From contig CP136490.1 in the NCBI GenBank assembly GCA_032768795.1, positions 5,208,001 through 5,272,000 on the forward strand: a DNA stretch of 64,000 nt. The letters are read 5' to 3'. The DNA comes from Tremella fuciformis. Taxonomy: Eukaryota; Basidiomycota; Tremellomycetes; Tremellales; Tremellaceae. Both the position numbers and the translations under genes were made by a program. Below, piece by piece: positions 1 through 64,000 of this stretch. Below the pieces are notes generated by a model. That model did not search any database and was not told the DNA's origin. It was given only the letters and a program-made list of their open reading frames with translations. Each line of letters begins with the position of its first letter. The first letter of the stretch is position 1.

Positions 1-563
1 GGTCGGTCTTGGCGGTCTCGGACACTACGCCGTGCTCTTCGCCAAGGCGCTCGGAGCCGAGGTGACCGTCTTCTCGCGTGGCGACGCCAAAAAGGCCGAC
101 GCGCTCAAGATGGGCGCCGACGTGTACGTCTCCACGTCCGAGGAGGGCTTCAGCAAAGGGATCGAGCGCTCGCTCGACGTCGTCGTCTGCACCGCCTCCA
201 ACGCCAACCTCCCCCTCACCGAGCTCCTCCTCACCCTCGGCATCCACAAGGACTTTGTCTTTGTCGGCATGCCCGAGGAGGGATACAAGATCCGCTCCAA
301 CATGCTTTCCGGGAACGGCGCCGCCATCAAGTCGAGCCATATCGGCAGCAAGCCCGAGGTCGTGCAGATGCTCAAGCTCGCCGCGGACAAGGGCGTCAAG
401 CCTTGGGTCCAGGTCATCCCCATGAAAGACGCCGACAAGGCCATGTATGCCGTCAAGGACAACACGGTCAGGTACAGGACCGTCCTTGTCCAGGTAAGCC
501 GCCCGCCCTCCCCTTCATCCGACGACTTTGCTGACGGGTCAGGACATTGACAAGTCGGCTTGA
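1..563 (+). CDS. Zinc-type alcohol dehydrogenase (ADH6/cinnamyl alcohol dehydrogenase class), 3' part
   Basis: This is the C-terminal part of a medium-chain zinc alcohol dehydrogenase that reduces aldehydes with NADP(H) in the cytosol. The 5' end lies outside the window. Residues 1-8 read VGLGGLGH, the dinucleotide-binding glycine motif, followed by AKALGAEVTVFSR, where the basic residue after beta-2 suits NADP binding. The zinc-ligand half is missing because of the window edge. One intron at 494-542 separates a long exon from a last short exon encoding DIDKSA and a TGA stop. Spliced, the C-terminus aligns with the usual end of the family (VRYRTVLVQD). The family is clear; substrate class is inferred from family resemblance only. 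Confidence 0.88.
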
Positions 564-733
564 ATCGAGGGCAGGATCCGACCGCGGCTTTAGAATTAGA
601 ATGGGTAATTGGTAGTACAGTCGCCGAGCATAGTCGAGATTGGCAGATCAGTTTAGTACGTCCAGTCAATGCATGCAATAAGCAGGTGCGCCCCGCCGTG
701 GAGTACAACAACAATTCAGCTTCAAGGAGTCTC

Positions 734-2696
734 TCATGCCATCGACTCCGCGTCGTCCTGCTCGACCTTGACTTCTGTGCCTTCCGAGCCCGGCTCTTCC
801 TTGACGGCCTCTTCTGTAGAGTCGTCCTTCACGTCTGGCTCTTTCTCCGAGATTGCCTCTGATTTGACATGCTCTGCGATCTCATCCTTGACCTCGGCAT
901 CTCCTTGTGGCGGACCAAGATCCGGTTGGGCCGCATCCGGAGGCTGAATGTACATGTCGAGATGCCTGCCAACGATATCCTGGATCTCGCCTTTGCCCAA
1001 CACCCCTTCGGCGAGGGTGTTGCGCTAAAATCAGCCAAGACTGGCAAAACACAAGAACTCACAAAGGCGAAGTACACCCCCTTGGTGGTCATGCCAAAGA
1101 CGTCCTTGAACTGCTCGTTCTCCCGCATGACACCGCGTGACTCCAGCAAGACCAGTGTCTGTTTCCGTATAGCCTGTAAATGGTAAGCATCGAGGCTGTG
1201 AGAAGAAAAGCATCACACACAGCCTTGTTGTCCAAGACTTGCTGCGGGACCCGTCGTTTGGCTCTTCCTGTAGAAGGCGGTTCTTGCGCTTTCGTCTCGT
1301 CTGCAGGCTTGATAAGCGGCACTGACGGACGTTTGCCAAATATATCCTCTTCCTCAATCTTGACTCGGACAAGCGATGATTGTCGGTCAGGAGGCTCGCC
1401 CTGGGTCTGGCTTTCGGGTTGAACACTCGTTTGACGCGGGAGGGCGACCGGGACAATTCGCCCTTGTTTCCGTTTGCGATTCTCATCCTCGAGGGCCGAA
1501 TCTGGGGGTTTTGGCCGTTTCTCGCCTCGGCGGCCAGGTGTTCTGCCGGATACAGGCGCAGGAGGTGGAAGTGTAGCGATGGGCGGTGGTGCATAGATGG
1601 AGGAGACAGATGTAGCCCGAGAGAAGGTGACGGAACCAGAACGTCGAGGAAAGGGAGGTGGGGGCTTGCGAGGGGCTTTCGAGGGAAAGAAGAGGGGTGC
1701 TAAAGGTCAGCAATGCTAGGTGGAGAGTAATGGGATCTTACCTCGCGGCAACGGCTCGCCTGGCCTTACTTTCTTCTCGCTCGGAGGAGCAGGGGGCGGC
1801 TTGAGCCTGCCAACGAGGAGCTTGAGAATAGCCGGGTCTCCTGCCGACCTTTGCCCAAACACGAGGATGCTGGAACTGTTCGACTCTGGTCGTCAGCCCC
1901 AAGGGCCTGTTCGGAATTGATGAAGACATGCCCATGCCCTCATCGCCCAGGCCAATGACAACGGCGTTCTTCGTCCGGCCAGCCGGAGTCAGCTCAGCCG
2001 AGCGACACAGCAAAGCGGTGAAGTAGGCTTGGAGGAGTACGGCATCTGGAGCGACCGACCTGAAGGTCAGCTGAGAGGTCGGTCGACTAGTCCGGCAGCT
2101 GACATTTGCACGACACCTGAGCCTTCTTCGCTCTCCATGAGCTCGTCATCTTTCAGCTCAATAACCCGGCGGACTTGAAGGTACTTTCGGCCGCGCATCG
2201 ACTCGAGCGAGAGACACAGATCAGCATCGCCAGGCATCTGGAAGGGCGACCCCTGCGCGGCATTGTTTGTCGGATGCTGCGGTGTCGAGTCGAAGGGGTT
2301 GGCAGCCTGCTGCGAGGGCGTGGCGGGAAAGCTCAAGAGAGCAAAGAACGACACGCCTGAATCTCAACACCGACGAGGGGCGCAAAGGTCTCACGCACCG
2401 TCGAGCCTGAATCCCTCTGGGCCAATCTCCAGTCCACCGCGATACAACATACGCCATGATTTCTGAGGCGCCCTCGGAACACTGGATGTCGCAAGGCCAT
2501 TGATGAGCTTCTCGGCGGGAGTCGTGTGCGTCTCACTCGTGCCGGCCTTGGATGTTAAAGCCGGCGAGGGCGGGATGGTCGGGAGGAGGGACGACCGGGT
2601 GAACGAGTTCGACTGATGGGTGAGGGTGGGGCGCGGTGGTCGGGCGAACGGGTTGCGAGAGGGAGAAGGCCCAGGTGGGGCGCCGAGCGATGTCAT
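734..2696 (-). CDS. Sld7-like (MTBP-type C-terminal domain) DNA replication initiation factor
   Basis: The ATG at 2696 opens an exon rich in Ser and Pro, followed by an intron of about 42 nt near 2344-2385 and a beta-rich segment (VSFFALLSFPA, then RGRKYLQVRRVIELKDDEL). A proline-rich, charged linker follows, and the C-terminal part is the best conserved: DNKAAIRKQTLVLLESRGV, then EQFKDVFGMTTKGVYFAF, then RNTLAEGVLGKGEIQDIV. That layout of an R/K helix, an F-x-x-x-F-G box and a G-x-x-F-A-x-R segment matches my memory of the Sld7/MTBP C-terminal domain. Sld7 partners Sld3 (Treslin) to fire replication origins. The last 80 residues are an acidic Glu/Lys tail. At least four introns are needed. 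The middle exon joints are not fully resolved, and the family call is a recognition from memory. Confidence 0.52.
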
Positions 2697-2739
2697 GACG
2701 GGCCTGAAGCTACGCGCGTCATTGGAGCCGCGGTCTATA

Positions 2740-2776
2740 TCATGATGACGACGATGATGCTGATGATGATGATGGA
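2740..2776. repeat. ATG/GAT trinucleotide microsatellite
   Basis: Imperfect run of ATG/ACG triplets just upstream of the Sld7-like start codon, so in its 5' leader or promoter. No function is evident. Confidence 0.7.
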
Positions 2777-3107
2777 GAGAGGAGATGTAAAGTGGAGGTC
2801 AAGAGAAACCACACGCGTCGACCTCATCAGTCTGCGCACGCGACTGGACGTCATTAGCTTTCAGTCTCGTCATTTCTGCGACAGAGAGCATGCATGGCCG
2901 CAGCGGACTACTGGAATGATGCGCCCTACATGGACAGCATGCATATGGGCAGTGACTAACGACGTGCAAGAGCAAGAACACCATCATGACGTGGACTACG
3001 TTTGGGGGGTGGCAAGAGACGTCTGATAGCGATACATCCGTCGGCGTCACTTGGCTGTATTCCAACGATCTCGAGCTGGAAATGAGCTCGTTGCGCGCTC
3101 GCACAAG

Positions 3108-3708
3108 ATGGTGAGCTCGGCGAGACAGAACGCTCCCAGCCCAGCCCACTGACGCACAGCTACCACTAACGCTGCTCAATGCAGCGCAGGGCAAACCGAT
3201 GGTCCGTCCTCCTCATGTGCCGGACCTCGCAGGCGGCGCGCTGACTCCCAGCTCGTCGAGCTCAAGAATGGCGTCACATTCAACGGCCACCTGGTCGAGT
3301 GCGACAACTTTATGAATGTGACTCTGCGGGAAGTGTATCAGACATCAGCAGACGGGGAACGGTTCTGGAAGATGAAGGAGATGTTCATCAAGGGGAACAT
3401 TGTGGGTCGCGTGTGGCTGTCGCTGTCGGTCGACGCTGAGCCCAGATCAAATACTTCCGAATAGCAGACGCCATACTGGATACGGCATTCGAGGAGCAGG
3501 AGAAGAACCGCGCCGCCGCCAAGTCGCGCGGGTCAGGAGGCGGCGGGCGAGGCGGGCGGGGTGCACCGGGACAGCGGGGAGGTGAGCGCCTCTCCGAATC
3601 TGAACAGACTATGTGCTTATCTCAGGACGCGGAGGGCCGCCGGCACGAGGAGGTGGGCAGGGGAGGGGACGGGGCGGACCGCCGAGAGGGCGTGGGAGGG
3701 GGCAATAG
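3108..3708 (+). CDS. LSM4: U6 snRNA-associated Sm-like protein LSM4
   Basis: LSM4 is a subunit of the Lsm2-8 ring that binds the U6 snRNA 3' end in the nucleus and of the Lsm1-7 ring that promotes mRNA decapping in the cytoplasm. Five exons (3108-3110, 3160-3201, 3252-3401, 3446-3581, 3626-3708) give 137 residues. The Sm fold is textbook: [19 protein letters not shown], then [13 protein letters not shown] (Sm1) and FIKGNIIKYFRI (Sm2). The C-terminal tail of about 50 residues is Arg-Gly-Gly rich, typical of LSM4 and linked in yeast to P-body assembly. The first coding exon is only the ATG itself. All splice sites are GT-AG and keep frame. The gene is convergent with the orphan gene at 4.2-6.2 kb. 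Confidence 0.96.
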
Positions 3709-4227
3709 CGCGCAGGACGCGGGACACGAAACCGTCTCTGTTCTCGCGGGATCACGCACCATACGGATTCGACTGGCCATCATACGTTATGCAGATGGCC
3801 CATGGTGGGTGTGCTCTGTTGTCTTTCCTTTGTTCTCGGAGCAGAGCCGCACGCGCGTCGGCGACCAAGTCGAGGCTCACTCATTTACCTCTAACGACCC
3901 GAATAGTCTCTGTCAGATCCGATCACCACATCTCGAGCTGTTTACTTTTATATTTTTTTTGTGCATTTCTAGACGACAGGTCCTTACTCTGACGCTCTTT
4001 TCCTCCTATGACACTACAATCCACTACTCGACACGAGACGACATGTACAAGAAACCACAGGTACAACACATCTGAGAACGAACCTCATTGTCCGAGACAC
4101 AAACAACATGAATTGACAAGATACGATAGGCGACCGGACAGAACACGGTCGAACAGGATACTTTGGCGAGGCGGCTGGCTTTACATCCTGCCTTGTTAGC
4201 CATATCCCATGACGAGCGGATGCATGC
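3709..4227. other. Intergenic, convergent 3' ends
   Basis: Sits between the stops of LSM4 (plus) and the orphan protein (minus). It holds a T-rich stretch at about 3940-3962, plausibly 3' UTR and polyadenylation sequence of LSM4. No gene was seen. Confidence 0.5.
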
Positions 4228-6249
4228 TCACAATTGGTCCACGATGCTTTGGACCGCCTCGGGATTTTGACAGTCGTCCGTGCCGGCCGGCTGACTGCTT
4301 GAGGGGAGACTCTCGCTGTACTGTTCGGAGATGAAGTCGAGCAACATCTTTGCATTGGGCTCGGAGAGCTCGATGTCAAAGCCGCCGACCGAAAGCGCTC
4401 CTCCGCTAGGAGTGGCGAGCCCGGCGGGTGGTGGTACCACAGCTTGCGACACCTGTTCTTCCTGAGTACCCGCAGACGCAGGTGCGTCGAATTCGGACAT
4501 ATCGACGACAGGCGACAGTGACGGGTCGACATTGGTCACAAAGATTGAAGGGTCCAGCAAGAGGGAGTTGTCGATGAACATGGACGTCTGAGGGTCGTGG
4601 TTGACGTCCGATGGGGCGAGCTGCATAGCCTCTTCGATGATGTTGGTGTTGAGCACGTTGGTGCTGAGCATGGAGTCATCGCTGTCGCTGCTTGGGTCGC
4701 TCATATTCTGCAGGGCGGCCAGCCACTCGGGAGCGAACATGGCGGGGGCCGACTCGGCCCTGCTCATAGTGGGAGTGGGGTCCGTGGCCATGTTGCCGTC
4801 GGAGCCTTGATAAGAGCCAAAGTTGTGGGCGGTGACAGTGGCGTCTCTCGTGTGGCCTGATGACAGCTCCATGTTCGCCATGGGGTAGGCGATGTTGTTC
4901 AAGAGATTGAAGCTGTCCCCGCCTGAAGAGATCGGGTCGACGTAGCCGGTCTGGTAGGGCAAGTTCCAGAAAAACGACTCGGATTGAGGGTTGGCTAGCG
5001 GGTTGACTTGCTGGTCCGTGTTCGCTCCCTCATACTCGCCATCTGCGTCGGCCGACCCGCTGGTGAGTTGGGAGTAGCCAGACGAGGCGGAATACATCGA
5101 GACGATAGAGGGGCGGGGGAGGTATGAGGACGAAGGCCCCATTTGAAGTTGCTGGTCGTATACCGGCGCTGGCGCGGTATATGACTGTGTCGAATAGCTT
5201 CCTTGGTCCACCTGCATCGGTTCAGTGTATGATGATAGAGCCGGCAGGCTGTTGGCCATGGCCAAGGACAAGTCGACCTCGGTCGACGAGGAGGGACCTG
5301 CAAGATTCGATGGACCCGCGACATCGAGTGCGGAGGCCACGGTTTGCGAAGAAGAGGCCATGGCCTGCGTGGTGGGGCAGATGGGTAGCGCCGGAGGGCC
5401 CATAAGACACGGCGCTGCTGAGGTCTTGGACCCGAACACGTTGTGGGTGTTGCGGCGCGTGCTTAGCGAAGATTGCCAGTATCCGGCGTCGCTCCCTTGG
5501 CCGGCAAAGGAGGATGATCGCTGGACTGGTGGGGGATGCGCATAGGAACCCGGGACCGGTAGGCATATTCCGTAGCGAGGGGGACGGGTGTCGCTGTAGA
5601 CTCGATCATGCGAGGGGAGTCCCTGGTATGCTTGCACGTGTTCGCGGTCGACATACAATGGGTTGTGTATCTCATATCTCCCGCCAGATGTGGATTGATG
5701 ATTGGCATCTCTTCTGCTGTGTGGTGAGCGGGGAGGATCGGATGTCCAACCGGGCTCGGTACGCATGCGCCTGGAAATGACGTCCCATTTGACGGTGCAT
5801 TTCTCCCAGACCGAGGGGACCGAGGGGAAATCGCCCTTGGACTTTGAGGAGTGCGGGCCTGCCGACTGGAACGGAGTGAGGGCTGTGATGTCGCAGAGCA
5901 TGGGGTCGAGAGTGGGAGGGTACTCGGCGCTCAGATGATGGTTGGAAGCCGAACGCGAGAGGTTGACGGCCTGCATGGCCCGGGGCAGACTGCCCGAATT
6001 GGGAGAGGGCATGTCGGCTGCGACCTGAGGCGGGCGCGCGTATGGCCTGCGATCCATGTGAGTCGCACGGCGGATGGGCCCCGCGTGAGATTCTGTCTTG
6101 ACCGACAGGTTCTTGTGACTGTGTGAATCGTGGGCGGAGGACATGGCGCTATGGGATAAGGAAGGGTGCGAAGACGTCGACGTCGAGCCGTTTGTGTTTG
6201 CGCTCGCGCTGTCGATCAGTGAGTGATCGACGACTGGTGTTTGTGACAC
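4228..6249 (-). CDS. Low-complexity protein of unknown function, possibly a transcriptional regulator
   Basis: A single open frame of 673 codons with no recognised domain. It is rich in Ser, Pro, Gln, Asn and Asp, with many clusters of acidic and aromatic residues (EPMQVDQ, SFFWNLPY, APEWLAAL) resembling fungal activation regions. A basic patch lies at about 150-185 (KCTVKWDVISRRMR). The frame opens at a GTG codon, so the true start is either the first in-frame ATG at 6142-6144 (residue 36, giving 638 residues) or an ATG in an upstream exon I could not place. The CT-rich leader upstream reads open in several frames but has no conserved look. A TATA-like sequence lies near 6492. A regulatory role is inference from composition only. 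Confidence 0.6.
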   Translation of the reverse strand: MSQTPVVDHSLIDSASANTNGSTSTSSHPSLSHSAMSSAHDSHSHKNLSVKTESHAGPIRRATHMDRRPYARPPQVAADMPSPNSGSLPRAMQAVNLSRSASNHHLSAEYPPTLDPMLCDITALTPFQSAGPHSSKSKGDFPSVPSVWEKCTVKWDVISRRMRTEPGWTSDPPRSPHSRRDANHQSTSGGRYEIHNPLYVDREHVQAYQGLPSHDRVYSDTRPPRYGICLPVPGSYAHPPPVQRSSSFAGQGSDAGYWQSSLSTRRNTHNVFGSKTSAAPCLMGPPALPICPTTQAMASSSQTVASALDVAGPSNLAGPSSSTEVDLSLAMANSLPALSSYTEPMQVDQGSYSTQSYTAPAPVYDQQLQMGPSSSYLPRPSIVSMYSASSGYSQLTSGSADADGEYEGANTDQQVNPLANPQSESFFWNLPYQTGYVDPISSGGDSFNLLNNIAYPMANMELSSGHTRDATVTAHNFGSYQGSDGNMATDPTPTMSRAESAPAMFAPEWLAALQNMSDPSSDSDDSMLSTNVLNTNIIEEAMQLAPSDVNHDPQTSMFIDNSLLLDPSIFVTNVDPSLSPVVDMSEFDAPASAGTQEEQVSQAVVPPPAGLATPSGGALSVGGFDIELSEPNAKMLLDFISEQYSESLPSSSQPAGTDDCQNPEAVQSIVDQL

Positions 6250-6491
6250 TGGGGTGATTCGCGCTCAGAGACACACTGACGATTGGGTCTCGTGCGATGA
6301 CGGTTTCCTGTCCATGTAGCGATATGAGGAGACGTCGGGTGGAGAGGATACTGAGAAGGACGAAGGATAAGAGACGGGGCGATCGTAGAGAAAGGCTGTG
6401 AGTAGCTGGGTGAGTGGGTGAGTATAAGTGGCCGACTGAAGTTGTTGATGTCGACTGAAGAAGAGAAGAGAACAGGGGGGTGGAATGGGCG

Positions 6492-6499
6492 ATATATAT
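6492..6499 (-). promoter_or_regulatory. TATA-like element upstream of the orphan low-complexity gene
   Basis: An eight-base alternating TA run lies about 245 bases before the first codon of the open frame and about 350 before the first ATG. Position fits a core promoter with a long 5' leader. Motif evidence only. Confidence 0.35.
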
Positions 6500-6823
6500 G
6501 CGCAAACAAGGGGGAGGGGCTGGCTGGACGTTGGGTCATCGCGCTGCTCCGGAATGCCGTCTGAAAGCGCGATCGATGCATGAGAACTGAGAAGGCTGGT
6601 CAAGGTGACAGTTAGCAGACGGGGTAAAAGATAAGTGAGACTTCTTCTGACTAGCTAGCCCCACTTAAACCAGGTGGTGCTCTCGTCATTCTTCGAGATA
6701 AAAAACACGGGCTGACCGGTCCTGGCCCGCCCACATTCCACTTGCCATTGGAGCGGTACGAGCGGTACGAGGTGTCACGGCTTTGAGAAATCCGTAATGA
6801 CTGGCGATAACTGACATTCCAGC

Positions 6824-6844
6824 TCAGTGGTCAGTGGTCAGTGG
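6824..6844. repeat. Three tandem TCAGTGG heptamers
   Basis: Three perfect head-to-tail copies of a 7-base unit inside the long divergent intergenic region. They may form a regulator-binding cluster, but no factor can be named. Confidence 0.6.
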
Positions 6845-6979
6845 TTGGTAGTTGGTGAGTGGCGACCACCTGAGTCGTTCAAAACGGCATTGATGCACGG
6901 GGATCTTGTCAAAGACGGGAAGCCCATGCTGGACACAGGCGAGATTGGGCAGCCGGAATCTGACCTGAGTCGGCACTGG

Positions 6980-7002
6980 CCCAGCCCAGCCCAGCCTAGC
7001 CC
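6980..7002. repeat. CCCAG pentamer repeat
   Basis: About four near-perfect CCCAG/CCTAG units in tandem, GC-rich, within the divergent intergenic region. No function assigned. Confidence 0.55.
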
Positions 7003-7803
7003 GGTCGCGAGTGCCATCACAGAGCGATCGGAGCTGAAGAATCGGAACAACGTAAGGAATTTGCCAAGAGAGGACGGGGTCGTTCACGACGGCGTTTCCG
7101 GTCCTACTCGGCAGAGCAAAAAGTCAGCCGCGCAAGTATTTGGTATTTCCTGCCGATGAGCGCCGACTTCCGAGGCGATAGGTCCCGCTCTGCCTCTTCG
7201 AGGCTAGACTGTGCGCAGAGGTCTGACGCGGCGGGAAGCAAATGTGGGACAGACAACAGGTGATGTCGAGAAGGTGAGCAGTGTGACTTGATCAAAGACA
7301 TGGTGGATCTCCCGGTTCGGGGGTCGCTCACTTTGCCGGTCTGACCTGGCTGTCGAGAGGCCGCGAGAGGGCACCGCGGTGAGGTCAGAGGGTCCGAGGA
7401 GGAGTTGGGACGGTTTTTCGGGGGGTAGCAGCCCAACCTTGTCGCCCCCCGTTCTTCCCTTCGTCTCGACTCCTACCGCACTGCACTGCGCCAGTCCAGT
7501 CCAGTCCGCAGTCGCGTCCCGAGTTGCTGGGCCGGCGCTTCCTGGTGGCTGCCCCTTCCCTTTTGTTCTGCCGGGCTGTCACTCTGTATTCTGTACCTGC
7601 TGGCGGAGATGACGCAATGGCTTCCCCTTGTACTCCTACTGATGGTCGTGCGCCGCACCACCTCGACTCCGTATCCTAGGAGAGCAGCATACGAACAGCG
7701 AGCAGCAGTAGAAGGCTGAGCAGAGCAATGGTCGCCGCTCGGAGATGCACGAGTTGACGTCATGTCCATCAATTGGCTCCTCGTCAAGAGCCCTCCTAAG
7801 TAC

Positions 7804-7810
7804 TTATATA
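7804..7810 (+). promoter_or_regulatory. TATA box candidate of the CipC-like gene
   Basis: TTATATA lies about 113 bases before the CipC-like start codon, a plausible core promoter spacing with a short leader. TATA promoters are common on stress-induced fungal genes, which fits this family. Confidence 0.45.
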
Positions 7811-7922
7811 GCTGGGCACCTCGAGTCCTCGTAGCGACATCTCTGCAGCGCACACTCCTCGTCTTCTTCCCCAGAAACCTGTCCCCTATCTAAGAGCGGC
7901 ATCCACACAGCGACGACCCAAC

Positions 7923-8869
7923 ATGACCGGCTTCTTCAACAGTGAGTGATCGAGTGATCGAGTCCTCCGCCCGTCGTCCCTTTGCCAGACGCGTCTGAGC
8001 TCTCGCAATTCCACTTCCCCATCAACGGCTCAGAGAGCACTTGGGCCAGTCTCGCGCTTGCCCGCCCCTCGCTCGTCGGGCAGGTCGGACCAGACAACGG
8101 CGCGTCGACCTGGTACCGATCGACACAGACTGCCGAGGGCTTCAGGACATAACGCGACTCATGGCCACCCATCCTGGGACCCCAGCTACCTAGGCCTCGG
8201 CTGTCAGGTGTCACGCGCACATTTGTGACGAACACCTTGGGCCCTCTACCTTGGGCAGCCCTTGAGCGCGCGACATTGATGAACCTCTCAAGTCGGGCGC
8301 TGATTGACACCAGAACTCAAGCACAAGCTCGACCCGCACTCGGCCTCGCATCCCCTCGCCAAACAACGCGACGAGTTCCTCGCGGTCGACAACACGACGC
8401 CCATCGAGAAGAAGTCGCACTTTACCGCCGAGGCCGTCGGCGCCGCCGCGGCGTACGAGGCGATGAAGGCGTTCGAGCACAACGGCATGCACGAGGGGAC
8501 GGGCAAGGTCGGCTCCAGCCCCACGCGCGACCGGCACACGCGGAGAGCTGACAGCAGGTCACGCACGCCCGTGGCAAGGAGGTCATCGCTGGCCTGGCGG
8601 GCGGCTACGCCGTCAAGATGGTCGAAGAGAAGGGCTTGCCTTTCAGTGCGTCTGTCTCCGCCCCACCCCACCGCCGCACGCCGCGTGACATGGGCTGCTG
8701 AACTGACGCGACGCCAGCCTCGAACAAGGACAAGGAAAAGTTCAAGGTCACCGCGTCCAAGTACGCCCAGGCGGACAGCCAGCGCGCCCTGCGCGAGTCG
8801 GGCCTGTACAACGACTCGGAGCTCGAGCCCATCACCGAGCACGAGAAGCACGGCCACAAGATTCTCTAG
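7923..8869 (+). CDS. CipC-like stress-response protein (DUF3759 family)
   Basis: Small soluble protein of the CipC/DUF3759 family, known in fungi as strongly induced by antibiotics, oxidative stress and host contact; its biochemical role is unknown. Exons 7923-7941, 8314-8507, 8558-8645 and 8718-8869 give 150 residues. After MTGFFNKLKHKL come the family signatures: HFTAEAVGAAAAYEAMKAFE, then a Gly-rich helical stretch, GLAGGYAVKMVEEKG, and a Lys/Glu-rich tail. The first intron is 372 nt, far longer than the roughly 50 nt usual here, and hosts a tandem GAGTGATC pair at its 5' end. The acceptor of exon 3 could be 3 nt earlier, adding one Gln. It is transcribed from the long divergent region upstream. 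Confidence 0.85.
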
Positions 8870-9113
8870 GCGGCACGCACCCCTCTGTCCCTGCGAGATT
8901 CCTGGAGCTGGAGCTTGTGACCTTGACCTTGTATCTTATATGACCTTGACGAGCTGCCATGCCATGCCTGTGTTGTCTGCCCGTGCTGCATGTTATGTCA
9001 TAGAGTGACGCATGACGGTCGGATTTGCCACCCAACCACCCGGCCCAGAGGGCCCGAGCCGACGCGCACTGAAAACCCCTTTGTCTTCATCTCTACTCGT
9101 CCATTGCAGCAGC

Positions 9114-9946
9114 ATGTCCACCGTGGTCTTCCCCCCGGCTGGCGGCTCGTCGACTCAGGCCCCTACAGAGCCGTACGCTTCTCCCCACATCGCTGACGTG
9201 CGGACTGACGCAAAGCAGCCAGCGGCCCTGGCCAGCAACGGCCATCGAGGCCGCCTCGCACGGCGCCATCGCCTTCTGCCAGCTGTACTACGAGACATAC
9301 GACGAGCCGTCCAGGCGCTCGACGGTCAGTCCCGACGCGGCCGACGACGAGGCGGGATGAGGGACGCTGACGAGCAGGAGATTCCCCTGCTGTACCACCC
9401 CACGGCGAAGATCATATGGAACGGCAACTCGGTACCCTCTGCGCCGGCGCAGCTGGCGAGGTGGCTCGAGGCCATGCCGACGAGCAGACACGATCTGCAG
9501 AGCCTGGACTGCCATCCGATCGACTGTGAGTGTCGAGGATCCCTTGCCCTACTCCGTCAGCCGACACCCCTTCCTCCCGTGAAATGGGTAGTGCCCAGGT
9601 CGGGTAGACGAGGCCGATGGAGAAGGAGGACGCATGGATGTCAAAGAGAGGGGAGGCGACACGCTGACCCTCAGCACCAGACCCGTCCGCCCCGCCCGAC
9701 CTAATCATCAACGTCACAGGCTCCCTCTTCTCCGGCCCGGGCGTCTACCCGAGTCATAACCCCGCCGAGCGACAGCCTCCTCAACCGCGCGACAAGCCGA
9801 GAAAGTTTCACGAGATGTTCATTCTGCGAGCCATGGAGGGCGAGGGGGGCATGCAGCCAAAGGTGCGTCCATGATCCAGCATGCCGACAGTCTGGCCGAC
9901 GGGGTAGTATCGCATACAGTCGAGCAATTTCCGGTATATTGGCTAG
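9114..9946 (+). CDS. NTF2-like mRNA export protein (NXT1/p15-type)
   Basis: NTF2-fold protein of the p15/Nxt1 type, which pairs with the mRNA export receptor (NXF1/Mex67) at the nuclear pore. Five exons (9114-9172, 9219-9324, 9378-9525, 9681-9862, 9908-9946) give 177 residues. The order is as in the family: helix AIEAASHGAIAFCQLYYETY, strand LYHPTAKIIWNGN, LARWLEAMPTSRHDLQSLDCH, strand LIINVTGSLF, FHEMFILRAM, and the closing SSNFRYIG. The last intron uses a TAG acceptor, which restores YRIQSSNFRYIG. It could instead be another NTF2 relative, but the lack of Ran-binding features and the family order favour the export factor. Confidence 0.8.
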
Positions 9947-10154
9947 CTCGGCCACGCCGCTCAAAGCACATCACCCTTGCTTGCAAAGTCAAGACGGTTC
10001 CACCAAACATCAAACAACAGCTAGAAAGGACATTGTCCAGCATATCTCGGTACTCGGATACTTGTCGATGAAATGTGCATGTACAGCATTACCGCGAGAA
10101 AGTACGATACTCAAACATCCCAATACTACTACCCCTTCCCCCTGGACAGCCCAC

Positions 10155-13124
10155 CTACAACTTGGCTTGCTGCGCGTCCGCCTCAACTCCTCCCCCTTCG
10201 CTCTGCTCGTATGCCAGCTCGATCTCCTTCTTGAACGTCTTGGCCGCGATGTTACTGTTCTTTCAGCACTCTCCCCGGCTATGTACTTCAAAACCCACCG
10301 CTTGACCTTGAGCGTCGGCGTGATGAGCTCGTCTGGGAACGGCGACAGGGTAAGCCAGACGCCCTTGATAGTCTCGAAGCTACCATGTTAGTCTATAAAA
10401 CCATACTGCAAAGACGCTCACCCGTTGAGCTTGTGCTGCCGAGCAACCTTGGCAAAGCCGGACAATACAGCCTTGCGGACTTTCTTGTCCTGGACAGCCT
10501 TCTCCAAGCCCGCTAGATCACTCGCGCTGATGGACAGACCCAACACGTGATGGACCAGCCCAACGGCTTGCAGTGGGTCGAGCACGGCTATGGCGATGAT
10601 GGACGAGCGCGTCGAGTCGCCGTGTACCAATAATGTCGCAAAGAGCGGGTCGAGGGCGTAAAGACCTTCGAGCTTCTCCAGGGCAACATATTCTCTGCAA
10701 CATCAATTGAGAGACGGATGCGCCCTTCTGGACATACCCCTGAGACAGCTTGATCACGTTCTTGATTCTGTCAATGATCTTTACACGTCCGTTGGCGTCG
10801 ATCTCTCCTATACTGTCTGATGAGAAGCGCCCCACATAGAGGCAAGGCCACTGACTCTTCCGTGTGCATCCACCCGTCCTTGTCGAGGAGTTTGGCAGTA
10901 TTGACAGGATCATGCAGATAGCCGGGGCAGATATTACTGCCCCTCAAGCAGATCTCGCCTCGAGGATTTGGCGAGTCTTTGCTAGTGTACTGCTCCTCAG
11001 GATAGATCAATCCGCGCTTTGAGACCGCTCACACCCATGTCTGGCACATCCACGAGCTTGACCTCGTTGCATGGCTGAATCTGTCCCACGGTTCCCGTTG
11101 CATTGATGTCCCACGGGATGCTGCAGGTTAGCTGGCGCCCATTAGAGTGGGGAGACGTACCCTTTGGTAGAAGTGGCCACGGTCTTTCTTCATCAGCTTG
11201 TCAAATCTGGATCGCCAGATAGAGTACCCACTTCGGTCATACCGTACTGAGACAATTAGCACATATCCGGATGCCGAGGAAATCTTAAACTTACCCCTTG
11301 GACAACATCGCAACTCAGGCAGACCTTGAGCATCTCGTGCACGTCTGCTGCTAAGGGTGCAGCTCCAGAGGAGACGTAGTGCAGATTGCCACCGAGCAGG
11401 TTGCGTATCTTATCTTAGACTCGATGTCGCTTGACGGAGGAGGAAGTGCTGACCTTCCTGAAAACCAAAAAGTCATAGAGAGGGTGCTTGACCTCTCCGT
11501 TTTGTCTCCAATTCCCCAACTTCGCCTCGACAGCTTTACGTAGCAGAGCTCCCTTCAAGCCGCCTGCATCCATTTGCACCTTGACGGCAGCATGTATCCT
11601 GTCCATTAGACTGGCAATCTGAACAGGCGAAAGTCGGACCTGTTCCACACCCGCGGGACTCCAGCCATGAGATGAGGCTTGATGATCTGAGCGTCCTCGA
11701 GCAGGCGAGTCACGTCGCCCGTGCTGTACCCAATCACGCCGTCCGCATACATGACGACTAGCTCGAGGAAACGTTCATAGCTGTTAGTCAGTCTGATGTC
11801 GAAGCGTGTTGCCTTGAGGACGGACATGTGGCTCAGGGGCAGGTACGAGAAGAATCGCCACTCTTTCATCTCGACCAGTGTGCCAGTCGAGCCCAGCGCG
11901 TTGGATATGACCGCTGTGGTCATGTTGGAATTGGTCAGGACGACGCCCTTCGGGTCACCTAGAGATTCAGTGGCTGCAACTGGGTCTTCGGGTAAGCCTA
12001 CCAGTGGTTCCGCTGGTGTAGCAGATAGTGATGATCCGTTGCCTGTCCAATTCGTCCTCCCCCTGAACGCCCTTTACGGGTCCCGGCTCACAACGAACTC
12101 CTTCGGACACGCCCCATTCCTCCATCTCCGCCATGTCAAGAAGCTCGACATTAACGCTTTGGGCCCATTGTGACAGGACCTGCCGCTCGGCTCGGGGCAG
12201 AGGGTCCATCGAGACTATGACTCGCAGATGAGGGCAATGGTGCGCCATTTTGAGGAGACTGGTGATGTGCGTTCGACCAGCGAAGATGATGGAAATGGGG
12301 CAGTGATTGGTGCTGCCAGTGAGCTGAGGCCGCCGCGCGAGCAGCTACGCTCACATGTACTTGGTGACCTCTGATCCAAGCGTATCGTACAGGCTGACGC
12401 TGACGAGACCGTACGCCTGACAAGCCAAGTCGACGACCTGCCATTCCTCCCTGTTCAATGACCACATACCCACCGCCCAGCCGCGTCGCGCCCCGTTCTT
12501 CAAGCGGTTGCTGTTGCCATAGTGAGGAACGCCGGGATGCGTCAACTCGGGAGGGCTAGCAGCGGCACCAGTGTTCGGAGACCGTAGCCGTCCGGCGCGT
12601 TCGAGACCGAGAAGGGCAGATCCGATGGCATTTCGCCTGTTCTGGATGGTGAGGTATGTTGTGGATATCAGGTCAGAGCCGTATGTCGGGGTGTCAACAG
12701 GAGTAGAAGCTGGGGCGGGCAAGACAGATCGACGAAGGAAAAGAGTGCCGTGAGGGTGTCTGGCGACGGCTGCCTATGTGAGTCTTCAACATCGGTCGTG
12801 CAATGGGCTCACACTGCTCGAACAGCTCAAAGGTAGTACGCGGCTCGTCTTTCTGGGTCAGACGCGAGCGGTCCCATATGCCTATGTGATCAGCTGGCCG
12901 CTCGCTCGCCGACAAGGTCCGCACTGTTCTTCCACACGCCTGAACACAGTCAGCGAGCGCAAGCGATGTCCAAGGGAGACGGCTTACCCGATGACCCCGC
13001 CTGTCGCGAGCCTGGGATCTCCTTTCGGCGTCAGCACTCCGCGATCGCAAAGAGGGTGATGATATTGCTCACCGCACTCTGACTGGCGACGTCGGTCTCT
13101 GGAGGGTATGGAACCAAAGGCATT
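10155..13124 (-). CDS. Long-chain fatty acyl-CoA synthetase, probably peroxisomal
   Basis: Activates long-chain fatty acids to acyl-CoA with ATP. Many short introns split the gene. Conserved blocks appear in order: an N-terminal RTTFELFEQ region, the entry segment ([23 protein letters not shown]), the AMP-binding loop [16 protein letters not shown] interrupted by an intron after [56 protein letters not shown] and the closing [19 protein letters not shown]. The last three residues are Ala-Lys-Leu, matching the PTS1 peroxisomal signal, which suggests a beta-oxidation role. The start at 13124 gives [11 protein letters not shown], common for this family. It is divergent from the HIT gene, whose product also ends in AKL. 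Confidence 0.92.
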
Positions 13125-13941
13125 GTGTCGATCGAACCGACTTGTCTTGAGACTGGCTGAGCTCGGACTTGAGGGGAGGACAATCGATGATCTCGGGGCC
13201 TTTGTATGTCTTGGCCGAGGGTGGTGTGGAGACAATAACGATGAGCTTGATGAAGAGGGAAGGAGAAGTTGTGGGTTGTGGATGAGGGAAAGAGGGAGGG
13301 GAAAGAACAGATCTCTGTATGGGCACACTGGTCGTCTCTCTCTCTCTCTCTTTACGAGTAGTGTTTTCCGGTTAACACGGGTACTCTCTCGGTCTTCTGG
13401 GTCAGGGCGGCACGTAGCGCGGCAGCTTTGCATAGCTCACAGCTCGATAGCAGCTGGATAGCTCTATGGCAGTACGACTGACCGACCACACAGCAGCTAT
13501 TACTCATACAGACCTGTGCATGTGCAAAGGCACTTCCTCCTCGTCATCAACAATATCCTATCCCCACCATCAATTGACTGGATCTCCTATTCGGATCAAC
13601 TGTGGATGCCGGTTTTCCCGGACACGCCATTAACCGGAAATGGGCTCCCAACCGTGGATCTGGTTCTCCCCAACACAAGTTACATAGTGCCCATCTAAGA
13701 GATCACCTCGACATGACAAGGGCCTTGGTGAGCGCATGCATCTGCCTCATGGCCAGAACAAAGAGAGGGGTGCCTACAAGCCAAGCACTGATACCGCAGA
13801 ATTGATCCGCATCAGTGCGTCGGCGATTGCCGCTAGCTGTTGACCCTCGACCTCACCTCCACTTGCTCGGTCCGCTCTTGCCATTCTCCTTCCTCATCTC
13901 TCTCTACTCTTGCCAACGCGAATACATAAAGCACTCGGACG
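13125..13941. other. Divergent promoter region, acyl-CoA synthetase / HIT protein
   Basis: Shared upstream region of two genes read outward. A CT microsatellite at 13335-13351 lies in the probable 5' leader of the acyl-CoA synthetase. Small open frames here have no conserved features. Confidence 0.5.
13335..13351. repeat. CT dinucleotide microsatellite
   Basis: About eight TC units, in the presumed 5' leader of the acyl-CoA synthetase gene. Pyrimidine tracts of this kind are common in fungal leaders and promoters. Confidence 0.7.
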
Positions 13942-14758
13942 ATGTCGACCCTCGCATCGTGAGAGCTGATGCAGTGTCGTAGGACGATGCGCTAACCAGA
14001 TAGCTGCATCTTTTGCAAAATCGTCAAGGGTAAGTATTTGCTTCGCATCGCAGCTTCCGCTGATGCTCCCTGTCAGGCGAGATCCCATCGTGAGCTAGAC
14101 CCACGACCTGCAGGGGCAGGCACTGACACGCAAGGCTCAAGCTGCTCGAGACCGAGTCCGTGTTTGCCTTCATGGACATCGGCCCAATCTCAAAGGGACA
14201 CTGCCTCGTGATCCCGAAATGTGAGCTGAACCTGTAGTCTGTGATGACCGAGGCTGATCTCAGACCACGCCGAGAAGCTAACAGATCTCCCTGATGACCA
14301 ACTTGCCGATATCCTCCCGGCGTGCAAGAAGCTAGCAAAGGCCACCGTAGGTCGAGGGGAAAGGCGCGGCTCGGGCTGATCATTCAGGGCGCTACAAACT
14401 ACAACATCCTCCAGGTGAGCTCACCCCTGGGGTCAGAGCGAAGCTGACAAGCAGAACAACGGCCGACCAGCTCACCAAGTCAGCTGTCACAAAATCCGTG
14501 GGTAAGCTGACTGTCAGGTCGTCGACCACGTCCACTTCCACGTCATCCCCAAGCCAGACGACGCGGGAGACAACGCAGGTTTGGTTGTCGGCTGGCCTAG
14601 TGAGTCGTGCGATGTGGAAGCAGTCGGAGCTAACGTTTGCAGCCCAGAAGGACGTGAGTCGGTATAAGTACCGGAACCTGAATGTGCCTATCACTAACTT
14701 CTAGTTGTCCCAGGACGAGATCAAGGCAATCTACGAGGAGATGAAGGCGAAGCTCTAG
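13942..14758 (+). CDS. Histidine triad (HIT/HINT) nucleotide hydrolase
   Basis: Purine-nucleoside phosphoramidase/hydrolase of the HINT branch of the histidine triad family. It is one of the most intron-rich genes in the window, about nine short exons. Spliced, it reads MSTLASCIFCKIVKGEIPS, where CIFCKI is the HINT N-terminal signature, then FAFMDIGPISKGHCLVIPK, NILQNNGRPAHQ and the active-site triad DHVHFHVIPK. The final exon encodes an EIKAIYEEMKAKL tail. The second exon needs an acceptor at ATAG just before TGC; the CAG four bases earlier gives a stop. The C-terminal AKL matches a PTS1 signal. Function is firm from the triad; peroxisomal location is inference. Confidence 0.9.
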
Positions 14759-15005
14759 TCTATCCACAGTATCAAGATGCCACCGTCATGATCAGTGAGG
14801 TGCTTGCCTTGGAGCGTCAGCGCAGAGAAGTCTGTAGTCAGTCTAGCATGCATAGGAATTGGATACAAGGGAAGGGAGTGGGCCACCTTCGGGTCAATTG
14901 CCGGACCGTCCGTCCCGTTCGTCCGTCTGATCAGTTCACCTCGTGCAAGACGTTGATTCGCGACCGCACAATGCCTTTCCGATAGCATCCAGAGGACTTG
15001 CGACG

Positions 15006-16179
15006 ATGTGCATCGTCTTCTACACGCTGTCTCAGCCAGGTTACAAGCTGTGAGCATTGTCGTGGCACATTGTTCATTGGCCCATCGCTGATTGCAGAAT
15101 CCTCCTTTCCAACCGGGACGAATACTTTGACCGCCCAGCGCTCCCCGCTGCATGGCACGACTTTGGCGAGAGCTCTTCCTCCTCCTCCTCTGATCCATGG
15201 GTGCTGAGCGGCCTCGACCTGGGAAGCAAGGTCCACGGCACATGGCTGGGTATCACCAAAGACCTCCGCATCGGCGTCATGTGCGTCCGGCATACGAATG
15301 AGGCCAGGCGTAGCTGAGCGGCAGAACGAACATCCGCCTACCCGTCCCTGGCGCGCCCAAGCCTCCTGCTCTCGGCCCAAATCCGCCCTCGCGCGGTCTG
15401 CTGCTCCGCGACTACCTCGCTCCGCCGCCGCGGGCCGCGCGGCCGGTGAAAGAATACTTGAACGCGCATCTGGACTCGGTTGGCGCGTATGACGGCTTCA
15501 ACCTGCTTCTCTTCCGCTTTCCTTCCTCTTCTTCAAGCGGTGAGGCCGCCCGAGGAGTGCAGTGGGATGAGCCCGAAGTAGGATACCTCGCCAATCGCCC
15601 TCAGGCCACTTACACCGACCTCTCCACTCCGACTCGTGCTCTACCCTCGGCGGCGCTGCAGGGGTCAGAGGCAGAAGTGTTGGATGGGGCAGAGGCCGAG
15701 GGCAGCGGTGTTCACTGCGTCGCGTGTGGACTGTCCAACACTCCCCTTGACAAGCCATGGCCGAAAGTCATCAACGGCCAAACGGCCATGGAAGCGTCTC
15801 TGGACGAGTGGACCAACAACGGAGAAGACGAAGATGGGCTGCTCAGGCGCATGTTTGCCATCTTAGCGTATATCACTTGCCCCTTCATCAGGAGAGGAGC
15901 TGACGCCCAAGGCAAGGCAAGCAGCTCACTTCCCTCGCGGACGCGATGAGCACGACATGTCTCCCGCCCGTCAGGCTAGGCAAGGATCCCATGCAGCCGC
16001 TCAAGCTCGAGGGCGGCGAGAAGGGCAGGTGGTATGGGACCCGAGTGAGCACTGTCATCCTCGTCAGAGACGATGGCGGTGTCGTGTTCGTCGAGAGAGA
16101 TATCGGTGAGATCGGACAGGATGGTCAGGCGCAGAGAGGAACAGGCGAGAGACGCTTCAGTTTCAACACGGGTGAATGA
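15006..16179 (+). CDS. TANGO2/NRDE-family protein
   Basis: Member of the TANGO2 (transport and Golgi organisation 2, NRDE/DUF833) family, implicated in heme mobilisation and lipid homeostasis; the exact activity is unsettled. It begins MCIVFYTLSQPGYKLILLSN and carries the signature NRDE, then DRPALPAAWHDF, SGLDLGSKVHGTWLGIT, and near the end GRWYGTRVSTVILVRDDGG. A Cys-His rich insert (HCVACGLSNTPL) lies before NGQTAMEASLDEW. At least three introns are present. The join between the exon ending LLRRMFAIL and the one starting KQLTSLADAM (about 15867-15924) does not keep frame with the obvious GTATAT donor and nearby AG sites, so that boundary is unresolved. Length is in the family range. Confidence 0.82.
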
Positions 16180-16340
16180 TCCTCCTATGTTCCCCTCGAT
16201 CCCTCATCTCTCTCTCTCTATACATGACTTCTTGTACGCATTCAGACAACTCCAGGCCTCGTGATCGTACTGGGTGTGACCCATGCATACATGCCCTATG
16301 TGGTGGGGAAGGGAAACCGGGACCAGCAGAAACGAGTCGA

Positions 16341-17227
16341 TCAGATGAAGCCAATCTGCGGGTCAGCTCGTGCGGTCATCGTGTACCGGAAGACTGACCT
16401 TGTTGGCCACTTCCAATGCGTCGTGGTCGGCGGTCAGGCGGACGTAGGCCTTCTTCTTGCCGTCCGGGCTGCATGTCAGCGGGCATCCTCGCACTGCCAT
16501 TCCCGTGCCCCTCGCGCCCCCACCATCCGACCCGTTCGCCTCGCGCTCCCAACATGGAACCACACTCACCGGATCAGAGTGTTGACCTTTGCGGCCTCGA
16601 CGTCGTACAGCTTCTTCACAGCGTCCTTGATGTTCCGCTTGTTCGCCTTGATGTCGACAATGAACACAAGTGTGTTGTGGTCCTCAATCTTCTTCATCGC
16701 AGACTCGGTGTTGAGCGGGTGCTGGATCGTCCGGAACTGGTCCATCCGCGGCATGTGAGGTACCGACTTGCGAGGGTATTTCGGGTTGCGGGGCAGACGG
16801 AGGGTTTTGGGGCGGTGGAAGCTGACAGAGGTGCGCACTTTGCGGGACGAGTGCGACGATGTGCCCTTGAGCACGGCCTTTTTGGCGGCCTTGGCCTTGG
16901 CCTCGGCGGGCTTGCCGGCGGCTGTTGTGTTGACGAAGGTAGAGTAGGAGGGAGGTGCGAGTTAAGGGTACCGATATGTCGAGAGAATAGCGTCAGCTCA
17001 TGCTTTGTCTCTCCCCCTTCAATATAGCCCTCCTGTCCTTCCAGGCTCATGCTCCTCTATCCGTCGTCCAACCGCCAACCTCCCTCTGTCCAACATGCCT
17101 CCTCGTGGCCTCTGTCCATTGCCAAGTCCAGCGATTGCTCCTTCCTTCTCCAACTCGCGGTATCCGACCAATCGCTCCATATCGAATTCTCGCACTCACC
17201 CTTTGTCGATTTGGCCTGTGTAGACAT
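16341..17227 (-). CDS. 60S ribosomal protein uL23 (L25/L23a)
   Basis: Large-subunit ribosomal protein at the polypeptide exit site, binding 26S rRNA and contacting the signal recognition particle. The first exon (17200-17227) encodes MSTQAKSTK; after a 279-nt intron comes [20 protein letters not shown], then [68 protein letters not shown] and the closing NKIGFI with TGA. Two short introns split the 3' part, one inside IR-PDGKKK and one just before IGFI. The long first intron after a tiny N-terminal exon is usual for ribosomal protein genes. It is convergent with the TANGO2 gene. Confidence 0.95.
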
Positions 17228-17930
17228 CTCGAAACTGATATGTCAGTGGATGTACGAAGAAGAGTCCAGCAATACTCACAGATTTGACGGATGGAGGAAA
17301 GCCTTCACGCCCTGGCTCGCAAATCTCGAATGCACCGGCAGCAGCAACCAAGGAGGAGCGGAAAATACCGGCGAGAACCATGAGGGCCCGATGTGGCAGT
17401 CCAGCTACCACCTCTTAAGTCCGAAGCTGGAAGACCGGCGGTTTTTACCGCCGATGCTCCCGAGCTAAATTTAGGCCAATGTGGCACAATTCGAGTGTGG
17501 CATGCCGCACGAATAGGAGAGGGCGACACAGGCCGCCTCGGTTGACAGAGACGAATATCGGCAAGACATACGTTTGAAGGGGCGTCCGCCTCAGTCCTTG
17601 CGCGGTCTCTGATCATAAGGGCTGCATGGAAACATCTTGAACGTATATTCCAGAAAGTATGGTCCCCTAGACAGTCGTTTTTCATTAACGCGGACGCCTC
17701 ATCATGAAGTAAGCCAGTCTTGTTTTGCAGATCACACCTTTGGCATGCAAATGTTCTTCAAGTGCCAATTCTCAAGTCAAATATATCGATGCTAGCCATG
17801 ACAAAGGCAGGACAAAGGAAGCGATGTCAGCATTTGATCAGAATGCCTAGAGCCATAGGCAACCTAAGGACGTCTTGGTCAATCCGATTCTATCTCCTTG
17901 CCCTCAGCAATAGCTGGGTGTCCCACCGAC
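17228..17930. other. Divergent intergenic region, uL23 / orphan family copy 1
   Basis: Promoter side of both neighbours. A 7-bp-arm palindrome lies at 17436-17453. No conserved open frame. The uL23 promoter should lie in the 17.25-17.5 kb part. Confidence 0.45.
17436..17453. promoter_or_regulatory. Inverted repeat CGGCGGT-TTTT-ACCGCCG
   Basis: Perfect 7-base arms around a TTTT loop, about 210 bases upstream of the uL23 start. CGG half-sites in inverted orientation are the usual layout for Zn2Cys6 dimers, so this may be such a site. Unproven. Confidence 0.4.
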
Positions 17931-18719
17931 ATGTCTGATCCTCACTCAGACAGTTATATTATCAGCGCTGCTTTCGAAGGACCACGAGACACGGATCCCG
18001 ATTCAAGTCGCGCCCCTAAGGTGTCTGCTATCATCACCTCTTCCTCCGTTGAGCCGGGACAGATGGAGCGAGGCTCATTGTCGGATCCCAAATATCGCTT
18101 CAAGGCCAAGTGGTCCACCCCTGCAATCGACTCACCGGAGTATGAGAGGGCCGTCAAGGCTCTAGCATTGACCTTGGAGGGAGTCGCTTCCAACCGAGAG
18201 GCGGCTAGAGGTTTATGCGATCAGAAGGACGAGAAGTGGGACTGGGGATGGGAGGCATGCACATGGGTAGACACACTTGTCTCCGTCGCCGAGCAGCTCA
18301 GCGCCCCTCTCAAAGTAAGTATTACTGTCGAAAACCCCCAAGCCCTAAAAGCAATGGGGCTAAAGGTGGGGCACAGGGAGACAGCAGACGAACCCGGCGA
18401 TGCCCAAGCAGCTGGAGCCTGGGCGTCCACGGACATGGTCTCGCAAGCGGTCAAGGAGTGTTCCCGACCTGATCCGTCGCACAAGATCTCTCTTAGGTCA
18501 GAGGACTTGATCATTCCCCCGTCGGAAAACAGCGCGGGGCCTGAAGAAGAGGGAGTCTATACAGTCCTTTCCGAGGTCGTGTACGGCTTCGATCCCGCCG
18601 TCCATGTACGCCTTGAACCCGCCGACTTCGACTTGTCTGAGCCCGAATTTAGACCGAGGAGAACCGAACTCTGGGCCCTCATCAGCTGTCTTACACACAT
18701 CGGGTGTTGTAGGCGGTGA
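17931..18719 (+). CDS. Unknown protein, tandem orphan family copy 1
   Basis: Uninterrupted frame of 262 codons from the ATG MSDPHSDS. I do not recognise the family. It is a clear paralog of the gene at 19.6-20.3 kb. Shared landmarks: an N-terminal AIITSSSVEP, a helical middle (ALALTLEGVASNREAARGL), the core WEACTWVDTLVSVAEQLSAP followed by a beta-like LKVSITVEN, then QAAGAWASTDMVSQAVKE, and a C-terminal VVYGFDP with VRLEPADFDLSEPEF. There is no signal peptide, transmembrane segment or catalytic motif. The stop TGA overlaps a good donor-like sequence (GCGGTGAGT), so the gene may splice into a further exon downstream. The absence of introns is unusual among the neighbours. Confidence 0.6.
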   Translation: MSDPHSDSYIISAAFEGPRDTDPDSSRAPKVSAIITSSSVEPGQMERGSLSDPKYRFKAKWSTPAIDSPEYERAVKALALTLEGVASNREAARGLCDQKDEKWDWGWEACTWVDTLVSVAEQLSAPLKVSITVENPQALKAMGLKVGHRETADEPGDAQAAGAWASTDMVSQAVKECSRPDPSHKISLRSEDLIIPPSENSAGPEEEGVYTVLSEVVYGFDPAVHVRLEPADFDLSEPEFRPRRTELWALISCLTHIGCCRR

Positions 18720-19605
18720 GTCTCGATTTCGGGAAATTCCTGGTATTCTGGACCATTTCATATCTTCTCGTGTTTCCTGCCGCCCTACCTTACCCAGCAC
18801 AGGTCTTTAATGCCTGCATATGTATTTAGTTTCCGCACTTTTGGTTCCCGCTCAACACTGAATCCCGGCTCTGGGGTGATCAGCGCTCCCACTGCACCGG
18901 ACCTCGATTGTCATTGACCGGACGTTCAGGACGTTAGCTCTTGCGTGGAGCCTATGGTAGCCCGGTTCCCGATCCCGTTGCGCCAGATATAGTCAAGCAA
19001 TTCCTAGAAGGTCCGGACACACTGAGACAGCTGCAAGTGGAGGTCCGAGTCACGAATGTGTGTATCGCTTCCTCTGAGTTAGGGACATGAGGGACTGACC
19101 AAAACATACACATGAGAGTCACGAGCTCGCTGTCTGCGCCGTTCCACTCGCTCGTGTGGGGTGCACGGACCCCAGTTAACCAAAGCCCGCCTCATAGCGA
19201 GATCCGGCGGCTACCAATCGGGTGTTTGGTGAATCCTGAAATGTCGAATAGTTCACTTGTCGACACAAAGGTGCTCCAACCCGTGTGGAGATATCTTGCC
19301 CTACTGTTAGCAAGATTTGTTTCACGCAATCGAAGCAATCGAGACCTGGTTTGCGAAGCTTGACGCCCAGGTCTCCCAGATTGGCGATGAGCACCGTTTG
19401 TCAATTGCGGGGACGGCCAGTAACTTCAATACACACCGTGCCAGCTCTGCGGGGATCTGTTGACAGCACAGCAGAATGGAAGATGGGACTATTTGCAATG
19501 TCGGCTGTTAAATTTCCTGCGCGCGCTCGAGTTGGGTTTCACGGCCTGGGGCTGCTATGACCTCTGTTCAGTTCACCTTGTCAATTGGTCATCGATACAC
19601 ACACG
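18720..19605. other. Inter-paralog region with two coding-like fragments
   Basis: Between the two orphan-family copies. Two short open segments look coding: about 18954-19061 (PVAPDIVKQFLEGPDTLRQL, then QVEVRVTN) and about 19321-19464 (HAIEAIETWFAKLDAQVSQI). The first faintly resembles the family core (LSAPLKVSITVEN). They may be exons of copy 1, or relics of a third copy. No complete gene can be assembled by eye. Confidence 0.3.
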
Positions 19606-20292
19606 ATGGCGGCCCGATTCGGCTACACGTCGCAGAGCACTGGTGTGCCGCGCTCAGAATCGCTTGAAGGGCACGTTGAAGACGGATGTGTGCTTGGTAT
19701 CATCACGGCCGCCAACGTTGTTCCTGCTTTGCATTCGCCGTCTTCATGGAAAGAGCTTCTATACACTTGCCGAAGCGATTGGTTCGCCTCCTACTCTCGC
19801 GAGGGGGACAAACGCAAGGGAGCCACGGCACTCAGCACGATAGTGCATAGAGTCACTTTGCATCGACAAGCGGCGGCGCGGAGAGCGGAGTCCCTACAAG
19901 AGCACTGGTCTGCAGCGTGGGAGTCATGCTCTTGGCTCGACACTCTGGTCAATGTCTCCAAGATACTCAGCGAGCGCTTAAAGATCGACTTGATCGTGAA
20001 GGATCAAACCTTTTTGAGAGACAGCATCATTCAACACTCCCGAGCACAGCACGATACAGGAAGACCAGGGGCATCTCAGGAGGCTGGTCAGTGGGCCACC
20101 GACCAGTTGATCAATCGCGCCATAAATGATGAAACCTTTGCAGACAGTCTGCCGCAGCAAGCGAGTGTTTCTCTTGAACTCCTATTTCTGGGCTCAGACA
20201 CTTGGGATGTGGGCGACCAGCCCTTCGACGGCTTCAAGCATTCTCTGTACTTTTCCTACGGCTACGACAGGCATCTTACCGAAGATAGATGA
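19606..20292 (+). CDS. Unknown protein, tandem orphan family copy 2, probably frameshifted at its 3' end
   Basis: Frame of 228 codons from MAARFGYTSQ to TGA. It aligns along its length with copy 1: LGIITAANVVPA, then STIVHRVTLHRQAAARRAES, core WESCSWLDTLVNVSKILSER with LKIDLIVKDQ, QEAGQWATDQLINRAIND, and FSYGYD. Just after YGYD the frame closes within seven codons, yet the next frame continues with PKIDEVALEDACDLSLP, which matches VRLEPADFDLSEP of copy 1, and runs to a TGA at 20426-20428. One extra base near 20265-20290, a sequencing error or a missed tiny intron would explain it. Unknown function; intron-free like copy 1. Confidence 0.55.
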   Translation: MAARFGYTSQSTGVPRSESLEGHVEDGCVLGIITAANVVPALHSPSSWKELLYTCRSDWFASYSREGDKRKGATALSTIVHRVTLHRQAAARRAESLQEHWSAAWESCSWLDTLVNVSKILSERLKIDLIVKDQTFLRDSIIQHSRAQHDTGRPGASQEAGQWATDQLINRAINDETFADSLPQQASVSLELLFLGSDTWDVGDQPFDGFKHSLYFSYGYDRHLTEDR

Positions 20293-20773
20293 GGTTGCGT
20301 TAGAGGACGCCTGTGATCTATCTCTCCCTTCGAGGCAGGACCTCAGGTTCCAATTCCTGAATGTGTCCCCGCGGAGCCAGTCGTTCATTGCATGCAGGAA
20401 TCTTCTTTCAGTGACAGTGAATGCATGAGTACTTGTTTCGAGCCCCAACCCCATCTCTCACGCTCCGGCTTTTAGCAACAGCAGGAGCTGTATCGGTGCG
20501 CATTGGCAACCGAGGCGAGTTTTCCAGCTGGACATCGGAGTTCGAGCGCAAAATTGCCGGCTGACATCCAGAAGAAGCCTGGATTACAGCCAATGAGTCT
20601 ATTGGTGGAGTCCACAACCGTGACTAGTTGAGAGCTTTTGGTGATGTCGCCCATTTCGAAGCAGATGAGCGTCCACTCGGGTTGCACTGCTGACAGACGA
20701 GCAAATGCGCAGAGGCAGCTATCGGCCGGTGGTGCATGTGCAAGCGAAAGCGGGCGAGTATTTTCGAGTTCGC
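20293..20773. other. Convergent 3' region, orphan copy 2 / Aurora kinase
   Basis: The first 136 bases probably encode the out-of-frame C-terminus of orphan copy 2. The rest is 3' flank of the kinase, with open frames on the minus strand that read past the kinase stop but show no family features. Confidence 0.4.
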
Positions 20774-21987
20774 CTATTGACCGCAGAGCCAAGGCTCTAA
20801 GCGCAACTGGGACAGAGCCGGTCGGTCCTGCGGTTGCAGTTGCAGTAGCTAGTCGCGTTAGCTGAACATCGTTTACCGGGACAGGGCGACATACCAGGAG
20901 CATGAAGTTGCGCGACTCCTTGCTGACATGGTCTGGGAACCGCACATCACAACGACATATCCGAGATTGGACGACTGCAGATAAGCTCCTCCGGATTCTC
21001 ATTATTGCTACGCAGTGAAGAGTGTCTCACGTCGCGGAACGTCTGCGTCAAACGGTTCGTGTCCCGTCAAAAACTCGTACGTCAATACTCCAAGAGCCTG
21101 TCATTAGCGCCCCACACTGGTCGCACACAGGCGTTGGCCTACCCATACATCGACAGCACGTCCATATGCCTGCCCCAATATCATTTCCGGAGCGACATAA
21201 CTCAGAGTCCCTGCTATGGTCCGTTGACTATCATCGGCTTGAGAGTGTACGCTCCATCCGAAATCGCCAATCTTGATCTCTCCATCTTTGCCTGCTCGTC
21301 AGCTTGTTCCCGAAAGTCGCTCAAGCAGGCGACGTCACCAATGAGCAGGTTCTCTGGCTTGATATCACGATGAATGATGTCACGTTCATGCAGATACGCC
21401 AGGCCGGCTGCTACCTGGCCAATGTACTGACGATGAGCTGTAGCTATCCCGCTCTGGAGACCGCCGACCCGGCTGCTTCTACTCTCCGAGAATCTCCCGG
21501 CTTTGCGCAAATGCTTGAAGACCTCGCCTTGTCCTCCACAGTCAGCTGGAGCACTCGCATAAGCTTAGCCCGGCTCGCCTGCATATTCCAGCATCAAAAC
21601 GACGCGAGTTTGGTCATCGAACCAGTCGTAGAGCCTTATGATGTTCGGATGCCGGAGCTGTTGCATAATCTGACGGCGTGAGCGGGAGCGAGCGATCAAG
21701 CACTCACCTCTATTTCTCTTCTGACTTGAGTCTGCACACTCTGGGCCGCGATCTCCGCCTTTTCAAGGCATTTCAAGACGAGCACAAATGACTCGGCCTC
21801 TCGAGCTCGGGCGAGATAGACCTTCCCAAAGTGGCCCGCTCCATCAACTCATATCCACCTCAGGTCAAGATGCAAAGCTCTCACCTTTTCCAAGGGGTCT
21901 CCCGATGTCAAAGTCTTTGAGAGACCATTTCTTCGGTAAGCTCTTGCTGGGCTCTGGTTCGACTTCGTGTTCATCGAGAGGCTCCAT
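20774..21987 (-). CDS. Aurora-family serine/threonine protein kinase
   Basis: Mitotic kinase of the Aurora/Ipl1 type, acting in chromosome biorientation and cytokinesis. The minimal ATG (21987) gives [20 protein letters not shown], then [14 protein letters not shown] and the Gly-rich loop [12 protein letters not shown]. Catalytic residues are in place: Lys in [18 protein letters not shown], and DFGWSVHS, which is an Aurora hallmark. The activation segment reads [15 protein letters not shown] instead of the common TLDYLPPEM. Then come [36 protein letters not shown] and a last exon [20 protein letters not shown], reached through a TAG acceptor. About seven exons. The reading is open upstream of the ATG but reaches a stop, so a longer N-terminus from another exon is possible. 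Confidence 0.85.
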
Positions 21988-22423
21988 CGCTTGTCCCGAT
22001 CTCAATGTGCGGTATCTGATGACTGCAGCGATTTCGACAAAGTCATACGCGTCGCGGACGTGTCCGATGGAAGAGTGGCCGTCAGGCACGACCGAGAGCC
22101 AGCACTTGAACCGTCGATCCGTGACTCCTCTTGACTATACTTCACGCCGGCCGCCTGTTGCACAGTTGCGTATTATTCCTCCCCGCCGTGGCTTCGCGAT
22201 GTAGGTATGTGCAAGGACAATAGTACTCCACAACTAGGTACCGGTAGCGTGTGGTCTGAAACAGATGGATGGTCAAAAGAGAGGTCTGTGCTGAACTATC
22301 CCTGATTTACATCCCCGTCTCCAGCAGCTCGCAGCCCGCCATCATCACTGTTGGCTCGCTCACTGATCCTCTCACATCTTCGACACATCGCACAGTCACC
22401 GCTCAGCGTGTCGGTGACCGACG
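21988..22423. other. Divergent promoter region, Aurora kinase / TPR-SET copy 1
   Basis: Part next to the kinase (to about 22140) is open in the kinase frame and could be an additional 5' exon. The rest appears to be promoter. No other gene seen. Confidence 0.4.
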
Positions 22424-25125
22424 ATGACGACCGCTCCAGGTGATCGAAGGCTGAACTCTCAGGTTGAAGCAAATTTCAACTTGGCCAGAGGGACGTATGA
22501 GGTAAGGTAGCATGGAACCCAACACACCCCGGGCTGATGCAGCAGAGAAACAGAGACACAGCACCTGCCAAGCTCTCCCAAGATCAGCTGATCAGTCGGG
22601 CAAAGACGCTCAAAGAGTATCCCAGACACCCGTTGGAAGGCAAGAAGAGGCTGCCATACCAATTCGTGCCGTCTTACCTGCCCGGTCACACCTACAGCTC
22701 TACGACGAGCTGGAGAGACTTGACACCCATATCTGCTGAAGAATTGGAGTGCCCAAAAAGACACAATGGTCAGCTTGTGCGCCCAGTCACGCCCGTATAG
22801 CTGACCATCAGGACGGGTTCTCTTCTGTCGGATCCTCACCAAGCCAGTCATCATGATGGGTGTCACCTTGTAAGCATCGGTCTATCGATGCTGTGGTATT
22901 GCAATTGATTCGGGAAGTGCGACCGAGGACCCAGCGGGTCTGACGGTCAATGTAACTATCCAGCAGGTGACGCCTCACCTTATCAGCAAGCTCCCTGAAT
23001 CGGTGATCGAGACGATCTACGCACCTGGTACAATGCTCGCCATCAAAGAGCCGACCATGAAGTTTGTTCTGAAAGGACCGCCCGCCGTCAGGGTCGAGGT
23101 GGTGTCCGACGTTGAGCGGATCCATCCTCTTTGCCCAGATTTACCCCAGCTTCACTGGGCTTACAAACCCGTCGTGGGCGTTTCCCGTGAGGCAGATGTG
23201 CTGCTCTTGATCGTCAGAAAGCCGATTTGCGGACCGCCGTGCAGATCAAGGAGTCAGGAAATAAGGCTGTTGCCAAAAGTCAGTACCTGGTGAGAGACTT
23301 GATCTTGCCGCAGTGGCCATGCTCATGTGCGTAGCTGGCCGTGCATGAGTACTCATACGCACTCACATGCCCCCCTGAACAGCTCGACGACAAGCTGAGA
23401 TTCATCCTCCTCAGCAACCGCGCGCTAGCAAATGTCAAACTCGGACGTCCTGCTTCGGCCTATCGCGACTGTCTGGATGCTGAGGAGCTAGCAGACAAGG
23501 CTGAAGCTACCAAGGACCAATACACGCGCCTCGGTTGGAGGAAAGCCCTAGCTGCCTATGACCTGCGCCTATGGGAGACAGCCAAAGAGTACACGATGAA
23601 GTCACTGGAGGCTGGAGTCGTCGAAGCTCGACCGATGCTTGACAAGATCGCCAATAGACTGGCGGAGCAAGTCTTGGGTCATACCGCTTACGATTGGAAG
23701 TCGATGTTTGTCGATTACACTTCTGGTAGCATCCTCGATGTCGCCGACTACTGGGGACCAATTGAGGTGAGGGGCAGTACGGTACGGCAAGTGCAAGGCG
23801 TCTTCCTGAAGGCCGACGTCAAGGCGGGTGACCTGCTTTTCGTGGAGACAGCCTTCATGCATGCCGCACCTTCAGAGATTCGCAAGACCTCGTTGAACCA
23901 ATTCGACTTTTCGACGGGACATGCGGCTCGGGGCACACAAGTACTGGCTATACATAAGACGGTACACCGCCTGATCGACGCCCCGGGAGATATCGTCATG
24001 CTCCGTGCCGCCCAAAACGCGAAAGCTTCGCCGGATGCTTCGTTGCGTTTCAGCGAGGAAGAACGGCTCGCCATGGCGACTCAAAGAGACCCGGTCAACA
24101 TCGACCTGTCGGAAATACAAGAGATCAGCGAGATGTCCCACCACATGCACCCGCTTGCTCCCAACGGCTACGACCCGAACGCCTCAACCGACGATGAGGA
24201 GGCGAGACAGACGAGCCTCTTCCCCCTGGGCTCATCCATGTGTCACCAGTGCATGCCAAATGTCTATGTGTCTGTGTGGGGCAATGTGAGTTACCAGGCG
24301 ATTAGTCCTTTCCCAGAGCACACGATGACAAGGCTGACGAGCGAAAGGTCATGATCGTGCGTGCCCTGCACGACTTGCCAAAGGACTCCGAATTGTTCTC
24401 CTGTGCGACATCCGGCGCTGCAGCATATGACGAGCGCACTGTCCGATTGTCATTGCGAGGCATTGTCTGCCGATGCGATCTTTGCGTCGCCGATGCCTCC
24501 GAGGATCACCGAAAACGGGCTCAGATTCTCGAGACCGAGTTGCCCACAATGTTTGCCAAGCTCACTCATATCTCAGCAATGTACCCGTTGGGGGGGGGCG
24601 GTCAGGCGCGAGTCACTGCCTTGCGCGAGGCTAAGAGGTTGCTGAGCCGCGTCGAGCAGACATACACTCCAGGGAGGCGCATGCGGCCAGATTTACATAG
24701 CATACATCGTCTTCTGTCAGAGTTACAGATGAGAGACAATCCCAGTCAAGCTATCGAGGTTCGTGGACCCGTCATATCAGTTGTGAGCCTGCTGACTCCA
24801 AGCACGAAATCAAAGCCTTCGAGTCCGAAGGTGGTGTCCGGGCGACTCCGACGGAACGCAAGCAAACAGGCAGGACGATGAAACAGATCGGCCCAGATCG
24901 CGACGCAGCGTGTATCGTCATGATTCAGCTGGCGACTGTCTTGCACAGCGTTGGCGTAAGTCGAATATCTCACCAACCAGTGTAGCTGATTTGCAGAGAT
25001 CCGAGGAAGCCGCGGCATGGCTGAGAACGGCTCACTGGACCCACGACATAAGCATGGCAGGCGGTGCTTGGTTGTTCAAGCGACGTTTCGGTCAGTTCAT
25101 CCCTGGGGGCATCAAGTGGCAGTAA
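22424..25125 (+). CDS. TPR-SET domain protein, copy 1, with degenerate SET motifs (likely pseudoenzyme)
   Basis: Member of the fungal TPR-SET (SMYD-like) protein family. The ATG at 22424 gives MTTAPGDRRLNSQVEANF. Order: a helical N-terminus; a beta-rich domain (GRVLFCRILTKPVIMMGVTF, then APGTMLAIKEPTMKF); three TPR-like repeats with VHEYSYALTCPPEQLDD, LLSNRALANVKLGRPASAYR and WRKALAAYDLRLWETAKEY; the split SET domain starting GPIEVRGS. The SET motifs are damaged: the usual G-x-G-R-G is VRQVQGVF, NHSCxPN is CHQCMPN, and the catalytic Tyr segment is LFSCATSG. The post-SET CRCDLC cysteines remain. It ends GGIKWQ. About seven introns. Its neighbour downstream is an intact paralog, so methyltransferase activity here is doubtful; a binding or scaffold role is inference. 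Confidence 0.82.
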
Positions 25126-25524
25126 GAGTGTCGACAGATCCGGTTTCATGAAGTTTGAAGATACCCTTTGCCCCCCTGTTCTCCTTTCTGCATCTTGCGA
25201 CCATCAACATGTCGAGGCACCATGCGCCTGACTGAAATAGCCAAGACATCGAGGGCGCGAGAGAGACGGCGCCTTTGCACCTGATCGACCGGTGTTCCAC
25301 TGAAATCATTGACCTGGACTAACTTAGCGCCAACGCCCTTCGGTGAGACCGGCGATGTGAACGCTGATCAGTTACTGACGTCTCCTTGACTACGTTGCGG
25401 GCGGCACCGCTGACACGCTAGAATTTTCTTGTGAGGCGCAAAACTGTCTCGCACCTCACTTATTTGACTTTGGCTCTTTCCTTGATCTGTCCCCGCGAGA
25501 AGGCTGCCCAGAGCCATTATCGAT
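25126..25524. other. Intergenic between TPR-SET copies
   Basis: About 400 bases of 3' flank of copy 1 and promoter of copy 2. No open frame of note. Confidence 0.5.
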
Positions 25525-28334
25525 ATGCCCCGACGCGGTCGTACGTCTGCTCGAAAAAACACTCGTCGCCATGACACTGCTGAACCGGATGACGACGACA
25601 GCTTCGACTTCGGGTTGTTTCAAATGATGTTCATGATGGCGGCTATACAGCGCGACCTTGAAGGGTCGTCCGAAAGTGACAACATGCAGAGGCTGTTGCA
25701 TCAAGCCGAAATTGCCAGAGAGCGATGGATTGTGCGCTGAAGACCGCTGAGAGGATGGTGGCTGATGAGAAGCTCAACGTGTCGTCTTTGCCCAAAAGAC
25801 TGACTGGGTGGCAGCTTCATGGCCGGACCCGAATCCTCCTGGAGGACGCAACGATGGCGGAGGACATGGAGCAGATGGACAAGTCCAACATGTTGCATTA
25901 CTCTCAGATCGCCCTCGGTCTGCCCACCCATTGCTCCACAACGGAGTGGGATAGGCTCGAAGCTGTCGGCATCAGCCAGCTCGAGTGTCCCAGATATCAT
26001 GGAGGTGTGCCCAAAGCGTCCAATTCTCAGGGATAAGCGCAGCTGATCGCCTAGGCAAGGTCCTCATCGGTCGCATTCTCACGAGTCCGGCACGCGGCGC
26101 TGGAGTCACCTTGTAAGCTGTACAGCAAACCCGTCAAAGGATTTTCACTGAGAACAAGCGCCGTTGAAGATCCAGCGGGTTTGGCGATCCATGTGACGAT
26201 CATGCATCCCACCAACGGACCGACGCGATTGACACCCAAGGAGACGTTCGACGCGATTTACCCTGTCGGCGGGGTGATTGCTATTCGCGAGCCGGACGTC
26301 AGATTCGTGCAGAATGGGGGTGTTGGTATTCGTGTCGAGATCCCGAGCGACGTGGTCCGTGTGCACGCGTCCGACAAACGTATCCGCACTCTTACATGGA
26401 AGTTCGCCTCTCCCGTAAGCTCTTGGGTCGAATCTTGATTTGGTGGGCTTACGGAGCAGACTCAAGATGCGAGAAAGGCCATCGACCTCAAAGAATCCGG
26501 CAACCGATACATGGCCAAAGGTCAATATTGGGTACGTTGTCCTGGACCAAATCTCCGTCTGTAAAGGCACTTACGCACAGCTCGCGGTGCACGAGTATAC
26601 ATACGCGCTCGCATTTCCGGAAGACCAACTCGACTCGTTGCTGCTCTATACTCTATATGCGAATCGCGCCATGGCCAATCTCAAAAGCGAGAGGCCTGGA
26701 GCGGCGTACCGCGACTGCCTTCAAGCGGAAACCCTCGGCAGCGAGATCTCAACGAGTGCTGACCAGAAAAAGAAGATCGCCTGGCGCAAAGCCGCAGCTG
26801 CGTACGCTATGCGTGTGTGGCAGCATGCCCACGACCTAGCTCGAGTCGCAGTCGACCTCGGTGTCGATTCAGCCACTACACTGGTCAAGTCTTCCGCTTC
26901 CCGACTCCGAGAGCAGACGGGACAATTTGACTGGGAGGCAATCTTCAAATCGTATGGTGCGAAGCAGAAACTCGATCTTGCCGACTACAATGGCCCCATC
27001 GAGGTGCGCGACAGTCCCGGAAGGGGTCGAGGCGTCTTCCTTACAGCCGATGTAAGGGCAGGGGACCTGCTTCTGGTGGAGAAAGCTCTAGTCCATGCGG
27101 GGAAAGAGGATCTGGGTAGTGTCTTCTACACGCAGATCAACTTCGCGACAAATCACGCCGACTCGGGCACGCATGTGGTTGCCGGACAAAAGGCTGTGCA
27201 TCAGCTGATGGACAACACGGGACTTCAGCCCGTATGGAACAGTCTATGCGGCGTGGGCAAGCGATCGGAATCCACGCCTTTCGTGTCTGAGGCCGAGCGT
27301 CTCAAAGGTCTCCATTCCATCCCGGATATCGATGTCATGCTGCTGGAAGACGTCTTCACGGCGAACGCGTACGGATTGCCAGAACTAACGGCCAATCTCG
27401 ATCAGATATCAGCCTGCGATAAAGAGGAGAAGCGCTGCACTACGCTCTGGGCCTTGACATCCATTTTCAATCACTCTTGCCTGCCGAACATCTCGCTCCA
27501 GCGTTGGGGAGAAGTGAGTCACATCGCTTCCCGGTCAAGCTCACAGTCAGTTTGCCGTCGTGCGTGCTCGTAGCGACATGCTTGCCGGTACAGAGCTCTT
27601 TTCATGCTACTTCCCAGCGGACCTTACCCTCGCTGATCGCCGCGACCGTTCTCAGAAATGGAAGTTTGTATGCGATTGCAAGCTGTGCATCGACGACGTT
27701 TGCGACAATCAACAAGTCCGCGAACACCTCATCAAAGAGGTTCTGCCCAAAGTTGTCAGTCAGAGCAACAGCGTGCTGCGACGCGCAAATCCAAGCCTCA
27801 TCTGGAAGGCCGAGAAGCGAGATGCCCTCCAAGCGGCCGAAGCCCTCCTCGCGAATATCGAAGTGACTTCTGCACCGGACAGGTCGATCAATCCCCACCT
27901 GTTTCCCCTCTATCGGGTGCTCTCGGATCATTACTCTCACTCAGATCTGCGCAAGGCTATCAAGGCGAGTTCCTCGCATGGGGGATGCCGACAGACTGAC
28001 CAGTTTAGGCCGACATCAAGTCTCTCGAATGTGCGGGCACCGTCATGGCTTCTTCGGACCAGCGCAAGGAGCACGGCCGGACCATTCATGAGCTTGGGTC
28101 GACCCAAGATTGTGTCCTCGTGAGGAGCATGATAAACCTCGCGGAGCTTCACAAGGAGAACAGCGTACGTGCATTGACATCTGCCGCACCCAAGCTGACT
28201 CGCAGGACCGAGCGGAAGCCACCGCCTGGCTGAAGACTGCCTGCTGGGCGCATCAAGTCTTGGTTGGTGGCGGTCCCGCCCTTTTCCACATGCGATACAA
28301 ACAAGCCATGCCCAAGGGCATCGCGTATAAGTAA
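25525..28334 (+). CDS. TPR-SET domain protein, copy 2, with intact SET motifs
   Basis: Tandem paralog of the upstream gene with the same layout. Beta-rich N-terminal domain: GKVLIGRILTSP, DPAGLAIHVTI, YPVGGVIAIREPDVRF. TPR block: LAVHEYTYALAFPEDQLD, YANRAMANLKSERPGAAYRD, WRKAAAAYAMRVWQHA. SET domain: GPIEVRDSPGRGRGVFLTAD, SIFNHSCLPNISL, ELFSCYFPAD, then post-SET CDCKLC. All SAM and lysine-binding motifs are therefore present, so this copy should be a working protein lysine methyltransferase; its substrate is unknown. It ends MPKGIAYK. The 5' end is uncertain: an ATG at 25525 opens 71 codons (MPRRGRTSARKN), while the conserved part is in another frame from an ATG at 25725. A missed intron or a frameshift would join them; if not, the start is 25725. 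Confidence 0.83.
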
Positions 28335-28612
28335 TCGACGTTCGTTTCCTCTCTTTCGATTCCCTGGCCGAAAAATCGCGGAAAAGCACCACCCTGACAT
28401 GTTCATTCATATTCCGTATCACGCTTGAGGATCTCGTTTACTCTGACATATGCAATAATCGTGCGCTTGTGCATTGTCTGGTCTGCAATTGGGACGAGGG
28501 CATCTGACATGCGACTGCAGAGACAGAGGAGTGATCTATGTATCGCGGCGGGCTATAAGGTGAACAAGATAAAACCGTGATGCGGAGTGAGGATACTGTA
28601 TTATATCGACAA

Positions 28613-31044
<2,432 letters not shown>

Positions 31045-31588
31045 CTTGCCGGCTTTCTTGATCTGCCACGTCTTTTCGAAGTCTTTGCAAGCTCTATAGG
31101 CGGTCTCGCAACGCTAGGACAGTCAGACAATATGCAGAGAAGGGCGAAACGTCGAGGCAAGATGGCGAGGAGTTGGGAAGGTGTAATTGGCGGAAAGGTT
31201 CGAGCGAGCGAAGGAGGCAGACACACTCCAGGTTGTCCGTAGCGGAGTGGCGACTGTCTACGGTACTCTACAGCTGTTCAGATCTACATATACATGAAAA
31301 GAGAGAGGAAGGAAAGAAGGAAAGAAGCAACAGCCAGCTTCAATATCGGACGGTCCACCACCGACGCTCAGCCAAAAAATCTGGTCCTCGTCGCGTCACC
31401 CTGAGTTCCGTTGGAAGCAACGTGGTCTGATTTAGATACTGTAACCTGTCGGACGCGTCGAGCGGCAGAAGATACAAAATTGAGATGCATCAAGTCCCCT
31501 CTGCGCACCATGGGGGACGAGGGTGTGAGCTGCAAGACCATTGGAAGCCATAAGGGAACTATACTGTGAGCTTACGACGGGGACCAGC
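31045..31588. other. Intergenic, upstream of CTP synthase
   Basis: Contains the CTP synthase 5' leader and promoter and the 3' flank of the next minus-strand gene. A purine-rich stretch lies near 31298-31330. No gene seen. Confidence 0.5.
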
Positions 31589-33256
31589 TCAAGGTGTACT
31601 CGCCATAAATCCTCTGCCGCCGCTTTGATAAGTCTTGACCAGGTCCAGAACCCGCTGAACCCGGGCGCGAGGAGTGTACCGTCTTCTGGCTTCGACAAAC
31701 GCGTCCACCGCCTTCTGCTTGAGCGTCTCTGTTGGCGTTGCGGCCAGAAAGTCTTTGATCTGCGTCGCCGGCAGAGAGCGATCATGTGATTGAGGGTGCT
31801 TGAGCGGGATGATGAGCGGCCCAAGAACCTCTGCAACCTCAGTAAACCTATTGCTTGCGTCTTCGGGGGTCACCCACGATGTTCAACTTCTGGCACAGTC
31901 ATCGCGACCACGCATCCCGCCATGAACGCCTCAACGACGCGCTCATCCACCAATCCCTCTCGCCAATTGTCGAAAACGCAGATGCCCGCATCTCTGAGTG
32001 CCTTCGCGTCCTTGCTTTGCCATTGTTCGTACGAATGCGCATATTTGCTTTGGGGGAGATAAGGATCTTCGTCAGGACCAAATTCTGGCGGTGCTGGAGT
32101 GGAGGCTGTCGTCAATACCTCCTGTCTGTTCGAAAGCGCAACGGACAGCGGTGTATAGACCATTGCTTGCCCCAAGGTAGCCTTGGCAGCTCCTTCGAAG
32201 GCGTGTCGGGAGGAGGGAAGTAGGACACTGTCTTCCGGAGAGTGCGACGATCGGGATAGAAAATGGCAGGACTGGTTTATGAGATATAGTCAAAGCAGAT
32301 GAGCCAGAACTTACTCGGCCTGTCATCAGTGACTGACTTGAAGCACAAGAAGGAGCTTACGGCTGGCATCACGTGGGCGAAAAGGCCCATCTCAAAGTCG
32401 GCATGTTGGGCCTTGATGTTCTCATATTGCAGCTCGTCCGCGAGCAGGAGGTGTGGCCGGGGCAGCAGGACGAGCTGACTTGAGTTCCGCAGAATCCATT
32501 GCGAAAGACTCACATCCGCTTGATGATCATAGATCGGGGTCGCAGACGAAGATGACCCAACGAGCTCGCTAGACCATGAGCGATGAGTTAAGAAATAAGA
32601 GCTTCGACATCCTCACCTGATCCACAGAGACTGAGGGCATGGTCTGCTATGACTTGTCGGCGCGTCGCCAATATGCCACACGATATCCGCGCAACCTAAG
32701 GAGGCGAGATTGTGGGCGGGATCACTGACTGGATCCCAGTTGGGCGAGAAAGGACTGGTGATTGTCACATTTGCGCCTGCCGCCTGACGCAAGACAGTGA
32801 GTGTCTGTAATGCTCGGGGGACATGCGCGGAGTCATCTTCCCTCAGTTTCAAGACGTAGGGCAGAGGCGAAACCTACATGCCAGATCTGAGGAGTGTCAG
32901 CACGCCTCGCATGGACACGCAATGATCCTACCGATGTATATCAAGAAGGACTGCTTGACATCGCAGGTCTCTTCATCACCCGCAACATGGTCGAAAGGGG
33001 TCGACGCCTTGCCGTACCACTGAGGGTACCCAAAAGAGGCTGAGTCATTAGCACCGATCCGCCAAGCGGGTTGCTGTGTCGTTGTGAAGGTGAGGAGATC
33101 ATGATGAACGTCAAGATATCTACAATTGTCAAGGTCTAGAATCTCCCTTTTCTCCGGTCTCGTCCATCTAGCGTAGATCCACGCTAAGAAGAGGATCGAA
33201 GATGGGAGGAGAAGGAGGAGGGAGAGCGGTTGGGGTCGTGAGGGAGTGAGAAGCAT
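31589..33256 (-). CDS. Putative type II membrane glycosyltransferase-like protein
   Basis: The ATG at 33256 opens MLLTPSRPQPLSLLLLLPSS, a signal-anchor helix followed by ARWTRPEKRE, giving a type II Golgi/ER topology. Lumenal segments in order: WRIGANDSASFGYPQWYGK, VLKLREDD, ADIVWHIGDAP, LVLLPRPHLLLADELQ, DSVLLPSSRHAFEGAAKATL, DAGICVFDNWREGLVDERVV with EAFMAGCVVAMTVPE, and a C-terminal helical stretch ending GFMASTP. The block of D-x-C-F-x-x-W-x-E-x-x-V-x-E-A-F-x-A-G resembles the nucleotide-sugar half of GT-B/exostosin-like enzymes, as in other uncharacterised basidiomycete transferases. At least five introns are needed and several joins are not resolved. The family assignment is tentative; the membrane anchor is clear. 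Confidence 0.5.
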
Positions 33257-33643
33257 GGTGGGGAGGGACAGGAAGGGACAGAAGGGTCGAGCTAGTGTCA
33301 GCTGATTTGCATCTTGTATGCCTTTCCGTCCCAGGCGGATCAGGCGGGCATCGGCTCGAGCTGCTGGATGGCAGGTGGCAAGTCGGCCGAGGACAATGTC
33401 TAGAGGTCGAGCTTGACTGGAAAGCGCAGTCGAGATACAGGGGTCGAGCGGCGAAAGCGAAAGGGACACGGTTCATTTTGGGTCACCAACGCCGTCGTCC
33501 CCTTGCCGCCAGAGCTTCCACGCGCCTGATTTCTTCCAGCAATGATGAGTGAATGCATGGTTGGTAAGGTAACGCACTGTACTGTAGTACAACACCCTAG
33601 TTACAGATCTCTCGAATGTATACAACGCCCCTTCCTCGCTAGA
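33257..33643. other. Intergenic
   Basis: Promoter of the putative glycosyltransferase and 3' flank of HMG-CoA lyase. Open frames upstream of the anchor-protein ATG are in its 5' leader. Confidence 0.45.
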
Positions 33644-35179
33644 TCATTGGCCAACAGCCTCCTTTTCTCTCTTCATACGCCTTGCCCACATGGCTCGTCC
33701 GACCCGACTCTCGTTCCTTACGCCGAGCGTATGACTGACCCATGCCCCTGCCTCGACGAGCTTGTCTAGGTTGACGCCTGTCTCATACCCTAATGCGTGA
33801 AGTGCGTAGACGACGTCTTCTGTCGCCACGTTGCCGGTTGCACCTGGAGAATAGGGGCAACCGCCTAGTCCTGCCAAAGAAGAGTCGACCGTTCTCAGAC
33901 CCAAAGGCAGTAATGCGAGGATAGATGGCAGAGCTAACGAGAACGTATCATGACACTAATATTAGCCGAAACCCACCAGCCCCAGCAGAACTCACGTGTG
34001 CGGCGATACGGTCCATGGGAACGCCTGCTCCCTGCAAGGATCTCCACAACAAGCGCCAAGCTTCGGGATTACCCTCTCCTGTCGTATCCCCAAGGCTGAT
34101 CTCATAGCAACCCATATCTACGAGTCGTTGGACCACGGGGACTACAACTTGCGGGTCGGTCTTGCCCGAGTATGGGTCGGACATGACGCATGACACATAG
34201 CCTCGGATGCGATAGCCATGTTCGCGTGCTTTTTGTACGACAGCCGGTAGGGCTGATAAGACCTTGTCGACCGAGGCGCCGTTGTTTGCTTTGGAGAAAG
34301 CCTTCGAATCAGCCGCAACCAGCAGTATTCAGTAGAGACCAACCTCGGTGGATGAGACGAAGACAGCTATCTCATCTGTCAAACGCTCTTGCCCCTTGTG
34401 CTGTCGGTCTTGCTCGAGAGCCAGGAGACTATCCAGTCCACGCATATTCGGTATGAGCACAGGGTAGTGTGCGACTCCCGAGTCCGCCGGATAGCGCGCG
34501 TCCTCAGGTGACGATTCGTAAGCCGATGCCGGCGGCAAGAGCGGCAACAGTGATGGGGTGTCCGCCATCTGACTTTCAGACATGGTCACCAAGATGCTCG
34601 GGTTCCGCTCACCTGAGGGACTCTATCGGGACGGACGAGACTGCCAACTTCTACATTCTTCAGGCCGGTGTCCAGGAGTTTCTTGATCATTTCTGCTTTT
34701 GTATCCGTACCGACGACAGGTAGAGGCAGATTCTGAAGCCCGTCTCTAGCCGAAACCTCTACGATCCTGAGGTCAGCCCGGGCGACTATGAGAGGAGAAT
34801 GCCCGCGGACGGGTGAAGTGACTTACCTGATGAATCTCCCTTTGCCGTCATGTCCTCTGACTGCCTGGTCAGACGATTCGGCCGTCTGAACCATCGCCGC
34901 CAGCGAGCGCCAGCTGGTGATGGTCGCACGCCGTCTCACTGGCCGTGACAGACACCTGGGAGCCGAGAAGCTGAGCGACCTCATGGGTGGCGAGGTGCTC
35001 ATGGACATGGCGACAAAGGTCCTTGGTGGAGTCGATGATGAAGGGAGGGGACGAAAACCAGGGAAGAAGGAGCTCGATATGGTCCTCACAGCTCTCGAGC
35101 TCTGGTGGGTGTTGGCAGAGAGTACGGAAGCTCTTGCGGGTCGAAGAAGCGGGAAGGCTCGCGGGAACCTAAAATGCAT
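33644..35179 (-). CDS. Hydroxymethylglutaryl-CoA lyase
   Basis: Cleaves HMG-CoA to acetyl-CoA and acetoacetate, the last step of leucine breakdown, in mitochondria. The start at 35179 gives an Arg/Ser-rich leader (MHFRFPRAFPLLRPARASVL) typical of a mitochondrial presequence. Then IVEVSARDGLQNLPLP (catalytic Arg-Asp), LLDTGLKNVEVGS, FVSSTEAFSKANNG, VSCVMSDPYSG, YEISLGDTTGEGNP, the metal-site HCHDTFSLAL and the active-site loop GLGGCPYSPGATGNVATED. At least five introns. The C-terminus (KEAVGQ) lacks the peroxisomal tripeptide found in some lyases. All catalytic residues known for the family are present. Confidence 0.93.
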
Positions 35180-35757
35180 GATGATCGTCCGGGCTTGGCG
35201 GCTGCCTTCGGCGTGAATGTACCAAGTCAGGACAAGCGGAGCATGTCACAGATAGACTTTTCTAGAGCAACCTGTCGGAACCTGTGGCAGTCGAGAGGTA
35301 ACATGCAGTAGATATGGTCGAACTGTCGCTGACGTCGCCATACAGGTAGGAGGTGTTCATGATTCATGGTCCGTCGACAGACAGACCGGGTGTTCCTGTT
35401 CCGGCTATCGTGAAGGACGACCCTGAACTGAAACAGCCTCCACTCTCCCACGGTCATTTCGTTTTCAATCACCACCCAAGCACCAGGTCGGGCAGCTCGG
35501 TGTCACCTCTTCTCCTTCACCAATAGTTCTTCGATTGCGTCACGTCGTTCTCCACATCGCAGGTAGCTTCGAGTACAGTCATTCAGATCAGCACTTGTAT
35601 ATCGTCCCCGAGACATAGCTCCTCGAGGTGGCCGGTCTTCTCGAGGTCGACTCTCGCCCGGGAATTCCCGGCCTTTCCCCTGGCAGTGCTCGTCTAAGGC
35701 TATTGGAAGCCGCTTGTAGCGCGACTCTTGGCGGTCCCATCAGAGACAACCGTCACA
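35180..35757. other. Divergent promoter region, HMG-CoA lyase / SIN3
   Basis: About 580 bases between two outward-reading start codons. An open minus-strand stretch at 35227-35475 has no conserved features. Promoters of both genes are expected here. Confidence 0.5.
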
Positions 35758-38700
35758 ATGGACTCGAGGCAGGACACCTACAGGCCGCTCAATGTGCGCG
35801 ATGCGCTGAGCTACCTCGATCAGGTCAAAGTGAGTCCCGACGTGCTCTCCGTCACGAGCCCTTCCCCTCACCCGCAACACCCATGGCTCATCTGTGTATC
35901 CATCCGCCCATATCTCTTCTGGGCCACGAGATTTCGATGTAGTGTAGCTGACGCGCGTAGAACCAGTTCCACGATCATCCGGATGTATACAATCGCTTTT
36001 TGGATATTATGAAGGAGTTCAAGGGGCAGATGTGAGCTATCGCAGGCGTCTGCCGCGCATCCTAGCTGACGATGCTCCAGGATTGATACTCCGGGCGTCA
36101 TTGATCGCGTATCCACCCTGTTCCGGGGTCATCCTTCCCTCATCCAAGGTTTCAATACCTTTCTACCTCCTGGATATCGCATAGAGTGCTCAAATGGTGA
36201 CGATGATGGCGGGAAGATCACGGTCACCACACCCTCCGGTACCGTCAGCCAGATGCCTGGAGCGCTCTCTGCCGCGATTCATCAACGTCACAGAGAGGAT
36301 CTCGCCCTGAATCGCGCTAGTCCTGGCCGCTTCGATGGCGCGGCGTCGACAGCAGCGCCCCTTGACCCTTTGCCTGCTGCGTCCTCTCACTTATCGTCCG
36401 GCCCACCTCCCTTTCAGAGCACTCAGACCTCGCGTGCACCAGCCACTGCTACCGCCGCCGCTCCCGCCGCTACTGCTGCTTCTACCTCTCGCCCTGCAAC
36501 TGCGAATCAGACCGGCCCATCCTCCATCCCGCTTCCTGCACACTCGCAGACCGCTGCAGCCCCCTCAGGCCCTTCGACACCCTCGGCTGTACAGTTTCTC
36601 GCATCTGGCGGAGGCCTGAGTGCAGTGACAGCGCAAGCTGGATCAAGAGGCCAGCTCTTGGAGTTCAACCACGCCATTTCCTTCGTGAACAAAATCAAAA
36701 ACAGATTTAACCAGGACCACGACACCTATAAGCAGTTCTTGGAAATTTTGCAGACTTATCAGCGGGATACTCGAGACATTGCAGAGGTCAATCGACTTAT
36801 CTCTACGCGAACATAAGCTGAGCGCGCAGGTCTATGAGCAGGTGCAAAAACTTTTCATCAACGCCCCAGATCTTCTCGACGAATTCAAGCAATTCCTACC
36901 AGAAAACGGACAAGGTGGTCTGGCTGGGCTTGGCAGTGCAGCTCTTGGCGGTGCAGTCCCTCCCCTTACCGATCGCGCCGGCGCAAAGAGGGGCAGCAAG
37001 GATACCAAGGATGGGACTGCTCCCAAGAAGCGAAGGGGCGGTCCAAGCGACCCTACAAAGGCTGCCCAGAAGGTCAATTGTTCTGTCACGTTGTTTTCTT
37101 TCAGCTGATGCCTTCAGCGTAAGGCTCATGGGAAGGCGGACAGTCCTTCGGAGGATATGGACACCACGTTCCCCGCCAACACTCCGCAAACTCTGGCTTC
37201 TGCTGATGAAGTCGCATTCTTCGACAAAGTCAAAAAATTCATTGACGACAAAGTCAGCTATCACGAGTTCCTGAAGCTTATCAACCTCTACAATCAGGAT
37301 ATGATCGACCCTCGTACGCTCATCGAGCGTGCCGAGACTTTCTTGGCCGGGTCAGGTGATGTCTGGATCAACTTCAAAAAGATGGTAGGAGCGGACGAGT
37401 CCGGGAACGTTCCCCCTGCTTCCAGCTCTGCTCAAGGCGGATACGGATTCGGCGGCATGATCAACATCGACCAGCAAGTAGTTGAGAACACACCGATGCT
37501 CGAGCGGGTCAAACCCGACATGAGCAGCTCCAGGGCAAAGACATACGGGCCAAGCTACAGGAAGTTGCCGAAAACGGTCTGTTCGAATACTCTGCTATAT
37601 GAAATGGCTGATCAATAGGAGATGAACTTGCAGTGCTCTGGTCGTGATGCGATGTGTTGGGAGGTCCTGAACGACGAATGGGTTTCACATCCGACGTGGG
37701 CCGCGGAGGACGCTGCTCCATTCATGGCACACAAGAAAAACACGTATGAGGAGGCACTTCACAAATCCGAAGAGGAGAGGCACGAGTATGATTATCATAT
37801 AGAGGCAAATTTGCGCACCATCGCCTTGCTTGAGCCGCTCAAGGCGAAGATCGATACTATGGATGCCGAGGAGCGACAACATTTCAGTCTCAAATCAGGC
37901 TTGGGTGGACAAAGCAAATCGATCTATCAGCGCATCATCAAGAAGGTGTACGGCAAAGAGCTTGGGCCCGAAATTATACGAGCGTTGCACGAAAACCCAG
38001 TCGTTGCTCTCCCCATCGTTCTCGAGCGTCTGCGTGGGAAAGACGAGGAATGGAAGAAGGCCCAACGGGAGTGGAATCGCGTCTGGCGCGAGCAAGATGC
38101 GAAGAACTTTTACAAGGCTCTCGACCACCAAGTCGTTCAGTTCAAAACGAATGACAAGAAATTCATCGCCCCGAAATCGCTCATCGGCGAGATTGAGGTT
38201 ATCCGCCGCGAGCAAGCCAACAAGCGTGCGGCACTCCTTGCACCTCAATCAACCCGCGCTCAACCGCAATTCAATTTCGTCTTCGAGGACATCGAGGTCG
38301 TGAAGGATGTCATCAAGCTTGTCATTCTCTATCTCGACCGAGTCAATGCGAGCTTGAGTCATAGCGATAAGACGCGCATCGAGATGCACCTTCGACAATT
38401 GATTCCCTATCTCATGATGCTGGACAAGGACGAGTTCGACGCAGACTTCAGCGAAGACCAAGCTGGAACCGATTCGGACTCTGAAGCGATGACCGATGCA
38501 GATGCCGACGAAGAAGAGAACGGAGACTCAGCAGCCAAAAAGTCCAAGAAGCATTCTGACGACTTGCGGAAGCAATTGTTCAAGGCCGCGGAGAAAGAGG
38601 GTCGGGACAAGAGCGCGACGGGCACGCCAGTGCCCGATGACGTTGCGGCAAACGGCGCGACCCGCTCGACCGAGGGTACACCTATGACGGACGGCGACCG

Positions 38701-40023
38701 AGCGGACACACCGGTGCCGGCAGCCGCCGATCCCGAAGCTGTCGCTGAGGCAATTGAGAAGGATAAAGCCGGGGCAGACGCAAATGAGCAGACTTGGGTG
38801 CAGATCGAAACGGCTGCTTCTTCCTCTGTTTCGTCCGAGCACGGCTCTGGAGATGTAGCATTCAAGACAAAAGTTGTTCGCAAAGCCAACTTCTTCGGCA
38901 ACTCCAATTATTATGTACTTATTCGCCTGATCCAGGTAGGTAATCCTCGCCCATCCCCAGGTCCGGCTGACAGGCCCAGCTTCTCTACTCGAGGCTCAAG
39001 ACTTGCAAGACGTACGCAGAGAAGGCTGCACAAGAAAAACGCACCCCAGTGAATCCCGTGGCGGTGGATATGGGCCTTGTCGAGCCAGAATCGACGAACT
39101 TCGGCATCGAGGGTGGAGAGAATCCTGCGCAGCACTACTATATGCACCTTCTCAGCGCCGCTGAAAAGCTCTTCGACGGAGAAATCGATACTTTGACTTA
39201 CGAGGAGACTTTGAGGATTATGTTCCAGACCAACGCGTACATCATGTTCACTCTCGATCGGGTCCTGTCACAGATCGTCAAGCAAGTGAGTGATGTCGTT
39301 TGTTGACGCGAGGACCAGTTGAGCTTCAGACTCAAACAATTATCGGAGATCTCAAGTCTCAAGAGCTATTTGGGCTGCTGGAGCGGGACCGCGTTCAAGA
39401 GAGGACCACCACTCGTCAACAGATTGCATACCGGATGTCAGCTGAAGGCTTGCTTGGCGGTGAAGAGAGCTTGTTCCGGATGGAATGGGTAAGCCGACTA
39501 TCCGAAGCTGCGACTCCAGCTGATGTCATAGCACGCTTCAACATCGACTTTGTCCGTGCAATTGATGGGCCGAGACGATTTGACCGTGGACGACGCCGAA
39601 ACAGCAGCACAGAGATGGAGGCAATACATCGACAGTTATGTCCTGGTCAGTGGATGTCATAAACAAGGAATGCGGTCGTCTAACAATCAGACACATGCCA
39701 CCGAAGGACTTCCAGCCAGAGTCGATGAGCCTTTCCTCTCTCGAACCTTGGTCGACATTCCCGAGGCATCCATCGAGGAGGGCTTCGAGACCAAATCCGG
39801 ACTCGAGATCAAGATTGCCCTAGGCAACTACCGCATGTTCTATACTCCTGATACCGAGGACTACTTCCACCGGAAACGCACTTCGGCCGAGCTCGTCGAA
39901 CAGGATGCAAAAGAAACTGAAGAAGCAAGCGCCGCTAAACGGCGGTTGGATGATTGGGTGGGAAAGAAGACGGGCATCACAACCGCCATGGCAGTGGAGC
40001 CCTCCGCAGTCACGTCCGCGTAG
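35758..40023 (+). CDS. SIN3: SIN3 transcriptional corepressor
   Basis: Scaffold of the Sin3-Rpd3 histone deacetylase complex in the nucleus. The start gives [20 protein letters not shown], leading straight into PAH1 ([20 protein letters not shown]). After a long Ser/Thr/Pro/Ala linker come PAH2 ([27 protein letters not shown]) and PAH3 ([28 protein letters not shown]). The deacetylase-interaction domain follows: [20 protein letters not shown], then [11 protein letters not shown] and [16 protein letters not shown]. The C-terminal part has an acidic Asp/Glu stretch, [15 protein letters not shown] and [10 protein letters not shown], as in the Sin3 C-terminal domain. About ten introns. The PAH4 region between the interaction domain and the acidic stretch is less clear. 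Confidence 0.95.
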
Positions 40024-40536
40024 ATATCGGGCGCAAAGATAGGGCGAAGGCGTGACCGGCTTGAATTATAGGTTGTCATTCATGAGGGTCGAGTTTTCAT
40101 CTGTTTCAGTTTTACGAATTGGGCATGAATGACTGTGTGTCTCTTTGATTTCAATGAGGCAGTTGAGAGGAAAATGTCCATCTTTCACGGATACCCAGGA
40201 GTAATCTCGACTATAATGGCCTACCTAAATACTCGAGCGCTTCCTGTCATCTCCCTCGGACAGTCGCCTTCCCTATCACACTTGATACCACCTAGTCGGG
40301 TGTCCATCATCGTCTCAGTCGTAGCCGCTCGCTTGTGCCGGTCGCCAGTTGGTAAAGATACAAATCTACTTTCAAGTGAGAAGGGAGGTAGCAAAGAATT
40401 CGCACAGAAGAAGAATGAACTATTGACGAGAGATGGGTGAATGAAGGGAAAAAAAGGTTCGAAAACAGCTCACACTAGATACTGAAGATGAAAGTGGAAG
40501 AAAAACCTGAAGGCAAAGAGGGGCATCCGGACGAGA
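40024..40536. other. Convergent 3' region, SIN3 / secreted protein
   Basis: 3' flanks of two converging genes. A 103-codon open frame at 40129-40440 (plus) was considered and not accepted. An A-rich run lies at about 40446-40455. Confidence 0.45.
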
Positions 40537-42532
40537 TCAATAGGCCGCAGCGTCGACGCAGAGTCGCACATAATCCTGGACCTGTTCGTTGAGCGCGAGG
40601 TGCAAGTCATGCTGCATGTCCGGGGGACATGCCTTGCGCGTCAGCAGGAGCCGCTACAGCTATAGAAGATGCTTACCTGCATGTCATGCAAGAGTCCAAG
40701 GGCATCCGTGTGGGCACACAAGTCGACCATCTGGCCGACTTTGTAATCGTGTTGCGGGTCACAGGGAACGGTATGAGCCGGAGGGTTTGAGCCGCTTCCC
40801 TGGGCAGGTCGCGGCTTCCCCCCGTTGTTGTTCTGAGCGCTGGGCTGGACTTGTACTTCATGCTCGTGCGCATTACCGTTGTTCCCGGTCGGGTCCTGGT
40901 ATATGAGCTTCTCTCATGGCTGGGGATCAAATTCCGTAAGAGCGAAAAACACTCACCGATGTGACTTGGACGTAAGGTGAGGCTGATGGCGAAGCCTGTG
41001 CCGAGGCCGAGGCCGACACCGACGAAGCTTGGCTCGGCTTTGTCACGGCAGAAGCCGAAGGGCTCGCACTGGCCTTGGATGCTGAAGATGACGCCGCCGC
41101 AAGTGGTGAGGCTGAAGCCGAGGCAGCCGCCGAGGCTGATTTGGACGGGGCAGCAGAAGAGGCCGGTATCGAAACCTTCTGGCTCACAATCGGTACCGAC
41201 GCTGCAATGTGCTCGTCAGGTCCGATCGTCACCTTGACAGGCACTGCGAGGTGCATGACCTTTTCGACGTCCGCTGCGAGGTCGTCAGAATTGGCAACCG
41301 CCGGCCCCAGTGGAGACTTGGAGACCGTTGCGCCGCCCTGTTTCATCGGGGCAGCAACGACCGGTGACCCGATAGCGGCGCTATCTGCCTGCTTGACTTG
41401 TTTTCCTCCGGGAGTTCCTTGACCTCCTGAGGCGCCAGTGTTTCCGGCTGGGGTGGGAAGCTGGACCTTTACGTTGCTTTTCGGCGAAGACGTGTCGACC
41501 GTCCCGATCTCCGTGTCCTTGCCCGGTGTTTCTACGACGTGTGCACCCTTGTTGTCTTGGGTAACAGAGACGATGCCATCGTGGCCTGGACCTGACGTGC
41601 CGGGCAGAAGGTTGACAGTGATGGCTCGATGGACATTCACTTCGGTCGGCCCCTTATGGCCAACCTCAGCAGGCTGTCCAAATTTGAATTCGCTGGCCTT
41701 GACACTGTTGCCCGTGCTCTGTAAATGAGCCATTTCGCAAGCAATCCGACCGTGTGGCAGCTCACTTTGTCGTGCGGATCGTTCAAGATCACCGTAGACC
41801 CGGTGCTTTGATTCTGGACCTTGGGTCTATTGGCATCAACCGGCTGGTCGTGAGCGTCAGAACACCTCATTCGCGTCAACATACGCCGTCGTGATGCTTG
41901 TCGGCGACATCCACTTTCTCCACGCTCTCCCCCTGCTGCTTCCTGCCATGGTGAATTCCAACCTTGATGTTTTCGTCGTCGCTCTTGATCGTTTCGCCCG
42001 GCTTGGTAAAGGCGTTGCCCTGGGTTTGCGGGACATGCGAGCGGTACTTTTCGTGTTTGGCCAGAGCAGCCTCGGACTCCCCGACCAGCATCCCCGGTAT
42101 CACAACGCTGCCTTTCCTATGATGGACCTTGTTCTCCTCATAGGGTCGACCAAATTTGGCGATGTCATCGAGAGGCTGGGATCCAGCGTGCGCGTCAGTT
42201 TCGGCTTGGTATCCTTTCGATCTCGGCTGAGCCCGCCCATGCGTAGTGTGATTTTCGTGCTCTTTGACGTCCGGCAGGACGCCCTTGGCCCTGCCATGAT
42301 GATGGCTGCCGCCACGATGATGACCGTCCTTGTGATGCTCCTTACGAGAATGAATGTGCTGGAGGTCGACCGAGTCGCGCGTCCCATGGTGCTTGCCGCC
42401 AGAATTGTGGTGCCTACCTAGGCCCTTGTCGGACGAGCGGTGCGGGTTTGGACCGGGGTTCGCGATGGGCGCACCGATGGCCGATGTGGCGAGAAGCGCG
42501 AGAATGGCGAATTGGCTAGAGGAAGTACGCAT
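40537..42532 (-). CDS. Secreted His-rich, Ser/Ala-rich protein of unknown function
   Basis: The start at 42532 gives a clean signal peptide (MRTSSSQFAILALLATSAIG, cleavage near APIANPG). The first 200 residues are extremely rich in His, Lys and Gly (HHNSGGKHHG, HHKDGHHRGGSHHHGR), suggesting metal binding. Two short introns near 41722-41882 lead to a segment with NQSTGSTVIL and AITVNLLPGTSGPGHDG, then a tract built of Ser-Ala repeats (SASAAASASAS) typical of heavily O-glycosylated wall proteins. Two 3' exons add a Asn/Gly/Pro linker and a compact C-terminus, DPQHDYKVGQMVDLCAHTDA and ALNEQVQDYVRLCVDAAAY, with a few Cys. I do not recognise the family. No GPI signal is visible. Cell-wall or extracellular location is inferred. 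Confidence 0.7.
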
Positions 42533-42990
42533 TATGAATCTTGTATTCAGCTGAGAGTGTGGGTCAGAGCGAGGCGTCAGACTGGTCGGCTTGAGCGATG
42601 TTGCGTAAGTTAAGGAGCGTGAGATCGGTCGCAGGCTGCTATTGTCGAGCTGTTGATCGGGTCGGGATGGTCAGTCAGGTGAGGGCTGATGAGTGCGGAG
42701 AATGCGCATCAGCAAGCTTTATGTCAGAGGCGATAAGGCCGTTGCGCTTCGCTGCTGAGTTCCTTTTGGACGCTGTCGGCGACAATGTCCAGCCAAGCGA
42801 ACAGCGTCCATGAGCTGAGCACCGACTCGGGCTGCGACAGCTTCTTTGGGTCTAGTTCCGGACAAGATGCATGAAGTGTCTCACTTCATGTCGTCAGATG
42901 CGGGATTGCTGCTCGCTTTCGGATCATGGACACGTGAGCTGACAACGAATACAGAAGCCCGGAAAGGCGAATCTTGAATATGCGAATGAT
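42533..42990. other. Intergenic
   Basis: Promoter and leader of the secreted protein and 3' flank of TRM10. No gene seen. Confidence 0.5.
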
Positions 42991-44343
42991 TCATGCCCCG
43001 GGGGCTTGCCCAACGGACTCGCCGGCCGGGTCCAGGTCGACATCGTTGGCCTCGGGGTCCTCGCCATCATTCTCGCCGCCATCTCCGTCAGCCTCGGCCG
43101 ATTCCGTGCCATCTGTTCTCTGATTTCTTTGTTTTTTGCCAGGGGCATATTTCCGCAATGGGATGACGGCATGAAACGCCTCACGCCAATCATTTCTCGC
43201 GAGATATTCGGCAAGGATCTCCAGGACCTGATTGACGGTCAAGACCTTTCTGGTGGGCAGGTTGGCGATGTAGGTTCCTATTGGCAGTCTCGCTGTGCGG
43301 ATTCCCAGCTTCTCCGCCTTCTCTTGGCACAGATTCTGTGATTCAGTCTTCCGCGCTGGGCCACATGCGACAGCAACTGACCTTATAGCGGTTTCGATCA
43401 ACGATTCCCCCGATGATATAAACCTCATCTTCCGCCAAAGTCGATAGCTCGTCCTCGGCATCAGCCGACAGATAGACCAGCTTGTGCTTGCCAGAGATCT
43501 TAGGAGGCAGACGCGGACCCGTCAATACGGCTTCGAGGTTTCGACCAATGATCGGTGTTGACGAAGCTTCGGTCGGCGGGACCGCCGTAAAGTCGCGTGA
43601 AGGTTCCAAGCTTGCTGAGATTTCTGCTGCCTCCAGAGCCTTAGACACGTCCTCCAGACCTTGGCTCCACCAATACGACCGCGTCCAGCGCTCGAAAGCC
43701 GTTTTACTCATCTTCTCCCAAAGGCGGGGAGACATGGTCGGAGAAAAGCTCGTATGCAAGATCGTAGAGAAGGGTTGCTTGGCCGTTCGATTTGCAGAGT
43801 AGACGTATCCAAGCTGGCTCGCCATACTCGTGATTTCCTGCCTCGTCAGGCCCAATGTACGCCATGGCACGACCGAGTCTTTCGCTGACCTGGTCGGTCA
43901 TGAGCTCGTCAAAGCCCAGATCGATAATGATCCCTCCTCCCCAATCTTGTGCCCCTGCTGCTGCATGCCGCTTGGCCACTTTGCGCTTCTTGTCCCACGC
44001 CTTGCGATCCTCGATGAACTTCTGCTGCTCTGGTGTCAGGGTTCCGGCTGCCTCGCTGGCTTTAAGTTGATGCAGCTTCTCGCGTCGCCGGGCTTTCTCC
44101 TGCGCCCTTTTGATTGGTTTGAGTTCTTGTATCCGAGCCTCGACTTCAGCTATATTCCCTGTTACAAGCGCCGCGGCAGTCACCCACAAGCCTGGCAGCG
44201 CGCTTCATTGCCTTCTTGCTCATGGGCGTATCGCCCTGCTCACCAGATGAGCTCGGGCCGGCATGAGTCGATGGCCCAGCTCGAATCTCGGCTCCCGAAG
44301 ACTTTATGTCCTGGTTATACGCAGTCTCCTCGTCGATGTCCAT
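42991..44343 (-). CDS. TRM10: tRNA (guanine-9-N1) methyltransferase TRM10
   Basis: SPOUT-fold methyltransferase placing m1G at position 9 of tRNA, nuclear or cytosolic. The ATG at 44343 gives MDIDEETAYNQD, then a basic helical N-terminus (KPIKRAQEKARRREKLHQLK), the first core strand WGGGIIIDLGFDELMT, SRLWEKM-WTRSYWWSQG, GKHKLVYLSADAEDELSTL, the trefoil-knot DEVYIIGGIVDRNRYK, and after an intron NLCQEKAEKLGIRTARLPIG and TVNQVLEILAEYLARNDW. The DRN(R/H) and LPI elements are the known SAM-pocket signatures. An acidic tail (DGGENDGEDPEANDVD) closes the protein. About four introns. It is divergent from the E2 gene. Confidence 0.93.
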
Positions 44344-44636
44344 GCTGCAAGACTCGGCACTCAATTAGAGTGACAAGGACACACTGGAAATTTCGCTGGA
44401 AATCCTGGCTAAACGGAGTGAGGTCGATGGCTTTGGTGCCTGAGCGGCGCGGCTTGGGGCATTGTACTGTAACTTTCTTGCTACCTGTTTCCAGTCATCG
44501 CTTCTTCTTCATCTTGGCGACTATACGTGGTCATCTTGCTTCTCACGGACTACACATACAGCGCGCAAGCTCGACTACAACCTTCAAGCTATACAACTCA
44601 CGTCCGAGAGACCTTATCGGTCGCACACTCGCCACC

Positions 44637-45817
44637 ATGTCCGACGCTCGCATGCGGAGAGTGCAGAAAGAGATCCGGGGTGAGCTTGCCACCGAGAGCT
44701 GCCTCGAGCATGCGCGTGTTCGAACGAGGAGATGCTCATGATTGATAGACTGTGCAAAGGACAAGACATCCCAGATCAGCCTCGAGAGTAAGCCCCAGCG
44801 TCTGACCTACGCGAGCTCAGCTAAGCTTAGTGATCGATGAGAACCCATTTCACCTGATCGGCGCCTTCCCGGGACCGGTGAGAGGGGGTGGCTGTCAGCA
44901 GACAACATGTTGACGCTCTAGCCCGACACGCCGTACGAGGGAGGCTACTACGAAGTTGTGAGTCTGACCCTGGCCCCGGAACTAGGATTGACTCGCAGGA
45001 CATCGTTGTCCCGGAATCCTACCCATTTCAGCCAGTCAAGATGAAGTTCATAACGTGCGTATCTCCTGCCTGCACCACGGCCAAGCAAGCGCTGACGACT
45101 CAGAAAAGTCTACCGTACGTGGCGTGTTATGCCTGTGGTCAGCTGACGTTGTAAGACCCCAACGTATCCTCGGCCAGCGTGAGTGGATGATGATGTTGGG
45201 CAGGATGTGACTGATCGTCAGGGAGCCATTTGTCTTGGTCAGCATGGACCTGAGCTCAGTTCCAAGATCTGACGTTCAGACATTTTGAAAGACGCCTGGT
45301 CCCCCGTCTTGACGCTCAAATCGACCCTGATATCCCTACAATCTTTGCTATGTGAACCCGTGCCGAACGACCCGCAGGACGCCGAAGGTGGACCGTCTTG
45401 CCAAGTCTTGGGGACTCACAGCTGACGGTGTAGTTGCAAAGCACTATCTTGCCGACCGAAACTCCTTCAATGCGACCGCCAAGCACTGGGCACAAGCTTA
45501 CGCCCAAGCCCCTGCGCACAAGAAGACGAGCGTGCCCGGAAAGGTAGCCACCGACGCTGAGATGGCGGGTCTGAGCGAGGAGAGCGTAACGGGCTTCACA
45601 GAAATGGGGTTTCCACGGGACAAGGTGGTGAGTCCCAGATTGTCGACACCCTAATGAAATGATGCTGATCGCTGCAGATACAGGTGCTGAAGCGGTTGAA
45701 TTACCGAGGGAATGTCGTCAACACACTACCGATGGATACAGTCAGTAGATTCAACCGGACGCGATTATCGAAGGCACTGATCAATTGCAGGTGATGGAGG
45801 CATTGCTGAGCTCATGA
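44637..45817 (+). CDS. UBC1: UBC1/UBE2K-type ubiquitin-conjugating enzyme E2 with UBA domain
   Basis: Ubiquitin E2 that extends Lys48 chains. The coding region is split by about ten short introns. Spliced, it reads [20 protein letters not shown], then [40 protein letters not shown], the active-site [32 protein letters not shown] and a C-terminal UBA ([26 protein letters not shown]). The catalytic Cys follows GAI as usual. One internal exon (about 45106-45116, encoding the KVY junction) is only 11 nt long. The UBA tail makes it UBC1-like rather than a plain UBCD1-type E2. Confidence 0.93.
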
Positions 45818-45971
45818 CACACCGCTTGCGACTGAGTGGATACTTCTGGAATCCTTGGAGTTTCTTGATCTCGCCTCCCCCAGGGGCGGACCCATATGCG
45901 GGACACAGAACAATGATGAGTGATGCACATGTTGCCATTTCTACCGTACCGCTGCCCATGCAATTATCCCC

Positions 45972-46373
45972 TCATCTCCCCCGATTGGCGACGTTGGCGT
46001 CCCGCGCCTTTGCCGCCGCCTCAAGAGTAGCCTTCTGCCGCAATTCGAGCGTGCGGCGCTTGTTGAAATAGTCGATCTGACCTCAGTGGGATGGACACAA
46101 CGCTGTCGCTGGTCGAAGTGGAGACTTGAAGGCAAGGGCGGGACTCACCCAGCTCCTGCCACAGTCTTTCTCATATCCCTCCTTCTCGACAGCACATACG
46201 CCATTCTCTTCGCCTGCCACAGTAACATTGCTCGCATCGAGACACCGAAAATACTTGTCCCTCGAGTCCCAACACGCTTTGCGCTCCTCTCTCGACGGGG
46301 CGGCGCCGGGAGCGGACGCGGAAGAGGTCGAGGCTGAGGTTGAGGCGGATGAGGATGAGCCGAAGCCGAACAT
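45972..46373 (-). CDS. COA6: Cytochrome c oxidase assembly factor 6 (COA6)
   Basis: Twin-Cys intermembrane-space protein needed to load copper into Cox2 of complex IV. MFGFGSSSSAS gives a Ser-rich N-terminus, then the fold REERKACWDSRDKYFRCLD (C-x9-C) and CAVEKEGYEKDCGRSW (C-x10-C), followed after one intron by IDYFNKRRTLELRQKATL and a stop in NRGR. The Cys spacing, the W-x-x-R-D-x-Y-F core and the Y-F-N-K-R-R end are diagnostic. The 3' exon begins at an acceptor near 46080. Confidence 0.92.
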
Positions 46374-46757
46374 CTTCGGTGATCCGATCGATCAGACTTT
46401 CAGGAAGAGCGGATGAGAGGGCTGGAGAGGCGGCTTGCTAGCGTCGTCGTTGGCCAGCCTGTGGAAGAGCGATGGTCTCGATGCCGGTTGAAGTGTCAAG
46501 GTGTCAAAGGCCAGTAGAGAGAGAGAGAGAGAGACGCTGAACAGGTCGAAAAAGTCGGCTACGGAGTATGATAGCGGTGCCTGACCAACGATGAGGACGA
46601 CCAGAATGGGCAATCATTCGTGTCCGTCCTTCTTCACGAGGCCAACACGAGGCTAGCTTCGGCGCCGCTTTGTCCATATATCAGGTCGAGTCACGTACTG
46701 CGCCCTTCGCCCTGCTCACTGAAGCAATTGACTCTGTCCCGGATCAATCAGCGCAAG
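46374..46757. other. Divergent promoter region, COA6 / RGG protein
   Basis: Short shared promoter with an AG microsatellite at 46516-46534. No gene seen. Confidence 0.5.
46516..46534. repeat. AG dinucleotide microsatellite
   Basis: About nine AG units between two divergent genes. GA tracts are frequent nucleosome-poor promoter elements in fungi. Confidence 0.7.
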
Positions 46758-47367
46758 ATGGACGACCTTGGCCTGCCCATGAGCTTCGGCAAGCAGACCG
46801 CCGCCCCATCAGCACCGTCCCGGCCTGCCGACACTGCAGCAGCATCGTCGTCTACCGCGACCCGCGGGGAGAGCTCCAGCCGCGGCCCAAGAGGGATTGT
46901 GGGAGCAGGCAAGAAGAGCCGGGGCGGCAGAGGTCGTGGCGCACATCAAGGGGTAGATTCAGGTTGGGCAGGCAGGGCAGCTGCCGGCGCAGACAACGAT
47001 GCGGGATTCAACGAGGGTGTTAAGGTCAGTACATGATAGATTGACAAGGGCCACCTGGGCTGAAGAACAGCGACCACATCCTTCCTCTCAAGAGGTCTCA
47101 TCGCCTTTCGAACCCTCATCTCTACGGCCGGACGCCACACATGGGCACGATTCAGGCTGGAGTGGAGCAGGTAGAGGGCGAGGAGGGCGAGGCAGTGGTC
47201 GTGGTGGTCGTGGAGGGCGGGGCTTTGGGGCTTCTCGAGGTGGACGAGGAGGACACGGAGATGCTAGAAACGAGGGCGAAGCAGAGGGGTTCTTCAAGCC
47301 GAGCATGTGCGAGGATCCCTGGCAGCCGTTGATCGAACGACAGCAGCGCGCAGGACGGGCCTCATGA
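46758..47367 (+). CDS. Small RGG-rich protein with a TTDN1/MPLKIP-like C-terminal motif
   Basis: Two exons joined by an intron of about 44 nt (47027-47070). MDDLGLPMSFGKQ, then Ser/Ala/Thr and basic Arg-Gly segments (KKSRGGRGRGAHQ), Arg-Gly-Gly repeats (GRGRGGRGSGRGGRGGRGFG), and a conserved-looking end GFFKPSMCEDPWQPLIE. The ending F-x-K-P-S-M-x-E-D-P-W resembles the C-terminal motif of metazoan TTDN1/MPLKIP (usually YKPSMLEDPW), a factor linked to RNA lariat processing. The RGG body suggests RNA binding. The homology rests on a dozen residues and memory of the motif, so the family call is cautious. Confidence 0.65.
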
Positions 47368-47481
47368 TTTGCCAAAGACATACTGTTGTTGTAAAAGGAC
47401 GCAATCCTTTGCCCCTAGCCAAGCCAGCAACGCAGACTCTCGATCACCATTATGCATATGTTGCGCAAGATATGAAGCAAA

Positions 47482-48729
47482 TCAAGCAAAGACAGCCGCC
47501 ACGTTGCTCAGTGCTGTCCACCACCATCCGCGATACAGACTGCTCAACCCTTCCTCGTCGATGATCTTCCTCGCGCAGTCTACGAGCCCCTCGTACGGCT
47601 CCGTTGTCGGTCGGAGGCCTATGACATCTTCCTCTGTGCCGGCATACTCCGCCCCTTCTGGTGTTGCACCCTCTTCTAGCTCGCCACCGGCAAAGCCGCC
47701 GGTATTGGGCTGGATGGATAACCGAGTGGCAACGACTTCAAGGGGAGCGAGCCACCCAGTGGCGAGCGCTTGGTAGACGAGGTACAAGCCCCACCAGAAG
47801 TAGCCAACGGATTCCTGCTCGATCCCGTCCTCCAGCGGACTCGGCTGGCCAAGCAGTACGACGCGGACCGTGCGGGCGACGAGGGTGACGCAGAGGGAGT
47901 GAATAAAGGTAGCAGCTAGCAGTCCGGGTGTGAGGTACAGCATGTGCGGCTTGGATAGCTCGTGTTGCGAAAGCAGGATCCGCAGAGATGTGCGGGGTTG
48001 CAGGGGAAGTTTGTAGGGAGTGATAATGGATCTGCGTGTCAGCAAAGCAGACCAATTTGTAACAACTCCACTCACCGATTGATGATCACCGTCATCGGCA
48101 GTGTGATGAGGGTCAGGACAATGGTGAAGATGCCCATTCTACGATATCAGCACTCTGGCAAGACTCATTGAGTTCATGGCCCACCTGATGCCGCCCGCTT
48201 CCGGCACCGAGTAGGTCCCTCTCGGACCCTGCGTCGAGGATCCGCCGACGAAGATGACCGAGGCGATAGAGACCATAGTCGTGAATAGGAGCATAGGGAT
48301 GGCACCTCTCAATCAGACCAGACTGTATGAGGAAATCGCGGAGGCACACCTTTGTATAGACCGTACCAGCCTTCTAGCCGCTTGGTACGCCGCAGAGTGC
48401 CCAACAAGGTCGTCAATGTGGGACCGACGCTAAGGTCAGCTGAGCATCGGTACGCGTTACAATTGCACTGACCGATTCTCGACCCCTTCAAGGCCGACAG
48501 CTCGTGGGTTGTAATTCGCGCGAAGCCTTACGAGGGCGCCGTGGAAGGGCATGGTTATGCCCACGCCTACGGCCATGAGCACCACCATGATGAGCACAGC
48601 GAGGAGGAGGGTGAGTATGAACTCGAACATGTTGGCGTTGTCTTGTCTGACAAGCGTCTGCTGGTTGACGTGTAGTTGAACAGTGACGACAGCGCAGCCT
48701 TTGTCCGGCTGCGCGTAAGTCGTGGCCAT
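47482..48729 (-). CDS. Divergent mitochondrial-carrier-like membrane protein
   Basis: Multispanning membrane protein with several hydrophobic segments: FILTLLLAVLIMVVLMAVGV, IPMLLFTTMVSIASVIFVGG, MGIFTIVLTLITLPMTVIIN, YLTPGLLAATFIHSLCV and YFWWGLYLVYQALATGWLAP. Carrier-type signatures appear only in part: LEGWYGLYKG after the first repeat and APLEVVATRLSIQP with YEGLVDCARKIIDEEGLSSL and YRGWWWT in the last repeat. This pattern, one well-kept P-x-x-x-x-x-x-R-L element and eroded others, is like outer-membrane SLC25 relatives (Ugo1/SLC25A46). Roughly five introns. Transport activity is uncertain. Confidence 0.68.
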
Positions 48730-48991
48730 TCGGCTCCGAAAGAGTAGGTGGCGGTGGCGGTACAAGCCCTTTAGCGGCGATCACCGTTCCTATTTTGCGC
48801 GGCGGGGCAAGGTCCGAAAGCCGCAGGGGAAACAGCTCGGGGTGCTTCGGGGGTTCGGTCCGACGATAAGATGCTGCCAAAGTCACTCTAACTTACACGA
48901 ACCAAGTAGACCAGCGTTCAGTTTCCCTTGTTTATTTTCTCTTCTCCCGCATCACACAATCTAACACAGTCAAAAAAGCATTCCGATCAAG

Positions 48992-50289
48992 ATGCCCAAG
49001 ATTCTCGTGTGAGCAGCTGCCACCGCGGATGACCAAGGGCCTGCTGATCATTAAGCACACGTAACCTCGGCCCAGATGCCATGGCCATTCTTGAGGAGTC
49101 GGACTTTGACATTATCCTCAACCCAGAGGAGGCCAATCCGTCTCGCGAATGGGTCCTGGGACACCTCGCAGACCCGGACGTCGTATCCGCGTGCATCATG
49201 CCGACGCAGCCAAGCGACAAGGCGGACGAGGAGCTCTTTGCCGCATGCAACAAGAATTTCCGATGTCTCTCGACTTTTTCCGTCGGGTATGGTGAGGAAT
49301 GTCTCGCTTGGGCCCTGCACAGTCGTTGATTGAGGAGACCACATCAACGTCCCAATTGCCAAGTCGAAAGGTATCAAGATTGGACACACGCCCGGTGTGC
49401 TCAGTGGCGCCGGTATGCCCAAGCTCTGAAACAGTACAAACGAAGCAGGCTGATGGCCAAGTCGCCGACATCGTCGTCATGCTGACCCTCATGACCATGC
49501 GCCGGACAGAGGAAGGCATCTCGCTGGTCAAATCCGGCAAGTGGGCTCAGCTCCCATGGGCCCCGTGGGTCCTGTGCGGCCCTTCGATCTCTCACCCATC
49601 ACTCACCATCTCCTTCCTGGGTTTCGGGCGGATCTCGCAAGAAGCCCTCTCACGCCTGTTGGCGTTCACATCAAAGTCCCACCCGCCCAACGTGACATAC
49701 GCCTCGTCCCGCGCCAGGCCAGACCAAGCCGCCATAGACGCCGACTTCTCCAAGCATTTCGGTGTGAGCGTCAAGCGCGTCGAGAAGGACCAGCTGGCGG
49801 CCGAGGCGGATATCCTTATTGTGCTCTGTGATCTGAACCCCAACACCAAGGACTATGTGGACAAGGCTTTCCTGAAGAAGATGAAGAAGACGGCTGTGTT
49901 GATCAATGGAGCGCGAGTGAGTATTGCGATATCTGCCTTGCTCTTCCGCTTGGTCGCGTGAGCGCAAACCGGTTACTAATGCACAGGGCCCAATCGTCAA
50001 CAGCGAAGACTTGGCAGAAGCGTTGGCGGAGGGAGAGATATTCGGCGCCGGCCTCGATGTCATCACCGGTGAGCCGCATGTCGCCGCCGACCACCCTTTG
50101 GTCCTGGCTCCCAACTGCGTCGTCCTCCCGCATATGGGGTCGGCGGACCTGGATACCCGAAAAGCTATGGCGGCCCTATGTGAGTCTTCTGCGCCTGACT
50201 TGGAGGAAAGACAGCCAGCTGACGCACCAGGCGCGAGGAATGCCCTTGCAGCAGCTAAAGGCGAGACGATGCCTGCAATGGTCCAGTGA
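48992..50289 (+). CDS. D-2-hydroxyacid dehydrogenase (glyoxylate/hydroxypyruvate reductase type)
   Basis: NAD(P)H-dependent reductase of glyoxylate, hydroxypyruvate or related 2-ketoacids. MPKILV begins the protein; NLGPDAMAILEESDFDIILN follows an intron. Next are CLSTFSVGYDHINVPIAKSK, GVLSGAVADIVVMLTLMTMR, the nucleotide-binding ISFLGFGRISQEAL (G-x-G-x-x-x), and DLNPNTKDYVDKAFLKKMKK. The catalytic set is complete: Arg in NGARGPIVNSEDL, Glu in DVITGEPHVAADHP and His in VLPHMGSADLDTRKAM. It ends NALAAAKGETMPAMVQ after a final intron. The GRISQEA glycine motif lacks the usual third Gly. Cytosolic; no targeting signal. Confidence 0.9.
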
Positions 50290-50583
50290 CGCAGTTTGGC
50301 GCCTTAGCATCAGCCCGGCTCAGGCGTAAACATCGTAGATACGCCGCAAAGATATGGACCGATGTGATGCTACAATTGAAAGTCGCATCAAGCGGTGATC
50401 ACCTCCTCTATCGCCTGTCAAATTATCACCACCAACTCAACTGCCCCGAGTGGTCAACTTCACTTGCTCCCGGAAGGCCAGCTCGCCTAGCATCCGTCTG
50501 AAGTTGCCCTAGGCTCTGGGGGAGCTGCGGAGTATGGGACGTCAGAGTTGTGATGCCTTGCGTCCCATCGCTTTCTGCTGAGA
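50290..50583. other. Short convergent gap
   Basis: 3' flanks of the dehydrogenase (plus) and the zinc-cluster factor (minus). Nothing further seen. Confidence 0.5.
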
Positions 50584-53500
50584 TCAGGCAAAGGGACTGA
50601 AGCCGGTCGGATCCAATGGCTCACCGAGAGGGGGAAACGGGAACCACAAGTCCATAAACGAGTCGGGGTCGGTGATCTCGCCTGTCACTCCGGGTAGTTC
50701 GGACGGCTATGCTTCAGCAATGTGTCACAGTGTCACTGCGCTCTGGGCTCACAAAAGTCAGCGTCTCGGACGGTCCGGCAGGTCTACCTGAGTTGCTGAA
50801 CAGCTGATCGGCATAGGTGAAGTCAAAGTTGGAAGTGATGGCATCCAGGTCGTTGAAGTTGAAATCAGACGCGCTGATTGGTCCTGCGGCTGTGGCTTCC
50901 GCGGTCATTTGTGGCAAAGTAGGATTGAGATCGGTGGACGGCAGTACCGTATTCTCTTTGACGGGCGATGGGGCTTTTGACAAAGGCGGAAGAATTCGAT
51001 TGCTTCGGGCGCGTTGAAGGACGTCTCGGAGCATGGTAGCCACTTGGAAGCTTGGCACTGACGGTTCAGCGACTACATTGGATAGATGGACGGAGTCACC
51101 TTCTTCTGTCAAGCGCAGAGACACCCTATCAACGTCTCGACTGACTTGGCGCACGTCAAGAACTTCGGGAAGGAGATTAGCCATACGAATCAGAAGTCTG
51201 GCAGCGAAGGCGGCGCCGACATCTAAGGATTAGTTTGCGTTCATGCTCTGGCGTTCACACGTACGGGTATAGATATTTGCTGTTCTCATCAGCTTCGTCT
51301 TACCTCAAATGTCAATGCAACTCACCCCACTTGAAGTTGTCGTTGTAATCCCCGCCGCGCAAACAGATTGATAGTATCTTTTCGGCAGCACGTATGGCAA
51401 TGATCAAGAATTCTTTGCGCTGATCACTCATTCTCGCGATGTCAAACTTGTTTCGCACGCCGTAGAGGATGCGCGAATTCGTGTACATGCTTTTTCTTCA
51501 GACGAGAGCGGCCACAAATAGGACAGGCTCACAACGCACCAGCCCGGCCTGTCACCAGATTTTCCCGCAGTAAATCTGTGGGCGGGATGCCCCGATCGCC
51601 TTGCTCCTCAGAATTGGCTCGCTCGACAATATGAGTACCCACGGAGATACTGGTCCCAATATGTGAACCATTGATTGGTCAGCACTCGAGCTTGCATGAG
51701 CTTCTCATCGAGGTCTGGCAAAGCCAGTGAAGGAGGCAGTATCGAGAATGGCTGATACAGTCCAGCTAAAGGGTTGTCAGTGGTGACATATCCACGCCTG
51801 GTCGAACCTACTGCGGAAGGTAAAGAGCTCCACCGATGATGATAGGCGAGCATCGGCGGGTATTGAGAGGGGATGCTCCAAAAACTGTCGAGCATAACGA
51901 ATAGTGATCTCCCCGGTGATGAACGCGGGTCGTCCGAAATTGAAAGCCATCCTGTCCGTAAGACGGTTATACGAGACACAATGCAACTTGCTCGAGATCC
52001 ATTCGGAACAGCTGAGATGCTCAGCTAGGCCGTGTCCAAGCCCAAGAAGTGACGTACCTGCAGCCACACTCGAGCGCCTACGACCATTGGATAATCCGCT
52101 CTGATCTGGTCCACGGGTTTGTTTTGTCCCATACCGCTTTGAGCGAGATAAGGTAGACAACGGTAAAGACCCATGTCCATGGCTATCCGTAAAGCATGGC
52201 CTGGGATTTTGAGCTCTAGCGGGGCTGAGAGCGAGGCGCTATTTACCGCCAGGACGCCAGCTCGTATCTCCCCACGATGCCATGATGATCATGGCTTGTA
52301 CGATCTCGATCCGCGCTATCGGCGTAAAGAGGGTTGTCATCCCTGAGGTATGAGCATTCCGGCCCAAAAAACAAAGGCAACCCACCAATCTTCTCTGCAT
52401 GCTCCCGACATTTTCTCTGTAGCTCGCTTTCTTGTTTTGCAGCATCTTCCACTTTCGCGCCGACATACAAGATGGCAGTGATGCAGAAGGAAGATCGCTC
52501 GCAGAGACTGCTGTGAGTACATGCTGGCGATCTCATTCCTGACTTTACCTTTCCCAGGTATCGACCTCGGGGTCGAAAATGGGAATAAACATGAGGCAAT
52601 GGTCGATGAAACTAACGACTCAGCAATTTATGCCATGACCGGGAGCGTGCTAACGATTTGTACAGCTGCCTACCCTTTTCCTCAGTACACCAGCCCAGCT
52701 CCACAGGATTTTTGAAGTTCTTGCGGTAGGTACTTGAGCCATTCGCCAACGAGCTCTTGTTCAAGCTGCCGTCGGCAGCCGTGCCAACTTGCTTCTTCTG
52801 CCGCTTTGAGGATCCGAGCGGTGCTGTGGATGGGTATATCTTTTCCTCTACCTTGCGTTTCCCCGTGCGGGCAACTTCGGCATATCTCTCCACCGGCTCC
52901 TCAGGGTGCCCATCCGCCTTCAAACGTGCTGCTTCGGCGAGAGACAGCATGTTGTCCCATGGGGCATTCCCAGTAGAAGGATTGAGGGGATCTTTGTCCT
53001 CGTCGTCTTCTTCCTCGCGAATAGGACCACCGGGCTTTGGCGGTGTCGGTGGTCGTGCCCACGGGCGCTGCTCCAGAATCTTCTCCTTGTTTACGGGAGG
53101 GCGTTGGGTGGCAGGTGCTGGACCGCTACCAGGGTCGAAGAGCGAATCCATGCTGAGCAAAGTCCCGGGAGTGCTCTGAGCCGCCGGCGGTGTATACTGG
53201 AAAGAGATGGCTGTGAGATCAGCAAAGTCGCTGATCCGACAGCAGGATAGCCTACGGTCGGGGGGAACACGGTGAAGGGGACTGAGGCCCGTCGTCAAGG
53301 CCGGACCACCAACGGTGGCCCCGCGTTGCAGCCTGATCAGTTCCTCCATGGTGCTCTGAAGCGCACCCATCTGCGCTTCAACCACCTTGAGTCGGCTACC
53401 GAATCAGCTGCATATACAGTGGGTGAGTAGCGTACGCACTCCTCGACCTTCGATCCTTTGGTCTTTCTCGGTCCATCAAATGTGCAGATATGACCGGATT

Positions 53501-53752
53501 GGCGGCACCGGTTGCAAGGGGGATTCTCTTTGCCGATGCATTTCATTTTCATCCGATGACAGAAATCCTGACCCCATCAGCGACGAGACCTACAAGGGGT
53601 GAACCAGGATTGATCGAGCAGAACTGACACATGCGCCTGCGAATTTCGTCAGCTTGGAAAGGTCAATCCGAGCGCAAAGGCCAGAACATACGGTTAGCCT
53701 GTTTGCGACGAGACTCCTCATCGTCGCCATCAGCAGAAGAGCGGTCGCTCAT
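50584..53752 (-). CDS. Zn2Cys6 fungal transcription factor
   Basis: The start at 53752 gives MSDRSSADGDDEESRRKQAN. An intron and then a second one of 67 nt bring together the zinc cluster RACDFCHRMKMKCIGKENPP with CNRCRQSGHICTFD, i.e. C-x2-C-x6-C-x7-C-x2-C-x6-C, the exact fungal spacing. A coiled-coil dimer element follows (RLKVVEAQMGALQSTMEEL). After a Pro/Asp-rich linker comes the fungal-specific regulatory domain, with GLPLFFGPECSYLRDDNPL, AFNFGRPAFITGEI and ARVLTNQWFTYWDQYLRG. The last exon encodes an acidic, aromatic end (DPDSFMDLWFPFPPLGEPLD), like an activation region. More than eight introns. Its targets are unknown; it lies next to the repeat-peptide gene in the same orientation. Confidence 0.9.
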
Positions 53753-54307
53753 ACTACACTGCCACAGCGTGTATAAATCTGATACCGCGCGATATTTCGT
53801 ATGGGCGATGCGGATCTCGGCGCCCGGAGTCCGGTACTGGGTGGTACTGAGCGGTGACGACCTAATGTCCCGTGTCCACGACCTCTGGGTAGACTCTGTT
53901 GGGGCTGTCGGGAGCTGTCACAGTTTCGGCTCCGGGAAAGATCGATCTTGTTCGAATGCTTAATTGTTCGTTGTAGGTAGGGCGAATGAGAAGAGTTGCG
54001 GTTGACCGGGAACTAAGAGAGAATCAACCACATGGACCGGCGTTTTCATGGCCGGTACCTGAACTTCGCTTAAGTACTCGTAGCATTCACTGATCTTATA
54101 TATCTCGTCTTCAGCTTTCAGTAGCAACCACATCTTGCATTTTTCGACAAAGTCAAAGCGCATTGACGAATGTCCGCCCCATGGGCAATGTGCATGTAAA
54201 GTAAGGTACTGAGAAACTTCAATCTATCGATGATGGTCCTCTCTTCCCTTCCCCGTCCTCCGGTCGTACTGCTCGATCAATCTCCTTACAGTAGTGTCAC
54301 GCAGAGT
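53753..54307. other. Intergenic, between zinc-cluster factor and repeat-peptide gene
   Basis: Promoter of the transcription factor and 3' flank of the peptide precursor. A 67-codon open frame at 53960-54163 (minus) has no visible features and was not accepted as a gene. Confidence 0.4.
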
Positions 54308-54931
54308 TCACTGGTCCAAGGCAAGCTCTTCTCGCTTCCAGCCCTTTGCGCCAGTGCCCCATCCGCCCCATCGCTGAGAGCCGACATCGTCGCTCGTACT
54401 GATAGCTTCGACGTCGGCCGCAACACCATTGTCGCCATCGTCGCGCCTCCAACCCTTGGCACCCGACCCCCAACCGGACCATTCTCCAGAGCCGGTCTCG
54501 TCCCGCTTCCAGCCCTTTGCGCCAGTCCCCCATCCGCCCCATTGCTGTGAGCCGACGCTGTCGTCGGTGGCCGTAGGCTCGACGTCGACGGAGCGGACCT
54601 CGTGATCATCGCGTTTCCAACCCTTGGCCCCCGAACCCCATCCCGACCATTCCCCAGAGCCTGTATCATCGCGCTTCCAGCCCTTTGCACCAGTGCCCCA
54701 TCCTCCCCAAAGCTCAGAACCAAGCTTGTCGGCCGCAACGACCACATTTGCCTTGTTGCTGTCGGTGGCTGCGAAGTTGTCCCGCTTCCACCCCTTGGCG
54801 CCGCTGCCCCATCCCGACCATTCGGCAGCGCCGGTACCGTCGTCAGCGACAGGTGCGGCGATAGGCGCCGCTTGCGCAAGCAAGGGAAGTAGGAAGACGA
54901 GGGCGACGAGATTTTTCACGGTGAGAGACAT
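54308..54931 (-). CDS. Secreted repeat-peptide precursor with Kex2-type sites (KEP-like)
   Basis: Intron-free frame of 207 residues. Residues 1-22 form a signal peptide (MSLTVKNLVALVFLLPLLAQ, cleavage near AA-PIAAP). Six copies of W-[SG]-G-W-G-[ST]-G-A-K-G-W follow, at residues 38, 75, 95, 131, 151 and 188, each directly ending in KR (RR in the fifth). Two versions alternate strictly: SGWGS (copies 1, 3, 5) and GGWGT (copies 2, 4, 6). Spacers are acidic (DDTGSGE, VDVEPTATDDSVGSQ). There is no Cys and no membrane anchor. Dibasic sites after every repeat are the hallmark of Kex2 cleavage in the Golgi, as in alpha-factor-type pheromones, dikaritin RiPPs and Rep1-like proteins. I infer release of short Trp/Gly peptides. 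The biological role is unknown; I know no described family with this repeat. Confidence 0.85.
   Translation of the reverse strand: MSLTVKNLVALVFLLPLLAQAAPIAAPVADDGTGAAEWSGWGSGAKGWKRDNFAATDSNKANVVVAADKLGSELWGGWGTGAKGWKRDDTGSGEWSGWGSGAKGWKRDDHEVRSVDVEPTATDDSVGSQQWGGWGTGAKGWKRDETGSGEWSGWGSGAKGWRRDDGDNGVAADVEAISTSDDVGSQRWGGWGTGAKGWKREELALDQ
54332..54820 (-). repeat. Six tandem-dispersed copies of the 39-nt peptide unit
   Basis: Coding repeats of the secreted precursor. Five of the six copies fall in a higher-order pattern: two units 20 codons apart, then a spacer of about 36 codons, repeated. This implies duplication of a two-peptide block. Confidence 0.85.
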
Positions 54932-55534
54932 TTTGGATTTTTTGCTGCAGTTGAGGAGTCAAATCGGCTCGCGTGCGGAAGTAGGGGAGAGATTTTGAGG
55001 AATCTGGAAGAGTTAGTCAGTATTGCAACTAGTTCGAGGACGGCCTTACTCCTTGAGTTGAGAAAAAAGAAGTTTGTAGAAGAGGCAATGAACTCGCTGA
55101 AAATCGAGTCGAACGAATGGCAGAGTGATGCGAACGAAGGGCAAGAAATGAAGTGCAGTGAAGAAAGTGAGCGTGAGTTGAGGAGTGAAGAAGAGTCAGT
55201 GATCCATGCGGGCATATATATGAATCAAGCATTCTCAGGTGCTCAACGACAAGTGGCTCGCGGGTTGTCGTTGCCTTGGCATAAACAGGAGGGCGTTTCA
55301 CCATGGAGAGTCAGACATGGCAAGGGTTGGCGTGTAGAACCAAGTGAGACTGCAATAGCTTGTTAGCTTATTGCCTCGTAATGTCCATGTCCTTCCGAAA
55401 GAAGATAGAATGACGGCAGTATACATGTAAGTGCTCTTGATGCGTTTACAGCTGATCGGTATCGATGCTGTTGCTGCGGGCAGCTAAAGATGGAACATGC
55501 GACTACTTCTGCATATTTCTTCGACGTGAATGCC
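54932..55534. other. Promoter/leader of the peptide precursor and 3' flank of SUMO
   Basis: Holds the TATA-like element at 55214-55221. An antisense open frame at 54995-55366 (plus) has a biased, unconserved look and was not accepted. Confidence 0.5.
55214..55221 (-). promoter_or_regulatory. TATA box candidate of the repeat-peptide precursor
   Basis: TATATATA about 285 bases before the precursor start codon. The run between it and the ATG is purine/pyrimidine biased, as in a 5' leader. A strong TATA is common on inducible fungal genes. Confidence 0.4.
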
Positions 55535-56101
55535 CTACCACCCGCCAACCTCTGCTCAATTCAGCTACCGGACACAAGACAAGGGTGCCGACTCACGCTC
55601 CAGCATCACGTCGATCGAGTCCCCGTCTTCCATATCGAGCGACTCAGCAGTCTGGTCATCCTGGATACGCTGGCCGTCATACACAAGTCTGCGCTTTGTC
55701 AGCGCAAGATCATGGGCGCGAGATGCATCATCTCACCGAATGGTGGCAATGTCCGCGCCAACGCGCTCAGCGTAAGCTGCCTGAGTGATGTAAGCTCTGT
55801 TGCCACACCATTTCAGAGGTTACAAGTGGAAGGACGTGCTGCAAGGGTGGTGGGTAGGTATGACTCACCCTCAGCTTGTTCAGCTTTGTGGTCTTCTTGA
55901 TTTTGAAGAACACCTCGTTGCCGTCCGTCGAGACAAGTTTGATGTTGAGGGCGTTTTCTAGACAGTGAGCAATCAGCCATGCACAGGAAGACTCTCCTTT
56001 GCGTCCTGAAGGAACGCAAATGTCAGTCGAAAGCTACGCCCACCTTCTTTTGGTTTCACCTCGGCCGGTGGGTTGGGAGGAGTTCCTGCAGTATCGGACA
56101 T
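55535..56101 (-). CDS. SMT3: SUMO (small ubiquitin-like modifier, Smt3)
   Basis: Ubiquitin-like modifier attached to Lys by Aos1/Uba2 and Ubc9. Spliced order: MSDTAGTPPNPPAEVKPKE, then ENALNIKLVSTDGNEVFFKI, KTTKLNKLR, AAYAERVGADIATIR, VYDGQRIQDDQTAESLDMED and GDSIDVMLEQVGGW. The QxGG motif is followed by a single Trp, so processing by a SUMO protease must remove one residue before conjugation. The beta-grasp core and the long acidic turn (TAESLDMEDGDSI) are exactly SUMO-like rather than ubiquitin or NEDD8. Five or six exons. It is divergent from the DDT-PHD gene. Confidence 0.93.
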
Positions 56102-56902
56102 GACGCGAGAGTCTTGGGAGCGTGGACCTGGCAGACGATCTGAGAGCTACGATTCGTGTATCGGCGGCAGAGAGGGGGGTGCCGATGATGTTGAACGAGA
56201 GATTTACGCGTTACAACAAAGATGAGAAGGGTTGTGGTCGTCCTGGAGACGGGATGATGGAGTGGCAAAGTGACTGGACGTTAATCTATACGATCCCCCC
56301 ATGTTAGTTGGATTGTCTGTGCGGGCCTCAGGGTCCAAAAGGACAACGATGCACAGATGCAATTCGAGCAGCGCCGCTGCCAACCTCTTTCATCGTCACC
56401 ACCCATTGTCCATTGCGCCATTGCCACAGACATCACCCAAACACACGACGGCGAGAGAGTCGGAACTCAACACATAAACACGGTCACATTGGTCTCTCGA
56501 CTCGCAGGCGACAACAAAACGTTGTCACCGCCCCCGCTCCATTGTTCCCTCGACTGGCCAAAACGACGCGCGACTTTCTTTTCGCCCGTGCTCGCATTCG
56601 ACCAAATCCCCCGTCGCTTTCCACCGCTGGTCCCGGACCTTCCCATCGCTTCATCGTCAAACGAGTCGCATCGACGGGGTTTCTCCCGTAGGGCCTGTGG
56701 CTGGAGTACACAGCCCCGAAGCATCGCCAACACGTTGCCTGGGGTCGAGCTCGCCATCATCGACCCCTTGCTCGTCGTCGCGTACCCGACTCGCCCGTGT
56801 GGCACTTTGATCTGCCACATCCCACAATCAGTCGTGGCCAATCTTGCTGCCTGAGCTTGCCGGACCGAGCAGTCTTCAAATCTCCTATCCCTGCCGTCGG
56901 AT
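56102..56902. other. Divergent promoter region, SUMO / DDT-PHD protein
   Basis: About 800 bases. Open frames on both strands (56308-56925) are mutually overlapping, rich in Arg/Ser/Pro and lack splice or family support, so I treat the region as promoter and leader. Confidence 0.5.
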
Positions 56903-59900
56903 ATGCCTAAAAAGGCACAACCCAAGGAAGCTACTGCTCCTCTGGCAACGCTTGTTCAACCACCATCACCGTCGCCGCTCATCCAGAAGCTCAGGCAAGA
57001 TTGGCGATGGGCAGGGATATCCCAATTCCTGTGGACCTTCTCTGACGCCTTTGGGCTAGTCGACTGGGACATAGAGGTGGGTAAACCTTCCCTTGTTGAG
57101 CTACACGCCCGACACCGACCATACGCTGCCTCCACTACCCGTACTGCATTGATAGATGCTGATGCGCAGGCGTTGGAGGCCGATCTTGATGGTGATGAGG
57201 CGTCAATGATTCCGGAGCTACTGGTCAAGCTGCTCTATGCTCTCACCTACAACCGCTTCATCAAGTCAGTCTGGCAGCTTGCCCTTCCGCGAAGACATAT
57301 GTGCTGACATCGCAGTCGGGAGAACGTGTGGGAGAATCTGCGAAAACAATACAGCAAGCGCGCTCCGGAGGGCAATGTCCTCGGCACCATCGATGAGCCA
57401 GTCGACTGGGCCACGCTGGGCCTTGGACAGAAGGTATCTTTCTACGACCTGTGTTGAATGTCACTTATGCGTGTAGGTGCAGATATTTTGGGAGCTTTGC
57501 GAATGGCAACTTGCAGATCCCGCTCGTTTCCGAGGACTATTGAAGAATGAGGATGAGGCCACATCTTGGCGGATAGATCCTATTGGGTGGGACAAAGTTG
57601 GCAATACCTACTATCTCTTCGATGACAACCGATTATGGGTCCAACGACTCCCTCCGCCGCCTCCCAGACCACCGAAGAAGACTTCACAGAAAGCGAAAAG
57701 GGCGCTGAAGCGATCGCGGCCGCCGGTGCCTCAGAAGACAAGAGAGAGGAAGCCAGTCTCGTCACCATCTCCATCCATCACGCCCCCTCCAAAGCCTGCT
57801 GAATCCGAGGTCGTCTCTGGGGCTCGGAGACGCACCCAAGTCTCATTTTACGGGAATCCCACTCCTACCGTACAGGCCTTGAAACGAGGGGGACCTAGTT
57901 CTGTGACCCCTACAACTCGCGGGACCCGCAGCTCGGCGCACGGCAAGGAGCCAGTCGTCTCGCCCAGCAAACTGAAGACAGAGTCGCCTATGCCGCTTGG
58001 GACGAGGGTCAGCCGAAGACTCAGACAAGTGGAAGATGAGTGGCAGCAAGTTCCGCCAGAGTGGATGGCACAGGCTGGGTCATCAGACGGGAAGATGAAG
58101 AGCAGTAAACGGAAAAGAGGGGACGATGATGAGAGCGAGCTCAGCGACTTGACGGATGAGGATGATCACCTGGCAGAGTTGAAAGCGAATGGCTTACTGA
58201 ATGGTGAACCTGCCTCTCCACACAAGGTGGGTCTTTGCGCTCAAGAGAAGCTGACGCTTACCGTCCAGTCGAGTCAAGATTCTGAGCTGAGCAGCTTGAC
58301 GGCGGAGAACGAAGAGACTATCGATTCCGAGAACCTTCAAAAGCAAGGCAAAGAGCCTGAAGGCACAAGATCGGGCTCTCCAATAGAAGCGGACGGTAGT
58401 GATGGCGACGCAGATGCCGAAGCGACAGTCAAGGAAGGCGATGACCTAGAGGTCGAAATCTCCCCGTCTAACATTGGGGGCGGGCTGGAAGCCGATGTCG
58501 TGGACAAAGAGGCCGACGAGGTGGACGATGTTAAAGAGGCAGTACAGGCGGCGGCCAATCTACCGGAAGGGTTCATCGAATGGGAGGCGGTGAGCATTGC
58601 ACTTTGTCAGACAATTTTCCGCTAATGCTATCAGGTGTGTGTGACCCTGTACGACTGGAGAACGTGGCCTGAGCAGTTCGCCAACTCTCGTCATCCGGAT
58701 GAGAAAGCTCTTTATCGTTTGCTGCGAGACTCAATCGCTCCAACAATCATCGAAGCCCTTGTGGTAGGCCGATATACCACTCAGCGGCTTTGTACTGACA
58801 CCTAGATCAAAGAGCAAGAGCGTCTCAAGCAAGAAGCAATCAACAACCGTAAACGATCATCTCGCATTGCTACGCGCGAGCTGGAGAAGGAGGAAATGCT
58901 TCGCCGCGAGCAGGCTCAGAGGGAGATGGAGGAACGGATGGAGCGCGTCCGGCGTGAAGAAGCCCGTGTGGCAAGAGAGGAAGCGGATCTGGTTGCCAGA
59001 GAGCGGGCGCGGGAAGATCGTCTGCGCGAACGAGAGGACAGGGCAAATGCAAGGGAACAGGCGATTATGGCTAGAGCCGTTGCCGAACAGGAGGCAAAGG
59101 AGAAAGCAGAAAGAGACCGGCAAGCTCGGGCGGTTCGGCGCAAGCTAGGCTCGGCTGTCAATTCGGATGACGAAGGGGAAGGTCCTTCAGTTGAAAGTGC
59201 CGTGGCACCGAGAACTACCGCTGGCCAAGCGAAGGAGGCTGGAGCAAATGATGGATGGGAGATCAACTGCGAAGTCTGTCTCAAAACCGGGTGGAATCTC
59301 GAGGACGATGAGGACGTGGTGTGTTGTGACGATTGTGGGAGATGGCAGCATGTCGAGTGTCACAATCGGCTTGATGCGGCGGAAGGCCGGCCGAGGCGGA
59401 ACTGGGATAGAGTGGAGTTTCGAGTGAGTCTCTGAAGGCTGACCGAGGAACGCGGAGCTGACATGACAGTGCAAAGATTGCCGCCGCAAGGCATCGAAAG
59501 CTAGAGAGGCGCAGCGAGCCCAGCAACAGCTCATGCAGCAACATCAGCAACCGCGCGCGCCCCAGGCAATTTCGCACATGCAACCTTCGTCCACCATCTC
59601 CGATCATCATGCAGACCCCCCTCGCCGCACAAATGGATACGGTGCCTCGCATTTACCGCCGCACGCAACGTCTGGCTCACCTCACCCTTTGCAGTATCAG
59701 CCTACCTACTCCGCTGGCTATCATCCCGTCATGAATGGTCAGACAGTGCACACGAATGCCTCGTATGCTACCTCTCAACCAAATGGTCACCCTCGGATTG
59801 TCCCACATGCCGCTGCTCACCCTTTCGCCCCACCAAATCCCCATCAGCACCCGAACATGTATCCTGTCTCACATCCAAGGACCAACGGCCACCCTCCTCA

Positions 59901-60600
59901 TCCTCAACACGCAACAAATGGGCTTGCATACGGCCCTGGAGGGCCCGTGATGCCAACGACTGTCGGTCCCCCCGGCCTTCCCCTCCCTAGTGGACCGGCA
60001 TATTCCGCGGAAAGACAGCATCACTTTCCCCAACAGCAAGTGCGCCCGCCTGGTCACTCCATTCCACCCCTACCTTCACATGCGCACCATCACCCCCCGC
60101 CACAACGCCCTGGACAGCCGCCTGCGAGACCCGATTTCGCTCCACTCCCAGCGCCTTTGCCCATTGGTTCTGGAATGCCACAGAGAAACGCGCCATCGCG
60201 ACCGCCAGCTGCCCAGCTACCGCAATCGCCATATGATCCGCGATATGATCCGCGAGGGGTACAACAGCCTTCGGCTCCGCCCCAGTACCATCCACATTCC
60301 TACCAATCCGGTGTACCGTATGCTCCATCTGCCTCTCCTCAGTCGACAGGGCACCCTTTGCCCTCTGCTTCTCCAATCCAGCCCAGATCACACGGCGTGC
60401 CTCCGCCCACGAGTCACTCTGTCCCGATGCGTAGTCAGCCGACGCATGCGCCGCATCCACCAACGATGCTGCCGAAACAACCGGACCCCCAGGGGATTCC
60501 TGGACCTCTGCGTCCATGGGACGGACCGAGTCATCCACCTCCCTCCGATTCTCCGACCTCAGTTGCAGTACATCTATCGTCCCGGGAAGCCTCGTCTTAG
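56903..60600 (+). CDS. DDT/WHIM-type chromatin remodelling protein with PHD finger (CECR2/RSF1-like)
   Basis: Nuclear protein with a helical DDT-like start (LRQDWRWAGISQFLWTFSDA, MIPELLVKLLYALTYNRFIK), a WHIM-like segment (FRGLLKNEDEATSWRIDPIG, then GWDKVGNTYYLFDDNRLWVQ), a long Ser/Pro/Lys/Glu linker, a highly charged coiled coil (REQAQREMEERMERVRREEA), and a C-terminal PHD finger: CEVCLKTGW, VVCCDDCGRWQHVECH and CKDC, giving the C4HC3 set. A His/Pro/Gln-rich tail of more than 300 residues follows. The DDNRLW box is typical of CECR2, RSF1 and ISWI-partner proteins, so a histone-binding role in remodelling is likely. Five or so introns, mostly short. The exact complex is not known. Confidence 0.82.
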
Positions 60601-60800
60601 CAGCACAGGCCCGTTGCATGGTTGTTTTAGGCATAATTGGGTACAAGCATTATGCCATGTTGCATTAGTATCCTTGCGGTTATGCATTGTTCTTGGGATA
60701 AAATGTTATAAAAGATTCCATGGAATTCACCGGTCGTTGAGGGTCTCGAGACGGAACGTCTCTACCTGCATTGTGCATTGAGAGGCAATAAAACGTCAAG

Positions 60801-61746
60801 ATGGCCGATGTAGAGATGGACTGTAAGTATATGTATCTGCGAGGACAAGGCGGTGCTGACCGAGCAAAGCAGCCTCGCGAAGAAGTCGGGCGTTCGACCA
60901 GGGTGCGCGCTCCATACCTTCCCCGCCTGTCCTCGTGCAGGCCTGAAGAGTCCCGAAGACGCGGCAGCCCTCCCAGGATCACTTACAAGAGATCCATTGC
61001 TGACAATCAGCTATAGACGGCGCAAACGGTCGATCAGCCGGCGAGTCGTCATCGGACTGGCCTGCGAGGTGTGAGTAATCACTATCTGTATAATGCATTC
61101 GAACTAACGCTGAATGCTGGTTTCTCTGCCGCCCGCTGCCGTTACTTGCCCCACATACGTGTGATTGGTCGTATCGCTCTACACAACAGCTGTCGAAGGA
61201 TGGATCGTCATCGTCACCGGCCTGAACGAGGAGACCACCGAGGAAGATCTGCAGGACCTGTTTGGGGAATACGGGGAAGTGAAGAACCTGTCGATGGCAC
61301 TGAATCGGCGGACAGGCTACGTGATGGTGAGCTGAACTTGACGTCGACTTCAAGGGCTTTTGTCTGCTGCTGCACGTGGTCTCGGGCAGGTTGGGATCTG
61401 GCCCAGTAGAGCTGAATGGCGAGGGACCGGCGCATGCCAGCGGGATACCTTCAGGGAATGGCGGCTGATGAATAGGGGTACGCCTTGGTAGAGTACTCTT
61501 CACGAGAAGAGGCCGAAAAGGCAATCAAGGGGACGACCGGCACGACTTTCCTCGAGAAGGCCATTACGACGTGAGTCTCCTATGCGCTACCGCTTATACG
61601 CTCTGCCACGTGTCTTGGACCAAGCCATTCGTGCTGAGCTAATCAGCAGCGAGTTTGCATTCTCCAAAGGCCCGGCAGGAGGACGGAGAGCAGCACCTCG
61701 ACCGCGCGGAGGACGGGACAGGTCAAACTCACCGGTTAGGCGATAA
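60801..61746 (+). CDS. RNA-binding protein RBM8A/Y14 (exon junction complex)
   Basis: Core exon-junction-complex partner of Mago, marking spliced mRNA. The start is MADVEMD; several short exons of low-complexity sequence precede a single [75 protein letters not shown]. The end is [16 protein letters not shown], Arg-rich as in Y14 (SPVRR stop). The segment RSVEGW just before RNP2 and the G-Y-A-L-V-E-Y of RNP1 are characteristic. Its presence fits a genome with very many introns. Confidence 0.9.
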
Positions 61747-62260
61747 AAGGCGAAGATATACCCATCATCATGCTTTAGTTCAGAGAAGGCTATGTATGCA
61801 TCGTGGGGTTGCAGCATGTTGCCCTAATTCCTTCACCGAGTGCGCTACATGTGCATAGTCGGCCTTCCCAGCTGCTGCCAGCTGCCGGTGGTTGTGATTG
61901 AGTTATCCTCGGCGCGTTGAATTCCACGCGTCTCGCCATTTTTGGAGTCGTCATTCCGATATTCCCATCCTTATTCTCATGCTCATTCCTCATCTCTACC
62001 GCATCACTTCGACCCCTATCTCCATCCTAGTGTCTGCCTTTCGACTCGGCGCGCAGGATCGCAAAAAAGGTGTTTGAAACGGCGAGTCCCTCGTCCTCGT
62101 GTACCACTCGACCAGCAAGCCCTCCGTGTGTTCCAGCCGCGCCCTACTCGACACCGCCCTCGACGGCAGGCTCCTGAGTCGGTTTTTGTCTATATTGGGG
62201 AGGAGGCTTCACTGTGCCCGCCCTTGGGAAGTGAAGTTAGGTCAGTCATTGCGTGATACC
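61747..62260. other. Intergenic, upstream of the coiled-coil gene
   Basis: 3' flank of the Y14 gene and leader of the next gene. CT-rich stretch near 61955-62040. No gene seen. Confidence 0.45.
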
Positions 62261-64000
62261 ATGAAGCTGTCCAAGCTGACCCGCCGCCAGCGCAGGACAG
62301 TGATTGCAGTCAGCCGCCCTGACCTTCACTCGAGGACGTCTTTGGCCATGTCTGCCTCTCGTCCTGCATCGCCGGCTGTCGAAGAGCCTGTGCAGCCCGA
62401 GACAGACCAAGGGGGCTTGACAGCATTGGCGTCTCTACGAGACGAGCTCGCATCTGCGCAGACTCAGCTGCAAACCCAGTCGACTCGCCTCGCCTCCCTA
62501 TCCGACCTTGAGCCGCAGCTAGCCCAGCTCAAGGATCAGCACGCTTTTTTGTCCGCCGCCAAAGATGCAGTAGAATCTCAACTGAAGGATGAGCGCGCCA
62601 AACGAGAGCAAGCGGAAGAACGGGTGGAAGAGCTGCAAGCACAGGTCGACACTCTGCGCGGGCAGGTCGAGCAGGCGAGACGCGGTGTCATGCAACTACA
62701 GAAACAGGAGAAGGAGCGGAAACGGGCGAGCCAGATGATCCTACCGCACAATATGGCCGCGCTAGGACTTGGTGGTCCATCGGTCCACGCTGCTGGAGGG
62801 GGACTGGAAAGCCCAGAAGAGGAGAAGAAGCGCGAGAGCTTCATCAAGGCCAAAGCTCATCGCCGGGTCAGCAGCCAAAGCGAGAACTCAATCGCTACCT
62901 CTGCCGGTGCTAGTGCGACGGTACCGGACCCTCATGCTCGGCAAGCCACTGGCTTACGGGAGCTACGACTCGGCCAGCACACCCATGCGGCCCCTACCAG
63001 CCCTAGCGCGCAAACGATCACCCTTTCTCCGGCGCCTGTTGAGGCTTCGCCTCCTGGCCCAACAAAAGCGAGTTCGCCGCCCCCGCCTGCCAAGGACCAT
63101 GAGCCGGAACTCGCTTCATTACGTACAGAGGTTCTTATGCTGCAGCGTAGGCTGGGTGAGAGCGAAGAAGCGCGCCAAGCCTCAGAATCATGCCTCAAAG
63201 CGCTGCGGGAGTTCATCGCCTCACCAACCGAAGAAGGCGTTATCGACTTGGCGAGCGCGGACATTCAAGGTATACGCCTGCCGCCTTTACCGACCGACCG
63301 AGAACCGGATGACGTGATAGAAGCGCCTGCTATGGCTAAAGAAAAGAGTGGCAGTGGCGGAAAGGGCAGTGGAGGGTGGGGTTTCAAGCTCTGGAAGCAA
63401 GCGCCTGGCACGAGCGCAGCCGCGACACCCGGATCGCCAGCCCTGTCCACCGCGGTCGAAGCTCCCAATACACCTCAGCCAGTCTCGCCAGCAGTGACGA
63501 GCAGCCGCATGTCTGGCACATCGAGAATCTCGCCGTTGCCCACACCAGGCATCAGCGAAGACATTCCTGCGCCTACTGGTACACCGCTGTCAAATCTTGT
63601 CAACTGGACAAAAAGCGTGGTGCCCGGGCCACCGGGCACACCTGGCGTGGGCGCATCGGGCCCGCCTTCCCTTGCAGCTGGCACTAGAAAGCTTTCCAAC
63701 TTCTTCTCGCGGTCAGGCAAGGACGGGCTAGACAAGGGAAAAGAAAAAGACAAGGAGCTGCCAGACCCGCCGATAGCAGATCGTCTCGAGCCGTCGCCTA
63801 TGATCGCCGACCAGGGCCATCTAGAAGAGGTGTCCTTGACGGGCGAGCCGAATGTAGAAGAGTTGGAGACGAAGCCTGCAGATATGGAGGGGACCGAATT
63901 GCCTGAATTGAAGGAAGGCAAGGGCCTAGACCAGCTTGCGGAGGACCGGGCAGAGGCAGTCGAGGCAGTGCCTGTGGAGGCGCCAGAAGCAGGAGCAGAT
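62261..64000 (+). CDS. Coiled-coil protein, possibly Sec2-like Rab GEF, 3' end beyond the window
   Basis: Open without introns from an ATG at 62261 (MKLSKLTRRQRR), or from a second in-frame ATG at 62348 (MSASRPASPAVEEP), which looks the more usual start. Residues from the second ATG: about 25-120 form a long coiled coil (LTALASLRDELASAQTQLQT, KDAVESQLKDERAKREQAEE, VDTLRGQVEQARRG), then a His/Gly/Ser linker, a second helical region (ASLRTEVLMLQRRLGESEEA, CLKALREFIASP) and a Pro/Ser/Gly-rich tail with acidic end. The coiled coil followed by a C-x-A-L-R-x-F-I helix and a basic Ser-rich tail is reminiscent of Sec2/Rabin8 exchange factors, but the match is weak. It is truncated at the window edge. 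Confidence 0.7.
   Translation, partial: MKLSKLTRRQRRTVIAVSRPDLHSRTSLAMSASRPASPAVEEPVQPETDQGGLTALASLRDELASAQTQLQTQSTRLASLSDLEPQLAQLKDQHAFLSAAKDAVESQLKDERAKREQAEERVEELQAQVDTLRGQVEQARRGVMQLQKQEKERKRASQMILPHNMAALGLGGPSVHAAGGGLESPEEEKKRESFIKAKAHRRVSSQSENSIATSAGASATVPDPHARQATGLRELRLGQHTHAAPTSPSAQTITLSPAPVEASPPGPTKASSPPPPAKDHEPELASLRTEVLMLQRRLGESEEARQASESCLKALREFIASPTEEGVIDLASADIQGIRLPPLPTDREPDDVIEAPAMAKEKSGSGGKGSGGWGFKLWKQAPGTSAAATPGSPALSTAVEAPNTPQPVSPAVTSSRMSGTSRISPLPTPGISEDIPAPTGTPLSNLVNWTKSVVPGPPGTPGVGASGPPSLAAGTRKLSNFFSRSGKDGLDKGKEKDKELPDPPIADRLEPSPMIADQGHLEEVSLTGEPNVEELETKPADMEGTELPELKEGKGLDQLAEDRAEAVEAVPVEAPEAGAD

Follow-up and report, generated by a model that had tools for sequence, protein, structure and literature searches.

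The window analysed here, a stretch of 64,000 nucleotides of Tremella fuciformis DNA, carries on its reverse strand a gene, P1, that encodes six copies of a Trp- and Gly-rich motif behind a signal-like start. Its features are as follows.

54308..54931, reverse strand: P1 precursor coding sequence, 207 aa in a single-exon reading, with the ATG at 54931 and the stop at 54308
54869..54931, reverse strand: signal-peptide-like N-terminus, residues 1-21 (MSLTVKNLVALVFLLPLLAQA), hydropathy maximum 3.1, with cleavage presumed at AQA/A
54845..54868, reverse strand: APIAAPVA, residues 22-29, four in-phase X-P/X-A dipeptides past the presumed signal cleavage, by sequence a candidate for Ste13-type trimming
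54782..54820, reverse strand: copy 1, type A, WSGWGSGAKGW and KR
54671..54709, reverse strand: copy 2, type B, WGGWGTGAKGW and KR, preceded by a long spacer
54611..54649, reverse strand: copy 3, type A, WSGWGSGAKGW and KR
54503..54541, reverse strand: copy 4, type B, WGGWGTGAKGW and KR, preceded by a long spacer
54443..54481, reverse strand: copy 5, type A, WSGWGSGAKGW and RR
54332..54370, reverse strand: copy 6, type B, WGGWGTGAKGW and KR, preceded by a long spacer and followed by the tail EELALDQ and the stop

The copies of W[SG]GWG[ST]GAKGW (n = 6) begin at residues 38, 75, 95, 131, 151, and 188; the fifth has RR directly behind it and the others have KR. All six dibasic pairs past residue 21 stand immediately behind AKGW. 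When this part of the protein was shuffled 100,000 times, 10 shuffles contained two GW[KR]R and none contained three or more; in a separate run, 14 contained at least two. The N-terminus is hydrophobic, with an 11-residue Kyte-Doolittle maximum of 3.1 vs 0.95 in the rest of the protein, and this signal-like stretch, together with the AxA site at AQA/A, predicts secretion. These results bear out the initial annotation, which had described a secreted precursor with a signal-like start and six such copies, each followed at once by KR or RR. Two types of copy alternate: type A has a short lead and would give peptides of 18-19 aa, and type B has a long lead and would give 34-35 aa. A tandem unit of 168 nt spans 54333-54709 (Tandem Repeats Finder; 2.2 copies, 81% matches). 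The peptides that follow KR/RR begin with DN, DD, DD, DE, and DD, and only the first peptide, behind the signal, has APIAAPVA. The short peptides are acidic at the N-terminus and have one Lys, so that they are not cationic. When the window was roughly scanned for frames that combine a signal-like start with three or more dibasic pairs, two were found, and only P1 has GW repeats.

Upstream of P1, we read a gene as SUMO-like; its 42-aa piece had no Pfam match. Just downstream, on the same strand, a Zn2Cys6 match (53337-53552, reverse strand; 19.2 bits, below the 21-bit cut-off) could mark a regulator. Elsewhere in the window, adjoining paralogous frames lie on the forward strand at 23335-24354 and 26419-27573 (40% identity over 322 aa), the latter with a SET match of 22.6 bits (cut-off 22.4), and also at 17868-18719 and 19561-20292 (27% identity over 152 aa, E 5e-19, no Pfam match). 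A His/Lys-rich frame on the reverse strand (40927-42670) begins like a secretion signal (MRTSSSQFAILALLATSAIGAPIANP) and adjoins a second frame, with no Pfam match.

P1 has relatives in the same genome, and the family numbers at least three genes. A protein search of the organism's own genome (28.1 Mb, 11 contigs) with P1 returned P1 itself and a paralog, P2 (E 1e-4), and the same search with P2 returned no gene other than these two up to E = 10. The third gene, P3, was missed by both protein searches, and introns within cores could conceal further members. The two paralogs, flanked by CwfJ-like and CLASP-like frames, are located at the following positions.

C1:5645773-5646318, forward strand: P2, which shares its contig with P1 at a distance of ~383 kb
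C1:5641858-5641578, reverse strand: P3, head-to-head with P2

At the DNA level, the pattern GWGxGxxGWKR, which leaves out the P1 copy ending in RR, had 10 matches in the 28.1 Mb, five in P1 and five in P2, and none in the reversed control. The pattern ANGWxGG had eight, namely, five in P2, one in P3, and two that were rejected (C1:1933253 and C1:4656926), which lack both a signal-like start and a matching dibasic site after the motif; the reversed control also gave two. A small secreted ORF ending in KKQGWSSG (L015:1955-2101, forward strand; C1:5637955 on) lies ~3.5 kb from P3 and was not accepted as a family member. The precursor proposed in the initial annotation thus stands as described for P1, with an extension, as both paralogs and the alternation of A and B copies had been missed.

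Read with a 48-nt GT..AG intron inferred from the DNA, P2 has 165 aa and six GWGGGANGW cores, five of them followed by KR; with this splicing, the sixth core closes the protein (...NGWGGGANGW-stop). In P3, a signal-like N-terminus is followed by a single RR and a single peptide, DQTASANGWHGGANGW, that runs up to the stop; its 62-nt intron, a GT..AG reading of the same kind, lies within the peptide, and the C-terminus becomes ...NGWHGGANGW-stop. The two introns share their phase and are placed 17 nt (P2) and 14 nt (P3) ahead of the coding sequence's end, so that their sites differ by 3 nt. As P2 and P3 both end at the Trp that precedes KR in the repeats, this Trp is the likely end of the mature peptides.

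From the presumed signal end or KR to the SG of the next peptide, the spacers of P2 consist only of X-A/X-P dipeptides: A or P occupies the second position in 24/24 dipeptides vs the first position in 9/24, with the SG boundary picked after the sequence was seen. Without any chosen boundary, the in-phase XA/XP runs also amount to 24 dipeptides, a value reached by 0/100,000 shuffles, although these shuffles overstate the evidence because the spacers are near-copies of each other. The leads of 6, 8, 8, 8, 8, and 10 residues each leave a 15-mer. By their sequence, we identify these runs as the STE13 signature of alpha-factor-like precursors. In P1, the signature is lacking between the KR/RR and the cores.

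The cores appear to be held at the protein level. Nei-Gojobori counts on the core and dibasic codons gave a pN of 0.00 (0/90.2) vs a pS of 0.34 (9.0/26.8) among the type B cores of P1, 0.077 (7/91) vs 0.65 (17/26) among the type A cores, 0.11 vs 0.72 between A and B cores, and 0.014 (5/350) vs 0.37 (37/100) among the cores of P2. In the type A core, one Ser is unchanged despite a switch between AGC and TCG codons. For the B spacers, pN was 0.42 (62.2/148.2) and pS 0.59 (27.8/46.8), counts that are rough because these spacers were aligned with gaps. The A spacers, of which two copies were compared, show conservation similar to that of the cores (pN 0.063, 1/16). These contrasts are patterns rather than formal tests, as copies within one gene are not independent, and the copies within a gene may be partly homogenised; the patterns suggest that the P1 cores are constrained while the B spacers drift.

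Precursors of this kind form a published class, the KEX2-processed repeat proteins (KEPs), named in PMC6339444 (Le Marquer 2019). A survey counted 7878 KEPs in 1345/1461 strains, 2560 of them stand-alone (PMC7329392, Umemura 2020), and KEPs were examined by peptidomics in PMC9769878. P1 has six near-identical repeats bounded by KR or RR, where at least three bounded by KR/RR/KK define a KEP, and its N-terminal secretion signal is indicated by hydropathy and the AxA site. It also carries two motif types in one precursor, a layout reported for 77/1193 KEPs (PMC6339444). By architecture, P1 is a KEP, and release of its peptides by Kex2 is predicted. P2 goes further, as its 24/24 dipeptides place it in the alpha-pheromone-like subtype, to which P1 does not conform beyond its first copy. 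Such alpha-pheromone-like KEPs were described in basidiomycetes between 2019 and 2022 (PMC6339444, PMC7329392, PMC9769878), and they share with P2 the KR sites, the XA/XP dipeptides, and a core with a final W. Their cores differ from that of P2, and behind the KR/RR of P1 there are no STE13 spacers. The STE13-signature KEPs of basidiomycetes include one of Trichosporon oleaginosus, QSWGGCGGRGTPCW (PMC6339444). Its likeness to the T. fuciformis peptides compared, attractive by eye, has a score that 34-68% of shuffles reached. A search for a T. oleaginosus-like precursor with the pattern PCW-K[R] gave nine matches, the same number as the reversed control, and one of them, at C1:5643847 between P3 and P2, was ascribed to chance. 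Peptides with a C-terminal Trp have been detected by mass spectrometry in mushrooms, including MSGVAADW and SGVAADW from fruiting bodies of Pleurotus, and QYKAPSW was detected on expression in Pichia; the authors state that the role of such peptides in basidiomycetes calls for more study (PMC9769878). The initial annotation had offered P1 as a candidate new peptide system; given this published work on KEPs and basidiomycete alpha-pheromone-like KEPs, novelty in kind is not supported.

The sequences themselves appear to be new within this known class. In a database of 5.8 billion proteins, P1 had words in common with 791 candidates, none of which scored at E <= 0.001, and an alignment of P1 and P2 had no match at E <= 10 among the 8000 candidates scored. 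As a control, an exon of the neighbouring SIN3 gene was searched: of 8000 candidates scored, 739 reached E <= 0.001, the best ten at 65-69% identity. Among the matches listed, the one with a named organism was from Rhizoctonia (56% identity), which, together with STE3 loci and no STE2 match, suggests a basidiomycete. The comparison with known proteins proposed in the initial annotation thus left P1 without a database match, which is weak evidence for novelty because the database contains fungi but probably no close relative. Six pieces of the core sequence were not found in a text search of 5.39 million papers; the listed matches obtained through the short string 'ggangw' were to unrelated papers. 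A search limited to the main texts of the three KEP papers (PMC6339444, PMC7329392, PMC9769878) did not find GAKGW, GGANGW, or GWGGG either.

The genome encodes the families expected for such processing. A Kex2-type P-domain locus is located at C3:1059270, the Ste13 family (DPPIV_N) has one locus at C4:1310733, and S10 carboxypeptidases, the Kex1 family, gave 14 matches grouped as four loci; by family, the S10 and DPPIV_N loci are candidates for the Kex1 and Ste13 roles. With these genes, the paralogs, and the constrained cores between drifting long spacers, the reading of P1 as a dibasic-bounded peptide precursor, already made in the initial annotation, is supported.

Signal peptidase would take off about residues 1-21 of P1, Kex2 would cut behind each KR/RR, and a Kex1-type carboxypeptidase would trim the basic pair from the peptides. 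We regard this series of cleavages as very probable. Three short products would result, DDGTGAAEWSGWGSGAKGW (if the AP/IA/AP/VA lead is trimmed), DDTGSGEWSGWGSGAKGW, and DETGSGEWSGWGSGAKGW, along with three long products of 34-35 aa with the C-terminus WGGWGTGAKGW and a 7-aa tail. In P2, a Ste13-type dipeptidase would remove the spacers and leave 15-mers, SGASANGWGGGANGW or, from the first two copies, variants that begin SGATPDGW and SGATANGW, and P3 would give its one peptide. The predicted [M+H]+ values are 1839.757, 1853.772, and 1894.799 for the short P1 peptides (2585.205 with the AP/IA lead retained), 3592.745, 3629.616, and 3536.558 for the long ones, 1348.566, 1362.582, and 1389.582 for the trimmed P2 peptides, and 1628.684 for that of P3. 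All six P1 peptides would have a free ...GAKGW end and would most likely be linear and unmodified; for the linear form, our confidence is good. The most likely use of the peptides would be as an extracellular signal of the fungus that is not its mating pheromone, although we rate a signalling role at slightly less than an even chance, and nothing in the analysis points to a receptor. Taken as a whole, the reading we lean towards is that P1 is a secreted KEP that yields linear peptides, which maybe serve as an extracellular, non-mating signal.

The main rival to signalling is that the peptides are released in the same way and aimed at other organisms, as antimicrobial or host-directed agents rather than self-signals. 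Short Trp-rich peptides are often membrane-active. Against this, the short peptides of P1, with their acidic N-terminus and single Lys, are not cationic, and the cores are conserved within and between genes, whereas arms-race peptides usually diversify. In its favour, and as a point against the signalling reading, the knockout of six KEP genes in Coprinopsis gave no visible phenotype in axenic culture, and the authors suggest a role in interactions with the biotic environment (PMC9769878). We consider action on other organisms unlikely, if well worth keeping in view.

A second possibility is that P1 stays intact, or is cut only in part, as a wall or surface protein with structural repeats, in the manner of Rep1 of Ustilago maydis. 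Gly/Trp repeats in a secreted fungal protein would suit such a role, and Rep1 is itself a basidiomycete KEP that, like P1, lacks the STE13 signature; its peptides assemble into amyloid-like fibrils (PMC9769878) and govern the properties of the hyphal wall (PMC6339444). The Rep1 peptides are 37 aa long and attached to hyphae (PMC6339444), whereas three of the six P1 peptides have 18-19 aa and the other three 34-35 aa, a comparison made by description. In contrast to the repeat peptides of Rep1, P3 has a single, C-terminal core, and P2 ends exactly at a core, so that a repeat array is dispensable. The in-phase trimming dipeptides in P2 and the drift of the long spacers in P1 also argue against a structural repeat, and we find this role quite improbable.

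The layout of P2 raises the question of a sexual pheromone of the alpha type. It shares with ascomycete alpha-factor the KR sites, dipeptides of the EA/AP type, and a repeated core, a likeness of layout. However, STE2, the receptor of alpha-factor, had no match in the genome, a weak absence because the family had no match in any control genome either; STE3, found by the same method, had four matches grouped as two loci. STE3 at two loci offers the usual prenyl-pheromone channel for mating, and it would be surprising if P1-P3 were an alpha-type mating signal. They are not prenylated pheromones of the basidiomycete kind, as P1 ends in EELALDQ rather than a CAAX box and none of P1-P3 has a Cys.

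Equally hard to credit is a dikaritin-type RiPP, with cores cyclised after release, even though dikaritins share the KEP layout (PMC7329392). The initial annotation had allowed for cyclised peptides; UstYa (DUF3328) had no match in the genome, again weakly informative as no control genome matched, and neither UstYa nor any other modification enzyme was found among the 30 Pfam-scanned frames, which are part of those present and of which ten lie at least 11 kb from P1. P1, P2, and P3 contain no Tyr or Cys and thus no ring-linked Tyr core of the dikaritin type, a Trp-based link being still conceivable.

Homology to Qsp1 of Cryptococcus neoformans (NFGAPGGAYPW), with import by an OPT transporter, is scarcely probable. 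Qsp1 is likewise short, secreted, and Gly-rich with a final Trp, and the P3 core NGWHGGANGW shares with it N, GGA, and the final W. The alignment scores were reached by 17-30% of shuffled Qsp1 sequences for the P2 and P3 peptides and by 52-73% for P1, with one peptide of each gene compared, and are thus not significant; the maturation of Qsp1, by Pqp1, takes place outside the cell (PMC7537855). The view of the initial annotation that the repeat does not match sequences such as Qsp1 holds as far as it was compared, with Qsp1 and with the protein database. OPT transporters gave 16 matches in the genome, grouped as four loci, and one gene (C1:5665355-5667491, reverse strand) lies ~19 kb from P2. 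By simple arithmetic, four loci in 28.1 Mb would place an OPT gene within 20 kb of a given place with a chance of ~0.6%; the proximity is a lead only, as it was noticed after several families had been searched.

Returning to the preferred reading of P1 as a secreted KEP with linear peptides, one could imagine that P1, P2, and P3 form a single family of secreted linear signals with a C-terminal Trp, whose GAKGW and GGANGW types are divergent ligands of a non-mating channel that has a dedicated receptor or importer, for which the OPT near P2 is a possible candidate. We put this forward tentatively, as a doubtful extension of the reading. Because one member of this small gene family has a single copy, the probable C-terminus of the mature peptides is pinned down, and exact masses as well as synthetic peptides follow from it, so that the question becomes testable in one organism.
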